Assembly (NCBI GenBank): GCA_016934825.1
Contig: JAFGSB010000150.1
Span: 1 to 64,000 of the forward strand
Direction: 5' to 3'
Source: Candidatus Zhuqueibacterota bacterium
GTDB taxonomy: Bacteria; Zhuqueibacterota; Zhuqueibacteria; Residuimicrobiales; Krinioviventaceae
Length of the DNA: 64,000 bases
The notes under the pieces: model-generated
The model's input: only the letters and a program-made list of their open reading frames with translations
Database searches by the model: none
Told to the model about the DNA's origin: nothing
Position numbers and translations under genes: made by a program
Part shown: one piece after another, positions 1-64,000 of the stretch
Numbering within the stretch: the first letter of the stretch is position 1
Layout of the letters: each line of letters opens with the position of its first letter

Positions 1-1356
1 GATGTTTTGGTTATCGGGAGCAGCGCCGCCGGCTTGGTTGCTTCTACGACAGGTAAAACAGTATACCCCGATAAAAGCTTTACAGTAGTCAGCAAAGATG
101 AAAAAGTACTTGTCCCTTGTGGGATACCGTATGTTTTCGGTTCTATAGATAGTACCAATAATAATATTCTTCCGGCTGATAAAATGTTTGAAAAAGCGGG
201 GATAAATTTAAAAATTGCACAGGTGGTTTCTATTGACCGGAAAAATAAAGTATGTCATTTAAAAGATGGCGATTCCATATGTTATGATAAACTTGTTTTG
301 GGAACCGGTTCATTACCGACCGTTCCAAATTGGCTTAAAGGTACGGATATGGAAAATGTGTTCACCGTTCCCAAAAATAAAAACTACCTGGATGAAATGC
401 AGGAAAAGTTGAGGGGATGTAATAAAATAGTGACCATTGGAGCGGGTTTTATCGGCGTGGAACTATCCGATGAATTGAATAAAGCGGGTAAAAATATTAC
501 CCTTGTCGAAATATTACCAACTATTTTAGGCATCGCGTTTGACAAAGAAATATGCATTCAGGCCGAAGAAAAATTAAAAAGCAGAGGGGTGAACGTATTA
601 ACCGGTATCGCTGTAAAAGAGATACTTGGCGATGGAAAAGTTTCAGAGGTATTGCTGGATAACGGCGATAAACTTGAAGCCGATGCCGTCATATTGTCCG
701 TTGGTTATAGCCCCAATACAACTCTTGCCAGAGAAGCCGGCCTGACCATCAGCGACAAAGGATTTATCAAGGTTGATGAATATATGAGAACAGAAGACCC
801 CGATATTTTTGCCGTGGGCGACTGTGCTGAAAAAAGGGATTTTGTGACCAGAAAACCGAACGGCATTATGCTGGCTTCCACAGCTTGCGCCGAAGCCAGA
901 ACAGCCGGGATGAATTTGTATAAATTGTCCGCCGTGAAAACATTCAACGGCACAATTTCAATTTTTTCAACAGCTATTGGAGATACCGGTTTTGGCGTTG
1001 CCGGATTGACTGAAAATCAGGCCATAAACGAAGGTTTTGATATTATCACCGGTATTTTTGAAGGGATGGATAAACATCCCGGTACTTTACCTGACACAAA
1101 AAAACAAATGGTTAAGCTAATTGTCGGTAAAGATAACGGTGTGATTTTGGGCGGCGAAGTCGTTGGCGGACTGTCCGCTGGTGAATTGACCAATACGATA
1201 GGATTTATCATTCAAAACAGGATGAGTTTAAATTCAATCCTGACATCACAAATAGGGACGCATCCTTTACTAACAGCGTCTCCGGCAGGATATCCACTGT
1301 TAAAAGCGGCGGGAAATGCCGCTCAAAAAATTATCAACAATAGAAATGGTAATTAA
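1..1356 (+). CDS. FAD/NAD(P)-dependent pyridine nucleotide-disulfide oxidoreductase, CoA-disulfide reductase/NADH oxidase-like (5' end cut)
   Basis: A flavoprotein of the CoA-disulfide reductase / NADH oxidase / polysulfide reductase group, which moves electrons from NAD(P)H through FAD and one redox cysteine to a disulfide, polysulfide or oxygen. The reading frame is open to base 1 and the first codons already encode the Rossmann strand DVLVIGSSAAG, so only a few N-terminal residues are missing. The motif VPCGIPY near residue 40 holds the single redox cysteine typical of CoA-disulfide reductases. The second nucleotide fold has the pattern TIGAGFIGVE near residue 150. The FAD motif IFAVGDCAE lies near residue 270, and a dimerisation domain fills the last 120 residues. 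It ends just before a strong terminator. The substrate cannot be told from sequence alone. Confidence 0.85.
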   Translation, partial: DVLVIGSSAAGLVASTTGKTVYPDKSFTVVSKDEKVLVPCGIPYVFGSIDSTNNNILPADKMFEKAGINLKIAQVVSIDRKNKVCHLKDGDSICYDKLVLGTGSLPTVPNWLKGTDMENVFTVPKNKNYLDEMQEKLRGCNKIVTIGAGFIGVELSDELNKAGKNITLVEILPTILGIAFDKEICIQAEEKLKSRGVNVLTGIAVKEILGDGKVSEVLLDNGDKLEADAVILSVGYSPNTTLAREAGLTISDKGFIKVDEYMRTEDPDIFAVGDCAEKRDFVTRKPNGIMLASTACAEARTAGMNLYKLSAVKTFNGTISIFSTAIGDTGFGVAGLTENQAINEGFDIITGIFEGMDKHPGTLPDTKKQMVKLIVGKDNGVILGGEVVGGLSAGELTNTIGFIIQNRMSLNSILTSQIGTHPLLTASPAGYPLLKAAGNAAQKIINNRNGN

Positions 1357-1393
1357 TATTTCATTCTGACATACTAAAATAAAACTATTGTGT

Positions 1394-1432
1394 AAACAGA
1401 CTTTTGGATTTCTCCAAAAGTCTGTTTTTTTA
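1394..1432 (+). terminator. Rho-independent terminator after the flavoprotein gene
   Basis: A perfect 15-bp stem (arms 1394-1408 and 1413-1427, AAACAGACTTTTGGA and its complement) with a 4-base loop runs into a T tract. It lies about 40 bases after the stop of the plus-strand flavoprotein gene. Confidence 0.9.
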
Positions 1433-1539
1433 TTTAGCGATAATCATGGTATAAAAATGCGGCCGCGTTATGATCGTTTTTTGCAAAACATTCCCCGGAA
1501 TAATGTTAGAATACTATTCCCTGTGAATAACCTGATATA

Positions 1540-2796
1540 TCAAATATTTTTCAAAAACCGGTTTTCACCCCCGTGCAAATGCTGCTTACCCTTTTCAGTA
1601 ATATGAACCGGATCGCCGTTATTTATCCAATTTTGTTTTATAAGCTCACGGATCATTTCCCCGATTTTCAAACTGTATTGTGGTTTTCCGCCGCCAATTC
1701 CCAGAGCGCGAAGAGACGGATTTTTACTGAAATCAAGTACCTCCTGTACGCGGGAGATCAGTTCGGAACGTGATATACTTTTTTGTTTTTCAATCAGGTA
1801 CAGCATCCAGTCACATAACTGAGATTGCCGGAATTTTTCATAACGCCTGACAATACCAAATTTATATCGTGAAAAATCCGGTTCTTCATCGCCGCGGTAT
1901 CGAAGCAGATCAATAAACAGTTCCACACCGCTTTTAAGGATCAAAGCGGCAACAACAAGACCGACAAGCGTGTCCAGCAAAGGGAACCTGAGCAATGATG
2001 CCGCCAGCCCGGCGGTGACGCTTGCCGCAACAATGACATGATTCCGGGAATCGACCGATTGTGTAATGAGCGCCATACTGCCGCCGCGCATTCCGATAAA
2101 CCGCTGATAGAACCACAGTAAAAGACATACCACAGCAGAAAAAATGGCCGCCACAAACGTGAACCAGTTGATATCAATTTGATACGGAACAAAAAATCGC
2201 TGCACAGCTTCGTAAAAAGTCACTCCGCCGGTCACCAGCATCAATAATACCAGAAACACATTCACGGTGCGTTCCATATCATAGCGAAATCCGGCTGAAA
2301 TCAGCAAACAGGACAAGCCGTCAAGCAGGGTATCAACGGCATCATTGGTGAGCCCCACACTTCCCGATATCAATCCTGCGGGCAATTTGAGGGCGGCCAG
2401 AAAAAGATGAGCGATCAATGAAACCCTGGGCACGAATTCCGGCATCAGGAATTTTTGTAATTTTTCTCCGGTTTGCCGTAACTCGGAAAGAACTTTTTCA
2501 GCCTTTTCATGACCGGCAGTTGTCAGTTCGTACCGCTCTCCTTCCTGGACGATCCAGCCTTTCTTTTTTAGATATTCAACGGTCTTCCGGACATGTTCAT
2601 GTATATGCGGTTCTCTTTGCTTTTGTTTTAATCTTTCGGATACATTAAATAAACCGATATACCTGATATAGCTGTGATAATGTTCCACTATTTCATCTAG
2701 TGTTAACGGGCCGTCAATAAGTGATACGGCGATATCATATCCTTCCCCATAGTCATGATTTTTTCGTCTGCGTGATTTTCGTTTCAACATTTTCAA
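1540..2796 (-). CDS. Cation diffusion facilitator family transporter with flanking winged-helix domains
   Basis: A 418-residue inner-membrane protein. Residues about 1-105 read as a soluble helix-turn-helix/winged-helix domain (basic start, then VEYLKKKGWIVQEGERYELT, a typical wing). Residues about 115-300 are a CDF-like membrane domain: SVGLTNDAVDTLLDG matches the first CDF metal motif and SVDSRNHV the second. Residues about 325-410 form a second winged-helix-like segment ending GDPVHITEKGKQHL. CDF proteins export Zn, Fe, Mn or Co in exchange for protons. Here the usual C-terminal metallochaperone domain appears to be replaced by DNA-binding-like domains. The first metal motif has Asp where many CDFs have His, so the metal is uncertain. 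The transporter family call is fairly sure; a regulatory role is inference. Confidence 0.75.
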   Translation of the reverse strand: MKMLKRKSRRRKNHDYGEGYDIAVSLIDGPLTLDEIVEHYHSYIRYIGLFNVSERLKQKQREPHIHEHVRKTVEYLKKKGWIVQEGERYELTTAGHEKAEKVLSELRQTGEKLQKFLMPEFVPRVSLIAHLFLAALKLPAGLISGSVGLTNDAVDTLLDGLSCLLISAGFRYDMERTVNVFLVLLMLVTGGVTFYEAVQRFFVPYQIDINWFTFVAAIFSAVVCLLLWFYQRFIGMRGGSMALITQSVDSRNHVIVAASVTAGLAASLLRFPLLDTLVGLVVAALILKSGVELFIDLLRYRGDEEPDFSRYKFGIVRRYEKFRQSQLCDWMLYLIEKQKSISRSELISRVQEVLDFSKNPSLRALGIGGGKPQYSLKIGEMIRELIKQNWINNGDPVHITEKGKQHLHGGENRFLKNI

Positions 2797-3200
2797 AATT
2801 CCGTTTCCAGACTTTTAAGAATTCCTGCATCCGTTAAAATCCTCAGCCGGGAAAAATTATGATATATGATATACCAATATATAAAAATGTTCCGGTGTGA
2901 TAACATTTTAATACAGAAAACCATGATAAAATAATAAACCCTTCCCATATTTGAGGAATTCTTTAACATCAGGTCTTTAATTCAATCTTACCACATTCAA
3001 ATATGCGCTCAGGTCAGTTAAATATAATGAAAAAAAATTTATAACACGACGATATTTTCCATCCCGGACAATAAACCAGAGCATAGTCCAGTAACAGGCG
3101 CACCATCGGCCCGGGTGGACGGCTAAAAGTACAATCCCTATCCCCCATAAAAGTACCAACACGGGATCACGAAATCCCGCGCAGTGATGAACATAACAGT
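2797..3200. other. Intergenic stretch without a supported gene
   Basis: About 400 bases between the CDF gene start and the GYD gene stop. The left half is AT-rich and should hold the CDF promoter. The right half is more GC-rich, and a short minus-strand reading frame in it has neither a convincing ribosome site nor a recognisable family. Confidence 0.5.
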
Positions 3201-3494
3201 TCAGGGTAAAGCGGCGATGATCTTTCGGTATTCGTTTTCGGGGAAAGCGCGGAGTGTTTCGGTGCTGATGTTGCCCTGTGAGCCGATGGCAAGTGTTGCT
3301 TTGGCAATTGCTACATCATCGGGCGCTTCGATAACAACAACGGCGTCAAAACGGCCCATTGTCAGATAAAAACCCTTTATTTCGGCGCCCATGGCCTTAT
3401 ATATATCTTTGGCCTTATCAAGACGGGTTGGGCCGTCCTTAATGTTCTCCATACCCCGTTGTGAATAATGGAGTAAAGTAATAAATGTTGCCAT
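3201..3494 (-). CDS. GYD domain protein
   Basis: A 97-residue cytoplasmic protein of the GYD family (PF08734 type), small dimeric ferredoxin-like alpha/beta proteins of unknown function. It opens with ATFITLLHYSQRG, continues with the GAEIKGFYLTMGRFDAVVVIEAPDD block (here 'MGRFDAVVVIEAPD' replaces the G-x-YD signature), and ends with LRAFPENEYRKI, all typical of the family. A good ribosome site (AGGAGA) lies 8 bases before the ATG. It stands alone between intergenic stretches. The family is clear; the function is not known. Confidence 0.85.
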   Translation of the reverse strand: MATFITLLHYSQRGMENIKDGPTRLDKAKDIYKAMGAEIKGFYLTMGRFDAVVVIEAPDDVAIAKATLAIGSQGNISTETLRAFPENEYRKIIAALP

Positions 3495-3687
3495 GATATA
3501 ATCTCCTTAATACTGGTTAAAATTGTATAATTAAAACAACTTTTTTCATCTATTAATTCGATTATATTTTGCAGGACAGGATTAAACAAAAGAATGTTAT
3601 GCCAAACTCTACCGCTCGGGGTGTTTTAACGGATCAGTGTGCGACCAGTAGATAAATTTACAGGATTACTTATAATCCGCTAAAATC

Positions 3688-4662
3688 TTATTCGAAAATT
3701 TCCACATTCCCGCCGGTGTGCAGGAACAGGATACGGCTATCGGGGACAAATCGTCCCGTATTCAAATAATCCAAAAGACCGGCCGCGGCCTTGCCGGTAT
3801 AGACATAATCCAGAAAAATGCCGCATTTACGGGCAAAAAGGCGCACGGCATTTTCACAGGCCGTTGTCGGGATGGCGTATCCCTGTCCCAGGTAATTATC
3901 ATCGACGATAACCGTTCCGGGATCGATCGTTGTTTCCAGCATCTCCGCGGTATGCTCCGCCAAAGCCAAAACATCTTTCCGCTGCTGAGCGGCTTCTTTT
4001 GCTACACTGATACCGATAATCTTTCCGGGCCAATTTGTTATTGCCTTGCCAACAACAAGACCGGCCTGCGTTCCGGCCGACGATGATGCGAATATTATCA
4101 CATCAAAGCGAATACCCAGCCGCTGTTCATCGTCCATAATTTCCGATAAAGCGTCGACGTACCCCAGTGCGCCGACCGGCGTTGATCCGCCCACGGGCAT
4201 CCGGTAAACCCTTCGGCCCTGCCGGGCGAGTTTCGATTCCAGTTCACGCGCCTCCTGCTCCCAGACTTCCCAGTCACTGTTATCGACATGATGACAAACC
4301 GCCCCCAACATAAGGTCCAGCCGTAAATTACCGGTAGCCTGTGCGGGTTCTTTCCCGCCAAGGACCAGGTGCACGTCCATATCGTTTACACTGCCGTATG
4401 CCGCCACCATCCGGCAAAAGTTAGACTGGTTGGCGCCGACGGCCAGTAATGTGTCGCAGTCCCGCAACAAGGCGTCACTGACCAGGAAATCCAGTTTGCG
4501 GCTCTTGTTGCCGCCAAAGCCGATACCGGTGAGATCGTCCCGTTTACAGTACACATGCCGGCCGTACATGCCGGAAAGCACATCGAGCTCGTGAACGGGC
4601 GTCGGCAGTACGGAATGACGCCGGCGTGGAAATTTTGCCAATAATTTTTCAATTGTTTGCAT
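3688..4662 (-). CDS. PLP-dependent D-cysteine desulfhydrase / ACC deaminase family enzyme
   Basis: A 324-residue fold-type II PLP enzyme. Family members break D-cysteine to pyruvate, sulfide and ammonia, or deaminate 1-aminocyclopropane-1-carboxylate. The motif GGNKSRKLDFLVSDA near residue 50 carries the PLP-binding lysine, and GANQSNFCRMVAA follows as in the family. The phosphate-binding loop FASSSAGTQAGLV is near residue 195 and the C-terminal block FLHTGGNVEIFE closes the protein. Length is normal. The methyltransferase gene follows 40 bases upstream on the same strand, so the two may be cotranscribed. Sequence reading cannot separate D-cysteine from other D-amino acid or ACC activity. Confidence 0.85.
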   Translation of the reverse strand: MQTIEKLLAKFPRRRHSVLPTPVHELDVLSGMYGRHVYCKRDDLTGIGFGGNKSRKLDFLVSDALLRDCDTLLAVGANQSNFCRMVAAYGSVNDMDVHLVLGGKEPAQATGNLRLDLMLGAVCHHVDNSDWEVWEQEARELESKLARQGRRVYRMPVGGSTPVGALGYVDALSEIMDDEQRLGIRFDVIIFASSSAGTQAGLVVGKAITNWPGKIIGISVAKEAAQQRKDVLALAEHTAEMLETTIDPGTVIVDDNYLGQGYAIPTTACENAVRLFARKCGIFLDYVYTGKAAAGLLDYLNTGRFVPDSRILFLHTGGNVEIFE

Positions 4663-4702
4663 TTTACATCTCTAATCTTGGATTACAATGAAAAGCGGTA
4701 AA

Positions 4703-5644
4703 TTATTCGTCGTTATCTTTCGGCCTGAGTAAAAACGTAAAATCAAGCCCAAAATCGTAAAGACCGGGTATATTACGCAGGCTGTTCTGGATATACCGGA
4801 ACTTATAGTAAAAACGCGGATATTTTCTTTCGCCGCTAACTGTTAATGAACTTTTTTCAGGACTTTTTTGTTCTTGAGGGAAATATTGTTGTTTCCAGTT
4901 TTTCTTTTTCCTGAGCAACCCGCTGTTTCTCAATCCTCTTTTTATGCTGCCCGTTTTCCGACTGGAAACGGAAAATCCGGTTTCGGCAAAAAGGTTCAAT
5001 AATGTTTTGGCCGGGAAAAAGAAGATATGCCCGTTTACACTGCGTGCGGGTATATATTCACTTTTATAAAAATCGATCAAAACCTTGCTGTCGTTAAGGC
5101 CGTTGGGAACGGACAGGAAAAAATATCCACCGGATTTGATAATACGCTTACACTCTTTTAATAATGACAGAGGATCAAGTACATGCTCGAGGACATTATT
5201 TATATGAATGTAATCAAAATATTGATCAGGGAAGGATACATCCTGCAGATTGCCCCGCTTCACATCCAGATTTAATTGTTTTTGAGCAAACTCTACGGCA
5301 TCCCGGCTAAAATCCACGCCATGTACATTCCATGAAGAATTATTTTTTATTGCGTTAATAAAAAAACCTGTCGCGCAGCCCACATCCAAAAATCGGCCGC
5401 TTTTTTTCAGCTTTGTCAATTTTTTCGCGTATATAATCCCCTTTGCTTCATCGTGCCAGCGGTTAAAATTATAATAGGAGGCGGAATAAAACCTTTTCAG
5501 GTGATCAATTGTGGGCAACGGATTAAAATAAATAACGCTGCAATTCGTACATTTTACCAGATCATATTCGGCGCCCAAAACCAGGCTCACCTTACATAAA
5601 TATAGTTTTTTTTGATCGTTTTTACAAACCGGACAAGTTGTCAA
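4703..5644 (-). CDS. Class I SAM-dependent methyltransferase with N-terminal zinc-binding motif
   Basis: A 313-residue cytoplasmic methyltransferase. The first 35 residues hold two CxxC knuckles (CPVC and CTNC) that probably bind zinc. The SAM-binding fold starts near residue 85 with FLDVGCATGFFI (motif I); an acidic VHGVDFSRDAV and a YIHINNVLEHVLDP segment follow, as in methyltransferase types 11/12. The start is TTG, chosen because GGAG lies 6 bases before it. Close relatives are often found in polysaccharide or lipid modification loci, but nothing nearby fixes the substrate. Confidence 0.85.
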   Translation of the reverse strand: MTTCPVCKNDQKKLYLCKVSLVLGAEYDLVKCTNCSVIYFNPLPTIDHLKRFYSASYYNFNRWHDEAKGIIYAKKLTKLKKSGRFLDVGCATGFFINAIKNNSSWNVHGVDFSRDAVEFAQKQLNLDVKRGNLQDVSFPDQYFDYIHINNVLEHVLDPLSLLKECKRIIKSGGYFFLSVPNGLNDSKVLIDFYKSEYIPARSVNGHIFFFPAKTLLNLFAETGFSVSSRKTGSIKRGLRNSGLLRKKKNWKQQYFPQEQKSPEKSSLTVSGERKYPRFYYKFRYIQNSLRNIPGLYDFGLDFTFLLRPKDNDE

Positions 5645-5802
5645 AATTCACTCCAGGCTTACATTTCATCCTTAAAAATCGGGGGAAAAGCATTGCCAAC
5701 TTAAATTAATTATTTAAACACAGAATAATATAATTATATATCAGAGGAATAAATTACGATTTTACATACAAAAATACAACCGATATTCCTCAGCAAACAG
5801 CG

Positions 5803-5834
5803 CAGCGTCTCCCGTAGGCTCACAGGAGACGCTG
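5803..5834 (-). terminator. Stem-loop after the beta-helix gene
   Basis: A perfect 10-bp stem (CAGCGTCTCC at 5803-5812 against 5825-5834) with a 12-base loop, 45 bases after the stop of the beta-helix gene. There is no T tract directly after the stem, so it may be a weak or factor-assisted terminator or a 3'-end stabiliser. Confidence 0.45.
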
Positions 5835-5878
5835 TAAATTTGATAATAGCAATTGATAAAACGGGGAGATTAAAACCT

Positions 5879-8800
5879 CTATTTGAGCAGCAGCATTTTC
5901 CTTGTAAAAACATTCGTCTCGGCCCGCAGGCGATACAAATAAAGTCCGGGACCGACACCGACGTTCAAATCGTTTGTTCCGTCCCAGACAACCGATTTCA
6001 CCCCGGCGGATTGGGTTGTATTGAGCAGGGTTTTTACATGCTCACCGAGGATGTTGTAAATAACAAGATGAACATCGGAATCCCTCGGCAGACTGTATTT
6101 GATCGTCGTGACCGGATTAAAAGGATTGGGATAATTTTGTTCCAGCGCAAAATGTTTGGGAAGCTGTTCACCACCGGTTTCTTTTATTCCGGTCGGAGAA
6201 CTCCATCTGCTTTCATTAGCGCCCAGATCAGGATGAGAGCCCGCAGGATTGGGGCGCGGATTTCCGGCCAGATCAGTTAACGGCGCGTAATACCATATTC
6301 CATCAACCTCAACTGAATCCGTTCCGGCGCCGTTGCAGGGGGAATCGTGGGTAAGGCAAAACGTGCTGTCCTCGTGAGTGGAAAACACCGGATCATTGTC
6401 CATATTGTTCTCACCGGGGAATTTTCCCTGTCCCCCTTCGATATTACAGTAATAAAAACACGGCATGGACGTCTCATCCCATGTATCTATCTGTTCATTC
6501 CAGCCTGCGGTATTTCCGCATATAATCGTATTTATAATAACGGGACAGGCTCTCCCACCGCAAATGATACCGCCGCCGCCGTCCGCAGCGCTGTTGTTAC
6601 AGATGGTATTATGAATCAGGACCGCATTCGGTTCTGAATTACAAACAACACCGCCGCCCCCGCCGGCGCTTTGGTTGTCGACGATCAAATTGTTTATCAT
6701 CAGGGGGCTGGACAAATAGCAATTGACTCCACCGCCGAACGGCGCCACATTATTCGCTATAATATTGCCGTCAAGCACGGGATGGGAACCGTTAAAAATA
6801 GTCAGCCCGCCGCCGACGCCGTCGCTAGCATGATTGTGCCCAATTGTATTATGTAATATTAACGGGTGAGAGTTCCAGCAAATAATGCCTCCTCCTCCCG
6901 GAGCCTGATTGTGTGTGATAAAATTATTTTTAATAACGGGACTGGAATTGGAAAGCCAGATGCCGCCGCCGGTCGCGTCCGCGCCGTTCGCGCTGTTTTG
7001 GGTTATTAAACTGTGAGAAATAATCAGCTTTTCAAAATTTATCGCCCGAATGGCACCGCCGTTCTGGTTCGGCCAGGTTCCTGCCGCTTTACCGTATAGA
7101 AGTTTACAATAAATAATCTTTGAAGAATCATTTGAGGACGGCGTCTGGTTAAAACTAATCCCACCCCATCCGGTTTCACGGTTTTGCGCCGTAAAAGTGA
7201 TCGAGTCTTCCGGGGTTCCAACCGCCAGCAGGCGTCCCTGCACATTGAGCTTGTACTGCCCGGTAAATTCAATTCTAACGCCCGGTTCGATACTCAAAAT
7301 CTGATTATCAGGTATCGTGATCTCGCCGTTGACAAGGTATGGTGAACGGTTTGCCTGCCAAAATCCGGAAACCTCGCCTGCTGCAATGTTCGAACCGGCA
7401 AAACCGATCTCGCTTTCATATGCGCCGATATCCGGAATTGTCCCTGCAGGATTAGGCCGGGAATTCCCTCCGATATCGGTGAACGGAGCTATCAGCCAGT
7501 TATTGCTGATTCGAATCGAATCAATTCCGGCGCTGATACAGGGCGAATTATCAGTCAGATGATAATCATTATTCTCCGTATCCACAAACAGCGGATCGGC
7601 ATTTTGGTTGCCGCTGCTCCAGTTGAGCACCGACAATTCATCAATAACATTCACATGGTTTTTACCCCCCTGTACATCACAATAATTCAGGGTCAAAGTG
7701 CCTCCCATTTCATTCCATTTGTCCATAGCAATTTGATCGAAAGCGTTTCCCCAAAAGATGCAATTTGTCGCGGTTGCAATGCCGCCGCCGCCGACTGTTA
7801 ATCCGCTGCCGTACGCGGCGGAATTATCGGTGACTGTACAATTTATAAAATTTACGTTTGAACCGCTCCAGACGCTGACAGCGCCGGAATTATAATAACC
7901 GCCTTCCGTCGCGCCACGGTTATGAGAAAACAGACAATTTGAAACGCTGCCGGTACTATAACTTGCAAATTCAATACCTGCCGCATACTGGATCGCCTTG
8001 TTATTGATAAAAATACTATTTCGAATGTCAAAATGATTTACCCGTGTCATTCTCATGCCGGTATTCCTTAAAGCGCTGTTGTTTATCAATTCACATTCAT
8101 CAATAACAGCGTTAACGATGGACATATCGCCGCCGGCTTTTCCTATGTAGATGCCGGCGCACACACCGGGAGTATTGTTGCTTGCAAACAGACTATTTTT
8201 AACTTTGACAGAATATGCATGATCGGCATAATCCGGATCACCTTCATTATAAAAGGCGAATGCCGCTCCGAAATCTCCCAGTGCTTTATTTGCCGTAAAG
8301 CTGCAATTATCCATATCGATGTCTGAATACCTGTTGTACATTCCCCCGCCTCTGCTTGCAGCCGTGTTGCCCGTGACCGTCACTTTTTCACCGACAAGAT
8401 TGGTTTCTTCACTAAAGAGACCTCCGCCATTCAAGGTTGCCGCATTAGCGGAAATTGTAACATTCTTGCAAGTCAGTTCAGTCTCTTTACAATAAATCCC
8501 GCCGCCGTTTTCAGGCGATGTATTATCACTTATGGTTACATTTACCAAATTTAAACTGGATTCCATAGAATTAATACCGCCGCCATTCTCCGCAGCTGTA
8601 TTGTTAGAAATTTTTACGTTTTCAAGATTCAACCGGGAATACTCACAGGTGAAACCTCCGCCGACATCCTCAAATTCACCGGTCGCCGCATTCTCCTTAA
8701 TGATAACATTTTTAAAATCCATTTTGGAACCTATACAGGCGGTTCCGATTTGTCCCCCGGAGATTGTGAGATTCTCTACGATTATATCATTATCCATAAG

Positions 8801-10033
8801 AAAAGCGAGCACCGCAATTTCTCCTTCCGCGTTCAGAACGACGCTGGTATCGGACAAGCCGGACAGGGAAACAAAATTCGCCCAGCCCAGCGGGAATTTT
8901 TCCCCGGTTTTGGATGAGCTGTATACCCCTTCGGCAAGATGGATTGTTAACGGGTTGAGCGTATCGGCCAGTATTTTGGTCAACGCCGACGACATGGTGC
9001 GCAAAGGGTCAAGCTCGGAGAGACCGCTGTTTGTGTCGTCGCCGACTGGGCTCACATACAGATCGGCGGAAACCTGCGGTACTTTGGCCGAAAGTATATC
9101 AAAAGTATATTTATTGGGAGGGAAAGCATGATAATCCGTTGGACTTTTAACTGTGAACGTATCCGCCACAATTTTAATGGGTTGAAGTACCTCTGCATAA
9201 AGATCCAGTCCAAAAATGCCGGTATTATGGTAAATATTGCAGCGCCTGTCGGCATCAAAATCCGCAATTGAATCATAAAAATAAATGCCGCCGCCAAATA
9301 ATATTGCTGTATTGTTGCAAATAGTTGTGTTTATAAATTGGGGATTACTTTGTTCACAGTAAATCCCACCTCCATAGAGTGCGGTATTACCGGTAATAAT
9401 CACATCTGTCAATTGTAGGGTACTACTCTCTCCGCAGCAAATACCGCCCCCTTGCAGGCCTGAGGTATTACCGGTTATAATGACATCAGTCATTCGAAGA
9501 TTAGAATCGTCGCCACAATTTATCCCGCCGCCCACCCAGCCGGCCTTGTTATCACTTATTGTAACAGCCTCCAATTTAGAACTGGAATTATTAAAGTCAA
9601 TTCCACCGCCATCTGCGGCAAGATTCCCCGTGATAATTAAATTCATAAGAACCGGTGAAGAGTTGTAACAAGATATACCCCCTCCATCCCCTGCCGAGCC
9701 ATTTGTGATGGTAAAACCGGTTAACACTGCCGTAGAATCTTCTCCGCTTTCAAATGTAACCACACTGGCGCTGCTGTCGCCGTCTATGATCGTTTGTGAG
9801 ATATAGGACGTTTCGCCGGTCGTCAGGAACAAACTGGCTAGGACAATATTTTTACCATTAAAATTAATGTTTTCCACATAGGTGTCGGGCTGAACCAATA
9901 CCGTATCTCCGGCAGCAGCTGAATCAATAGCAGTCTGGATTGTAGGTCTGTCCGCCGGCACGTTTATGATTGTTGCCTGAACATTTGCTATAATGAGAAA
10001 AATAACGACCAACAGGATTGTAATTTTTTTCAT
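5879..10033 (-). CDS. Giant secreted right-handed parallel beta-helix protein with C-terminal sorting domain
   Basis: A 1384-residue exported protein. A signal peptide covers residues 1-20 (ending NVQA). Residues about 22-320 are pectate-lyase-type beta-helix rungs built on GGGI-x-C-x-NSSP, with an N-rich turn about every 22 residues. A DUF1565-like segment (LYVSPVGDDTNSG) starts near residue 322 and is followed by more rungs. Two QGG-type segments with DIGAYESE and DLGANESR (about 880 and 1285) resemble the 'choice-of-anchor' ends of polymorphic outer-membrane-type repeats. Residues about 1300-1384 are the sorting domain: NYPNPFNPVTTIKYSLP, then YNILGEHV, ending TRKMLLLK. It is probably on the surface or released by type IX-like secretion. 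Beta-helix proteins of this kind are often carbohydrate lyases or adhesins; no catalytic residues could be assigned. Confidence 0.9.
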   Translation of the reverse strand: MKKITILLVVIFLIIANVQATIINVPADRPTIQTAIDSAAAGDTVLVQPDTYVENINFNGKNIVLASLFLTTGETSYISQTIIDGDSSASVVTFESGEDSTAVLTGFTITNGSAGDGGGISCYNSSPVLMNLIITGNLAADGGGIDFNNSSSKLEAVTISDNKAGWVGGGINCGDDSNLRMTDVIITGNTSGLQGGGICCGESSTLQLTDVIITGNTALYGGGIYCEQSNPQFINTTICNNTAILFGGGIYFYDSIADFDADRRCNIYHNTGIFGLDLYAEVLQPIKIVADTFTVKSPTDYHAFPPNKYTFDILSAKVPQVSADLYVSPVGDDTNSGLSELDPLRTMSSALTKILADTLNPLTIHLAEGVYSSSKTGEKFPLGWANFVSLSGLSDTSVVLNAEGEIAVLAFLMDNDIIVENLTISGGQIGTACIGSKMDFKNVIIKENAATGEFEDVGGGFTCEYSRLNLENVKISNNTAAENGGGINSMESSLNLVNVTISDNTSPENGGGIYCKETELTCKNVTISANAATLNGGGLFSEETNLVGEKVTVTGNTAASRGGGMYNRYSDIDMDNCSFTANKALGDFGAAFAFYNEGDPDYADHAYSVKVKNSLFASNNTPGVCAGIYIGKAGGDMSIVNAVIDECELINNSALRNTGMRMTRVNHFDIRNSIFINNKAIQYAAGIEFASYSTGSVSNCLFSHNRGATEGGYYNSGAVSVWSGSNVNFINCTVTDNSAAYGSGLTVGGGGIATATNCIFWGNAFDQIAMDKWNEMGGTLTLNYCDVQGGKNHVNVIDELSVLNWSSGNQNADPLFVDTENNDYHLTDNSPCISAGIDSIRISNNWLIAPFTDIGGNSRPNPAGTIPDIGAYESEIGFAGSNIAAGEVSGFWQANRSPYLVNGEITIPDNQILSIEPGVRIEFTGQYKLNVQGRLLAVGTPEDSITFTAQNRETGWGGISFNQTPSSNDSSKIIYCKLLYGKAAGTWPNQNGGAIRAINFEKLIISHSLITQNSANGADATGGGIWLSNSSPVIKNNFITHNQAPGGGGIICWNSHPLILHNTIGHNHASDGVGGGLTIFNGSHPVLDGNIIANNVAPFGGGVNCYLSSPLMINNLIVDNQSAGGGGGVVCNSEPNAVLIHNTICNNSAADGGGGIICGGRACPVIINTIICGNTAGWNEQIDTWDETSMPCFYYCNIEGGQGKFPGENNMDNDPVFSTHEDSTFCLTHDSPCNGAGTDSVEVDGIWYYAPLTDLAGNPRPNPAGSHPDLGANESRWSSPTGIKETGGEQLPKHFALEQNYPNPFNPVTTIKYSLPRDSDVHLVIYNILGEHVKTLLNTTQSAGVKSVVWDGTNDLNVGVGPGLYLYRLRAETNVFTRKMLLLK

Positions 10034-10485
10034 TTCAATATCCTTTTTTTTAAAACAACTGTTTTATAAAGATTAATTATAAAGCCATATCGTATATTCC
10101 TCCGGAACAGGATTTATTTACTCATGCCGCAAATAATAAAAATAAAGTCTGATATACCGGATATACTGATTTTACGGTTGAATAGAATGATTCATTCTAT
10201 TTATTAAAAAAACAATTGATTATAAAATATTGAAATTTTTCTGGAGCAGTGTCAGAATACTTTTTCGATAGTATATCGATAGATGGGAAATGCCTGTCAC
10301 AGATGCCGGGTTATTCGTTTACTGTTTATCAATCTCATTTTGCAGGAGAATAATTAATTATAAAAACAAAAAATAAATATAAAAAATTCACGATAATTTT
10401 AAACTATTAATATCATCTCACCGGCGTCCGGTTAAACCGGGACACGAGTGATACCCACGTCCATTTATAGCCTTATCCTTAAAAT
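10034..10485. other. Intergenic region upstream of the beta-helix gene
   Basis: About 450 AT-rich bases with no supported gene. They should hold the beta-helix gene promoter near 10034-10100. The only clear structure is the CCGG-type palindrome at 10411-10453, near the stop of the next minus-strand gene. Confidence 0.5.
10411..10453. repeat. CCGG-type dispersed palindrome, copy 1
   Basis: An imperfect inverted repeat built on TATCA-CTC-ACCGG, CGTCCGGTTAAACCGGGACACG and GAGTGATA. The same design (ATCACCGG, GTCCG, short TA-rich loop, CGGAC, CCGGTGAT) recurs at 18136-18168, 25468-25486 and 57166-57205. Confidence 0.6.
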
Positions 10486-11763
10486 CTAATTTAAATCCCA
10501 GAAAAGGGCTTTATCGGCGGGACGGCTCCGCAGGATACGTTGTTCCAGTTTATTCAGTTTTTTCTCAACATCCCGGATTAAATTACGGTTATCCACTTCA
10601 ATATCGATCCCCACTCCACCGCAGCTCGGCATCCACAGTTTATAAATCTCGTAACTGTCTTCCAGTTCACGCCGGTGTTCGAATTTTTCGATACGTGAAA
10701 TCCCGGGCAGGTTAGGTTTTACCTCAGTCTTTTCTATAAAATAATCATTTAACAAATAATCCAAATTCACTGTCTTGTCGACATTATTGTATTTCATGAT
10801 TTTTGCCAGGGCGACAAAGCGGAATAGCGCTTCCAGTTTATAAAAAACCGGTTCCTTTTCGGCAATATCATAGAAATGTGTGGTAAAGCTGTTTGAAAAT
10901 TTTTCTGCATAGGGATCGGTCTGACCGGTCCCCACAATCCGGTTTCCCGATGAATGCAGATACTGTGCTTCCGTAAGCACCGTAACCGGACTTTGCTCAA
11001 TATTGACCATATTATCATTATGGGTGTATTTGTTCTCTCCGGGGAAAAACCAGAACCGGTTCATGGAAGTTACTGAAAAAGATACGGATTTACCCCCTGT
11101 TATCGCTTTTTCCATATCCTTTTTTGTCAACTCCAACAGGCTGGTAAAGCCGTCGATGCCCGGGTCGACAGAGCCGTCGGCAAGTCTTTTTAATAAATAA
11201 TCGGCCGATACCATGACATCTCCAAAACGGGTGTTAAACGGAATACCCATAATCCTGACTGTTTGCGGTTGCCGGCAGATCGAATGCCATTGCTCGATAG
11301 CCTGATCTATTTCCTCTACCGGAGTATCGTTCATCAGGGTTTGTGTTTTGGTGTTTAATTCATTGATTACACTTGCATCCGGATCAATGGAACAGCCGGG
11401 ATTGGAATAGTAATAGGTGTCTCCTTTCAGGTCCGCGTATTTCATCCATGCATTTCGTAATGCGACGACAAAATCCTCAGTATATAAAGACGGCAAACAC
11501 GGATCAACTCTGCCGAACAATATCAATTCATTGTTTTTATTGTCGAGCATATAACCGTCAATGGCGGTTAAACCGCAAAACTTGGATAGCAATTTCATTT
11601 GTTCCGAATCATCCCCTTCTGCGAGTTGCTTTTGCAACTCGTTAACAGAAAAAGCGCGCTGAGTTATCAGCTCCGTTGTGGTAAGCGGGTAAGTAGTCGT
11701 ATAAAGAAAAAGTAATTGAGAATTTAACAGCATAAACAACAATTTATACCATTTTAATCTCAT
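10486..11763 (-). CDS. Exported protein of unknown function, weakly DUF1598-like
   Basis: An exported protein of about 425 residues that I do not firmly recognise. The start is placed at the ATG at 11763 because GGGGAG lies 6 bases before it and a basic-hydrophobic signal segment (MRLKWYKLLFMLLNSQLLFL) begins there. An in-frame ATG 54 bases upstream has no ribosome site and would read through a hairpin. The segment GDVMVSADYLLKRLADG near residue 180 resembles the 'ADYxMKR' core of DUF1598 proteins of planctomycetes, and ELILFGRVDPCLP, placed earlier, also fits that group. The C-terminal third is charged and rich in Leu and Lys (VEKKLNKLEQRIL), possibly a short coiled coil. It is downstream of a lipoprotein gene on the same strand. 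Function unknown. Confidence 0.6.
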   Translation of the reverse strand: MRLKWYKLLFMLLNSQLLFLYTTTYPLTTTELITQRAFSVNELQKQLAEGDDSEQMKLLSKFCGLTAIDGYMLDNKNNELILFGRVDPCLPSLYTEDFVVALRNAWMKYADLKGDTYYYSNPGCSIDPDASVINELNTKTQTLMNDTPVEEIDQAIEQWHSICRQPQTVRIMGIPFNTRFGDVMVSADYLLKRLADGSVDPGIDGFTSLLELTKKDMEKAITGGKSVSFSVTSMNRFWFFPGENKYTHNDNMVNIEQSPVTVLTEAQYLHSSGNRIVGTGQTDPYAEKFSNSFTTHFYDIAEKEPVFYKLEALFRFVALAKIMKYNNVDKTVNLDYLLNDYFIEKTEVKPNLPGISRIEKFEHRRELEDSYEIYKLWMPSCGGVGIDIEVDNRNLIRDVEKKLNKLEQRILRSRPADKALFWDLN

Positions 11764-11788
11764 TTTGAACTCCCCTGTTATAAGGTAG

Positions 11789-11810
11789 ATCCCCGGACTG
11801 AACCGGGGAT
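11789..11810 (-). other. Intercistronic hairpin between lipoprotein gene and exported-protein gene
   Basis: A perfect 8-bp stem (ATCCCCGG at 11789-11796 against 11803-11810) with a 6-base loop. It sits 26 bases upstream of the chosen start at 11763 and after the lipoprotein stop at 11831. There is no T tract, so an mRNA-processing or attenuation role is more likely than full termination. Confidence 0.4.
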
Positions 11811-11830
11811 TCGTCATTATTTACCTGATA

Positions 11831-12490
11831 TTAATTTTTCAGACCTTCCAGTTTTTTCAGGTCCAGTTTATCCAGAGCATTCTTGATATCATCCATTTTA
11901 ACATTGGACCCGTTCACTTCAACAACAAACCTTTCGGCGACAAAGAGATTTATTTCTCCCCACTGGGATTCAGTATCGTATTTTTCGTAACCTTTATAAC
12001 CTTTAAAAGTCATGGTTTTCTCGTACCCGGAATCGGTTTCACGATCAAAATCGGCCATCATCCAGCCGAATTGGGCCATCATTACCATCTTTTTCATACT
12101 GGCCATATCCATAATTTTTATATTCACACTCCGGCCTTCATTTTCGTAATCAGCTTCAGCTTCAGATACGTTGATACCGAACGCGGATGTTTTTTCTCCG
12201 GTCGCGGATGTTTGATTCAAATCATCCAGTTTATCCGGAAGCAGGGCTTTTAATTCGCGAAAATCCACCGGTTCTATTTTACTGTCGCCGCCCAGCGCCT
12301 CACCCATCTCTTTCATCGCTTCGGCCATACTCTCCACGCCTTCGCCCATGTTTTCGGCCATCTTTTTACCGGCCTCTCCCATTTTTTCAGACGCTTTTTC
12401 CAGTTTTTCCTGATCGGAACTCTTGCCGCAGCCTGAAATGAAAACAAAAAATAACAGGGCCAAAGCAACATAGAAAAATTTTCGATACAT
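11831..12490 (-). CDS. Lipoprotein with Met/Glu-rich helical N-terminus
   Basis: A 219-residue lipoprotein. Residues 1-21 form a signal peptide ending in the lipobox FISGC, with the lipidated cysteine at 21. Residues about 25-70 are a low-complexity amphipathic helix with repeated K/E-x-M-x-E units (EKMGEAGKKMAENMGEG), probably a coiled coil or spacer. Residues about 75-219 form a compact domain beginning FRELKALLPDKLDDL, with an acidic strand-rich middle and a helical end (DIKNALDKLDLKKLEGL). It is divergent from the sigma-factor operon at 12679 and upstream of the weakly DUF1598-like gene. Similar lipoproteins occur in Bacteroidota without known function. Confidence 0.75.
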   Translation of the reverse strand: MYRKFFYVALALLFFVFISGCGKSSDQEKLEKASEKMGEAGKKMAENMGEGVESMAEAMKEMGEALGGDSKIEPVDFRELKALLPDKLDDLNQTSATGEKTSAFGINVSEAEADYENEGRSVNIKIMDMASMKKMVMMAQFGWMMADFDRETDSGYEKTMTFKGYKGYEKYDTESQWGEINLFVAERFVVEVNGSNVKMDDIKNALDKLDLKKLEGLKN

Positions 12491-12580
12491 TTTTACCTCC
12501 TGATTGACAATATTTAAGAATTTTAAATATTATATAAAACAATAGCAAGTAAAAATTAATTCAAATTTTCTAAAAAATAA

Positions 12581-12609
12581 TTGACACTACCCGACTTTTT
12601 TTCTATTTT
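12581..12609 (+). promoter_or_regulatory. Sigma-70-like promoter for the sigma-factor operon
   Basis: TTGACA at 12581-12586, a 17-base spacer, and TATTTT at 12604-12609. The expected transcript start is about 12616, giving a leader of about 60 bases before the ECF sigma gene. The -35 box is perfect. Confidence 0.6.
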
Positions 12610-12678
12610 ATTTGAATAAATTGAGTTGTTGGGTGTAATTTAAGTGAATCATGAACCCGAACAACTCTATGAGATGTT

Positions 12679-13299
12679 ATGGAGCTTATTTTGGATACAG
12701 TAGAATCTGTCATCAAGCCGGAAGTTCCTGTCGGCGCTTTTACAATCGATAACGACCAGAATGCGATTCTAAGCTGTCAGAAAGGAAACAAACAGGCATA
12801 CGGCTTTTTGGTTCGAAAATATATGAAAAGGGCCTATTATACTGCACTGGGACTGGTGGGATCACATGAAAATGCCGTTGATCTTTCCCAGGATGCATTT
12901 ATCAGGGCGTATCGCGCCATTAAAAAATTTGATGCCGAAAAAAACTTTTTTACCTGGTACTACCGGATATTACGCAACCTGTGTTTCAACTTTTTACGCG
13001 ACCGCGCCCGTCATGCCCGTTCTTTTTCCGAAGTGGGTGAAAAAAATATTAATGTATTAACCGACGAATCACAAAATACTTCCGTTCAGGTTGAACGAAA
13101 CGAACTTCGAAGAGCGGTCTGGGACGCTCTTGCAACAATTAAAAAGCATGACCGGGAAATAATTATTCTAAAAGATATTCAGAACTTTTCATATAAAGAA
13201 ATTGCGGAAATTTTAGACTGCCCTATTGGCACTGTTATGTCCAGGTTATACAATGCAAGAAAGGCATTAAAGGCCAAACTTGAAAGGTTTTACGCATGA
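12679..13299 (+). CDS. RNA polymerase ECF sigma factor
   Basis: A 206-residue sigma-70-family regulator of the extracytoplasmic function group, directing RNA polymerase to a regulon. Region 2 (about residues 45-110) has the -10-binding pattern AVDLSQDAFIRAYRAIKKFD and TWYYRILRNLCFNFLR. Region 4 (about 145-200) has HDREIIILKDIQNFSYKEIA followed by the CPIGTVMSRLYNARK recognition helix. The first 25 residues are a short extra N-terminal tail. Its stop overlaps the next start in the ATGA arrangement, so it is translationally coupled to the membrane protein that follows, as expected for a sigma/anti-sigma pair. Confidence 0.95.
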   Translation: MELILDTVESVIKPEVPVGAFTIDNDQNAILSCQKGNKQAYGFLVRKYMKRAYYTALGLVGSHENAVDLSQDAFIRAYRAIKKFDAEKNFFTWYYRILRNLCFNFLRDRARHARSFSEVGEKNINVLTDESQNTSVQVERNELRRAVWDALATIKKHDREIIILKDIQNFSYKEIAEILDCPIGTVMSRLYNARKALKAKLERFYA

Positions 13300-13757
13300 G
13301 CACTGTGAAAAGAGATCAGGATCGGTTTAAAATATTATTGATGGGGGCTGTGGACGGCGAGTTAACCGCCGAAGAACGTAAAGAATTTGAATTGTTATTA
13401 GCTGAAAATCCGGAATATAAAAAAGAATATCAGGAATATAAAAATTTAAAGGAGGCAACGAAAGAAATGAAATTTAAAAATCCTCCGGCAGAACTATGGG
13501 ATTCTTACTGGCTTAGTGTTTATAATCGTATTGAACGCGGTCTTGGATGGATATTACTATCCATTGGCTGTATCATATTGTTAACATTTGCGGGATTCCA
13601 TTTTTTCAAAACTTTGATTTTTGAGGCGGATTTGCCATTAATCATTAAAATCAGTATTTTTAGTGTGATCGCCGGTTTAGCAATATTGCTTGTTTCAATT
13701 GTCCGGGAAAGATTATTTACATATAAATCGGATCCTTATAAGGAGATAAAAAGATGA
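13296..13757 (+). CDS. Putative membrane anti-sigma factor
   Basis: A 153-residue inner-membrane protein coupled by a 4-base overlap to the ECF sigma gene. Residues about 10-45 (LLMGAVDGELTAEERKEFE) match the helical start of anti-sigma proteins that count 'D-G-E-L' residues, but the zinc-binding His-x3-Cys-x2-Cys of zf-HC2 proteins is absent. Residues about 83-107 and 118-140 are two membrane helices, followed by a short basic tail. The role as anti-sigma factor is inferred from order and design. The short segment between the helices leaves little room for a periplasmic sensor domain. Confidence 0.7.
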   Translation: MSTVKRDQDRFKILLMGAVDGELTAEERKEFELLLAENPEYKKEYQEYKNLKEATKEMKFKNPPAELWDSYWLSVYNRIERGLGWILLSIGCIILLTFAGFHFFKTLIFEADLPLIIKISIFSVIAGLAILLVSIVRERLFTYKSDPYKEIKR

Positions 13758-14068
13758 TCATCGTAACCACGAGTACAATAACCGGAAAGAAAATCGTAAA
13801 GACATTAGGACTTGTACGGGGGAATACCATCCGGGCGCGAAATATCGGCAAAGACATTCTGGCAGGGCTCAAACAGATCGTTGGCGGCGAAATTGAAGGT
13901 TACACAAAATTAATGGCGGAAGCCCGTGAACAAGCAATTGACCGAATGATTGCCGATGCGGAAAAGCTTGGCGCCAACGCAATTGTTGAAATGCGGTTCA
14001 GCACCAGTGAGGTTATGAACAATGCTGCCGAAATACTGGCATACGGGACGGGTGTTGTTGTGGAATAA
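13754..14068 (+). CDS. YbjQ-like protein (heavy-metal-binding domain family, UPF0145)
   Basis: A 104-residue cytoplasmic protein of the YbjQ/UPF0145 family, which forms a pentameric alpha/beta ring of unknown role. VTTSTITGKKIVKTLGLVRG opens it, and the family core ARNIGKDILAGLKQIVGGE-type segment and GANAIVEMRFSTSEV follow. It overlaps the anti-sigma-like gene by 4 bases (ATGA), so the two are translated together. Inclusion in a sigma/anti-sigma operon suggests a stress-response setting, but this is inference. Confidence 0.9.
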   Translation: MIIVTTSTITGKKIVKTLGLVRGNTIRARNIGKDILAGLKQIVGGEIEGYTKLMAEAREQAIDRMIADAEKLGANAIVEMRFSTSEVMNNAAEILAYGTGVVVE

Positions 14069-14088
14069 AATTTTTCAGGAGCAACATA

Positions 14089-14298
14089 ATGAGGAACTTG
14101 AATTATATATGCCCAAAATGTAAAAATAATCAATGTGAAATTGGTGAAATCCGTACCACAGGCGGGGTATTGAGTAAAATATTTGACGTACAGAACAAAA
14201 AATTTACCTCCGTAACCTGCTCCCGCTGCAGATATACCGAGTTCTATAAAGCGGACAGCAGCACGCTTGGGAATATATTTGATTTTTTCACCAATTGA
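14089..14298 (+). CDS. Small zinc-ribbon protein (PF09855-like)
   Basis: A 69-residue protein with two CxxC knuckles, CPKC near residue 9 and CSRC near residue 45, forming a zinc ribbon. The segment EIRTTGGVLSKIFDVQNKKF between them is characteristic of the small 'nucleic-acid-binding zinc ribbon' family. AGGAGC lies about 8 bases before the ATG. It is 20 bases after the YbjQ-like gene and ends the sigma-factor operon, just before the terminator. Confidence 0.85.
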   Translation: MRNLNYICPKCKNNQCEIGEIRTTGGVLSKIFDVQNKKFTSVTCSRCRYTEFYKADSSTLGNIFDFFTN

Positions 14299-14323
14299 TC
14301 CTTGTATTGCAATACAACAAAAG

Positions 14324-14361
14324 AAAAAGCCCGGTTCGAAAAATTCGACACGGGCTTTTTT
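14324..14361. terminator. Bidirectional terminator between convergent operons
   Basis: Arms AAAAAGCCCG (14324-14333) and CGGGCTTTTT (14351-14360), with A and T tracts on both sides, between the plus-strand zinc-ribbon gene (stop 14298) and the minus-strand permease gene (stop 14379). Confidence 0.9.
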
Positions 14362-14378
14362 ATTAAAAAGATCAACCT

Positions 14379-15623
14379 TTATTCATATCTTAGCGCCTCA
14401 ACCGGGTCAACATTGGCGGCCTTGCGGGCCGGGAACACTCCCGCCGTTAATCCGATCAATGTTAAAATGATTACTGAAGTTAACACAACCGTATGGGACA
14501 ATATCGGCCGGCCAAGGTACTCCATTGCGCCGCTTCCGGCGGGGATCATCCAAACCATTTTTACGATTCCAACCGCTAGTAATATTCCAACCCCGCCGCC
14601 AATTATGGCAAGCAGCAGTGATTCAAATACAAACTGAAAAATAATATGACGCTTTTTCGCGCCGATTGCCCGTTTGATCCCGATCTCGTGGGTTCGCTCC
14701 TTGGCAACGACATACATAATATTTGCCACGCCGATCCCGGCAATTATCAGGGTCATGGCGCCAATAACACCCAGGAAAATATTAATTCCCATAAATACCC
14801 TGGCGGACACTTTTTCCATTTCAATCATGTCCCAGATACCTATCGCACGTTCATCCGTCGGATCAAATTTGTATTTTCTCCCCATTATCCTTCTGATCTC
14901 GGAGATAATATATTTGGTTTCTTCTATTCGGGCGGGTTTGATCAGTAATTCTCCAAGATATCGCCATCCATATATACTTTGAAATGTAGAAAACGGAATA
15001 ATCGCTCTCCGGTCATCCGGGCCGTTGTTCATGGCTGATTGCATTTTTTTAGGCATAATGCCGACAATCGTGAACGGGATACCGTCAATGGTAATCGTTT
15101 TGCCTATCGGGTCTTCTTCACCACACACTTCTTTGGCGACAACCCCACCAAGGAAAACCACGCGTCTCTTTTCCAGGTTATCCATCGCGTTTAAGAACCG
15201 GCCCCCTTCAGCCGGATACATCCGTCGTAAAAACTCAAAATCGGGATAAACTCCCTCCATATGTGTTGAGGCGCTTCTTTCGCCGTTCCTCAGCCGCACA
15301 CCTTTGTTCATTTGCGGGCTTACCGCAGCAATTTCCGGGATACTTTCAACCAATATACGCGCATCTTCCTCTATTAACCGGATCCGGCGGCCAATCGGCA
15401 TGCCCTGAAATTTTTTTGTCGTTTGTCCTTCATATAAGCGGATGACCCGGTCACCGGCGTTCAATAAACTCTGCTGCATCCGAAAAGATAATCCTTGCCC
15501 AAACGCCATCAGTAATATGACCGCGAGCGTCCCCCAGGTTATCGCCACAGTCGTCAAAAATGCGCGGGTTTTTTGTTTATTTATATCTTCCAAGAATTCT
15601 TTTAACAGCATTAACAGGTGCAT
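14379..15623 (-). CDS. MacB/FtsX-type ABC transporter permease (second of a pair)
   Basis: About 414 residues. A helix near residues 20-45 (AFLTTVAITWGTLAVILLMA) is followed by a periplasmic MacB_PCD domain (about 50-265) and an FtsX domain with three helices (about 280-410), ending FPARKAANVDPVEALRYE, the hallmark end of MacB permeases. The coupling-helix pattern KERTHEIGIKRAIGAKKRHI is present. The start is placed at 15623 because AAGGA lies 7 bases upstream; the ATG 6 bases earlier is too close to it. It is 25 bases after the first permease gene, with which it is clearly homologous, so the two probably pair. No ATPase domain is present. Likely substrates are lipids, lipoproteins, peptides or antibiotics. 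Confidence 0.9.
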   Translation of the reverse strand: MHLLMLLKEFLEDINKQKTRAFLTTVAITWGTLAVILLMAFGQGLSFRMQQSLLNAGDRVIRLYEGQTTKKFQGMPIGRRIRLIEEDARILVESIPEIAAVSPQMNKGVRLRNGERSASTHMEGVYPDFEFLRRMYPAEGGRFLNAMDNLEKRRVVFLGGVVAKEVCGEEDPIGKTITIDGIPFTIVGIMPKKMQSAMNNGPDDRRAIIPFSTFQSIYGWRYLGELLIKPARIEETKYIISEIRRIMGRKYKFDPTDERAIGIWDMIEMEKVSARVFMGINIFLGVIGAMTLIIAGIGVANIMYVVAKERTHEIGIKRAIGAKKRHIIFQFVFESLLLAIIGGGVGILLAVGIVKMVWMIPAGSGAMEYLGRPILSHTVVLTSVIILTLIGLTAGVFPARKAANVDPVEALRYE

Positions 15624-15648
15624 TAACATTTCCTTATGTAATTATATT

Positions 15649-16887
15649 TTAATATCTCAGGCAATCGATCACATTTAATCTTGCCGCTCTCCGGGAAGGG
15701 AAATAACCGGCTAAAAATCCAATTATACTTAATATGCTGATAGATATAAAAGCAACTGATAATGACAACTCCGGGTGTCCGACATAATCCTCTATCGGCA
15801 ATAAGGATATGAGTTTGATCAATATGACGGCCAGTCCAAAACCGATTGCCGCGCCGATACCGATGATCATAAACGCCTCCATTATAAACTGACCCATAAT
15901 GTGTTTTCTCTTTGCGCCAATTGAGCGCTTGATTCCGATCTCGGTGGTCCGTTCCTGGACCACAACATACATAATATTGGCCAGCCCGATTCCGCCGACA
16001 ACCAATGTAATGGCGCCGATAATTCCTAAAAATATCTTGAATCCAAGCGTAAAATAATATATGAATTTATTCATTTCCGTTGTGTCCCAGATACCCAGCG
16101 CCTGCGTATCTTTCGGATCAAATTTAAATTTTTTGCCAAAAACCTGATATATTTTGGTCCTGACCAGGTCGGCGTCGCGGGGATCATTTAGTTTGTAAAC
16201 CATATTATTAATATATCTATGACCAAAAACAGACTCAAAAGTTGTATACGGTATAAAAACCCTGTTCTCATCCTGGGTGCTGTAAGATGAACTCTGAATT
16301 TTTTTCTTCAATACGCCGATTACCAAAAAAGGATTATCCCCGATAAAAACATATTTCCCGACCGCGTTTGTCTGCTCGCCGAATATCAAATCCTTAAGTT
16401 TATTACCGATAAAACAAACACGTTTGCGGTCTTTCATATCAAGATCGTTCAACCAGCGGCCTCCCGGTTCGGGGATTTGGTTTCGCATTTCACCGTATTC
16501 CGTGTTCTGACCGGATACATAGGTATAGTTGATCTTGTCACCGACGCGTATCGGGATCCCCCACCGCCCGTATTCGGGACTGATATACAAAATTTCACTG
16601 ATTTCGGAACGCAGCAATTCGACATCTTCCGCACGAAACCGCATGTACCGTTCCCGGCCATAACCCTCAAACGGTATACTGGTACGGCCCGGCCACATAA
16701 TCGCAATACCGTCTCCCATGCCGTGCATGTTTTTGCTCATGGATTTTTGTACGCCAACACCAAAGGCCAGCAGTAAAATGACCGTCATGGTCCCCCAGAT
16801 GATTCCGAACATGGTCATAAATGTCCTGGCTTTGTATTGACGAAGATAATAAAATATTTCCCGAAAGTTATCAGCAAGATGTTTCAT
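15649..16887 (-). CDS. MacB/FtsX-type ABC transporter permease (first of a pair)
   Basis: A 412-residue permease with the same plan as its neighbour: helix near residues 20-45, a MacB_PCD periplasmic domain, then an FtsX domain with QERTTEIGIKRSIGAKRKHI and the ending FPSRRAARLNVIDCLRY. A good ribosome site (AGGGA) precedes the ATG. It lies 8 bases after the membrane-fusion protein gene, so the three genes form one operon read right to left. Like its neighbour, it has no fused ATPase. Confidence 0.9.
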   Translation of the reverse strand: MKHLADNFREIFYYLRQYKARTFMTMFGIIWGTMTVILLLAFGVGVQKSMSKNMHGMGDGIAIMWPGRTSIPFEGYGRERYMRFRAEDVELLRSEISEILYISPEYGRWGIPIRVGDKINYTYVSGQNTEYGEMRNQIPEPGGRWLNDLDMKDRKRVCFIGNKLKDLIFGEQTNAVGKYVFIGDNPFLVIGVLKKKIQSSSYSTQDENRVFIPYTTFESVFGHRYINNMVYKLNDPRDADLVRTKIYQVFGKKFKFDPKDTQALGIWDTTEMNKFIYYFTLGFKIFLGIIGAITLVVGGIGLANIMYVVVQERTTEIGIKRSIGAKRKHIMGQFIMEAFMIIGIGAAIGFGLAVILIKLISLLPIEDYVGHPELSLSVAFISISILSIIGFLAGYFPSRRAARLNVIDCLRY

Positions 16888-16895
16888 TGTTTTCC

Positions 16896-17999
16896 CTAAA
16901 TAATTTCTTTTACTTTCTTTTCAAGCACCTCCTGGCCTTCTTCAAGACCGGAAACGACTTCAATGGTTATGGCGTCACTTAAACCGGTTTCAATATACTG
17001 TTCCTTTGTCTCTTCCTCCCCGACCGGCAGCATGACGAATGCTGAATCATTTCGGAATGTAACTACCCGTTCCGGGATCGATAATACACTGTCTTTTTTA
17101 GCGATAATAATATTGGCGTTGGCGGAAAATCCGGCCCTTAACACGGCGCCGTCGTTATTGTCAATGGCGATCTCTATCGGAAAAACGGTTGTATTGTCCT
17201 GTTTTTTCGCTTTTAACGAGATCAGGTATACATGACCGGTTACATTTTTACCGGGCAACGCGCCGACCTGAAGTTCGGCTTTCATTTCTTCTTTTATCTT
17301 GCCGACATCGATTTCATCCACCGTGCCCTTGAAGATCAAATTTTCCATGTTTGCCATTTTCATCAGTTCCGTACCGGCCTGGTAGGATGTCAATGGTACG
17401 ACCGGGTCACCCAGGTTCACGTTCTTTTCCAAAATAAAACCGGATATGGGCGCTTTGACCACAGTTTCAATATTGGTTTCGGCGATTTTTACTTTACCTT
17501 TTTCAATCAGGGCCAGACTTTCCTGGGCAATTTTGTGATGCAGTACGGATTGTTCATACTGTTGTTTAAGCGTTTCAAATTCCTGGGTAGACAATAGCCC
17601 TTTGTTCAGGAGCTCTTCTTTTCGGTTCATCTCACGCTTCAAAGTCTCAAGTTCAATTGACGCCATTTCAACATTACGTTTCGCCTGCGCCAGTTCAAGC
17701 GGGGTTGGGTCGGGATTGACTTCAAGCATTATATCGCCTTTATTAACAAAATCTCCCACATTCACAAACATTTTTCCGACAACACCGGACACTTTTGATT
17801 TCACCGCGATCTCGTTTAACGGTTCTATGGAACCGACCGCCAAAGCTTTATCTACAATGTCGGATTTTGTTACCTTGACCGTTTTAGCGGTTGTTTCTTT
17901 TTTATTCCCTTTTGACATAACCAGAACCGCGGAAAAAACGAATATGACAATAATGACTATAATCCATATTAATTTTTTCTTGGATTTACCCTTTTTCAT
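16896..17999 (-). CDS. Periplasmic adaptor (membrane-fusion) protein, MacA/HlyD type
   Basis: A 367-residue envelope protein. An N-terminal membrane anchor (residues about 8-30, after a lysine-rich start) is followed by a barrel-sandwich lipoyl half (SKVSGVVGKMFVNVGDFVNKG near 65-85). A coiled-coil hairpin at about 95-160 (KRNVEMASIELETLKREMNR) leads to the second lipoyl half with VVKAPISGFILEKNVNLGD, then a beta-barrel and the membrane-proximal domain to the end. GGAGGA precedes the ATG. It leads the operon with the two permeases, and would link them to an outer-membrane channel. No TolC-like gene is nearby. Confidence 0.93.
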   Translation of the reverse strand: MKKGKSKKKLIWIIVIIVIFVFSAVLVMSKGNKKETTAKTVKVTKSDIVDKALAVGSIEPLNEIAVKSKVSGVVGKMFVNVGDFVNKGDIMLEVNPDPTPLELAQAKRNVEMASIELETLKREMNRKEELLNKGLLSTQEFETLKQQYEQSVLHHKIAQESLALIEKGKVKIAETNIETVVKAPISGFILEKNVNLGDPVVPLTSYQAGTELMKMANMENLIFKGTVDEIDVGKIKEEMKAELQVGALPGKNVTGHVYLISLKAKKQDNTTVFPIEIAIDNNDGAVLRAGFSANANIIIAKKDSVLSIPERVVTFRNDSAFVMLPVGEEETKEQYIETGLSDAITIEVVSGLEEGQEVLEKKVKEII

Positions 18000-18135
18000 T
18001 AAATCCTCCGTTATATACTATTTAAATATTTTAAATTTTCAATGGAATCAACTACTTGCGATATACGCACGGAGAAAAATTTTGTTACAAAAAAATTAAA
18101 ATTTACATCTGTTTCGGCCATATTTTTCAAACACA

Positions 18136-18168
18136 ATCACCGGGGTCCGTTGACCGGACTCCGGTGAT
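18136..18168. repeat. CCGG-type dispersed palindrome, copy 2
   Basis: ATCACCGG (18136-18143) pairs with CCGGTGAT (18161-18168). Inside, GGTCCG and CGGACT flank the loop TTGA. It lies after the alcohol dehydrogenase gene (read right to left) and before the adaptor operon, so it could also act as the dehydrogenase 3' hairpin. Confidence 0.75.
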
Positions 18169-18224
18169 ATATTATATTTAAAAGGGGGGTATATGCAGTA
18201 ATTTTTATAAACAAATGGATAAGA

Positions 18225-19379
18225 TTATGCCGCCAGGGAGAATATTTCCTCAACCTGTTTTGCCGTTATAATGCCGCGTTCGCCAAGTTTTGAGCCGCGG
18301 TTACGCAGTTGTTCGACCGCCTTTTTGCAATCCTCGGGAGTGAGATCGACATCTCCGAGAGTGGTCGGGATGTCAAGACCCCTGAAAAAGTCGATTGTTT
18401 TTTGAATAGCCGCGTCTATCGCTTTATTATCATCGGATGTTTGCACGTCCCATACCCGACGGGCGTATTGGGCCAGTTTAGCGCCTTTTTGTTGCCGCTG
18501 GTGTTTCCAAACTGCCGGCATGATAATAGCCAGTGTTCTGGCGTGATCGATATTGTACAGCGCGGTCAGCTCGTGCCCGATCATGTGCGTGGCCCAATCC
18601 TGCGGCACACCCTGACCGATGAGCCCGTTCAGCGCCATAGTCGCGGCCCACATAATATTGGCCCGGACCTCGTAATTTTTCGGGTCCGTCATGACCTTTT
18701 GTCCTTCTTCGATCAGTGTTTTCAATATTCCCTCGGCAAATCTGTCCTGCACCGGCGAATTGACGTCATAGGTCATATATTGCTCCATAACATGGACAAA
18801 CGCGTCCACAACGCCGTTGGCCACCTGGCTTTCCGGAAGCGAGTAGGTAGTTTCCGGATCGAGGATAGAAAATACCGGGGAAACCTGTTCACTGGAAAAG
18901 GCCAGTTTCTCGCCGGTTTTACTGCGGGAAATAACCGCGTTGGTGTTCATTTCCGATCCGGTTGCCGGCAGGGTCAACACACATCCCAGCGGTACGGCGG
19001 ATTTAATTTTAGCGTTTTTTGTCAATATGTCCCAGGATTCCGGCCCTTCAAATTTGGCCGCCGCGGCAATAAATTTGACCGCGTCCAACACGGAGCCGCC
19101 GCCCACAGAGAGGATAAAATCGATCTTTTCGTCTTTTACGACTTTTACGGCACGCATGCAGGTATCGTATTGCGGATTCGGTTCGATACCCGCGAATTCG
19201 ACGACCGAATATCCTTTCAGGGCTTTGACGACCTGGTCATAAACACCGTTCTTTTTTATTGAACCGCCGCCGTATGCCAGCAATATCTTTTTATCTTTTG
19301 TTATCAGATCGGATAATTTACCGATTGTGCCTTTTCCGAAAACAATTTTTACCGGATTCCGGTACTCGAAATTTTGCAT
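18225..19379 (-). CDS. Iron-containing alcohol dehydrogenase (YqhD / butanol dehydrogenase type)
   Basis: A 384-residue NAD(P)H-dependent group III alcohol dehydrogenase that reduces aldehydes to alcohols. QNFEYRNPVKIVFGKGTI is the typical opening, and LSVGGGSVLDAVKFIA (near residue 95) is the nucleotide-binding motif. LPATGSEMN follows. The metal ligands fall in VVDAFVHVMEQY (Asp and His near 195-200), HMIGHELTALY (near 265) and DHARTLAII (near 280). Length and order match YqhD/Bdh enzymes. It appears to be a single gene, with a GGAG site about 11 bases before the ATG. The physiological substrate is not known. Confidence 0.93.
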   Translation of the reverse strand: MQNFEYRNPVKIVFGKGTIGKLSDLITKDKKILLAYGGGSIKKNGVYDQVVKALKGYSVVEFAGIEPNPQYDTCMRAVKVVKDEKIDFILSVGGGSVLDAVKFIAAAAKFEGPESWDILTKNAKIKSAVPLGCVLTLPATGSEMNTNAVISRSKTGEKLAFSSEQVSPVFSILDPETTYSLPESQVANGVVDAFVHVMEQYMTYDVNSPVQDRFAEGILKTLIEEGQKVMTDPKNYEVRANIMWAATMALNGLIGQGVPQDWATHMIGHELTALYNIDHARTLAIIMPAVWKHQRQQKGAKLAQYARRVWDVQTSDDNKAIDAAIQKTIDFFRGLDIPTTLGDVDLTPEDCKKAVEQLRNRGSKLGERGIITAKQVEEIFSLAA

Positions 19380-19613
19380 AATGATATGTACTCCTTATCT
19401 TTAATATACAATTCGCTCATATTTCAATATTGTTTTTTTAATACCATGAATAATAAAAATATTTAAAATAATTCAGTAAAGCAAACATTAGTTAAATATA
19501 TTTTATGGGAATATTGAAAGACTGGCAGAAAACACGTATTACACACCCCGGAGGAATGCGCAAGAAATATAAACAAGAGTAAGATGTCCGACGCTATGGA
19601 CCCCGAGTAGCAT

Positions 19614-19693
19614 GTAGAGTACGCCTCGGCGCACCTTATATATGCGGGTTGAATTACTCTAATTATCTAATGGTGCGCTAAAGCACACCCTAC
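19614..19693. repeat. REP pair (BIME-like) 1
   Basis: Two palindromes facing each other: a GCC-TCGG-CGC hairpin on the left and GGTGCGCTAAAGCACACC on the right, about 40 AT-rich bases apart. Its left arm is slightly degraded. It is colinear along its whole 80 bases with the copy at 20522-20601. Confidence 0.8.
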
Positions 19694-19855
19694 TTTTTCT
19701 ACTTTTTACTTGCACAAATTCTGATTTATCTTATCTTTAATAATAACAACTCTTCATAATATAGGGTGGATTCGGGCAATTTTCTCTTTGCTGTTCAATA
19801 CGATTGGAATTTTTATCCTAATTTATATAGGAAAAAAAATGACCAGTAAGATAAG

Positions 19856-19925
19856 GTAGGGTGCGCCAAGGCACACCTACATGTGTGGCTCTGATTATTT
19901 GGTGGTGCGCTAAAGCACACCCTAC
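19856..19925. repeat. REP pair (BIME-like) 2
   Basis: It starts GTAGGGTGCGCC and ends GCACACCCTAC, so the unit ends are inverted copies of each other. Each half is itself a small hairpin (GGTGCGCCAAGGCACACC and GGTGCGCTAAAGCACACC). It ends 46 bases before the RAYT start codon. Confidence 0.85.
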
Positions 19926-19970
19926 TTTTAAATAATAACAAAAAATTTAACCAAAACATAGAGGGGAAAA

Positions 19971-20525
19971 ATGCCTGATTATATTCGTGTAAAAATCGAG
20001 GGCGGCACCTATTTTTTCACGGTGGTCACGTATAATCGCCAACCCGTATTCAATGATCCACATGCGCGGGAATTATTAAAAAAATCAATTAATAATACAA
20101 GACGAAAATATTCTTTTAAAATAATTGCAATATGTTTAATGCCGGACCATATTCATTGTATCTGGCAATTGCCGCCGGGTGATTTTGATTATTCATTGAG
20201 ATGGAGAAGCATTAAAGGTTTATTCACCCGGGAATATTGTCTTGATAAAAAAAATCCTCCTGAGAAAAACCCATCCCGAACAAAAAGACGTGAAAGGTAT
20301 GTTTGGCAGCGTCGTTTTTGGGAACACACCATTCGGAATGAAAAAGATTTGTATACACATATTGATTATATTCATTACAATCCGGTTAAACATGGATATG
20401 TAAAAAATCCGTTGGATTGGCCGTGGTCAAGTGTTCATAAATTTGTGGAATTGGGATTATATGATGATTTATTGAACGAAAATATTTTTATGAAATTAAA
20501 TAATAAAAATTATATGGGTGAGTAG
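19971..20525 (+). CDS. REP-associated tyrosine transposase (RAYT, Y1/HUH family)
   Basis: A 184-residue single-strand DNA transposase of the Y1_Tnp group. The HUH metal motif is in LMPDHIHCIWQLP (near residue 58-70). The catalytic tyrosine lies in the helix HIDYIHYNPVKHGYV (near 132-146). The N-terminal block GGTYFFTVVTYNRQPVF and the ending DWPWSSVHKF are classic RAYT features. It is flanked on both sides by REP pairs, and its stop overlaps the first bases of the right-hand pair. RAYTs are domesticated relatives of IS200/IS605 transposases thought to move or maintain REP sequences. The frame is intact, so it may be active. Confidence 0.95.
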   Translation: MPDYIRVKIEGGTYFFTVVTYNRQPVFNDPHARELLKKSINNTRRKYSFKIIAICLMPDHIHCIWQLPPGDFDYSLRWRSIKGLFTREYCLDKKNPPEKNPSRTKRRERYVWQRRFWEHTIRNEKDLYTHIDYIHYNPVKHGYVKNPLDWPWSSVHKFVELGLYDDLLNENIFMKLNNKNYMGE

Positions 20526-20601
20526 GGTGCGCCTCGGCGCACCTTATATGTGCGGGTTAAATTATTCAAATTATTGGGTGGTGCGCTAAGGCACACCCTA
20601 C
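20522..20601. repeat. REP pair (BIME-like) 3
   Basis: GTAGGGTGCGCC at the left and GGCACACCCTAC at the right, with hairpins GGTGCGCCTCGGCGCACC and GGTGCGCTAAGGCACACC. It is the best-preserved copy and begins within the RAYT stop codon region. Confidence 0.9.
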
Positions 20602-20645
20602 ATTTACGACTAAAACACACTACATTGCGGCCTTAATTATTGAAT

Positions 20646-20667
20646 GGTGCGCTGATGCGCACCCTAC
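20646..20667. repeat. Single REP palindrome 4
   Basis: A lone REP hairpin, GGTGCGC (20646-20652) against GCGCACC (20657-20663) with loop TGAT, followed by CTAC. The left partner expected near 20616-20630 is degraded (CTACATTGCGGCC). Confidence 0.8.
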
Positions 20668-20820
20668 AACTGAAACACACTCTAAACCTTTATGCGATGC
20701 GGTTATGAAGGATATTTTTGAAAGCGAGTCTATCGACTCGCAGCCGTCCATAAAGGAACGGCACTCCATACTATTCCCTTTGCGTCCTTGTGGTTAGTGA
20801 TTATAGCCCCTGTCCTGTTT

Positions 20821-21474
20821 TCAAAACTGCAGCCAGATCTTAACCGCAAACGCGTGAATGGTGGTCCACTCGTCTTTTTTATTTGATAACTGGAAAACAT
20901 AATTGATGTCCGGCGAGATGTACCCGTACTTCAATTTTACCCCGGCTCGCATCCGGTTTAAATAAAATGTATTTGTGTTCAGATTGACAAATATTTCGTC
21001 GTTGATATAGGCTTCCGATAACAATTTGTGATTTCTGAACGGATATTTGACCTGTGTCCTGAATTTGTAAACCGGAATATTTTCAGAATTTTCTATCAAT
21101 CGGTATTCCAGTTTTTGCCTGGCTGACAGTTCCACCCGTGGAATATAATATTTAAAATTAACACTTAGAACCGGTTTCTGTTCTTTACGCCATTCGGTTC
21201 CGGATCTGGTCTGCCCCCGCCAGTATTCCACACTCAGTTGCAGCCAGTGGGCCGCATCATAATTTGCGGCGAATGTCACCTTGTCAAAATTTTTAAAATG
21301 AACGCCGGTTTCATATCGTATTTCTTTATCAAATGCCAGTTCAAAATTCGGATACAACTTTTTACTCAATCCTATCCCTTCCCAAACCTGATGATCCATC
21401 GTATCCGATGCTTTTGAGTAACTGACAATACTAAAAAAAATCAAAATCACAATAGAGAGAAGTGTTGTTTTCAA
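20821..21474 (-). CDS. DUF2490 family outer-membrane beta-barrel protein
   Basis: A 217-residue exported protein with a signal peptide (residues 1-22, ending SYSKA). The remainder is alternating hydrophobic and polar strands, typical of a DUF2490 barrel: DHQVWEGIGLSKKL near the start, then ARQKLEYRLIEN and YKFRTQVKYPF in the middle. It ends in FAVKIWLQF, an aromatic terminal strand suited to the BAM machinery. The start is TTG, with AGGA 7 bases before it. It probably sits in the outer membrane; function unknown. Confidence 0.8.
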   Translation of the reverse strand: MKTTLLSIVILIFFSIVSYSKASDTMDHQVWEGIGLSKKLYPNFELAFDKEIRYETGVHFKNFDKVTFAANYDAAHWLQLSVEYWRGQTRSGTEWRKEQKPVLSVNFKYYIPRVELSARQKLEYRLIENSENIPVYKFRTQVKYPFRNHKLLSEAYINDEIFVNLNTNTFYLNRMRAGVKLKYGYISPDINYVFQLSNKKDEWTTIHAFAVKIWLQF

Positions 21475-21560
21475 TTCTGTTATCCTGTATGAAAATGATT
21501 AGCGTAAGAAACGTGTTTATCTTTTCACAAATAACCTTTTATACCAGTTATCTTTGCTGT

Positions 21561-24413
21561 TTACTGTTTGACATTCGTTTTCAGTTTGTTTTTCTGGAAT
21601 TCCTTGAATAAAAACTGACCTGTGAAGGACGAATTGACCCGGGCGATCTCCTCCGGCGTACCGGCGGCGATGATACAGCCGCCGTCATCGCCCCCCTCGG
21701 GACCGAGATCGATTATATAATCGGCCGTCTTGATCACATCCAACTGGTGTTCGATGACCACGACCGTATTACCGCGATCTACCAGGGTATTTAAAACGTT
21801 CAGCAGCATTTTGATGTCCTCAAAATGCAAGCCGGTTGTGGGTTCGTCAAGAATATAAATCGTTTTGCCGGTGCTCCTTTTCGAAAGTTCCGTAGCCAGT
21901 TTGACCCGCTGTGCCTCGCCGCCCGACAGGGTTGTTGCCTGCTGTCCCAGCTTGATGTATCCCAAACCCACATCATACAGGGTTTGCAGTTTGTTACGAA
22001 TGGACGGAATTTTTTTGAAAAATTCAAGCGCCTGGGAAACGGTCATATCCAGCACATCGGCAATGGATTTGCCTTTATATTTAACTTCAAGCGTTTCACG
22101 GTTGTAACGTTTGCCCTTGCAGACTTCGCAGGTTACATATACATCGGGTAAAAAGTGCATTTCGATTTTGATAATACCGTCGCCCTCACAGGCCTCACAC
22201 CTGCCGCCCTTGACGTTAAAGCTGAACCTTCCTGGCTTGTAGCCGTGAATTTTCGATTCCGGCAATTGCGCGAACAGGTCCCGTATGTGGGTAAACACAC
22301 CGGTATAAGTCGCCGGGTTCGAACGCGGCGTCCGCCCGATGGGCGACTGGTCGATATCGATCACCTTGTCCACATGTTCGAGACCTTCGATAGAGTCATA
22401 AGGCAGCGGATTTTCTTTGCTGTTATAAAAATGTTTCTGCAAAATACGGTACAACGTTTCATTGATCAGCGACGATTTGCCGCTGCCCGAAACGCCGGTT
22501 ACGCAGACAAACAATCCAAGCGGAATTTCCAATTCAACTTTTTTAAGATTATTGCCGGATGCGCCGCCAAGCACAAGTTTCGCCCCGTTGCCGTTTCTGC
22601 GGCTCTCCGGGAGCGGGATGTATTTAATCCCGGTTAGGTACTGCCCGGTAATCGAATCCGGGCATTCGGCCACCTGCCGCGGGGTTCCCACGGCAACCAC
22701 CCGCCCGCCGTGTTCTCCGGCGCCGGGACCGAGATCAACCAGATAATCGGCATGTTCAATCGTCTCCTGGTCATGCTCGACGACAATAACGGTATTGCCG
22801 AGGTCGCGTAATTTTATCAGGGTATCGATAAGCCTTTTATTATCTCTCTGATGCAGACCGATAGACGGTTCATCAAGAATATACAACACGCCGACAAGCT
22901 GGGAACCGATCTGCGTAGCCAATCGAATCCGCTGCGCTTCGCCTCCGGACAATGTGCCGGCGGCCCGGTCCAGTGTCAGATAATCCAACCCGACATTTTT
23001 GAGGAAACCCAGTCTCTCCCGGATCTCTTTTAAAATCTGGTGCGCGATTTGTTGTTCCCTTGCCGTGAGTTTGATTTTCGTAAAAAAATTCTCCGATTGT
23101 TTGATGGACATGGCCGACACGTCCTGAATGGCGTATTTGCCCAATCGGACCGCTCTTGCTTCGGGTCTCAGCCGTGCGCCGTTGCAGTCAGGACACGGTA
23201 CCATGTTCATAAATTTTTCGATCCATTCCCGGATACCCGACGAATCGGTCTGGTGATAACGACGTTCAAGGTTTCTGATAACGCCTTCGAATTTATGCCT
23301 GAAAACCCCTTCATGCGACCCCGTCCGTGATTTATAATCAAATTCGATTTGTTCATTTGTGCCGAATAATAAAGCATGCCGGCATTCCGGTGATAATTTT
23401 TCATAGGGTGTATTAATATCATAACCGAATTTTTCAACCACACCTTTGGCCAGAGTGATATACCACCCCTCTCGCAACTGGCCCCACGGCACCAAAGCCC
23501 CCTGACTGAGCGATAACGTCTTGTCCGGCACGACCAGATCGGGCTGGATTTCCATTTTAGTGCCCAGACCGTTGCATGTCGGACAGGCCCCGTAAGGAGA
23601 GTTAAACGAAAACATTCGCGGGGCGAGCTCCTCGTAGGATATACCGCAGTCGATACACGCAAAGTTTTCGCTAAAGAGCTGTTCCTCTTTTCCGATAATA
23701 TCCGCAAGCAAAATCCCGCCGCCCAGTCCCAGCGCGGTCTCCACCGAGTCCGTTAACCGGGAACTTATATCCGGTTTTACTATTAACCGGTCAACAATAA
23801 CTTCAATATTGTGCTTTTTATTCTTATCCAGTATGATATCCGATTCCAGATCAAGCGTTTCCCCATCCACACGCACACGTACGTACCCATCACGTTTTGC
23901 TTCCGCGAAAACATCCTTATATTCGCCCTTCCTGCCCCGGACAATCGGCGCCAGCACATGTATTTTGATCCCCTCGGGCTGCTCCAGAATCCGGTCAACT
24001 ATTTGCTGAACGGTTTGCCGTTCAATCTTTTTACCGCAATTGTAACAATATGGCGTACCGATTCGGCTGAACAGCAGCCGCAGGTAATCGTAAATTTCCG
24101 TTACGGTACCCACGGTGGAACGGGGATTCCGCCCCGTTGTTTTTTGTTCGATGGATATCGCGGGAGAAAGCCCTTCGATATAATCAACATCCGGTTTTTC
24201 CATTAGCCCCAAAAACTGACGTGCGTACGCCGATAGCGATTCAACATAGCGCCGCTGACCTTCCGCGTAAATTGTATCGAACGCAAGGGATGATTTACCG
24301 GAGCCCGACAATCCGGTAATGACGACAAGCTTGTCCCTGGGGATCTCCAGGTTTATGTTTTTCAGATTGTGCTCTCTTGCACCTCTGATAATGATTTTAT
24401 TTTTTTCCGACAT
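21561..24413 (-). CDS. uvrA: UvrA, excinuclease ABC subunit A
   Basis: A 950-residue ATPase that recognises bulky DNA lesions and loads UvrB in nucleotide excision repair. It has two ABC modules: the first Walker A is [14 protein letters not shown] (near residue 31) and the second [13 protein letters not shown] (near 640). Both signature motifs are present ([12 protein letters not shown] near 488 and [12 protein letters not shown] near 830). Zinc knuckles are CYNCGK and the CIDCG/CPTCNG pair in the first half, and CEACEGDG with [10 protein letters not shown] in the second. Length is normal. No uvrB or uvrC is next to it; uvrA standing alone is common. Confidence 0.98.
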
Positions 24414-24508
24414 ATTAATAATTGAATTTTACTCCATTTTTCTAAACTGTAAATATAATTATCCAATATCTTAGATAAAAGAAAAATGTATTTTTTCAAA
24501 AAAAACAT

Positions 24509-24537
24509 TTGACATTTTTATAAAAAAACAATAGAAT
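24509..24537 (+). promoter_or_regulatory. Near-consensus sigma-70 promoter for the TPR gene
   Basis: TTGACA (24509-24514), a 17-base spacer, and TAGAAT (24532-24537). The start codon lies about 45 bases after the -10 box, preceded by a GGGAGAGAGG ribosome site. Few promoters here are this close to consensus. Confidence 0.7.
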
Positions 24538-24580
24538 AATGAAATTCATTCATTTTTAATTTAAATCCGGGAGAGAGGTC

Positions 24581-25351
24581 ATGAAAAAATTAGTCGCGGT
24601 TCTCTTTGTTCTTGTTGTCTGTGCTTATGCACAGGAAAGTATTGATACGACTTTTGCCGAATACATGCAAAAGGGTGATGAGGCATATGACAATTATGAT
24701 AATGAAACGGCACTGCAAAATTACCTGCTGGCCTATCAGGCGGACACCACAAATTGTGATGCAGCATGGAAAGTATCCCGCGGTTATGTCGATGTTGGAG
24801 AATTTGCGGAAAAAGATAAACAGGAGGAATATTATACCGAAGGTGAAAAATTTGCCCGTTTGGCTATAATAAAATGTCCGGATAATGCAGATGCGCATCT
24901 TTCCTTGGCTGTCGCCGTGGGGCGTGTGGCTTTAATTTCCGGCAAGAAAAAACAGGTTCAACTGTCCGCGGTTGTCAAAGAAGAATCGCTCAAAGCTCTT
25001 GAACTCGATCCGAACAAGGATATTGCCCATCATGTCCTGGCCCGCTGGCACCGTAAAGTAGCTAATTTGGGCGGAATACAAAAAACCTTTGCAAAAATTT
25101 TATACGGTGGTTTACCTGACGCCAGCAATGAAAAATCCGTTGAACATTTCCAAAAAGCCATAGACCTGAATCCCACATATATTAACCATCATCTTGAACT
25201 GGGATTAACCTATGAAGAAATGGATGAATGGGAACTGGCCAAAGCCGAATACGAAAAAGTTGCAGAGTTACCGATCAGCACTTCGGATGATGAGGATCAT
25301 AAAAAAACAGCGGCCGAACGTCTGCTGGAAGTAAACAAAAAAATAAAATAA
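24581..25351 (+). CDS. Exported tetratricopeptide-repeat protein
   Basis: A 256-residue secreted or periplasmic protein. A signal peptide spans residues 1-18 (KKLVAVLFVLVVCAYAQ). Helical TPR units follow: near 25-60 (GDEAYDNYDNETALQNYLLA), 85-120, and 185-235 (NPTYINHHLELGLTYEEMDE). The plan matches the RMD1-like TPR proteins of Bacteroidota-type bacteria. Such proteins are scaffolds for protein contacts, perhaps at the envelope. It is divergent from uvrA and has its own strong promoter. Confidence 0.85.
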   Translation: MKKLVAVLFVLVVCAYAQESIDTTFAEYMQKGDEAYDNYDNETALQNYLLAYQADTTNCDAAWKVSRGYVDVGEFAEKDKQEEYYTEGEKFARLAIIKCPDNADAHLSLAVAVGRVALISGKKKQVQLSAVVKEESLKALELDPNKDIAHHVLARWHRKVANLGGIQKTFAKILYGGLPDASNEKSVEHFQKAIDLNPTYINHHLELGLTYEEMDEWELAKAEYEKVAELPISTSDDEDHKKTAAERLLEVNKKIK

Positions 25352-25467
25352 TCTGACGATATAGGCGTATTTTCATAATTATAAAGATTGATATATAAAA
25401 AATAATTGTAATAATTAAAATAATTGTTTAATTTCCCTTGTGTTGAATTATTTATCAGATTGCTTGC

Positions 25468-25486
25468 GTATCCGTTGACCGGATAC
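25468..25486. repeat. CCGG-type dispersed palindrome, copy 3
   Basis: GTATCCG (25468-25474) pairs with CGGATAC (25480-25486) around the loop TTGAC, with outer ATCAGAT repeats at about 25454 and 25493. It is a variant of the copies at 10411, 18136 and 57166. Confidence 0.6.
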
Positions 25487-25655
25487 CGGAGATCAGATTT
25501 CGTAAGGCTGTAGATGGATTTTTTCGTTTCAAGACATCCTGTGATCAAAAGAATATGATAACATATCTAAAGAATGACTACTGAATAACAAATCCAGGTT
25601 CGCGATTTGAAATGCATTTGATTATTTTAAAAGTAAATTTGAAACGTATCCGCAC

Positions 25656-25717
25656 AATTTGATGCACCCCCTTTTTTAATTCCATAAATTAAAAAAATTT
25701 AAGGGCTGCATCAAATT
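25656..25717 (+). promoter_or_regulatory. Long hairpin upstream of gltB
   Basis: Perfect outer arms AATTTGATGCA (25656-25666) and TGCATCAAATT (25707-25717). Inside, a CCCCC tract faces a GGG run and a T-rich stretch faces an A-rich stretch, with a loop near CCATA. It may be an operator, an attenuator or a terminator-like leader for gltBD. The role is inference. Confidence 0.4.
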
Positions 25718-25829
25718 GATGCGGTCCCAAAATAATAATATTAAAAATCAGATTGGTTAATGAATAACATTTAATAATGATATTAAATGAACAGGTAAAA
25801 CAATATATAAAAAGATGTTGAGGACGGAT

Positions 25830-28800
25830 ATGGACAAAAGTAGTAACCTGTTGAATTACAATGCGGCGGGATTCCCCGGGGCAAGGGGATTATATGATCC
25901 TGCATATGAACATGACAGCTGCGGCGTTGGATTTATTGCCAAGCTAAACGGTGAGCCGGACCATTCGCTGGTTGTCAATTCAATAAAAATATTGATAAAC
26001 CTTGAACATCGCGGGGCCGTGGGCGGAGATAAAGGAACAGGTGACGGAGCCGGATTAATGCTGCAAATTCCCGACAAATTTTTCCAATCGCGTGATAGCG
26101 GCCTGGATTTTAAATTACCCAAAGCCGGAGATTATGCCGTCGCTATGGTATTTTTACCCACCGAATCAACACTTTTAAACAAATGTAAAAAAGAATTTGA
26201 AAATATAGTCAGGCAGGAAGATTGCCGTGTGCTGGGATGGAGAAAAGTACCTGTCCACAATGATCATTTGGGAGAGCTGGCTAAATCCACTCAACCGCAA
26301 ATCGAACACTTATTTGTTTCAAAAGAAAAGATGAACACTGAAGCGTTTGAACGGAAATTATATGTTATCCGGAGATTAATCGAGAAACAGGTATTAAAAT
26401 GGAATGATGTCGATACCAGCCAGTTTTATGTTCCGAGTTTTTCCTGTAAAACAATTATTTATAAAGGATTATTGACCGGGACACAATTATCTACTTTTTA
26501 CCCGGACCTGAAAAACAATAATTTTACCAGCGCATTTTCCATAGTGCATCAAAGATACAGCACCAATACATTACCGACATGGAACCTTGCACAGCCATTC
26601 CGTCACCTGGCGCATAACGGCGAAATCAACACACTGCGCGGTAATATCAACAGAATGCGGGCCAGAGAGTCTCACATTTCCTCCGCGTTATTCGGTGAAG
26701 ATATAGAAAAAATAAAACCGATACTGATCGAAAACGGCAGTGATTCATCCATTTTTGATAACGGCCTGGAACTGCTTCTGTTGGCCGGGCGGTCGTTACC
26801 CCATTCTGTCATGATGATGGTGCCGGAAGCTTATGGACCGCGTATTAAAATGAGTGAAGATAAACGTGCTTTTTATGAATATCATTCCGCCCTGATGGAG
26901 CCCTGGGACGGCCCTGCGGCTCTGGCCTTTACCGACGGCCGTTATATCGGCGCCACGCTGGACCGTAACGGACTGCGACCCGCACGTTATACGGTGACAA
27001 AAGACGGCCTTGTTGTGATGGCATCGGAAACCGGGGTGCTGGATATTCCCGCGGAAAATATTTTAAGCCGCGGGCGTCTGCAGCCGGGGAAAATGTTTCT
27101 GGTTGATTTACAGCAACAAAGAATTGTACCCGATAATGAAATTAAAGCGAAGATATCCCGTCAAAGACCGTACCGAAGATGGGTAAGGGAAAACCACATC
27201 CAGTTGCGTGGTTTGTTCACACCTTCAAAAGTAACAAAAGAAGATGCTGCGATTGTTAAACAGAGACAACATGCTTTTGGTTATACCGATGAAGAACTGA
27301 AAATGATTCTCAACCCGATGGCCTCACGCGGCCAGGAGCCTGTCGGTTCGATGGGAAACGATATTCCCCTGGCGATCCTTTCAAATAAATCTCAGTTATT
27401 ATTCGCCTATTTTAAACAACTGTTCGCCCAGGTAACCAATCCGCCGATTGATCCGTTGCGGGAAGAATTGGTCATGTCTCTGGAAAGTTTTGTCGGCCGT
27501 GAAAAGAATTTTCTGGAAGAAACGCCCGAACATTATCGCGGCTTGAAATTGAGCCACCCGATCCTGACTCCCGAAGATATGATGCGAATCAAGGAATCGG
27601 AACATCCCGATATCCAGCCCCGGTATATTGATATTTTATTTTCAGGATACGGCGGCGGCAATTCGCTTAAAAAAGCGCTGAATTCAGTCTTTCAACAGGC
27701 TTATGATTATATTCAAGAAGGCGCCACGCTTTTAATTTTAACAGATCGTAATATGGATAAAGACCATGCGCCTATTCCTGTTTTACTTGCTGCTTCCGGT
27801 TTGCATCATTTTCTGATTAACAAAGGGTTACGTAATTCGGCGGCCATCATCGTCGAATCGGGTGAAGTGCGGGAAGTGATGCATTTCGCCCTGCTGATCG
27901 CATTTGGAACGGACGCTATTTGTCCATATTTGGCTTTTTCGACTATTCATGAACTATGTGAAGCAAACATGCTTGAACAACCCTGTACGGCAGAAGAAGC
28001 TATGGATAATTATATCCAGGCGGTCAAGAAAGGATTATTAAAAACCATAAGCCGGATGGGCCTTTCGACTTTGCATAGTTTTTTTGGTTCCCAAATTTTC
28101 GAAGCAATCGGTCTTGGCAGCGAGCTTATCAATAAATATTTTTGTAATACGGCGTCGCGTATCGGCGGTATTGGGTTGAATGAAATCGCCGAAGAAGTGT
28201 ACATTCGTCATCGCAAAGCTTTTCCTGACATAGGTGAAACCGAAAAACTGCTGGAAGCCGGCGGAAATTACCATATCAGAGTGAACGGCGAAAATCATTT
28301 ATGGTCCACCGAAGCGATTTATTTACTGCAAATGGCGACACGCAATAATGATTATGATGCTTTTAAAAAATATACCAAAATACTGGATTATAATTCGAGT
28401 AACCGTGCAACTCTTCGCAGTTTATTCACATTTAAAAAAGGAACTCCCGTCCCGATTGATGAGGTGGAACCCGTAGAAAAAATTACCAAACGTTTTGTCG
28501 GCGCAGCAATGTCCTATGGATCAATCAGCAAAGAGGCGCATGAAGCTGTGGCAATCGGTATGAACCGTCTTGGTGCGCGCAGTAATTCCGGTGAAGGCGG
28601 CGAGGATCCGGCCCGGTATATACCGCTGAAGAACGGCGATTCAAAACGTTCCCGGATTAAACAGATCGCCTCGGGACGTTTTGGCGTGACCACGGAATAC
28701 GTCATGAACGCGGATGAATTACAGATCAAAATCGCGCAGGGAGCAAAACCGGGTGAAGGCGGACAACTTCCGGGGCACAAAGTCAGTGAAGATATCGCGC

Positions 28801-30416
28801 GTGTGCGTCATACCACGCCGGGCGTCACTCTGATTTCACCCCCGCCGCATCATGATATTTATTCTATTGAGGATATCGCGCAGCTTATTTATGACCTGAA
28901 ATCGGTCAACCCGGATTGCCGGGTTTCCGTAAAACTGGTTTCCGAAGTCGGGGTCGGCACCATCGCTTCCGGCGTGGCAAAGGCAAAATCCGATACCGTG
29001 CTGGTATCCGGTCATGACGGTGGAACAGGGGCCTCCCCGTTAACGTCTATCAAGCATACGGGATTGCCCTGGGAGCTTGGACTGGCGGAAACTCAGCAAT
29101 CCCTGATATATAATAAACTGCGGGACCGGATTCGCGTACAAACAGACGGCCAAATAAAAACCGGCCGTGATCTGGCTGTTGCCACATTATTGGGCGCCGA
29201 AGAATATGGTTTTGGAACCGCCATGCTGATAACTCTTGGCTGTATCATGATGCGGAAATGCCATCTTAACACCTGTCCGGTTGGTGTTGCTACACAGGAT
29301 AAAACTCTTCGTTCAAGGTTTACCGGTAAACCCGAATATGTAGAACGCTTTTTAAGATTTATAGCCCAGGAATTCAGGGAATATATGGCCGAATTCGGTT
29401 TCAGGACCATAGATGAAATGGTTGGCCGGGTAGACATGCTGGATTTCCAGCCCGCTATCGATCACTGGAAAGCTAAAAAAGTAGATCTGACCCCGTTATT
29501 ATTATCAACTGATAACGGAACAATTACACAACTACGTTGTTGTCAGCGTTCCCATGATCCTGACGAAAACGAAGTTTTGGACCTGAAAATGATCGAACTG
29601 TCGAAACCGGCAATCGACGATATGAAACCTGTTACAATAAAACTGCCCGTACGCAACGTACACAGAACCGTAGGTTCAAGATTGAGCGGTTTAATTACCA
29701 AAAAATATGGGGCCAAGGGATTGCCCGAAGATACGATCAATCTGAAATTTGAGGGTTCCGCCGGTCAAAGTGTTGGCGCTTTTTTGGCACCCGGTATTAC
29801 CATGCATATTGAGGGCGATGCCAATGATTATCTGGGTAAATCCATGTCCGGCGGTCGTTTGATATTGGTTCCGCCCGCAAAGTCCACTTTTGTTCCACAC
29901 AAAAATGTTATCGTCGGTAATGTCGTTTTGTATGGCGCCACCGGCGGGGAAGTTTATATCAACGGCAAGGCCGGAGAAAGATTCGCCGTCCGTAACAGCG
30001 GCGCAAAAGCTGTTGTGGAAGGTGTGGGAGATCATGGCTGTGAATATATGACCGGCGGCATAGTTGTTGTCATCGGCTCGACCGGTAATAATTTTGCCGC
30101 GGGAATGAGCGGCGGCATTGCTTATGTTTTCGATGAAAATGAACTCTTTGACACAAAATGTAACCTGGATATGGTCGATCTTGAAAGTGTATGGCAAAAA
30201 GAAGACAAAAGGCAATTACATGATATGCTTGAAGCGCATTACCGGTACACAAACAGTCCCCGTGCCCAGTTACTGCTTGAAAATTGGGAAACCTATTTAC
30301 CTTTATTTGTAAAGGTCATGCCGATAGATTATCGTAAAGTATTGGAAAGAATGAAGCTGGAAGAAGATACGGAAAGAGCGACAGTCTCCGCGACTGAGGA
30401 GGTATATAATGGCTAA
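25830..30416 (+). CDS. gltB: Glutamate synthase large subunit
   Basis: About 1528 residues. It hydrolyses glutamine and passes ammonia through an internal tunnel to 2-oxoglutarate, making glutamate. The ATG at 25830 is preferred over the one 15 bases upstream because GAGG lies 6 bases before it. After a propeptide of about 30 residues comes YEHDSCGVGF, whose cysteine becomes the N-terminal nucleophile of the glutaminase domain (to about residue 430). A central domain follows, then the FMN-binding synthase domain (about 820-1190) with SGEGGEDP, GAKPGEGGQLPG and GHDGGTGASP. The 3Fe-4S cysteines fall in CIMMRKCHLNTC, and a GXGXG beta-helix domain lies at about 1260-1460. The gltD gene overlaps the end by 8 bases. 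Confidence 0.98.
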   Translation: MDKSSNLLNYNAAGFPGARGLYDPAYEHDSCGVGFIAKLNGEPDHSLVVNSIKILINLEHRGAVGGDKGTGDGAGLMLQIPDKFFQSRDSGLDFKLPKAGDYAVAMVFLPTESTLLNKCKKEFENIVRQEDCRVLGWRKVPVHNDHLGELAKSTQPQIEHLFVSKEKMNTEAFERKLYVIRRLIEKQVLKWNDVDTSQFYVPSFSCKTIIYKGLLTGTQLSTFYPDLKNNNFTSAFSIVHQRYSTNTLPTWNLAQPFRHLAHNGEINTLRGNINRMRARESHISSALFGEDIEKIKPILIENGSDSSIFDNGLELLLLAGRSLPHSVMMMVPEAYGPRIKMSEDKRAFYEYHSALMEPWDGPAALAFTDGRYIGATLDRNGLRPARYTVTKDGLVVMASETGVLDIPAENILSRGRLQPGKMFLVDLQQQRIVPDNEIKAKISRQRPYRRWVRENHIQLRGLFTPSKVTKEDAAIVKQRQHAFGYTDEELKMILNPMASRGQEPVGSMGNDIPLAILSNKSQLLFAYFKQLFAQVTNPPIDPLREELVMSLESFVGREKNFLEETPEHYRGLKLSHPILTPEDMMRIKESEHPDIQPRYIDILFSGYGGGNSLKKALNSVFQQAYDYIQEGATLLILTDRNMDKDHAPIPVLLAASGLHHFLINKGLRNSAAIIVESGEVREVMHFALLIAFGTDAICPYLAFSTIHELCEANMLEQPCTAEEAMDNYIQAVKKGLLKTISRMGLSTLHSFFGSQIFEAIGLGSELINKYFCNTASRIGGIGLNEIAEEVYIRHRKAFPDIGETEKLLEAGGNYHIRVNGENHLWSTEAIYLLQMATRNNDYDAFKKYTKILDYNSSNRATLRSLFTFKKGTPVPIDEVEPVEKITKRFVGAAMSYGSISKEAHEAVAIGMNRLGARSNSGEGGEDPARYIPLKNGDSKRSRIKQIASGRFGVTTEYVMNADELQIKIAQGAKPGEGGQLPGHKVSEDIARVRHTTPGVTLISPPPHHDIYSIEDIAQLIYDLKSVNPDCRVSVKLVSEVGVGTIASGVAKAKSDTVLVSGHDGGTGASPLTSIKHTGLPWELGLAETQQSLIYNKLRDRIRVQTDGQIKTGRDLAVATLLGAEEYGFGTAMLITLGCIMMRKCHLNTCPVGVATQDKTLRSRFTGKPEYVERFLRFIAQEFREYMAEFGFRTIDEMVGRVDMLDFQPAIDHWKAKKVDLTPLLLSTDNGTITQLRCCQRSHDPDENEVLDLKMIELSKPAIDDMKPVTIKLPVRNVHRTVGSRLSGLITKKYGAKGLPEDTINLKFEGSAGQSVGAFLAPGITMHIEGDANDYLGKSMSGGRLILVPPAKSTFVPHKNVIVGNVVLYGATGGEVYINGKAGERFAVRNSGAKAVVEGVGDHGCEYMTGGIVVVIGSTGNNFAAGMSGGIAYVFDENELFDTKCNLDMVDLESVWQKEDKRQLHDMLEAHYRYTNSPRAQLLLENWETYLPLFVKVMPIDYRKVLERMKLEEDTERATVSATEEVYNG

Positions 30417-31836
30417 GCCGACAGGATTTATTGAATATACACGTGAGGATGCCCCCAAACGGCTGGTGCATCAACGAATCCACGATTTTCGTGAATTTGA
30501 AGAGTTGTTATCAAAAGACCGTGCCATGAAGCAGGCGGCCCGTTGTATGGATTGCGGTGTCCCTTCATGTCATACTTTTGGATGTCCGACACAGAACCGT
30601 ATTCCGGATTGGAACGACCTGGTATACCAGAACCAATGGCAAATGGCGCTGGATATTTTACATTCAACGGACAATTTCCCGGAATTTACCGGCCGGGTTT
30701 GCCCTGCGCCCTGTGAATCGGCATGTACACTTGGCATTAACCAGCCCGCCGTAACAATCAGACAAATAGAATTGCAGATCATTGAACGGGGCTGGGAAAA
30801 AGGATGGGTCGTACCGCAGCCGGCTTCATTCAAAACCAATAAAAGAGTTGCCGTAATCGGCTCCGGTCCGGCGGGATTGGCCGCTGCCCAGCAGATTGCC
30901 CGTAAAGGCCATAAAGTTATTTTATTTGAAAAAGCGGACCGTGTGGGCGGTTTGCTGCGATATGGTATACCGGATTTTAAACTGGGAAAACATATTATTG
31001 ACCGCCGTCTTGAGCAGATGAGCCAGGAAGGGATTATTTTTGAAACCGGCGTTGATGTCGGTGTGGACATTTCTGTTCGTTATTTACAGAGATCATTTGA
31101 CGCCGTTGTCATTACGGCCGGTTCCACTATTCCACGTGATCTCGAAGTTCCCGGCAGGGATTTAAAGGGCATCCATTTCGCGATGGAGTTTCTCACACAG
31201 CAAAATAAATTGAATGCCGGGGATAATATCCCCGCGGTACAAAAAATTTCCGCAAAAGACAAACATGTCCTGATCATTGGCGGTGGAGATACGGGTTCCG
31301 ACTGCATCGGTACCAGCGTCCGGCAAAAGGCCCGTGACGTGAAACAAATAGAAATATTACCCAAACCCCCGCTGGAAAGAACCCCGGACAATCCCTGGCC
31401 TACCTGGCCGGAAACATTACGGACATCCTCATCCCAGGAAGAAGGCTGCGAACGGGGCTGGAGTATCATGACAAAAGAATTTATCGGAAATGAAATTGTG
31501 GAAAGCGTCAGAGCCGTAAGGTTAAAATGGTCAAAGCCTGACAAAAACGGTCGCCGGAATTTTAAAGAAGTTCCCGGTTCCGAATTTGAGCTCAAAGCGG
31601 AGCTGGTGTTGTTAGCCATGGGATTTATTCATGTGGAACATGGACCGCTGGTAAAGGATTACCACATCGATTGTGATCCTCGCGGAAACATCATCGTCGA
31701 CTCCAATTTGATGACCACCGTGCCGGGTGTGTTCGCGGCCGGCGACTGCGTGATGGGAGCCTCTCTGGTTGTCAGGGCGATCCATCAGGGCAGAAAAGTC
31801 GCGGAAGGTGTGGATAAATACCTGAACAATGTTTAA
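30409..31836 (+). CDS. gltD: Glutamate synthase small subunit
   Basis: A 475-residue NAD(P)H-oxidising subunit that feeds electrons to GltB. The N-terminal cysteines for two 4Fe-4S clusters lie in RCMDCGVPSCHTFGC (near 45-60) and RVCPAPCESACTLG (near 100-115). An FAD Rossmann motif is VIGSGPAGLAAAQQI (near 150), and the NAD(P)H motif IIGGGDTGSDCIG is near 285. The C-terminal FAD motif is VFAAGDCVMGASLV. It overlaps gltB by 8 bases and has a strong ribosome site (GAGGAGG), so the two subunits are co-translated. Confidence 0.98.
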   Translation: MAKPTGFIEYTREDAPKRLVHQRIHDFREFEELLSKDRAMKQAARCMDCGVPSCHTFGCPTQNRIPDWNDLVYQNQWQMALDILHSTDNFPEFTGRVCPAPCESACTLGINQPAVTIRQIELQIIERGWEKGWVVPQPASFKTNKRVAVIGSGPAGLAAAQQIARKGHKVILFEKADRVGGLLRYGIPDFKLGKHIIDRRLEQMSQEGIIFETGVDVGVDISVRYLQRSFDAVVITAGSTIPRDLEVPGRDLKGIHFAMEFLTQQNKLNAGDNIPAVQKISAKDKHVLIIGGGDTGSDCIGTSVRQKARDVKQIEILPKPPLERTPDNPWPTWPETLRTSSSQEEGCERGWSIMTKEFIGNEIVESVRAVRLKWSKPDKNGRRNFKEVPGSEFELKAELVLLAMGFIHVEHGPLVKDYHIDCDPRGNIIVDSNLMTTVPGVFAAGDCVMGASLVVRAIHQGRKVAEGVDKYLNNV

Positions 31837-31956
31837 CCTGATAACCGGCGATCTGTGCAAATTCCGGTTTATTAACAGGAGGCCGGTAATTTAACAACCG
31901 GAGGCGTTACCATTTGCTAAATTTTAAGTCTTCTTATCGATAGTATTATGACTTTT

Positions 31957-31984
31957 ATGGAAAAGCGGTACCCCGCTTTTCCAT
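31957..31984 (+). terminator. Stem-loop after gltBD
   Basis: A perfect 12-bp stem (ATGGAAAAGCGG at 31957-31968 against 31973-31984) with a 4-base loop, 120 bases after the gltD stop. There is no T tract after the stem, so it may stabilise the 3' end or work with Rho. Confidence 0.5.
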
Positions 31985-32147
31985 ATTACAGCCTGTCATT
32001 AAAATTTCCTGCAAAAATATAAAATTTTCTTGCTAATTGTAACAAAATTACTTTTATTATTGATGATTTTTTGTAATGGTTGTACATGAATATCGTGGCT
32101 GAATGAAACAATAATAATAAATATGTGTATTTTACAAGTCATATGAA

Positions 32148-32360
32148 ATGGGACGATCAAAAATAAATCAATTTCCGCCTCTTGATAAATCTGCGCTTTC
32201 AGTGCACTCTTTGACAGACGATTTAAGCGATAAAGATTATTGGCTATCCCGGTCTCCGGAAGAAAGACTGGAATATATGGAAATGTTAAGGATATTAAAT
32301 TATGGCGATCTTGCTACATCCGGACTTTCAGGATTTTTTGAAATTGCTGAACTCACATAA
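32148..32360 (+). CDS. Small partner protein of a nucleotidyltransferase
   Basis: A 70-residue protein of a family usually found directly upstream of nucleotidyltransferase genes. The pattern YWLSRSPEERLEYMEMLRILNYG in the middle, followed by a C-terminal FFEIAEL helix, is typical. No function has been proved for the family; the tight linkage suggests a complex or a toxin-antitoxin-like pair. No clear ribosome site precedes the ATG, so translation level is uncertain. It overlaps the next gene by 59 bases in another frame. Confidence 0.7.
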   Translation: MGRSKINQFPPLDKSALSVHSLTDDLSDKDYWLSRSPEERLEYMEMLRILNYGDLATSGLSGFFEIAELT

Positions 32361-32748
32361 AGTCGATTATCTGATAATCGGAGGTTATGCAGTGGGTTAT
32401 CACGGTTACCTCCGGGCAACGGCAGACATCGATATATGGATAGCCATAAATCCTTCAAATGCAAAAAAAATGGTATCGGTTCTGCAGGACTTTGGTTTTA
32501 ATGTTCCAGAATTACGCCCGGAAATTTTTCTGCGGCAAAATAATATCATAAGAATGGGTAACGTCCCGGTTCGTATTGAAATATTAACCGGTGTTTCCGG
32601 GGTTAGTTTCGACAATTGTTACCGCAACAAAACCAACGCCGCTATTGATGGTGTGCCGGTAAATATCATCAGCCTTGATGATCTTAAAAAGAATAAAAAA
32701 GCAAGCGGCAGGGAAAAAGATCTGGATGATCTGAAAAACTTGCAATAA
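32302..32748 (+). CDS. AbiEii/DUF6036-like nucleotidyltransferase
   Basis: A 148-residue protein of the nucleotidyltransferase fold. LIIGGYAVGYHGYLRATADID-type residues near 24-45 give the conserved GG-x-A and the catalytic D-x-D (ATADIDIWI). The C-terminal helices (LDDLKKNKKASGREKDLDDL) are the usual lysine-rich end of such proteins. AAGG lies about 10 bases before the start. Related enzymes act in toxin-antitoxin modules by adding nucleotides or AMP to targets. With its upstream partner it forms a two-gene unit; the target is unknown. Confidence 0.85.
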   Translation: MAILLHPDFQDFLKLLNSHKVDYLIIGGYAVGYHGYLRATADIDIWIAINPSNAKKMVSVLQDFGFNVPELRPEIFLRQNNIIRMGNVPVRIEILTGVSGVSFDNCYRNKTNAAIDGVPVNIISLDDLKKNKKASGREKDLDDLKNLQ

Positions 32749-33734
32749 ATTATCGTTTTCAAATCAAAATCCTTTTCCAATTATCAACCATAGACCAATT
32801 CGGTTAGTTCTGGTTTAAATGAAAAATAGCAGGTTTTTTTTCTTTACATAAACATGCTATACAAAAAACAGGCAAGGAGGAAAAACAAATAATTACCTGC
32901 CGGGACAAGTATTTGCAGTTATCGATTTATCTATATTAAAAAGAGAGAGAATATAAAAAGCAGAATACTGGCAACGGTGATCCTGGTTATGGCATATAAT
33001 GGGATTGCACAGAATCTAGGCGGCTTTTTTTATTGGTATCAATCATTCATCCGGTAATAATAGTAATAGATTCAATATCAAGCCGGATGGAACTTGTTGG
33101 GGATTTATTATTCCTCTGAATTTAGATTCAAAGATCAGTATAGCTTTCAAGGTTAAATCAAGTTTTCATTCGGCGGATTACTTTACAAATTATTCTGATA
33201 CAAAATTAAAAAGTTATTTCAATGACAAATGAAATCCAACTCGGATATCCGTTCCAATATGTAAAAAAGATTAGTGTATTACCACAAACCTGATTTGGCG
33301 CCATGGGGAAGCAGTTTATACCAATTTTTGCGATGGTTATACCGATGCGGATTTGTTTCTCGATTTGTCCTTAACATCGGCATATCATTTTGCTGCATTC
33401 GGAATTGGCCCAATAATAAATTATGAAATGAATCTGAGTGATCAGCGTGGCCAAATGCTGTCAGCAAAAAGGCTATTGTTTTCAATTGTTATTATGAAAT
33501 GATTTGGATTACAATTTTTTAATTGTTCAAGCCCGGCAGGCTTGAAATCATCTCCTGCTAGTTGAAAATACATGTAAATATGAAATATCTGTTTCAAGAT
33601 TAAGCAAAAGTAGACGCCCTGATATAATGTCCGTGGGGTTGTATCAAAAGGTTTAAAACTGTCATCCTACAAAAGTGAAAATATATAAATAATTGTTTTT
33701 ATTGATTTTTTATCGGTCAAATTAATAGATAAAT
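32749..33734. other. Gene-poor stretch with one pseudogene
   Basis: About 1 kb without an intact gene. It contains the secreted-protein remnant at 32953-33502 and ends at a bidirectional terminator. Apart from the pseudogene it shows AT-rich sequence and no repeat. Confidence 0.6.
32953..33502 (+). pseudogene. Degraded gene for a secreted protein
   Basis: A remnant that needs several repairs to read. An ATA in place of the start codon follows an AGAGAGAG ribosome site, and then a signal-peptide-like segment (SRILATVILVMAYNGIAQ) reads to a stop near 33057. The frame resumes by shift near 33040 (NRFNIKPDGTCWGFIIPLNL and on to about 33231). A third segment near 33283-33502 reads YTDADLFLDLSLTSAYHFAA and ends at a TGA. 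The strand-like pattern suggests a small outer-membrane or exported beta protein. The parent family was not identified. Confidence 0.5.
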
Positions 33735-33765
33735 AAAAGCCCGTCTGGATTCAACGGGCTTTTTT
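33735..33765. terminator. Bidirectional terminator before the ThuA gene end
   Basis: Arms AAAAGCCCGT (33735-33744) and ACGGGCTTTT (33754-33763), with a T tract on the plus side and an A tract on the other. It serves the minus-strand ThuA gene (stop 33791). Confidence 0.9.
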
Positions 33766-33790
33766 ATCAAGCGGTTGAATTCAAAAAAAA

Positions 33791-34597
33791 TTATTTCCCA
33801 AGATACACATTGCGGATCAGTTTTTCCTTTTCCCCGTATTTGCTCTCCGCGGCCCATAAAATACCGCGCTGCATAATAGTTAGCGCTTCGGGAACGTCAA
33901 AATCGGCGGCAACATGCCCCAGCGATGTATAAAAAACCCTGCCTTTGCCGTAATACTTTTTCCAGGCGACCGGCACAATACTGCCGTCAATCCAGGGTGC
34001 GTGCTCACCGTTAAAAGTCGTTGTCGCCAGCACCTTATTGGACGGGTCGACATGCATGTAATACTGTTCGGAATGCATTTTAAAATCTTTCAACCCTTTG
34101 GTTACCGGGTCCTTCCGGTCGGTAATATTGACCTCGTAATCAATGACGCCGCCGGGATGGGCAACCCACTGGCCGCCTGTCATGAACTGGTACTCGGTAT
34201 TCTGGCGGAATGCGTCGCACAGGCCGCCGTGCCAGCCCGCCAGTCCGATCCCGCTTTTAACCGCGTCCAGCAGTCCTTTTTCCTGTTCCCCGCTGATTGT
34301 TCCCATTGTCCAAATCTGCACGATCAAATCCAGCGAATCCATAAGCGCTTTGTCTGTATACGGGTCCAGCGTGTCCGAAACCGTCACGTCCCAGCCGAGG
34401 TCCTGCATCCACGGCACAAAAATGTCCCGGCATTGAGCCGGTTCGTGGCCGTCCCAGCCGCCCCAGACAAATAATACCTTTTTAGCTTTGCTTTTTTCCC
34501 CCTGTTGAGCGAATACCGTTTTAGCACCCAGCGCCGCCCCAATTCCGACTGCCGCTGTTTGACCCATAAATTCTCTCCGGTTTATACTGTTATTCAT
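33791..34597 (-). CDS. Tat-exported ThuA domain protein
   Basis: About 268 residues. The ATG at 34597 is chosen because GAGG lies 6 bases before it; an upstream TTG has no such site. NRREFMGQ at residues 6-13 and a following hydrophobic stretch ending VFAQ form a twin-arginine signal. The rest is a ThuA-type (class I glutamine amidotransferase-like) fold: [14 protein letters not shown] at the start, [15 protein letters not shown] near 125 and [13 protein letters not shown] near 180, ending before a C-terminal helix. ThuA proteins are linked to trehalose and other sugar use, but their activity is unsettled. Export suggests a periplasmic role. Confidence 0.88.
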
Positions 34598-34872
34598 CCT
34601 GCACCTCGTTAGCAATATTTATAAGTTGTTTTTTTCCACATCAAGTATACTTTAATAATCAAGTATATTAAAATATGTTCTTATTTTCAAGTAAAAGATT
34701 TTCGTGTGCCCGGATTTTTAAGTAAATATTATATCATGGAAAAAATGCGTAAACGTTTTTTTACTCTCAACGTTATCCTGAAAAGTCAATCCGGTTTAGC
34801 TTTTTTAACTTGCTATCTACGGAATCAGCGTAATCAGCGAGCATTAAAAATAAAATTACCATATATTAATCC

Positions 34873-34901
34873 TTGCACGAAACATTTTGATAAACTATAT
34901 T
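34873..34901 (+). promoter_or_regulatory. Sigma-70-like promoter for the sugar nucleotidyltransferase gene
   Basis: TTGCAC (34873-34878), a 17-base spacer and TATATT (34896-34901). The start codon at 34942 follows by about 40 bases, with GGAG at 34931-34934. Confidence 0.6.
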
Positions 34902-34941
34902 TGTATTACTGTAAACCGAAACAAAATAGAGGAGTGAAGAC

Positions 34942-36153
34942 ATGCAGGCCGTTTTGATGGTCGCCGGGAAAAGCACACGCACCTATCCGTTAACCCTGAC
35001 CCGGCCAAAACCGATTTTACCGTTTATGAATAAACCGCTGATTGAACACAGTCTTGACCAGTTGGAAGGATTGTTCGACGAAGTGATATTGATCGTCGGT
35101 TACCGGCAGGAAATGATCAAAAACCTGTTGGGTGACCGCTACAAAAATATAAAACTGATCTACCAGGAACAGAAACAGCAGCTTGGTACCGGTCATGCCG
35201 TTTTGCAGGCCAGGCCTTATATCAAAGACAAATTCGTGGCCATGAACGGCGACGACCTGTTCGCGCGGGAGGATCTTGAAAAACTGTTGCAACTAAATTA
35301 CGGCGCGCTTGTCAAACGTGTGGACAATCCCAATATTTACGGTGTATACCATATTGATAAAAACAATAAAGTGCTGAATTTGGTTGAAAAGCCAAAGGAA
35401 GATATCGGCGACCTGGTGAATATCGGCTGTTACGTTCTGCAGCCGGAATTTATGGACGAACTGGAAAAAACACCGTTGAGCGTACGCGGGGAGATCGAGA
35501 TCACCTCCACGATTCTGAGCGTCGCAAAAAAACAGGATGTTTTCGTCGTGCCCGTTACCGGGTTCTGGCGGCCCACCGGTTACGCCTGGGACCTGCTGAA
35601 GCACCAGGAGTATTTTATGCCGGCACTAACCAAAGCGGACATCCGGGGGACAGTTGAACCCGGCGTAACCCTAAAAGGTGCAGTGTCCGTGGGGACCAAC
35701 ACGCTGATCAAAGCCGGCGTTTATATCGAGGGACCGGTTATCATCGGCGACAACTGCGAAATCGGCCCAAACTGTTATATCAGGCCGTACACATCCATCG
35801 GGGACAATTGCCGCATCGGCAACGCCGTGGAGATCAAAAATTCCATAATTATGGCCGGGACAACCATAGCGCACCTGTGTTATATCGGCGATTCGGTGAT
35901 CGGCTACAATTGCAATATCGGCGGAGGTACCATTACCGCCAACAAACGCCATGACGACAATACAGTTCAATCCAAAATAAAGGACAAGCTTGTCGATACC
36001 GGCCGGGACAAGCTGGGCGCGATTATCTCCGACGACTGCCGGACCGGCATCAACACGTCCATCTATCCGGGACGAAAACTCTGGCCGGAACAAACCACCC
36101 GACCGGGCGAGATTGTGGACAGGGACATTATGCCGGAAAATGCGGGGTGGTGA
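34942..36153 (+). CDS. Bifunctional sugar-phosphate nucleotidyltransferase / acyltransferase-type protein
   Basis: A 403-residue GlmU-like protein. Residues 1-230 are a nucleotidyltransferase domain with MVAGKSTRTYPLTLTRPKPI, the variant of the pyrophosphorylase loop seen in archaeal-type bifunctional enzymes, and MNGDDLF as the metal site. Residues about 235-400 form a left-handed beta-helix of hexapeptide repeats (GPVIIGDNCEIGPNCYIRPY; IGDNCRIGNAVEIKNS). It probably makes UDP- or dTDP-activated sugars (GlcNAc-1-P or glucose-1-P) for cell-envelope glycans, perhaps with acetyl transfer. The exact substrate is uncertain. It is not in an obvious polysaccharide cluster. Confidence 0.85.
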   Translation: MQAVLMVAGKSTRTYPLTLTRPKPILPFMNKPLIEHSLDQLEGLFDEVILIVGYRQEMIKNLLGDRYKNIKLIYQEQKQQLGTGHAVLQARPYIKDKFVAMNGDDLFAREDLEKLLQLNYGALVKRVDNPNIYGVYHIDKNNKVLNLVEKPKEDIGDLVNIGCYVLQPEFMDELEKTPLSVRGEIEITSTILSVAKKQDVFVVPVTGFWRPTGYAWDLLKHQEYFMPALTKADIRGTVEPGVTLKGAVSVGTNTLIKAGVYIEGPVIIGDNCEIGPNCYIRPYTSIGDNCRIGNAVEIKNSIIMAGTTIAHLCYIGDSVIGYNCNIGGGTITANKRHDDNTVQSKIKDKLVDTGRDKLGAIISDDCRTGINTSIYPGRKLWPEQTTRPGEIVDRDIMPENAGW

Positions 36154-36202
36154 GAGATGGGAAGCAAATAACAATATTGTTGGCAATTTTTGGAGATGGC
36201 TC

Positions 36203-36631
36203 ATGAAATTGAATGTATATATTATTTTATTGTCATTGGGTCTGCTTATTGCCTGCGAAAAAGACAATTCCCCTTTTGGAGTGAAACCAGGCCCCCCAGG
36301 AAGTTATTCTTACCAATCATATGATTCTCTGGGCATTCAGATCGTTTATGGCTGGTTAAAAATTGAATCCATAGATTCCGTATACATTAAAGGTTCATGG
36401 CAACTTACCAGCCTGAATAATCGAAATAATATCGGACCCCAGGTTGGCGAAGGTATGCTTTTAGGTTATATTGAGGGTACTTCAATATCAATGGAGCTCA
36501 ATCCCCAATATAAGGACAATAATTTGAGTTTGGTTGGGATTATTGAAAATAACTGTATTGAGGGAAAATGGTATTGGATGTCCTATAGTGGAGTTACGAA
36601 TTGGGGTACCTTTAAGGCAGTTAAAAATTAA
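36203..36631 (+). CDS. Small lipoprotein of unknown function
   Basis: About 142 residues. The start at 36203 is chosen because GGAG lies 7 bases before it and a lipoprotein signal begins there (KLNVYIILLSLGLLIACEKD, lipidated cysteine near residue 18). A longer reading frame to the left only overlaps the nucleotidyltransferase gene. The mature part is beta-rich and polar, with GSWQLTSLNN and GIIENNCIEGKWYWMSYSG-like strands resembling lipocalin-like domains. No family was recognised. It begins about 50 bases after the preceding gene. Confidence 0.7.
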   Translation: MKLNVYIILLSLGLLIACEKDNSPFGVKPGPPGSYSYQSYDSLGIQIVYGWLKIESIDSVYIKGSWQLTSLNNRNNIGPQVGEGMLLGYIEGTSISMELNPQYKDNNLSLVGIIENNCIEGKWYWMSYSGVTNWGTFKAVKN

Positions 36632-36889
36632 AATGGGCGTTTAACCAACTCTACTCCTGGGTGGAAAAACCGACGTCCGGTAGCGTTATCCGGGTTGTCG
36701 TCGCCAATCTGTCATTTCGAAAAGCGAAGCGAAAAGAAATCTTGTAAATCAACGCCCCGGGATGTCGTCTTTTTGAATGACGATCAAATGAAAAAGACAG
36801 AATCCTAAAAATAATACATCCCGGGGCGTCGTTCACGATTGCTAAATCTTGAAAACCGGTTTTGGAAATCCCGGACAAAGCAATATACG
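36632..36889. other. Repeat-bearing intergenic segment
   Basis: About 260 bases. It holds a 135-bp repeat (36697-36831) and a short AAAACCGGTTTTGG-like element (about 36853-36868) that recurs near 38632. Confidence 0.7.
36697..36831. repeat. 135-bp structured repeat, copy 1
   Basis: Copy 1 of a 135-bp unit that recurs at 38745-38879 with, by eye, only two differences. It has outer arms ACGCCCCGGGATGT (36752-36765) and its complement (36816-36829), inner arms GTCTTTTT (36767-36774) and AAAAAGAC (36791-36798), and a leading segment CATTTCGAAAAGCGAAGC. It would fold into a long hairpin as RNA or single-stranded DNA. Confidence 0.9.
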
Positions 36890-37243
36890 TTATTTATAAT
36901 TGTTCAAAATTTCTGTAATATTTTTCTTCAGTGCCGGCAATTCATTAACGACCACGTTCCAGGTCAATTTCAAATCCACACCAAAATATTCATGGATCAA
37001 TTTGTCCCGCATACCGGCAATGCTTCTCCAGGGGATTTGATTTTAGTCTTTTTTAATATTCACCGGGATGTTTCTAACCGCCTCACCGATAATTTCCAGT
37101 CTGCGGATCACCATGTCCTGCGTCTTTACCGATTCCATAAAATTTTCTGCCGTTACATCCCGGGTATATTCTTCAATCAGAGCAATGCACTCCAATATAT
37201 GTTCAAGGAACAGTTTCGGGTTCTTTTTCATAGAAAACCTCAT
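36890..37243 (-). pseudogene. hepT: HepT-like toxin gene interrupted by a stop codon
   Basis: A 118-codon HepT (DUF86) gene with one in-frame TAA at 37043-37045. The first part (66 residues) has the family start LFLEHILECIALIEEYTRDV and MVIRRLEIIGEAVRNIP. The sequence after the stop continues in the same frame, WRSIAGMRDKLIHEYFGVDL, and carries the catalytic RNase motif R-x4-H-x-Y. So the stop removes the active site from the first product. HepT toxins cut RNA and are silenced by AMP addition by MntA. The antitoxin gene overlaps its start. The stop could be a natural inactivation or a sequencing error. Confidence 0.8.
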
Positions 37244-37523
37244 GTTCGCTCAGAATTGCCGCTTTTATACGGGGATGAATGGAAGCATAGGTAAGCACAT
37301 CAACCTTGTTCTCCAAAATTTCTTCGAGATCGTTTTCAAGATTAACAAGATCGAACAAAGATTTTCCCTCTGTAAATTCAACCAGTAAATCAATATCACT
37401 TCCGGGTTTTTGCTCACCTCGTACCCAAGAACCAAACAGTGATGCTTTTACCACCTGGTATTTTTTTAATACAGGGATTACTTTTTCCCGAATGGTTTCA
37501 ATAGTCACGGGTAGTAACTCCAA
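37203..37523 (-). CDS. mntA: MntA-like nucleotidyltransferase antitoxin
   Basis: A 106-residue MNT-fold protein. ASLFGSWVRGEQKPGSDIDL (near residues 27-46) holds the GS-x10-DxD motif of antitoxins that AMPylate HepT. Its end overlaps the start of the HepT gene by 41 bases, the usual order being antitoxin first. The gene is intact while its partner is broken, so it may now be orphaned. A single ancestral module is the simplest reading. Confidence 0.9.
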   Translation of the reverse strand: MELLPVTIETIREKVIPVLKKYQVVKASLFGSWVRGEQKPGSDIDLLVEFTEGKSLFDLVNLENDLEEILENKVDVLTYASIHPRIKAAILSEHEVFYEKEPETVP

Positions 37524-38023
37524 TAATACATTAAAATTGGTTGTTTAAAAAGTCCGTCCCATAGTAATCTTGTGCAGGGTAATAATTATTAATGAAATAT
37601 TCAATTTTACTTTACTCATTTTTCCAGCAATAATCAAGAAATATTTAAATATCTGTTCGCCACGCATAATAAAGGGGTTATGCCCAATCAATGAACAGCG
37701 TGTAGGCAGGCGTGTCGCCAACCTTTTTATATTCGGGTGTTCATACAACAAGGGGATGCTACCCCTTGTTGTATGAATTTCGGACTCTACAAATAAATTA
37801 ACCGAAGATGAATTCCAATAAAAGCAGATACATTGAACAATTTTTCTCCATTCTGTCTTGAGGTTTTTATATCTCTCATCCCTAAAATACCCAGCTAAAA
37901 TACAATAAAAATTACATAAATTCATTGTATTTGAATTTACCCACTCTGAAAATTGTTATAATTACAACCTATTCAATTTAAAAATAAGCCGAAGTACTAA
38001 CGATTAAAGAAAGGTGGTGCGAT
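37524..38023. other. Intergenic stretch upstream of the SnoaL-like gene
   Basis: About 500 bases. It contains only the palindrome at 37742-37775 and the presumed promoter of the next gene. A 126-codon minus-strand frame here has no recognisable family and reads through the palindrome, so it is not called. Confidence 0.5.
37742..37775. repeat. CAACAAGGGG-type palindrome, copy 1
   Basis: Long inverted repeat: CATACAACAAGGGG pairs with CCCCTTGTTGTATG around the loop ATGCTA. Related copies are at 41158-41188 and 61081-61106. It lies in an AT-rich gap without a supported gene (37524-38023). Confidence 0.85.
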
Positions 38024-38497
38024 ATGAAAAATTTTAAAATCACCCTTTCGGTATTATTAGTGCTTTGTATGATTTTATTGTTACCCAGAATATCCTTGTC
38101 TCAGGAATGGTCGGAACAGCAAAAAACAGTATGGGAAGCCGTGAAAGCAAACTGGCAGGCGATTGAAGAGCGGAATCTTGAAAAATTTTTAAATGACCTG
38201 CACCCGGATTTTATGAGTTGGAATTATATACGTGATCTTCCGCAGAATAAAGATTCTCAACGAAAATGGAACCGATTTTATTTTGAAAACGAAAAAATGC
38301 TCGTTTATGAAATCACACCTGTTGCGATTCAAATTATAGAAAATACCGCTGTTGCACATTATTATTTTTATCAAATAATCGAGGATGCTGAGGGGAAAAA
38401 ACAAACTCGAAAAGGTCGATGGACGGATATTCTTATAAAAAAAGACGATAAATGGATATATATCGGCTGGTATGGTGGGGTTGTAAAACAGAATTAA
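38024..38497 (+). CDS. Secreted SnoaL/NTF2-like (DUF4440-type) protein
   Basis: A 157-residue exported protein with a signal peptide (residues 1-27, ending ISLSQ). The mature part is a single NTF2-like cone fold: KANWQAIEERNLEKFLNDLHP at the start, LHPDFMSWNY, then EITPVAIQIIENTAVAHYYF strands and RWTDILIKKDDKWIYIGWYG at the end. Such proteins bind small ligands or act as simple enzymes; no catalytic residue can be assigned. A ribosome site AAAGGTGGTG precedes the ATG. A decayed duplicate lies at 39520-39986. Confidence 0.8.
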   Translation: MKNFKITLSVLLVLCMILLLPRISLSQEWSEQQKTVWEAVKANWQAIEERNLEKFLNDLHPDFMSWNYIRDLPQNKDSQRKWNRFYFENEKMLVYEITPVAIQIIENTAVAHYYFYQIIEDAEGKKQTRKGRWTDILIKKDDKWIYIGWYGGVVKQN

Positions 38498-39519
38498 ATA
38501 TGCATTAATTTATTTGATATCTTTACAGGTACTTCGGCTTATTAAACCGTACTTTCCCTGGTCACACAGAGTTACCCAACTCTGCGTAAATTATCGCCGG
38601 GTTTCTAATCCGGCTAAAATTGCTAAATCGTGAAAACCGGTGTTGGAAATCGGTTGCCATTTCTCGTCCGGGGATACAAATCCCCTCAAGAGCCTGAATT
38701 ACGCATCGCATAAAGGCGATGCATTCCGGGGCGTTGTACGGGCCGTCGTCGCCAATCTGTCATTTCGAAAAGCGAAGCGAAGAGAAATCTTGTAAATCAA
38801 CGCCCCGGGATGTCGTCTTTTTGAATGACGATCAAATGAAAAAGACAGAATCCTAAAAATGATACATCCCGGGGCGTCGCAAAATGCTCAATGTGTAGTC
38901 CCCCTGTGGATACAGATAAAATTATTCGTAATTATTGATTCGGGGACAAGGATGGGCATTATAACTATTATAAAAGGTGGACTACACCTGGTTTTTCAAA
39001 ATTTAAGGTGATGCGTCCCGGGGCGTCGTTCATGAGAAAAGATTTCTCTCGGAGATCGAAATGACAGAAACGATGTAACTTTATCAATCTGCGTCATCCG
39101 CGTAATCTGCGAGAGATGTTTTTTTACTCTGATCGCAGAGCCCTGACCACACAGGGTTACCTGACCGCGCGCGCCGCAGGGGAAAATCCGCCTGATGCAT
39201 AATTGAAGAATACTAATCAAGCAGTTATTATTCGGTGGCTGCGCAATTTTAGTTTGTTGGATGGGCGTGTTGCCCATTATTATTCATCCGGTTTTCCAGA
39301 ATAATATACGACCGGTCAGACTCTAATAAAATCAAGTATGAATATTTAATATTACACACGTGTTTTTATCCACCCCTTATCTCGGACATTTTCGGTCAAT
39401 TTCAGCAGAATTTCATATATTTTCAGTATTTTTGAATATAAACACGTTTAAAATTGTTATTATTATATCCAACTTTATAAATAAGCCAGACAATAACGAT
39501 TAAATAAAGGTGGTAAAAT
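38498..39519. other. Repeat-rich intergenic kilobase
   Basis: No supported gene. It holds the second 135-bp repeat (38745-38879), a CGCATCGC-ATAAAG-GCGATGC hairpin near 38702-38722, parts of related elements near 38995-39070, and a promoter-like duplicate leading to the pseudogene at 39520. Confidence 0.6.
38745..38879. repeat. 135-bp structured repeat, copy 2
   Basis: Same 135-base length and order as 36697-36831, differing by eye only at one base in GCGAAGCGAA(A/G) and one in AAAAAT(A/G)ATAC. Both copies are in the same orientation, 2.05 kb apart. Confidence 0.9.
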
Positions 39520-39986
39520 GTGAAAAGTAATAAAATCACTCTGCCGTTATTAGCAGCGCTTTATTTTCATTTTTGACAACCAGATTCATTTTGTTTCAGG
39601 AATAGTAGGAACCGCAAAAGCAAGTATTAAACACCTTTAAGGCAAACTGCATTCGTCTAAAGATAAGAATTTTAAAATTTTAAGTGATCTGCACGCGGAT
39701 TTTATATGTTGGGATTATTTACGCGACCTTCTAAAAAAAAGATACTCAACGAAATTGTACCCGATTTTATTTAGAAACTGATAAAATACTCGTTTACGAA
39801 ATCACACCAGTTGCGATTCAAATTATCAATAATAGCGCCGTTGTATATTATTATTCTTTTCAAATAATTGAGAATAACGAGGATACCGGAACAAATCCCA
39901 AAAGGTCGATGAACATATATTCTTTTAAAAAGAACAAAAAATGGAAATATATTGGCCGGCATGGCGGAACAGTGTATAATGATTAG
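39520..39986 (+). pseudogene. Decayed duplicate of the SnoaL-like gene at 38024
   Basis: The sequence follows the 38024 gene from its leader (ATAAGCCAGACAATAACGAT against ATAAGCCGAAGTACTAACGA) through to its end. The end reads WKYIGRHGGTVYND in place of WIYIGWYGG and then stops. Many frameshifts and stops break it: TGA after the first 17 codons, several in the middle, and the start ATG directly followed by TGA. Segments such as EITPVAIQII and SDLHADF are still readable. It is a tandem duplication in decay. Confidence 0.9.
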
Positions 39987-40136
39987 ATATTTTTTAATTA
40001 AAAATGATATTTAAAACTACTTTGGTTTATCTGACTGCATTCCCAATTTCGCATAACAATGCCGTGTTTAAAAAGCGCTTCCAATTCCGGTTTCGGGACG
40101 GGAAGCAGGCGAAAAAACAAATAAAAAGGAGTAACC

Positions 40137-40784
40137 ATGAATTCAAATAATAATGAATCGTCCCTGGTTGTTTCTTATTTATTACTCAGGAAAACAATCG
40201 GGATTTTAGGAATTTTCTTACCCTTTGTCTTATTTTTTGGTGCACTGATCATATTCGGAACCGGACTACAGACCTCAATCAGCAGTTATTATTATAGCGG
40301 TATGCGTGACGTACTGGTAGGTACCCTGGTCGCCTTTGGCATGTTTCTCTACTCCTACAAAGGATATCAGGGTGACGCGAAATATGGCAAGCTGGCTTGT
40401 GTATTTGCTATCGGTATTGCCCTGTTCCCCACTAAACCTGCGGGCGATGTTACTGGCATTGTCTTTATTGTTGGTTATGTTCATGCATTTTTTACCGTTG
40501 CATTTTTTTCAACACTCACCTATTTCTCCTATTGTCTGTTTACAAAAAGCAAATATGATAAAGACAAACTCCCGCCGAAAAAACAACAACGTAATATTGT
40601 CTACAAAGTGTGCGGCATCATCATGGCGCTCTGCATGTTGGGCATAATCATCAAATATGTTATAATCGGACAATCGGAGTTTCTGGGTAAAAATCTTATA
40701 TTTTGGCTGGAATCCTTTGCGATTTGGGCATTTGGAGTATCGTGGTTCACAAAGGGCGAAGCCATCGCCCTACTGAACGATTGA
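40137..40784 (+). CDS. Integral membrane protein of unknown function, six or seven helices
   Basis: A 215-residue membrane protein. Helices are near residues 18-42, 58-75, 84-100, 108-133, 155-175 and 183-205. The loop SISSYYYSGMRDVLVGTLVA with LYSYKGYQ after it is characteristic of a family common in Bacteroidota-like genomes, sometimes placed near DUF998. FPTKPAGDVTG follows as another conserved loop. It stands alone in a repeat-rich zone. Function unknown. Confidence 0.75.
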   Translation: MNSNNNESSLVVSYLLLRKTIGILGIFLPFVLFFGALIIFGTGLQTSISSYYYSGMRDVLVGTLVAFGMFLYSYKGYQGDAKYGKLACVFAIGIALFPTKPAGDVTGIVFIVGYVHAFFTVAFFSTLTYFSYCLFTKSKYDKDKLPPKKQQRNIVYKVCGIIMALCMLGIIIKYVIIGQSEFLGKNLIFWLESFAIWAFGVSWFTKGEAIALLND

Positions 40785-41072
40785 ATACGCAGGATGCGGC
40801 ATACCGCATCCATATATAGGTTACAACGGGGCGTAAATCATTCGTAATATCTGTACACATTACGCATATAATAAGGGTTTGTTCATTACAAAAAGCGAAT
40901 ATCCGCTTTATCCGGAAATCCCTGTCCAGGATGGAAAACCAGAAAATCCCGTCCCCCCCGGATGCCGGATACCGTGTTCCTGAGTAATATGATCGAAATT
41001 AATATCCCTAAACATTTGTTAAAATTCTAAATACCCGTTGTTTTAAAATTCCGGCTATTAATCCAGTAGGTT

Positions 41073-41103
41073 TGTGCGACGCACTTGACAAGTGCGTCGC
41101 ACA
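41073..41103. repeat. GTGCGACGCAC palindrome, copy 1
   Basis: A perfect 14-bp stem: TGTGCGACGCACTT (41073-41086) against AAGTGCGTCGCACA (41090-41103) with a 3-base loop. A second copy is at 46265-46291. Confidence 0.85.
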
Positions 41104-41157
41104 TTAAGAACTCGCAGGATTTGAAATCTCGCGAAGTTTGGATATTCCATTCCCTTA

Positions 41158-41188
41158 CAACAAGGGGTTGCACCCCCTGGTTGTAATA
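41158..41188. repeat. CAACAAGGGG-type palindrome, copy 2
   Basis: TTACAACAAGGGG faces CCCCCTGGTTGTAA with one bulge, around TTGCA. It is a diverged relative of 37742-37775. Confidence 0.75.
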
Positions 41189-41357
41189 ATCGGCAAAATT
41201 TAAAATCACCAAATGTAACCTTTTCCTCAAATCATTATCTAAATTCAAATCTATCGTAATTTTAGTGTCCACAAGTTTTTTTCTTTGATTGAAAAAAATT
41301 ATCCATTACATTTGCAAAAACTCTTAAATCAATTGTTACCCAATTCCGACACAAACC

Positions 41358-42443
41358 ATGAAAAAATACAAATTCCTTATTATCGTATTCCTGTTGTTCC
41401 TGTCCTTCTGGTCATTTGTCTTCCTCACCCAGCAGGTGTGGCAATACCAGGCTAAAAAAAATTCGCGAATAGCGGAACCCGCCGGTATCCATTCGCTCGA
41501 AAAAGTAACCCTTGGCGGCGTCGACCAATGGATACTCATCCGCGGCCGGGACCGGACCAAACCGGTACTACTGTTCCTGCACGGGGGACCGGGTTCGGCG
41601 TTGTTCCCGCGCGCCAGGGACCTGGGCGTCGGCCTCAACCTGGAAAAACACGCCGTCATGGTCTACTGGGAACAGCGCGGCACCGGCAAGTCCTACAATT
41701 CTTCCATCCCCGTGGAATCCATGACCATCGAACAACTCGAGAACGATACCGTCGAACTGACACGGATATTGATTGAACGGTTTCATAAACAAAAAATAAT
41801 CCTGGTCGGCCGTTCTTTCGGCAGCCTGATCGGCATTAAAGCGGCCGGCAAACACCCGGAATTGTACCACAGTTTCACCGGCGTCGGGCAAATGATCTGG
41901 CCGCTCAAAAATGACAGTTTATCCTACGACCGCACTTTGGCGCTGGCCCGGCAATATGATAACCAAAAAGCGATAAGGGAATTGCAACAGACCGGTTACC
42001 CGCCCTATATCCCGAAACAATTACTCGTTCAACGCCGCTGGCTCACTGTTTTATACGATAAGATGATGAAAGAAAAATTCAACGTCAGGTCACGGAACCA
42101 GTGGAAGGTTCTGCTCTCCACACCGGAATATACCCTGCCGGATATTTTCAGAATGGGCATGAACCCGTTCTTTTCGATAAATTATTTATGGAATGATAAA
42201 TTTTACCGGGTCAATCTTTTCGAACAGATCCCCCGTCTGGAAATCCCCTTTTATTTTATCGCCGGACAATACGATTATTTCACATCGCCGGAACTCGTCA
42301 CCCAGTATTATCAAAAACTGGACGCACCGAACGGCAAACATTTGATTTTGTTCGACAAATCGGGGCACCAGCCGGAATCGGAACAGCCGGACAAATTTTA
42401 TGAGGTGATGGTGAATCAGGTTTTAAAGGATATAAAGGAGTAA
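41358..42443 (+). CDS. Membrane-anchored alpha/beta hydrolase, proline iminopeptidase-like
   Basis: A 361-residue hydrolase. Residues 1-25 form an uncleaved-looking hydrophobic segment (LIIVFLLFLSFWSFVFLT). FLHGGPGSALFPRARDLG (near 75) is the oxyanion-hole HGGPG motif of proline iminopeptidases, and LVGRSFGSLIG (near 150) is the nucleophile elbow with Ser. The acid lies in AGQYDYFTSPEL (near 300) and the histidine in DKSGHQPESEQP (near 335). Members split small peptides, amides or esters. It is convergent with the neighbouring secreted-enzyme cluster and 6 bases from its end. The substrate is unknown. Confidence 0.85.
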   Translation: MKKYKFLIIVFLLFLSFWSFVFLTQQVWQYQAKKNSRIAEPAGIHSLEKVTLGGVDQWILIRGRDRTKPVLLFLHGGPGSALFPRARDLGVGLNLEKHAVMVYWEQRGTGKSYNSSIPVESMTIEQLENDTVELTRILIERFHKQKIILVGRSFGSLIGIKAAGKHPELYHSFTGVGQMIWPLKNDSLSYDRTLALARQYDNQKAIRELQQTGYPPYIPKQLLVQRRWLTVLYDKMMKEKFNVRSRNQWKVLLSTPEYTLPDIFRMGMNPFFSINYLWNDKFYRVNLFEQIPRLEIPFYFIAGQYDYFTSPELVTQYYQKLDAPNGKHLILFDKSGHQPESEQPDKFYEVMVNQVLKDIKE

Positions 42444-42449
42444 ATAATA

Positions 42450-43994
42450 TTATTTCAGCCGCAGGCATTTTTTAACGGCAGAGTCCTTACCGGCGGTCAG
42501 TCGATAGAAATACAAACCGGACGGGTGTCCTCCGCCGTCCCAGACATACGTATACTCGCCTTTATCTTTGTACCCGCTGACCAGCGTATCCACCAGTTGC
42601 CCCCTCGTATTATAAACGGATAAATTGATTTCGGACCCTTGAAAAAGTTTGTATTTGATCGTCGTCCCCGGATTGAACGGATTCGGATAGTTCTGCTCCA
42701 AAAAAAATGTTATAGGTGTGTTGCCATTCCCGGACAAATTTGCGGCTTTGTCCAGTAAAATGTTCGCGGAATCGATCTGTGCCGAAATTATGAGCCCGAA
42801 TACGGTATCCAGCAAAGAATTGACATTTTTATTACCGGGATACTGTTTCCTCAAGTTATAAATCCGCATCGGTAATAACAGGTCCTGTTTCTGAAACACA
42901 AACGCGGAATCAACAGCGGACCGTGTCTGCTGCACGATTTCAAGGTATAAATATTCAAACTCCTCGGTGGGCTCAATAATGGTGCCTTCGCCGTAATCGT
43001 TCCAGGTGACAAGCTGGATGACATCGGGATTTTGCGCCACGGCCTGCTGCAGCGTCGATTTTAATGTATAACCGTTTTTCGGATCGAGAAAACCGTAACC
43101 GTCGCCGACGCCGGCTTCTTTATAAATATCGTTAAAACCGGGGAACGCGCTGGTAACAAGGTAATCCCAACCCGCGGCTTTTTGATAAAACTGTATTAAA
43201 TAATCATTTAATGCGGTTTGTGTAAGTATGCCGCTGCTGTTGGATTTCCACATCGGCGGCCAGGGATACGCACCAGCCGCAACCGGTGACAACCGGTTAT
43301 CGAGGGTAAAAAACAGCGGTTGTACGGACAGACCGGAAAACAGCGCTTCCCAATCGGAACTGCCGGAAAAGTACTGCGGCCCGAACGTCAACAATACGGG
43401 CCGGTTATCAAATTTCAAATACGTGTCCGTATTGGACCAGTTCTTCTCTATATACGATATGACACTTTTGCCGTGAGCGATGGCCCCGCTTTGATTAATA
43501 AAACCATTATCCACCATATGTTTGATGGTCTGATCCTCGTATACGATCGAGAATTGCAGACCCGCTTTTTTTACGGCGTCATAAATTGCGTGTGTGCTCT
43601 CGTTCAGAATGGCATAGTCCCAGAAATCTTCCATGCCGTACCAATCCACCATCACCCCGTCAATCCCGCTCAGTTTCATGAGCAGGGCCTGGTATTCGAG
43701 AATGTCGCTGTCCATCGAGTCATAAGGACCGGTCAGGGGATAATATACTGAAGCTATTTCACGCTTGCCGTTTCCATTTGTTTTGTCGGGATCAAAATGG
43801 TTCATCGTCCAGTGATAACCCCAGTACCCGGTAATCGACGGCGTTTGATACCAGGGCATAAAATGGGCCATGAACAACGGTTTTGAATCATTGTTATTTT
43901 CAGAGTCGGATGTATAGACCGCCCCGATAAAACAAACCATTAACAAGCATAAAACCTTTAAAGAAATCAAAATTTTAACATCTTTAAAAGCCAT
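42450..43994 (-). CDS. Secreted GH71/99-like glycoside hydrolase with sorting domain
   Basis: A 514-residue exported protein. The signal peptide spans residues 1-28. Residues about 38-370 resemble a GH99/GH71-type (beta/alpha)8 barrel: FMAHFMPWYQTP at the start, GIDGVMVDWYGMEDF near 110, YLKFDNRPVLLTFG near 195, and QLVTWNDYGEGTIIEPT near 340, the hallmark end of the family. GH99 enzymes cut alpha-mannan; GH71 cuts alpha-1,3-glucan. The C-terminal 90 residues are the sorting domain (NYPNPFNPGTTIKYKL; final AVKKCLRLK). It probably acts outside the cell on alpha-linked polysaccharide. Confidence 0.85.
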   Translation of the reverse strand: MAFKDVKILISLKVLCLLMVCFIGAVYTSDSENNNDSKPLFMAHFMPWYQTPSITGYWGYHWTMNHFDPDKTNGNGKREIASVYYPLTGPYDSMDSDILEYQALLMKLSGIDGVMVDWYGMEDFWDYAILNESTHAIYDAVKKAGLQFSIVYEDQTIKHMVDNGFINQSGAIAHGKSVISYIEKNWSNTDTYLKFDNRPVLLTFGPQYFSGSSDWEALFSGLSVQPLFFTLDNRLSPVAAGAYPWPPMWKSNSSGILTQTALNDYLIQFYQKAAGWDYLVTSAFPGFNDIYKEAGVGDGYGFLDPKNGYTLKSTLQQAVAQNPDVIQLVTWNDYGEGTIIEPTEEFEYLYLEIVQQTRSAVDSAFVFQKQDLLLPMRIYNLRKQYPGNKNVNSLLDTVFGLIISAQIDSANILLDKAANLSGNGNTPITFFLEQNYPNPFNPGTTIKYKLFQGSEINLSVYNTRGQLVDTLVSGYKDKGEYTYVWDGGGHPSGLYFYRLTAGKDSAVKKCLRLK

Positions 43995-44040
43995 TCACGG
44001 CTCCTTAAACTCAATAATTCTGATAATTATTGTTGCCGGT

Positions 44041-45168
44041 TTATTTCAACATTAACATCTTGCGCGTTGAAGAAAATTCTCCCGACTCGAGCTTGTAAAA
44101 GTAAACTCCTGAATTGACAGCACGACCCTGATTATCCCGGCCGTCCCAGTTAAATTCAAAAGTTCCCGCGGATTTGGCTTCCGTACAGGAATACACACTT
44201 TCTCCCAAAATATTATAGATCGACAATTTTACGTTTCCAGGTTTGCCGATGGAATATTTGATCCTGGTATCTGGATTGAATGGATTGGGATAGTTCTGAA
44301 ATAATTCATACTGCTTTACTGTTCTGCTGTCATTATTATCAACAAGTGTCCATTGTTTATCAATTATTTTTACGGCGTCGATAAAGATAGCGGTGAGATT
44401 GCCGCCCAGTATAAACTTGAACATGACCTTGGGATCGTCAATAGTGCATTCAAAAGTATACGGACCGTATTCCTGCAGATCGGATACCGTAATGTCCTGG
44501 TACCAGTGCGTATCCCAGGGTTCATAATCCATGGAAAAAGTGACCTGGATATCTTTCGGCTGGTCCGCCACGGCGTAAAAACTGACTTCGTACGTATGTC
44601 CCGCCTTAATTTGAAATTGCTGCATTAACTGAACGCCCCAAACCTGACTGCCGATTTCCTGTATTTCAATATATGCACCGGAGGAATCTTCCGTTAACCA
44701 GGCATCAGGGTATATATCAAAAAATGCTTTTGCTCCCTCATACTGATCCAGTCGCCAGGGCCATTCCCGGCAGGTAAATTCTCCGTTTGTGACCAGATTT
44801 CCGTCCTCAGCATTACCGACATATATAAACTTTGGTTCGGATAAAAGTTCATTGTCGCTATCATCAATCACTTTTGCCGTTAATTCATAAAGACCGGTGG
44901 GTACATCCGTCCACAAGTATTCAAAAGGCGCCTTTGTATCGGATCTTAACAGAAATCCGTTCCGGTAAAATTCAACTCTTTTGATCTCTCCCTGTTGAAC
45001 GCCGGCGTCGGCGGTTAAAGTGATATCGGAACATATATCAAAATGCGCTTTGTTGGCCGGGCTGGCGAGCTTGACGGACAGTCCGTCGGCAAAAGCCGGG
45101 GTATAAGAAATATAGATCATTACTAATGAAAGTACAGCGAGTTTCAAAAATGGATCAACATTTTTCAT
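44041..45168 (-). CDS. Secreted Ig-like and carbohydrate-binding-module protein with sorting domain
   Basis: A 375-residue exported protein with a signal peptide (1-27). Residues about 30-115 form a bacterial Ig-like domain (SPANKAHFDICSDITLTADA; VEFYRNGFLLRSDTKAPFEY). Residues about 125-275 read as a CBM4/9-like jelly-roll: NLVTNGEFTCREWPWRLDQY, VSFYAVADQPKDIQVTFS, then FKFILGGNLTAIFIDAVKI. The last 85 residues are the sorting domain (NYPNPFNPDTRIKYSI, YNILGESVYS, ending RKMLMLK). No catalytic domain is visible; it may anchor or target other enzymes to a glycan. The next gene toward 42.4 kb is the GH71/99-like hydrolase, so both may act together. Confidence 0.85.
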   Translation of the reverse strand: MKNVDPFLKLAVLSLVMIYISYTPAFADGLSVKLASPANKAHFDICSDITLTADAGVQQGEIKRVEFYRNGFLLRSDTKAPFEYLWTDVPTGLYELTAKVIDDSDNELLSEPKFIYVGNAEDGNLVTNGEFTCREWPWRLDQYEGAKAFFDIYPDAWLTEDSSGAYIEIQEIGSQVWGVQLMQQFQIKAGHTYEVSFYAVADQPKDIQVTFSMDYEPWDTHWYQDITVSDLQEYGPYTFECTIDDPKVMFKFILGGNLTAIFIDAVKIIDKQWTLVDNNDSRTVKQYELFQNYPNPFNPDTRIKYSIGKPGNVKLSIYNILGESVYSCTEAKSAGTFEFNWDGRDNQGRAVNSGVYFYKLESGEFSSTRKMLMLK

Positions 45169-45351
45169 TCGTCTGTCTCCTTGTTCTCTATTTTCTTTGT
45201 CATTTAAATTTAATATAATTTACTACAATTATAATATCAATAAAAAAATCCGGGATCGAATCATGATTATATTTTCAATTTTCCCGATAACTGCATACGA
45301 ATCATACCATATTCGGGAGAATATTTTATCGGCCGGGGTTACGGCATATTT

Positions 45352-46056
45352 TCATTGTTTTAGATCATTCATCAGAATACCCAAACGCATCATCCGGCGG
45401 CGAAAACTGATCAGCGGGTTTATGAACCTGGGCGCCGTATAACGAACCGGTTTTTTCTTCATACATAACAGAATATGCTGCACGGCCCGGTCTACACTCA
45501 TCATGAACGGTTTCACATCCCCCTTTGCCATTTTCGTATCCACAAAACCGAACCGCATATTCGTTACATAAACATCCTTTGCCCTGAGCGCCAGTGCCAG
45601 TCCTTCCAGATAATTCGAGAATCCCGCCTTGGACGCGTGATAAGACGGCGCTTCCGGGGACAATAATTCATCCGCCACACTGGAAAGTCCGATCAAGTGC
45701 CCCTTACCGTATCTGAGCGCCATTGGCAAGAACAGAGATGCGGTTTTTACCATTCCGATCAGGTTGACGTTAAAAATATCCACTTCTTTAGCCATGTCTG
45801 TGGGGTCCAGCAGTTCACCGATCCCAGCGCAATAAACACAAACATCAATGGATTCACTATTTTCCAGTATTGATTTCAGTCTGGTACCGTACGCATCTTC
45901 CCGGACATCGGCAACAATGTGTTCATAAGACGGATGGTTCACTGGTGACGGACTCCTTGACAGCCCGATGACAGTCCATCCTGTTTTCAGCAGTTCCTTT
46001 GTTACGGCCAGTCCGATTCCGTCCGAATTACCAATCAAAACAGCTTTGCTATTCAT
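45352..46056 (-). CDS. Short-chain dehydrogenase/reductase
   Basis: A 234-residue SDR oxidoreductase. The cofactor loop is VLIGNSDGIGLAVTKELL near residue 5 (GxxxGxG pattern) followed by GLSRS, suggesting NADP(H). The catalytic Ser is in HLIGLSSVADELL and the Tyr-Lys pair in SYHASKAGF (near 150). The C-terminus carries an extra basic helix (RFINPLISFRRRMMRLGIL). GGAGG precedes the ATG by a normal distance. Its substrate is unknown; sugar-linked roles are suggested only by the neighbouring cluster. Confidence 0.88.
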   Translation of the reverse strand: MNSKAVLIGNSDGIGLAVTKELLKTGWTVIGLSRSPSPVNHPSYEHIVADVREDAYGTRLKSILENSESIDVCVYCAGIGELLDPTDMAKEVDIFNVNLIGMVKTASLFLPMALRYGKGHLIGLSSVADELLSPEAPSYHASKAGFSNYLEGLALALRAKDVYVTNMRFGFVDTKMAKGDVKPFMMSVDRAVQHILLCMKKKPVRYTAPRFINPLISFRRRMMRLGILMNDLKQ

Positions 46057-46264
46057 AGGTCTCCTCCCAAATAATTTAATATAATTATTTTTTGTTTACA
46101 AAAAAAAGTTTAAATCAAAAACGACATGCTTATAAAATGACCGGAAAAAATATTGCGGATTTAAAAATTACCGGGGGTGGTATTTGAGGTATATTTTAAA
46201 AGTATTTTCCCCTGATATAAAAAAATATGTGTTCGTAAGGAAAATTTTTTTATTAGTATTAACT

Positions 46265-46291
46265 TGTGCGACGCACCAAGTGCGCCGCACA
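46265..46291. repeat. GTGCGACGCAC palindrome, copy 2
   Basis: TGTGCGACGCAC (46265-46276) against GTGCGCCGCACA (46280-46291), one mismatch. It lies about 28 bases after the stop of the GH57-like gene. Confidence 0.8.
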
Positions 46292-46318
46292 TTTATCATC
46301 TAATCAATTTTATTTTTA

Positions 46319-47569
46319 TTACTTTGCCGGAATTGCGTCGACTGCTTTTCGCGCCAGTTTGGTTGCATTCACAGCGGCTTCCATAACAAAAACCTTTCGT
46401 GAAGCCGGCGGCCTCGTGGCACGCCCATCGGCCCCTTCCGAAAGCATGAGCTGGTACTCGGCTTGTTCCAATATTTTTTTGGCATTCGCGACGTCCAATC
46501 CCAATTTTTCCGCAAGTAAAATTGTATAGGTCGCCTGACTGACCTCTCTCCTGGCCTCATCGGTCAATATATTAATTCGTTCAACCCCGTTATTTCTGAT
46601 CCAGTTGGTAAAATCAGCGCTCATTGAAATTTCTTCCGGGGGCACTGTTTGAACCGGGGGGTGCTTTGCCAGCCAGTCGTCCATTTTCATAAATTTTGCA
46701 TAAGGCAGGTCCTCAACCATTTGCAGCCGTTCATCCCATTCCTTAAATGCCGGAAGCTCGGGAAGTTTTTGTCCGGGAGCAAGGGTTATTGAGTTATCAC
46801 GTCTTAAAATTGACCGGGAGCCGAAATAAATATCTTCAGCATCGCCCTTAAACGCCACAAAATGTTCCTTTATGCCTTTTTCTTTTAAAATTGCGTGCAA
46901 AGAATCCAGCTTTGCCTTAATATCATCGGCGCTTCCTCTCGACAAATAATGGGAACATACAACGGCGGGAATTTTGGTTCCGTTAACGCCTTCCAGCATG
47001 ATTGTGGCAGGATAAAAAAGTTCATTTTCAAAAGCCGGCACGAGTTCTTTATATAAAGATATCCATTCCAAACCGACATCCTTCCAGACCTGCGGTAAAA
47101 CAACATCCCATGCGTTTTCCGGTAAAAATACGGATTTGGGTTTGAAACCCCAGAGCTGCTGGTCATGGGCCATACTGGTTTGAAGTTGCAGGACCAGACT
47201 TTTATAGGGAGTCAAATTCAATATGGGATGACTCACAGTATAAGTCCCGATTCCATATCTGCCTTCCTCTAATCCCTTTTTTAACCGTTTAATGGTTTCA
47301 GGATAATTTTTTTGCAGGTATTCGCTTGTAAACGCGGAAGGATAAAATTGAGTGGTCCATTTACTATGTTTTTCAAAAAGATCCAGTAATGAATTATGCC
47401 CCTGTTCAACCAATAATGGAATATCACTGACGGGAGCACCCGCATGGTTTAAATTCCAATTAAAAAGATAAGTGAAATAAATAACAGGTTCCTCGGCTTT
47501 AATTGGCGCAGCAGCCATTATTCCACATATAATAAGTATTGGTAAAATTTTTATCAATTTTTGTTTCAT
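46319..47569 (-). CDS. Exported GH57-like protein
   Basis: A 416-residue exported protein with a signal peptide (1-25, ending IKA). The body reads as a (beta/alpha)7 barrel of the GH57 / polysaccharide deacetylase superfamily: VIYFTYLFNWNLNHAG at the start and SKWTTQFYPSAFTSEYL near 70. GIGTYTVSHPILNL is near 105 and SVFLPENAWDVVLPQV near 145, the last resembling the W-x-P-E motif of GH57. GH57 members act on alpha-glucans or alpha-galactosides. Catalytic residues were not verified. The C-terminal 100 residues are helical and end without a sorting domain. Confidence 0.75.
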   Translation of the reverse strand: MKQKLIKILPILIICGIMAAAPIKAEEPVIYFTYLFNWNLNHAGAPVSDIPLLVEQGHNSLLDLFEKHSKWTTQFYPSAFTSEYLQKNYPETIKRLKKGLEEGRYGIGTYTVSHPILNLTPYKSLVLQLQTSMAHDQQLWGFKPKSVFLPENAWDVVLPQVWKDVGLEWISLYKELVPAFENELFYPATIMLEGVNGTKIPAVVCSHYLSRGSADDIKAKLDSLHAILKEKGIKEHFVAFKGDAEDIYFGSRSILRRDNSITLAPGQKLPELPAFKEWDERLQMVEDLPYAKFMKMDDWLAKHPPVQTVPPEEISMSADFTNWIRNNGVERINILTDEARREVSQATYTILLAEKLGLDVANAKKILEQAEYQLMLSEGADGRATRPPASRKVFVMEAAVNATKLARKAVDAIPAK

Positions 47570-47776
47570 ATTACTTCCTTTCTACAAAATTCTTTATCAT
47601 GTCCGTTATAACCGGACACGGTCAATATTATTCACAATATGATTTAGGTTTTGAGGTGTTTTCCTTTCCTGATTAGTTAAAAGTATGGAATTTTCACAAT
47701 TATATTACTTCAATATTAACAGGTAAACCAGGTCAGGTAGAAAAATCCGTAAACCGGTTACTACTGTTATCAATAA

Positions 47777-49327
47777 TTAAATATTCTGGTAAAGCGTCAA
47801 TGATCCATCTTCATTGGTTTTCTGCTGACATGCCCAGTTCACAGGATGACGTTCACCTTTAACTTCTAACTCGGCTTTCAGTTTGAGACCCTTCCATTCG
47901 GTGCCTTTGGGCAGCATGATCATGGCCTGACGAACACCCTGCGGCAAAGGATATCCAGGATCAAGACAACCGGTCTCATTAACAGTGCCGTCGTCACTGA
48001 ACACGGTTAAACGCAGGACTCCCGGTACGCCGGCAATACCGTCGTTGACCATACCGAAAACAAGCCCGGCATGACCGTCTTTTTCAAAATGCCATACCCA
48101 GGAAGGCCGCACACGATAGCCGATACTCCGTGCTATCTCGTCAATCCCTTCAGGATACTTTTTATAATAACTCATTATGTTTTCCGCAGAAATCCTGTGC
48201 CAGTTCCATAAAGACCAGTAATTAACGCCCAGGTCCATCACATGTGAAATGATATTTTCATTACGTGGTACACCCTGATCGATTCGCAAATCTGTTGCGG
48301 TCCCGGGTATCATACCAATTTCACTGATTGCGGCAATCCAGGGAGGACGGTTCGATAACGGTTCAATCTGTTCATTCTCGATGAAAATAGTATCGGTCCG
48401 AATCCAGTTATGTGTACGTGTCGATCTGTCCAGAATGTCAGAATTTCCGACCATACTAAAATCGGGCTGGGTATTGGTTACCAGGGGCGTTTTGGTCCAA
48501 AATTCCAGCTGGGTCTCAAACATCTGTTTCCATGTTTTTTCGGCAATCTGATTGTCCGGAAAACAATGTCCCTCAAAAGGCCAGGTGTGTCCCTCTCCCC
48601 AAAAACCGTACATGAATGTATCCATGTATTCGACCAGGGGATTATCATTCAGTTCATCCGCCAGCAGAGCATTCAACTCCCTGAAAGCCGCCTGGTATTC
48701 AGGGTGATCGTAGCGGGGCATTTTATGCTCTTTTTGATAGCGAACCTGGCTGGGATTACCTTCCCAGGTCCCTTTTAATTTTACATATGGGACTTTGTCC
48801 ATTAAGAATTCCGGCATACCCGGATAGGGCACATCCGGATTTTCCAGCATCACGCGAAAGGCCACACTCTTGTTATATTGTTTTGCCAGATCAAAAGTAA
48901 TTTTCCAGTAATCGGTAAAATCCAGACGTCCCGGTTTATTCTGGACCTGCCGCCAATCAGGACGCATGTAAATTTTTTGGACAAAAGGTATTTTGACCAG
49001 ATCTTCAATAGATTTTTCTAAAGATTCTCCTTTAATTTGAGGAGGACCGATATCACCGGATACATAAACGATCAGACCCATGCCATAATTGGGAACAATT
49101 TTCTTGGAACGTGTTGTAGCCATTACTACACTACTTCCCGGCACCACACGTTCCGGTTTATATTGTGGAAAAGGACCCTGATACAACCGATCTTTAACCA
49201 CCGGACCTGATCCAAAATCGTATTTGCCCCAGTTATGGGAGGGAATAAATGCGTAAGAATTACGGCTTGTTATCCCAGCACCGACTGCAACAGCACCGCC
49301 CGTTTTTAAAAAATTTCTGCGGTTCAT
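47777..49327 (-). CDS. Tat-exported barrel protein, DUF4832/GH-A-like
   Basis: A 516-residue protein with a twin-arginine signal (MNRRNFLKTGGAVAVG, cleavage near residue 26). Residues about 60-400 appear to be a (beta/alpha)8 barrel like GH-A enzymes: MGLIVYVSGDIGPPQ, YMRPDWRQVQNKPGRLDF, AFRVMLENPDVPYPG, MDTFMYGFWGEGHTWP (near 245, acidic residue in a conserved barrel position) and NYWSLWNWHRISAENI. The final 120 residues are beta-rich (GVLRLTVFSDDG), consistent with DUF4832-type C-terminal domains. The product probably attacks or binds a polysaccharide. Substrate and catalytic pair are not assigned. Confidence 0.75.
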   Translation of the reverse strand: MNRRNFLKTGGAVAVGAGITSRNSYAFIPSHNWGKYDFGSGPVVKDRLYQGPFPQYKPERVVPGSSVVMATTRSKKIVPNYGMGLIVYVSGDIGPPQIKGESLEKSIEDLVKIPFVQKIYMRPDWRQVQNKPGRLDFTDYWKITFDLAKQYNKSVAFRVMLENPDVPYPGMPEFLMDKVPYVKLKGTWEGNPSQVRYQKEHKMPRYDHPEYQAAFRELNALLADELNDNPLVEYMDTFMYGFWGEGHTWPFEGHCFPDNQIAEKTWKQMFETQLEFWTKTPLVTNTQPDFSMVGNSDILDRSTRTHNWIRTDTIFIENEQIEPLSNRPPWIAAISEIGMIPGTATDLRIDQGVPRNENIISHVMDLGVNYWSLWNWHRISAENIMSYYKKYPEGIDEIARSIGYRVRPSWVWHFEKDGHAGLVFGMVNDGIAGVPGVLRLTVFSDDGTVNETGCLDPGYPLPQGVRQAMIMLPKGTEWKGLKLKAELEVKGERHPVNWACQQKTNEDGSLTLYQNI

Positions 49328-50148
49328 TTTTCCAACTCCTGTTAATTATCAGACCGTACAAATATGAATTAGTAAGAACTGCAATAAAAAGACATCCGAT
49401 TCCGCACTAATACATACAGAAAATCTTACACTACATATTACTTTATCATTAAAAAATGATAAAGTAAATAAATGAATTATCGTTGAAATAAACAAGAAAA
49501 ATTTTATGGGGTTATAGACAATATGGCCTTAACATGACAATTCTGAACGCTGCCTGAGCTGACCGGACTGCAATTCGTTCCATTTTTGTCCCCGGGCCGT
49601 TTTGCGTTCATCCGTGTTGATCTATGGCCGATATTATAACCGCACGGTATTTACCAACCCTATGCTTAAAATTGCGGCGGGAATTCCCTCCGCGGCAAAA
49701 AGCCACGTATAGACCATCTTTCAAAGTGGTATACAAGATTTGTACTCGTCCCAAATCCATAAAAATAAAAAATTTAACAGAATCGTCGGATTGATATCAC
49801 ACGTTAGATCAATGTTCGGGGATAAAAATCCCCGGACAACCGTCGTTGTTATTAAATTGTCCAAATCGGAAATTAAACGGAGTCCCTGGCAGGAAATTCG
49901 AAACAAGGGAAAACGGTGTGCCAACCTTTTATAGACGGTTGGGGAAGCGAAATCCTCAATAAAGGTCTCCGACTGCGAAGGCTAATACAGCATAAAGTCG
50001 GTGGACTCTTTTCGCTTCAATTGCATTTCCGCGATCATCGGTGTTGAACTGCGGTTGAATAATGTCGTTTACCGCATAAAAGAAACTGTCTGTCCGCACC
50101 TCTTGTCGGGGAATCACATGCGACGCGCAATGCAAAGTGCGCTCAACA
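49328..50148. other. Intergenic region with no gene
   Basis: About 820 bases. It contains a GTTCGGGGATAAAAATCCCCGGAC-type hairpin near 49815-49845, related to a CGTCCGGGGATACAAATCCCC element at about 38666. Elsewhere it shows AT-rich sequence, with the promoter of the Tat-exported protein at its left end. Short frames inside overlap the hairpin and are not supported. Confidence 0.5.
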
Positions 50149-51929
<1,781 letters not shown>

Positions 51930-51961
51930 TTATCCTCCAAATAATAAATAAAATAAACAGA

Positions 51962-53098
51962 TTATCCTTTTTGTAAATCCTTCACCTTGTCTTTCTTTTC
52001 CCATATAAAATCCATATTCTCACGTCCGAAATGACCGTAATTAGAGGTCTTTTTATAAATGGGTTTGCGTAAATCAAGCATTTTAATAATGCCCTTTGGG
52101 GTCAGGTCGAAATTCTTACGGACAAGCTTTTCAATTTCATTATCCGGAATTTTACCGGTGCCGAATGTATCGACATAAATCGAAACCGGTTCGGCCACAC
52201 CGATTGCGTAAGCCAGTTGAATCTCACACTTTTTACCGAGCCCGGCGGCAACGACGTTCTTGGCGATATAACGCGCCGCATAAGAAGCCGAGCGGTCTAC
52301 TTTCGTTGGGTCTTTTCCGGAAAAAGCGCCGCCGCCGTGACGGGCGTAACCACCATAGGTATCGACAATAATCTTTCTTCCGGTCAAGCCCGTATCACCC
52401 TGCGGGCCGCCGGTTACAAAACGTCCGGTCGGATTAATATGATAAACCGGGGCATGTTCGGCTATTAATTCCTGCGGTAATACCGGCAAAATAACTTTTT
52501 CAATAATATCGTCGCGTATTTGTTTGTTCGTCGCCTCGGGATTATGCTGTGTGGATACAACGACTGTCTCTATTGAATGCGGTTTTCCATCTACATATTT
52601 AACGGAAACCTGGGATTTGCCGTCCGGTCTGAGATAGGAAATCACGCCTTCTTTTCTAATTTTGGCAAGCTGCATGGTGATTTTATGCGCCAGCATGATC
52701 GGCAGGGGCATTAATTCCGGTGTTTCATCACATGCGTATCCGAACATCATGCCCTGGTCCCCGGCTCCGTCCCGGTCAACACCCATGGCAATATCCAGCG
52801 ATTGCTGGTCAATGGTCGTAATCACGGCAGATGTTAAATAATCAAATCCAAAACTCGCGTCCGTATATCCAATTTCTTTTATTGTGTCCCGTACAATCTG
52901 AGGAATATCAACATAGGTCTTTGTGGTAATTTCACCGCCAACGAGCGCCAGCCCTGTCGTAACAAAAGTTTCGCAGGCCACGCGTCCCTTGGGGTCATCT
53001 TTCATCACTGCATCAAGTACTGCATCGGATATCTGATCGGCTATTTTATCAGGGTGCCCTTCCGTAACCGACTCTGAAGTGAATAGCATATCTGTCAT
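51962..53098 (-). CDS. metK: S-adenosylmethionine synthetase
   Basis: A 378-residue enzyme that makes S-adenosylmethionine from methionine and ATP. The ATP motif [20 protein letters not shown] near residue 9-28 and the metal and K loop [18 protein letters not shown] near 113 are conserved. The phosphate loop [19 protein letters not shown] is near 257. Length matches the family. It leads the metK-ahcY pair; no SAM riboswitch structure is visible in the 229 bases upstream. Confidence 0.97.
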
Positions 53099-53327
53099 CT
53101 GTATCTTCTCCTAAAGTATTTAAAATTTATAATTTTTTTAAGAAATATATATAAAAAATATACAACCTCTTTTTATCCATTCGAAATTTTTACATAAGTA
53201 GGTAATTTAATAATAATTTATTATAAATCCAATTGATAACATAACGTTAACCGGGTAATTTTGCGGACAAATTAATGAGACATAAATATGGTAAAATGAA
53301 ACCTGATATCAATTATGAAAAACGACA

Positions 53328-55106
53328 TTAAAATAATAAATATAAATCCTGGAACCTGTTTTTCATAACTTTTCTCAAATATTTGACAATCTCGTCAGGA
53401 GTGCCAAAACTGATCACTTCTTCCACAATATTGATACATTCGGCACATTCGACACGTCTGATAATTTCTTTAATAAGCAGCAGAGAAACCGGGCTTACGC
53501 TGAATTCATCCAATCCCATCCCGATCAACAACATCGTAATTAAAGGATCGCTGGCCATTTCACCGCATATACCGACCCAAACACCGTTTTTATGCCCCTT
53601 TTGAATAACATCCTTCACCAATCTCAATACGGAAGGATTATATGGCTGGTATAAATAGGCGATGTGTTCGTTACCCCTGTCAACCGCCAGCGCATATTGG
53701 ATAAGATCATTTGTCCCGATACTGAGGAAATCGCATTCCTGGGATATTATATCCGCAATTACCGCGGCAGAGGGGACTTCAATCATTGCGCCGACAGGTA
53801 TATCCTCGGCAAACGGGATCCCCTGTTTTCTGAATTCATCTTTAACATCATTCAAAACCTGCTGGCAGTAGCGTATCTCGGAGACACATGAAATCATCGG
53901 GAACATAATACGCACTTTTCCGTAAGCGCTTGCCCGGACGATTGCGCGTAACTGGGTTTTAAATAAATTTATACCTTCATCACGGTAAAGCCGAATCCCC
54001 CTTGCGCCAAGGAATGGATTGGCTTCGGGCGGTAAACTGATTGCCTTGGGGGCTTTATCGCCGCCCAAATCAAAGGTTCGAATAATGATCGGTTGATCAT
54101 TTAAACTTTTTACTATACTTTTATATTCATTAAACTGTTCTTCTTCTGTCGGCAATTCGGATTTTGTGAGATATAAATACTCCGTTCTAAATAATCCGAC
54201 ACCATCCGCCCCGGACTCTTTCACCGCCTTTACCTCATCAGGGAATTCAATATTGGCAGAAAGTTCAATGTCTTTTCCGTCCCGTGTACGAGCGGGTAAT
54301 CCTTTTAAATGCTTTAATTTATTCTGGATATTCCTGTAATCGGAAAATTTTCTTTTATATTCATCAATCGTTTTTAAAGTCGGGTTTATAATCAACACCC
54401 CGGAGTTACCATCCAGGATAACAAAATCCCCGGTATGTAATAATTGTCCGATTTTTTTAAGCCCGACCACAGACGGGACCTTAATCGAACGAGCCATTAT
54501 CGCGGCGTGTGAAGTACGGCCGCCAAAATCCATTGCAAATCCCAGAACTTTATTTCGCTCAATATTGACCGTATCGGACGGCGTTAACTCTTTGGCAAAA
54601 ATAATTGCCGGTTCTTTCAATTTTTTCTGTCTGGGATGCGCGTTCCCCTGTATGTTCCTGATGACACGCCGTTTGACATCCCTGATATCCGCAGCGCGGG
54701 CTTTCAGATATTCACCCTCTATTGATTCCAGAGACACTTCAAAATTTTCCATGACTTCGAGGAAAGCCTGGTCCGCATTCTTTTTTTCTTCCCTGATCCG
54801 CTTTACGGTTTCATCGACAATTAATACATCTTCCAATAACAGTTGATGAACCTCAAAAATTTTTGCACTCTCTCTTCCTATCGACAGGGCTGTTTTTTCG
54901 ACAAGTTTTTGTAAATCCGTTTTCGCTTTTTCGATTGCCTTACAAAATGTTTCAACTTCCCTGTTTATTTCACTATCTGCTAAAGTACGCTGTTCAACAG
55001 TGACCAGTTCTGAACCGAAAAAAACAACCGGTCCCATTGCAATACCCGGAGATGCGGCAACTCCCTGCAAAACTTGTTCTTCTTTTTGTGTAGACAGGTT
55101 ATCCAT
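53328..55106 (-). CDS. ptsI: Phosphoenolpyruvate-protein phosphotransferase (Enzyme I)
   Basis: A 592-residue Enzyme I that takes phosphate from PEP and gives it to HPr. The phospho-histidine lies in GGRTSHAAIMARSIKVPSV near residue 198. The PEP-binding domain has LFRTEYLYL, GARGIRLYRD and MIEVPSAAVIADII. The catalytic cysteine region is GICGEMASD near 510, after FLSIGTNDLIQYALAVDRG. The last 20 residues are a short non-conserved tail. It lies 33 bases after the HPr gene. Confidence 0.97.
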   Translation of the reverse strand: MDNLSTQKEEQVLQGVAASPGIAMGPVVFFGSELVTVEQRTLADSEINREVETFCKAIEKAKTDLQKLVEKTALSIGRESAKIFEVHQLLLEDVLIVDETVKRIREEKKNADQAFLEVMENFEVSLESIEGEYLKARAADIRDVKRRVIRNIQGNAHPRQKKLKEPAIIFAKELTPSDTVNIERNKVLGFAMDFGGRTSHAAIMARSIKVPSVVGLKKIGQLLHTGDFVILDGNSGVLIINPTLKTIDEYKRKFSDYRNIQNKLKHLKGLPARTRDGKDIELSANIEFPDEVKAVKESGADGVGLFRTEYLYLTKSELPTEEEQFNEYKSIVKSLNDQPIIIRTFDLGGDKAPKAISLPPEANPFLGARGIRLYRDEGINLFKTQLRAIVRASAYGKVRIMFPMISCVSEIRYCQQVLNDVKDEFRKQGIPFAEDIPVGAMIEVPSAAVIADIISQECDFLSIGTNDLIQYALAVDRGNEHIAYLYQPYNPSVLRLVKDVIQKGHKNGVWVGICGEMASDPLITMLLIGMGLDEFSVSPVSLLLIKEIIRRVECAECINIVEEVISFGTPDEIVKYLRKVMKNRFQDLYLLF

Positions 55107-55139
55107 TACATATATAATCCATATAATAAAATGGTTTAT

Positions 55140-55409
55140 TTACTCTTCATCAAAGTGTCTGTTGACGATTAAATCTTCAAGAGCCTTCATAGCTTCCTGT
55201 TCATCTTCGCCGTCAAGACGGAGATGTATAGTGCTTCCGAATGCGGCTCCAAGCATAAGTACACCCATTATACTTTTCGCATTGACTTCATGCCCTTCAT
55301 TGGAAATAAATGCCGATGACTTGTATCTGGAGGACGTTTTCACCAGCAATCCTGCAGGTCGTGCATGAATTCCCAACTTGTTTGTTATTGTAAAACTCTT
55401 TTCTATCAT
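55140..55409 (-). CDS. ptsH: HPr phosphocarrier protein
   Basis: About 89 residues from the ATG at 55409, which gives the normal family length; a longer frame to 55442 has no convincing site. GIHARPAG carries the phosphorylated histidine (near residue 14). AKSIMGVLML carries a serine at the Ser46 regulatory position, which in Gram-positives and many other phyla is phosphorylated by HPr kinase. So HPr here may also act in regulation. It stands between the IID and Enzyme I genes. Confidence 0.95.
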   Translation of the reverse strand: MIEKSFTITNKLGIHARPAGLLVKTSSRYKSSAFISNEGHEVNAKSIMGVLMLGAAFGSTIHLRLDGEDEQEAMKALEDLIVNRHFDEE

Positions 55410-55497
55410 CAGCGGTGCTCTGTTTTCCTGAAAAATTATCACGTTAAAAATACAATTGGTAAATTAATTCGTATTCAGTTTTTTATATATATCGCTC

Positions 55498-56256
55498 TTA
55501 AATGGAATAATTCAGAAAAACTATATATATTATTCCAATTAAAATTGAAATGAATAAAGCCAAAATGACTGTTCTTTTCAAAAAGAGAAATAACAGGGTT
55601 ACAAAAACAGCAATTGAGAATACAATCAAACCGCTAAAATCTTGAGACAAACTCCATATAGCGGCTTTTGCCGTTGTCAAACCCGTTACCAATAAACCTA
55701 AAACAGTGAATACTTTAAAAATTTTTTGAAATTTTCGTACAGAAATATCTGATATAATATCAAAACCTTTTTTATAACCCAGGCTCAAACCTCTCGCTCT
55801 GATATAAATATGCGGGATATTATAAATCAACAGATAAAGAGGTATAGCCAACCATCCAATCAACAATCCAAGTAATACGCCTATTCCGGCGGCAACCGGT
55901 TTTACTCCGGCCCAGAAATACTGATCACCAATTGCGCCAAGAGGACCCACCATCCTTTCCTTAAAAATTGATATGGGCTTCTTGTTATCCCACTTTTTTA
56001 ATTGCGCGTCTTCTTCAAGTTTCGCAACAGCGCCCAGACACCATGCGGCAAAATACGGATGGGCATTAAAAAATTCAAGGTGCCTCTTTAAAAATTTTGA
56101 CTGATCGTCTTTTTTTTTATAAAGCCTTTTCGCAATAGGGATTGTACTGTAACAAAATCCCAAACCAAGCATCGATTTAAAATTCCATGAAGCCTGTATA
56201 AGAAAACAACGACAGAATATACGGAACAGATCAATCTTTCTGATACGTTCTACCAT
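55498..56256 (-). CDS. PTS mannose-family IID membrane subunit
   Basis: About 252 residues. The start at 56256 is chosen for its GGGAA site and because the longer form would overlap the IIC gene. It begins RIRKIDLFRIFCRCFLIQAS and continues with the IID pattern NFKSMLGLGFCYSTIPIAKRL, FFNAHPYFAAWCLGAVA and MVGPLGAIGDQYFWAG. Several membrane helices fill the second half. IID works with IIC to move sugar through the inner membrane. It is close to HPr on the same strand. Confidence 0.92.
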   Translation of the reverse strand: MVERIRKIDLFRIFCRCFLIQASWNFKSMLGLGFCYSTIPIAKRLYKKKDDQSKFLKRHLEFFNAHPYFAAWCLGAVAKLEEDAQLKKWDNKKPISIFKERMVGPLGAIGDQYFWAGVKPVAAGIGVLLGLLIGWLAIPLYLLIYNIPHIYIRARGLSLGYKKGFDIISDISVRKFQKIFKVFTVLGLLVTGLTTAKAAIWSLSQDFSGLIVFSIAVFVTLLFLFLKRTVILALFISILIGIIYIVFLNYSI

Positions 56257-56273
56257 AAAGTTCCCATTTGAGA

Positions 56274-56954
56274 TCAAAATATTAACAGACCGATGCACAT
56301 ACTAACAAATATAAGCCACCAGTATTTGACATTTTTTATATACATATAAATTAAAACTCCGCAACCGACACCTAAAAAAGTAATACCAAAACGGCTAAAA
56401 AACATATCAAAATGATCGGGCACAACCCCGATGAGCCACGGTAAAAGTAAATAACCGAACAAAAAAGTACTTAATCCGGTTAATAAAAAACCTAATAAAA
56501 AAGCCAGCCATATACCCGATAAATGGGCTTTAGACACCTGTTTTATTGTTACATGTTGAGAAGCGTATATATTATCGAATGATCTGCTGTTTATGCTTCT
56601 CATATATTCTACAAGATAACTGCCAATGATACTGACAGGAACCGCTGTTATTAACGCCAATGCCGTTGAAGGAACCGGTCGAAAAATCAGGTTATTACAA
56701 GTGATAGCAATTGCGGCCGCGGCTGTGGCGCCGATATTACCCTCCGAAAACCTGGCCGCACCAACAGGCAATTCATTTATCCACAACAACTCTAAAAAAA
56801 TTCCAATAAACAATCCCGTTTGAAAATCACCCAAAATCAAACCGGTTATACTACTTGTAATCAAGGGTCTCGAAATCATGATCTGGAGCGCCGCGGTTGT
56901 ATCCATAGCAACAATGCCGCCCCAAAAACTGACCGCTAACAACTCTGGCCACAT
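56274..56954 (-). CDS. PTS mannose-family IIC membrane subunit
   Basis: About 226 residues. The ATG at 56954 is chosen because GGAG lies 6 bases before it; a TTG 12 bases upstream would give a slightly longer form. The IIC signature lies near 55-70 (FLELLWINELPVGAAR) after ISRPLITSSITGLILGD. Seven or so helices follow. It forms the sugar channel with IID, whose gene starts 17 bases after the IIC stop. No IIA or IIB gene is nearby. Confidence 0.92.
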   Translation of the reverse strand: MWPELLAVSFWGGIVAMDTTAALQIMISRPLITSSITGLILGDFQTGLFIGIFLELLWINELPVGAARFSEGNIGATAAAAIAITCNNLIFRPVPSTALALITAVPVSIIGSYLVEYMRSINSRSFDNIYASQHVTIKQVSKAHLSGIWLAFLLGFLLTGLSTFLFGYLLLPWLIGVVPDHFDMFFSRFGITFLGVGCGVLIYMYIKNVKYWWLIFVSMCIGLLIF

Positions 56955-57165
56955 TTGATACTCCAAAAATTAAAAGTATAACTTAATTATTTTTATATAA
57001 ATAATCAATAAAAATCATTTTGGAATTGATATAGCCGTTTTACAAAATAAAATTAAATATTATAACCAAACTTTATATTTATTATTCCATATACTTTCGA
57101 TTGTGTATCGGACACTACTGGAGATGAATGTATTATTTGGATAAAATAAAACTATTTTATATAAT

Positions 57166-57205
57166 ATATCACCGGTGTCCGGTAAAACTTGAACACCGGT
57201 GATAT
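57166..57205. repeat. CCGG-type dispersed palindrome, copy 4
   Basis: A perfect 13-bp stem: ATATCACCGGTGT (57166-57178) against ACACCGGTGATAT (57193-57205), loop of 14. It is the strongest member of the family and lies between the divergent IIC and cysteine desulfurase genes. Confidence 0.85.
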
Positions 57206-57284
57206 TATTTTATTAAAGTTTATTAAATTCGAAACAGATACGTTCGGAAATCTTCGTATGATAAAAAAATGAGAGTATACCGAT

Positions 57285-58433
57285 ATGAAACCAATATATC
57301 TTGATTACAATGCCACAACGCCGGTTGATCCGGAAGTCGCTGAGGCCATGCTGCCTTATTTAACGGAACACTTTGGCAATCCGTCAAGCTCCCACTGGTA
57401 TGGGAAACAAGCCAGCAAGGCCGTTGAAACCGCGCGCGGACAAGTTGCGGAGCTGATCAACGCCGCCACCGATGAAATTATTTTCACTGGCGGCGGCAGC
57501 GAAGCCAATAATCTTGCAATCAAAGGGTACGCCGCCGCCTCAAGGGAGAAAGGCAACCATATTATCACCTCAAGTATAGAACATCCGGCGGTTTTGGAGG
57601 TTTGTAAAGATCTTGAAACCCGTGGGTACAGGATAACGCACCTGCTGGTTAATGAATTCGGAATAATAAATCTGCATGATTTAGAAAAAGCAATTATCCC
57701 CGGTACAATATTAATAACGATCATGCATGCCAATAATGAAGTCGGAACTATCCAGCCCGTCTCCGCAATAGGCCGTATCGCCCGGGACAAAAATATTGCT
57801 TTTCATACGGATGCAGCGCAATCCGTCGGTAAAATACCGGTCGATATAAATGACCTGCAAGTCGATATGTTATCCATTGCGGGACACAAGCTTTATGCCC
57901 CGAAAGGCGTGGGCGCGTTATATGTCCGCAGAGGTACCAATCTGCACAAGCAAATACACGGTGCCGCTCAAGAGTTCAATTTACGCGCCGGCACGGAAAA
58001 CGTTCCGGAGATTGTGGGTCTGGGTAAAGCCTGTGAAATAATGAAGCGTGATAAACAAAAAAATATGCGCCACATGCTTCAATGTCGTGAGCAATTATAT
58101 AAAGGTCTGAAAGCGGGCATTCAAAATATTAAACTGAACGGTCATACCGAAAAAAGGCTGCCCAATACGTTAAATACAAGTTTTCCCGGTGTTAAAGCCA
58201 GCACAATATTATCGTCAATGACAGATGTGGCCGCATCGGCCGGCGCCGCCTGCCATTCGGACCATATTGACATATCACATGTGTTGAAGGCAATGAATCT
58301 GTCTCCGGAAATCGCCATGGGAACAATCCGATTTTCTGTTGGTAAAACAACAACACATGACGACATAGAAAAAGCCGTGAATATCATCGTCAACACTGTA
58401 AACCAATTATCGGGAAAAAGTATAAAACATTAA
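57285..58433 (+). CDS. Cysteine desulfurase (NifS/IscS family)
   Basis: A 382-residue PLP enzyme that takes sulfur from cysteine for iron-sulfur clusters and other cofactors. YLDYNATTPVDPEVAEAM opens it, and the PLP-binding pattern HTDAAQSVGKIPVD is near residue 175. The lysine is in SIAGHKLYAPKGVGALY (near 203). The active cysteine lies in SAGAACHSDH (near 323), and the short form with the loop suggests a group I/NifS-like enzyme. No iscU or other Fe-S gene is adjacent. A foldase gene follows by about 100 bases. Confidence 0.95.
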   Translation: MKPIYLDYNATTPVDPEVAEAMLPYLTEHFGNPSSSHWYGKQASKAVETARGQVAELINAATDEIIFTGGGSEANNLAIKGYAAASREKGNHIITSSIEHPAVLEVCKDLETRGYRITHLLVNEFGIINLHDLEKAIIPGTILITIMHANNEVGTIQPVSAIGRIARDKNIAFHTDAAQSVGKIPVDINDLQVDMLSIAGHKLYAPKGVGALYVRRGTNLHKQIHGAAQEFNLRAGTENVPEIVGLGKACEIMKRDKQKNMRHMLQCREQLYKGLKAGIQNIKLNGHTEKRLPNTLNTSFPGVKASTILSSMTDVAASAGAACHSDHIDISHVLKAMNLSPEIAMGTIRFSVGKTTTHDDIEKAVNIIVNTVNQLSGKSIKH

Positions 58434-58446
58434 CGCAAAATATACC

Positions 58447-58475
58447 TTGCATTTTTTTTAATAACATCTTAACTT
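58447..58475 (+). promoter_or_regulatory. Possible promoter for the foldase gene
   Basis: TTGCAT (58447-58452), a 17-base spacer and TAACTT (58470-58475). The start codon at 58533 follows a GAGGG site. The match to consensus is moderate. Confidence 0.4.
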
Positions 58476-58532
58476 TAATGATGCAAAAAAATGAAATGAT
58501 TAATATAAAAATAATTTCAAGAGGGTAATTGT

Positions 58533-60332
58533 ATGGCATTAATGAACCGAATGCGCCAGAACACCAAAATCATGTTAATGATTCTGGTCGTAGCATTCAT
58601 GTTAACAATAATTATCGATTGGGGTATGGGTGGTTTTAAAACAGGCGGACAACGCGGCGTTATTGCCTCGGTGAACGGCGACGATATTACTTATGATGAA
58701 TATTATCAGCAATATCAGACCGAAATAGCCGCCTACCGCGAACAAAGCGGAGCGGAGCCGGAAAGCTACCAGGTCAGTCAAATTGAAAACCGGGTTTTTG
58801 AGAGTCTGGTACAACAACGTATAATGGCGGATATTGTTAAAGATTTAAATTTAAAATCTACCAATGCGGAGATAACCGAAGAGATATGGAACAATCCCCC
58901 GGCGGTTCTCAAAACGAACCAGGCATTCCTGGATTCCAACGGAGTGTTTGATATTAATATTTACCAGGCCGCGCTTAATAATCCCGCCGCCGATCAATTC
59001 TGGCTGGAAGTTGAAAAATACCTGCGATCAACGATCCCAATGCAAAAATTAAGCGCGCTTTTGAGCACCACACAACAAATTACAGATGAAGATGCCAAAT
59101 TCGAATTTATGAAAACCAATCAAAAGGCCAAAGTACATTACATTTTTTATAATTCGGCAAATTATCAATCGGTACCGGAACCGACAGAGGAAGAAATAAC
59201 AGCTTATTATAATAAGCATAAAAAAGATTTCCAGGAAAATGAAAAACGGGTTCTGGATTACCTGTTATTGGAGACCAAGCCCACGGCGGCGGATACGCAG
59301 TCGACCTACAACCAGGCCGAAGATATTTTGGATGAATTGAAAAACGGCGGCAATTTTGAAAGCCTTGCAACTTTATATTCTAAAGACCCGGGATCCGCTG
59401 AAAAAGGCGGGGATTTGGGTTATTTCACCAGAACAACCATGGTCAAACCCTTTGCCGATGCCGCTTTTTCGGCGAAAAAGGGAGAAATTGTCGGCCCGGT
59501 AAAATCTCAATTCGGTCTGCACATTATCAAAGTGGAAGATAAAAAATGGGAAGACGGGGAACAAAAAGTCAAAGCCCGGCACATTTTATTAAAATTTGAA
59601 CCGTCTCCTTCCACCCGTGACGCTCTTCGGGAAGAAGCCGAATACATCGCCGAATACGCCAAAGACAGCAAGCTGAAAACCGTTGTTACGGCCGAAAGTT
59701 TGCAGATTAGTCAAACCCAGCCTTTTGAAAAAGGCGAATATATTCCGGGTATCGGCATGGAAAAAAGAATAAACTATTTCGCTTACAGAAGTAAAATCGA
59801 TGATGTCAGCAGTGTTTATAATTTGGACCAGGGATTTCTGGTCGCTTCACTGGTTAAAATCATTCCGGAGCATATCAAACCTCTGGAAGAGGTCAAATCT
59901 GCAATTATAACCTCGCTCAAGGGCGAAAAAAGTATGAACAGTACTTTAGAGCATGCGCAGGCCGCTTACGATAAAATTAAATCCGGCAACACGTTCGACC
60001 AAGTTGCCGACGACGACAGCCTGACCGTAGAGGAAACCGATTTCTTTAATATGACCGGTTATATTGCCAAAGTCGGCAGAGAGCCGGCATTTGCGGGCAC
60101 CGCTTTTACCCTGAATATAGGCGAATTTTCCGAGCCTGTTAAAGGTACGCGCGGGTATTATATTTTACAGCTCATCGACAAACAGGAAATAAACGAGCAG
60201 GATTTTGAAAATCAAAAAGAACAGATCAAACTCCAGCTTGCCGCCCGTTACAAACAACAGGTCTTTGGGGAATGGTACGAAGAAGTAAAAGCAAAAGCGA
60301 ATATAAAGGATTACCGGGAACTGTATTTTTAA
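58533..60332 (+). CDS. PpiD/SurA-like membrane-anchored peptidyl-prolyl isomerase
   Basis: A 599-residue foldase. Residues about 10-32 form an anchor helix (KIMLMILVVAFMLTIIIDWG). A SurA_N-like chaperone region (about 35-220) begins IASVNGDDITYDEYYQQYQ. The first parvulin domain (about 240-345) has LATLYSKDPGSAEKGGDLGY, VKPFADAAFSAKKGEIVGPV and FGLHIIKVED and is well preserved. A second parvulin-like block (about 350-460) starts KARHILLKF but lacks the GGDLG core, and a third partial block ends GYYILQLIDKQ. It helps outer-membrane and exported proteins fold in the periplasm, which suits the many secreted proteins here. Confidence 0.92.
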   Translation: MALMNRMRQNTKIMLMILVVAFMLTIIIDWGMGGFKTGGQRGVIASVNGDDITYDEYYQQYQTEIAAYREQSGAEPESYQVSQIENRVFESLVQQRIMADIVKDLNLKSTNAEITEEIWNNPPAVLKTNQAFLDSNGVFDINIYQAALNNPAADQFWLEVEKYLRSTIPMQKLSALLSTTQQITDEDAKFEFMKTNQKAKVHYIFYNSANYQSVPEPTEEEITAYYNKHKKDFQENEKRVLDYLLLETKPTAADTQSTYNQAEDILDELKNGGNFESLATLYSKDPGSAEKGGDLGYFTRTTMVKPFADAAFSAKKGEIVGPVKSQFGLHIIKVEDKKWEDGEQKVKARHILLKFEPSPSTRDALREEAEYIAEYAKDSKLKTVVTAESLQISQTQPFEKGEYIPGIGMEKRINYFAYRSKIDDVSSVYNLDQGFLVASLVKIIPEHIKPLEEVKSAIITSLKGEKSMNSTLEHAQAAYDKIKSGNTFDQVADDDSLTVEETDFFNMTGYIAKVGREPAFAGTAFTLNIGEFSEPVKGTRGYYILQLIDKQEINEQDFENQKEQIKLQLAARYKQQVFGEWYEEVKAKANIKDYRELYF

Positions 60333-60356
60333 GAATACATATCATATTTATACAAC

Positions 60357-60387
60357 AAAAAGCGAATCGATTGGTTCGCTTTTTTTG
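60357..60387 (+). terminator. Rho-independent terminator after the foldase gene
   Basis: Arms AAAAAGCGAA (60357-60366) and TTCGCTTTTT (60375-60384), with a loop of 8 and a T tract, 25 bases after the stop. Confidence 0.92.
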
Positions 60388-60582
60388 TTTTCACCCGGTA
60401 CCTTTTTATTATCAAAAATAATAAAGTTCTGCAATCCTGAACAACGCCCCGGAGTGGGAACTAAACTTTTAAAATGCTTCTACGTTGAAAAATTTCTCGC
60501 TGATATCGCGGATCACGCAGATTGATAATGACACATCATCTCTGTAATTCCGATCTCCGAGAAAAATTTTTTCTCGTGAACG

Positions 60583-60663
60583 ACGTCCCGGGATGTATCA
60601 CCTATAGAGATATAATAACTTTTTCATATACCCGTAGTCCATTTAAACGACATCCCGGGGCGT
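60583..60663. repeat. Hairpin with ACATCCCGGGGCGT arm (related to the 135-bp repeat)
   Basis: ACGTCCCGGGATGT (60583-60596) faces ACATCCCGGGGCGT (60650-60663) over 53 AT-rich bases. The arms equal those of the 135-bp repeat with one change, but the interior differs. Confidence 0.8.
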
Positions 60664-60677
60664 TGGTCTATTACAGG

Positions 60678-60877
60678 ATTTCTCTTGACTTCGCTCATCG
60701 AAATGACAGATTGGTGAAAAAGTCCTGATTGATCCACGCCCCGAGTTAGACGACACTCCGGGGCGTAGATTCGAATAATTTATTAAATGCAGGCCTGGAG
60801 TGCATCGCCTTTATGCGATGCGTACCCCTGCTGTCGTCCATAAAGTGACAGCGCTCCGGCACAACATCCGGGGCGTG
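60678..60877. repeat. ~190-bp repeat, copy 1
   Basis: It begins ATTTCTCTTGACTTCGCTCA and ends ACAACATCCGGGGCGT, with an inner ATCGCCTTTATGCGATGCGT hairpin. The second copy at 61227-61409 follows it in the same order with scattered changes. The first 40 bases are the inverse complement of the leading segment of the 135-bp repeats. Confidence 0.75.
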
Positions 60878-61080
60878 GGCTGCATGTTCCGCAAGGGCTC
60901 CTGTCATTGAGGTACAAAAAAAACACAGTATATTATTGTAGTATACAAACAAAGGATCAGGAGTATAAATTATATATAGTATGAAAGATCGATATTGAGG
61001 AACTGAATCACGTACAATCAGGTATCTGCGTGTATCGGCGTTCATCGAGCGAAGCGGGCGGTTGATTATTAAATGTCACA

Positions 61081-61106
61081 CAACAAGGGGTTGCAACCCC
61101 TTGTTG
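61081..61106. repeat. CAACAAGGGG-type palindrome, copy 3
   Basis: CAACAAGGGGTTG faces CAACCCCTTGTTG with no loop, so the two arms run directly into each other. It is related to 37742-37775 and 41158-41188. Confidence 0.85.
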
Positions 61107-61226
61107 CATGGAAATTGCGGGATAATATCATCGCAAACGAATGCAGATAAATAAAACAATTATGTCATTTCGACCGCAGGGAGAAATCTTTATTGTGCAT
61201 AAACCGTTGACTTTGCATGATCTTAA

Positions 61227-61409
61227 ATTTCTCTTGACTTCGCTCATCGAAATGACAGATTGGTGAGTAAGGCCTGTTTGATCCCCACCCCGGGGTGTGG
61301 ATTCGAATAATTTATTAAATGCAGACCCGGAGTATATCGCCTTTATGCTATGCGTACCCATTCTGCCGTCCATCTAGGGACAGCGATCCAGCACAACATC
61401 CGGGGCGTG
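61227..61409. repeat. ~190-bp repeat, copy 2
   Basis: A diverged direct copy of 60678-60877, about 545 bases downstream. The inner hairpin reads ATCGCCTTTATGCTATGCGT and the end is ACAACATCCGGGGCGT, as in copy 1. Confidence 0.75.
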
Positions 61410-61529
61410 AGAGATTAAGGGTGCCTGTCCTTGCGGATGAAATTTAAAATTTAGTATAATAATATTCTTTTAGCGCAGAGACCGGAGCCACTGGGCAAAT
61501 GAATCAAAATTGTCCACGACTCTGACGAT

Positions 61530-63176
61530 TTATTTCAACAACATCATTTTCCGGGTTTGTTCGATGCCGTCCATGGAAATACGGTAGTAATACACCCCGG
61601 ATTCAAGCCCCCCTCCGCTGAATCGGATTTTATAACTGCCGGCCTGTTGACAGGTATCCACCAAGGTCCTGATCTGCTGGCCCAGGACGTTAAAAATATC
61701 AATTTTTACCCGCGCATTTTTCTCCAGCGAGTACTGAATCACTGTTGAAGGATTAAATGGATTCGGGTAATTCTGGCTCAACGAAAAATCGTCCGCATGT
61801 TTATCACTCTCATGTTTCACACTCAGGGGATAGAGCAAATTCTGGGAAAAGACCCAGGGAAACAACTGCGGCAGATCGTAAGATTCCGCCCATATGACGT
61901 GTCCCTTGCTTTCCCATTCGGTATACAATAAGGAAGCGCCGCCTTTTATAGCGCTGTTTATTTCCTCATCCGTCATGCCCGTACAGTCGCCGTCAAAACA
62001 ATGTGTATAAACAGGGTGACGCCCAACCCTTTCCAGGGCGGCTATCATATCCCGCGAACCTGAAGGCGGAACCGTGGTGTCCTTCTCGCCGTGAAACACC
62101 CAGATTGGTATGTGCGCGATTTTAGCCGCGTAGGTTGAATCGCCGCCGCCGCTCATGGGAATTGCGGCCGCAAACTTGTCCGGGTAGCGGCAAATATAAT
62201 CCCAGGTGCCGTATCCGCCCATAGACAGCCCGGTAATATATAGCCGGTTTGTATCAATGGAAAACTCCTGCATCAAACTGTCGATTAAATCGTTCACGGT
62301 CAGCAGTTCGTTACTGATGGGCGTGTTGGCTATACTGTACTCACCCTCACTCCAGTCATTATCAACCCACCGTTCATCAGTCGGACATTGGGGCGCCAGC
62401 ACAAAGCAGGGATAATTTTTCTGGTTCGCGCTGTCCGCCCAGGACGTGGCCATGTGGTGTACCTCAATATGTATCTCGTTATCGTCGCCCCTCTCGCCTG
62501 CCCCATGCAATGCCAGCACCAGCGGGTATTTTTTATTCGGATCATAAAAATCCGGCGGGCACAACCGGTAAGGAATAACGGTTTCGCCAAAAGTATGTAC
62601 GCGTTTTTCAAACTTTTCAACCGTGGTATAATAATCCGGATCATCGGCAGAAGTGACCACGACGGAATCAATATAAACGGTAATACTATCTTTGCCGCCA
62701 ACCAAAAATTTAATTTTATTATAATTGTCTTCCACGCGGGAATTAAACTCGAAAGGCCCATAATGACGCGCCGTTTCATCAACCTTTACTTCCGGACCGG
62801 TCCAATAGGTGGTGTAATCATCCCTGTGTTCCTGGAACAGGGCCTTTAACGTATGCGCCGCGGACGCTCTGGCCATAAAACTGACGTAATAAAACCGGCC
62901 GATTTCAATCTGTACAGTTTGATGAACCTGTACGTGCCAGTCTTCTGTGCCGCCGTTTGTTATTGTCACTGCCAGACTATTCTGACCGGACAGCAGCGAA
63001 TCCTGGGAAACGGCAAACACGGCGGTTGCTCCCTCGTTTTTTTCCAGTCGCCAGGCTCGGGTACCATCATCAAACTCGGGATTGTTGATTAAATTTTCTT
63101 CCTGGGAATAAACCATGGTGATAAAAACAATCAGAATAATGAAAATTAGGTAAACTACTCGGTTCGACTTTATCAT
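61530..63176 (-). CDS. Secreted CBM plus alpha/beta-hydrolase (esterase) with sorting domain
   Basis: About 548 residues. The start at 63176 is chosen for its GGAGG site. The signal peptide ends MVYSQ (about residue 25). Residues about 30-180 read as a CBM4/9-like jelly-roll (NLINNPEFDDGTRAWRLEKN). Residues about 190-450 are an alpha/beta hydrolase of the CE1/PHB-depolymerase-like group: PLVLALHGAGERGDD, nucleophile in ITGLSMGGYGTWDY, acid in FHGEKDTTVPP, and histidine in SKGHVIWAES. The final 85 residues are the sorting domain (NYPNPFNPSTVIQYSL, FNVLGQQIRTL, ending RKMMLLK). It is a probable extracellular esterase acting on plant or algal glycan decorations. Confidence 0.9.
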   Translation of the reverse strand: MIKSNRVVYLIFIILIVFITMVYSQEENLINNPEFDDGTRAWRLEKNEGATAVFAVSQDSLLSGQNSLAVTITNGGTEDWHVQVHQTVQIEIGRFYYVSFMARASAAHTLKALFQEHRDDYTTYWTGPEVKVDETARHYGPFEFNSRVEDNYNKIKFLVGGKDSITVYIDSVVVTSADDPDYYTTVEKFEKRVHTFGETVIPYRLCPPDFYDPNKKYPLVLALHGAGERGDDNEIHIEVHHMATSWADSANQKNYPCFVLAPQCPTDERWVDNDWSEGEYSIANTPISNELLTVNDLIDSLMQEFSIDTNRLYITGLSMGGYGTWDYICRYPDKFAAAIPMSGGGDSTYAAKIAHIPIWVFHGEKDTTVPPSGSRDMIAALERVGRHPVYTHCFDGDCTGMTDEEINSAIKGGASLLYTEWESKGHVIWAESYDLPQLFPWVFSQNLLYPLSVKHESDKHADDFSLSQNYPNPFNPSTVIQYSLEKNARVKIDIFNVLGQQIRTLVDTCQQAGSYKIRFSGGGLESGVYYYRISMDGIEQTRKMMLLK

Positions 63177-63194
63177 AATGCCTCCGTTAAACAA

Positions 63195-64000
63195 GTTTAA
63201 ATTAACGGTAGATATTACTCAACTGCCTTTTGATTATTATAATATATTTGTTCACCAAAATCAATATACTTTTATCGATATTTTTTCCCTTCCAATTACT
63301 ATTGACCACATTTTTGAAAAATGTTACGTCATGAACCATGGTACAGGCAATATATGAAATCTCTTTCCAAATTCAATTAAAAAATTACCAAAAAAATTAT
63401 TATAAATAACCTTTAGCCAAGTTATTTGGATGGTTAATGCACATTAACAAACTGTTTTTTATTAATTTAAAAATATTTTCTCTCTTTTCCGCAAAAGAAG
63501 TATTTCTATTGATTATTCAAATAAAATTTATATCTTACATTCATTGGTGTCAGGTTAAGGGACATTGCTGCCTGATTCGTTTTACAAGTTCAATAAAATC
63601 AATTAATGTTATTATAACAATTTAATTTTTACATACGAATCAAAGAATGATTTCATATCTGAAAAATTCATATAATATGTTAAAAGTATCTGTCCGGGTT
63701 TAACAGGACACTGGCGGCTTTTATTAAATGTTTCAGTTCATCAAGATACAAACAATGAATATTTTATGGGAAAAATTTAAAATTTTATATATTTTATTTG
63801 GAAAACCAGTCTAATTTATTTATTTTTTAAGCAATCACTGTAAATTTTTCAAGATTCACTGGCTTCAATTTCCCATACGCCAGATTATGAATTGTGCCCG
63901 GAAATTTAAAATTTCTTAATGAATTTAATTCTAATTCAATAACCATGTTAAAATAACCAGACACTGTTCAATCATATATTTATTAACATTGAAAGGTTAT
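63195..64000. other. AT-rich end of window, no gene seen
   Basis: About 800 AT-rich bases with only short chance frames. A weak TGTCCGGGTTTAACAGGACA palindrome at 63691-63710 may be a distant member of the CCGG family. Confidence 0.5.

Follow-up and report, generated by a model that had tools for sequence, protein, structure and literature searches.

A 78-bp palindrome nested in head-to-head REP pairs in the genome of a Candidatus Zhuqueibacterota bacterium

We analyzed two nearly identical 135-bp repeats in a stretch of 64,000 nucleotides (the window) from the genome of a Candidatus Zhuqueibacterota bacterium and find that each consists of a left REP arm followed by a palindrome, here called H, and that both are fragments of a mosaic of palindromic repeats lying between genes. 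It is likely, in our judgment, that a non-autonomous repeat of the REP/BIME type was entered by this lineage-specific palindrome and that the composite then multiplied, with the near-identity of the two copies being the product of recent copying or gene conversion.

Composition of the 135-bp stretch

The initial annotation had described two self-folding repeats that are equal in length, differ by eye at two bases, and have different surroundings. Its coordinates and the common length are correct, the differences are exactly two (positions 36734 and 36813, A/G in both cases), and the similarity between the copies covers 149 nt at 96% identity with nothing beyond. The outer inverted arms that it named, ACGCCCCGGGATGT and ACATCCCGGGGCGT, form a perfect inverted repeat of 14 bp (36752-36765 and 36816-36829), and pairing is likewise predicted for the inner arms, GTCTTTTT and AAAAAGAC. 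The RNA fold of copy 1 has a predicted energy of -40 kcal/mol (z -4.6) and the DNA fold one of -26.6 (z -6.0), with 0 of 200 shuffles being equally stable; copy 2 is two bases away from copy 1, which is the copy whose fold was compared with shuffles.

When the window's own genome (5.39 Mb in 179 contigs, designated C plus a number) was searched, the view of the 135 bp as a unit did not survive. Nucleotides 1-50 and 56-134 are found separately at many places, many of the partial matches being restricted to the first ∼50 nt and a few to nt 56-134, so the 135 bp are not a natural unit and the boundaries first assigned are not the true ones. The same search corrected the number of copies, with three near-full copies (the two in the window and a third, at 93% identity, at C7:88415) and three more that are full-length at 73-76%.

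The left REP arm (AL) reads TGTCATTTCGA-13 nt-GAGAAATC in the 135-bp stretch and TGTCATTTCGA-13 nt-GAGAAATCTTG at complete loci. It is followed by H, a 78-bp palindrome with the ends ACGCCCCGGGATGT...ACATCCCGGGGCGT, which at complete loci runs ACGCCCC...GGGGCGT, and after H comes the right arm (AR), AAGATTTCTC-7 nt-TCGAAATGACA, in inverted orientation. At the complete loci, one in the window and one each on C89 and C71, the two REP arms thus stand head to head with H in the spacer between them. Copy 1 stops shortly after H, where it joins another dispersed repeat, and its right arm is missing, whereas 3' of copy 2 a 123-bp palindromic insert is followed by a second H right end and then by the right arm (Table 1).

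Table 1. Coordinates of repeat modules in the window
Feature	Position	Strand
Copy 1 of the 135-bp stretch: left REP arm and H, without right arm	36697..36831	+
AL of copy 1, TGTC-tagged, 13-nt loop	36710..36742	+
H of copy 1, 78 bp, 14-bp arms	36752..36829	+
Piece of another dispersed repeat (TTGCTAAATC.TGAAAACCGG), also at 38619-38651	36838..36870	+
Second TTGCTAAATC.TGAAAACCGG piece, upstream of copy 2; the C7 copy has a diverged version upstream	38619..38651	+
CGCATCGCATAAAGGCGATGCA hairpin repeat, frequently upstream of left REP arm	38700..38730	+
Copy 2 of the 135-bp stretch	38745..38879	+
AL of copy 2	38758..38790	+
H of copy 2	38800..38877	+
Palindromic insert (GTGTAGTCC...GGACTACAC) between copy 2 and its right arm; a relative lies on C7	38880..39002	+
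Second copy of H right end	39003..39026	+
AR of copy 2, 7-nt loop, inverted relative to AL	39040..39066	-
Complete AL-H-AR composite: AL 60676-60708, H 60583-60663, AR 60543-60569	60543..60708	-
Plain REP pair without H: AL 61225-61257, AR 61163-61189	61163..61257	-

An MNT-like nucleotidyltransferase gene lies at 36880-37523 on the minus strand, and beside it there is by eye a putative HEPN partner with a stop inside its reading frame. By way of this nucleotidyltransferase, the nearest named relatives were identified as MAGs that carry the label candidate division KSB1 or Calditrichota; several others are labeled only "bacterium."

Distribution of the REP pair and of H

We read ∼0.81 Mb of the own genome as stretches, many of which were chosen for holding matches, so that densities are biased upward. 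By pattern these contain 43 REP arms, with loops that are nearly all 7 or 13 nt long, whereas composition-matched random sequence gave about four arm matches for an equal length (12 in three runs). Within 300 bp there are 13 tag-out pairs compared with 5 tag-in neighbors, which amounts to a head-to-head preference, and each tag-out pair joins a long-loop and a short-loop arm; one pair is counted twice because of overlapping stretches, with one of its loops mis-measured by the pattern. Plain pairs, lacking H, are common in the own genome and have a conserved spacer of ∼41 nt. A covariance model of the REP pair has matches in 17 of 60 genomes (the own genome and 16 of 59 relatives from the same genus, family, and class), and as the model accepts related pairs, this gives the spread of the kind and not of one sequence.

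The tag is TGTC in nearly all of the arms found and CGTC in some relatives. The stem starts with A, T, reading ATTTC...GAAAT in the own genome and ATTGC/GCAAT or ATTCC/GGAAT in relatives, and one stem pair changes in a compensatory way across relatives, being T-A, C-G, or G-C and complementary in all but two of their scanned arms; within the own genome the stems are almost invariant, which makes covariation of the REP pair uninformative there. One relative (G037; L181 and others) has nine equal-scoring REP pairs, four of them near contig starts, and the one that was read is of the TTGC/GCAA type. These pairs perhaps reflect a recent spread.

H is 77-81 bp long, mostly 78, with 14-bp arms that are perfect or near-perfect. 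Its pattern has 14 matches in the sampled own-genome sequence, of which a few are questionable in length or content; a Markov control gave no match. A model search found 19 places in the own genome and none in 39 relatives, at 118 candidates scored per genome, a depth at which weak copies may escape, and the pattern had no match in GTDB genome contigs, a set from which the own genome is possibly absent. Among the genomes searched, H is specific to its own lineage. Seven copies sit in REP spacers, with similar junctions (window 36752, 38800, and 60583; C7:88468; C33:31958; C71:55575; C89:9069), and the remaining ones are found in part beside a REP pair and in part alone with unrelated flanks. 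Three H-arm palindromes also occur within 1 kb at C8:1-1300 (L124), amid locally repeated DNA.

The flanks GTAATAAATCC and TTTCAAAGA border H both on C89 (L068) and on C33 (L056), where H lies between them in inverted form. This defines the borders of H and shows that it has either turned over in place or come into the same site the other way round. Spacers that contain H and spacers that lack it can be aligned well only at their ends, and hence we infer the insertion of H and do not see it directly. Diverged copies have their arms and length in common and are little alike in the interior; the arms are the less variable part of the palindrome. One stem pair has changed on both sides, with covariation otherwise weak. 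The two-sided change lends weak support to pairing and fits RNA, single-stranded DNA, or inverted binding sites alike.

The stability of the fold and the lower variation of the arms are what would be expected if the hairpin were a structured RNA, as the initial annotation had offered, or a transcription signal for adjacent genes. We regard this as very unlikely, given that Rfam and tRNA scans of the window were empty, that a terminator scan found nothing at the H hairpin, that two-sided changes are limited to the single pair, and that the 39 relatives yielded no H. The gene context of the repeats is also mixed (6 convergent, 6 divergent, 5 same-strand, and 5 overlapping predicted ORFs), with no clear orientation bias by crude ORF calls. 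The presence of a gene cassette between the copies prompted consideration of integron attC sites, and no attC-like core sites were seen by eye.

Copying and the search for a mover

Window 38557-38881 and C7 carry repeats in the same order, but the AL-H part is 95.6% identical between them and the part that precedes it only 74.9%. Given also the 98.5% identity between the window copies, these alignments suggest that AL-H was recently copied or converted among the two window sites and C7, which is in keeping with the recent movement or gene conversion first proposed. Copying and gene conversion are inseparable on the present data.

Two near-identical copies 2 kb apart might instead come from one local segmental duplication, the more so as a SnoaL-like/DUF4440 gene region in the same stretch is also duplicated, in tandem (37910-38478 and 39409-39967, 74.5% DNA identity). 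However, the gene duplicates are offset by 1.5 kb at that identity and the repeats by 2,048 bp at 98.5%, the flanks of the repeats do not match beyond 149 nt, and further copies lie on other contigs. A single duplication event is already contradicted by these data, and we consider this origin extremely improbable; the case that the initial annotation had named as refuting its reading, two copies only and one local duplication of a larger segment as their source, does not apply. One relative from the same genus was examined. It retains ThuA and the nucleotidyltransferase gene but differs in the downstream region, and for the C71 locus the two flanks are on different contigs. With synteny lost at both loci tested, no empty site was seen or could be demonstrated, and movement is not directly seen.

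The own genome has seven Y1_Tnp matches, one of which, on C86, sits among REP and H modules, as might be expected if the REP pair were a REPIN moved by a REP-associated Y1 tyrosine transposase (RAYT). Against this, the two RAYT-like genes closely examined (window and C86) each bear their own GTAG-type repeats, and CGTC-type REPs occur in the flanks of 2 of 37 Y1_Tnp loci in 11 genomes, which is no excess over the ∼4 predicted from the own-genome REP density. Movement by a RAYT is on this evidence improbable. The RAYT-like gene of the window (∼19970-20530, within 19840-20620) is bordered by its own GTAGGGTGCGC...GCACACC repeats. The C86 locus (L033, C86:69462-72830) comprises a RAYT-like gene and GTAG-type repeats, with a REP-arm/H junction on either side and both junctions pointing the same way.

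It is also conceivable, if rather doubtful, that H is a conventional MITE, derived by deletion from a DNA transposon whose transposase recognizes the 14-bp terminal inverted repeats, with the nesting in REP pairs being incidental. Such an origin would account for the near-constant length of 77-81 bp, the perfect or near-perfect terminal arms, and the stand-alone copies with unrelated flanks. However, among the 59 end-like matches listed for this draft assembly, from which a parent may be missing, there is no plausible parent transposon with H ends; the sole gene bounded by them is the C86 Y1 transposase with its own GTAG-type repeats, and no target-site duplication is visible by eye in the H flanks read. 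In the wider sense of a dispersed non-autonomous repeat, the MITE-like reading of the initial annotation is broadly correct: the modules are spread over many contigs and mostly intergenic, and amplification of H is limited to one lineage. Its two expected companions did not appear, as no linked transposase was found and no clean target-site duplications were seen.

Relation to known repeats and proposed history

A literature search by sequence string gave no relevant match, and comparison was made with described families. In the CGTC-tagged REP superfamily (Di Nocera, De Gregorio and Rocco 2013, PMC3733652), the tag is often TGTC, the stem of 8-9 bp starts with A-T/T-A and encloses a loop of 4-5 nt, and head-to-head heterodimers have conserved or structured spacers; these REPs are without a dedicated transposase, and REP dimers inside palindromes have been noted in other organisms. 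The REP pairs described here share with them the outer TGTC tag (a reported variant of CGTC), the A-T, T-A stem start, the head-to-head heterodimers, the conserved spacer, and the absence of a dedicated transposase. They differ in the outer stem, which in own-genome arms is shorter than the 8-9 bp of the superfamily criterion (5 bp followed by purine mismatches), in the spacer, which can carry an independent 78-bp palindrome, and in the host lineage (KSB1/Calditrichota), which is outside the five phyla given for the superfamily. Judged by these sequence features, the REP part fits the CGTC/TGTC-tagged superfamily, with stem and loop lengths that do not clearly match.

Like the BIMEs of E. coli and the Neisseria CGTC-1/dRS3 mosaics (as cited in PMC3733652), the repeats are intergenic mosaics of short palindromes in recurrent order, although the sequences are other ones and H is in seven cases nested inside the REP pair and not beside it. 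With REPINs (Bertels and Rainey 2011, PMC3116915) they have in common inverted REP doublets that form a hairpin and a short, dispersed, non-autonomous nature, but they have neither a GTAG tag nor a linked RAYT. H resembles MITEs in being short, non-coding, and near-constant in length with terminal inverted repeats, and differs in that neither a parent transposon nor a target-site duplication was found.

In the history that we favor, H would have become lodged in the spacer of a single REP pair, after which a trans-acting enzyme would have spread the resulting AL-H-AR composite through the genome as a non-autonomous element. Copy 1 would have lost its right arm and copy 2 would have received a further palindromic insert, which together made the 135 bp resemble a unit, and the near-identity of the window copies and the C7 copy would stem from recent copying or gene conversion within the composite. 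A cellular function is not needed as an explanation.

A more speculative idea, which we hold to be unlikely, is that palindromes here serve as favored insertion sites for other palindromes. Nesting is seen where H lies in the REP-pair spacer and where a third palindromic insert lies at an H arm, and in relatives outer inverted repeats enclose REP pairs (TAGACTTCTGCAAAA in G045, with a shorter match in G039, and GTAACAGTTCAG in G040). The loci L185, L186, and L192 hold REP pairs within the outer inverted repeats TAGACTTCTGCAAAA, CTTCTGCAAAA, and GTAACAGTTCAG. Were such targeting real, it would point to an enzyme whose insertion sites are the tips of hairpins or extruded single strands, which could be the mover of CGTC-type REPs.

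The ingredients of this mosaic are mostly ordinary, and the nested REP-H composite is a modest novelty; apart from it and the extension of the host range, what we describe is ordinary intergenic repeat biology. The CGTC-type REP kind is extended to an uncultured bacterial group, and H provides a countable passenger (19 copies, none found in the relatives searched) whose events may be datable by means of sister strains.
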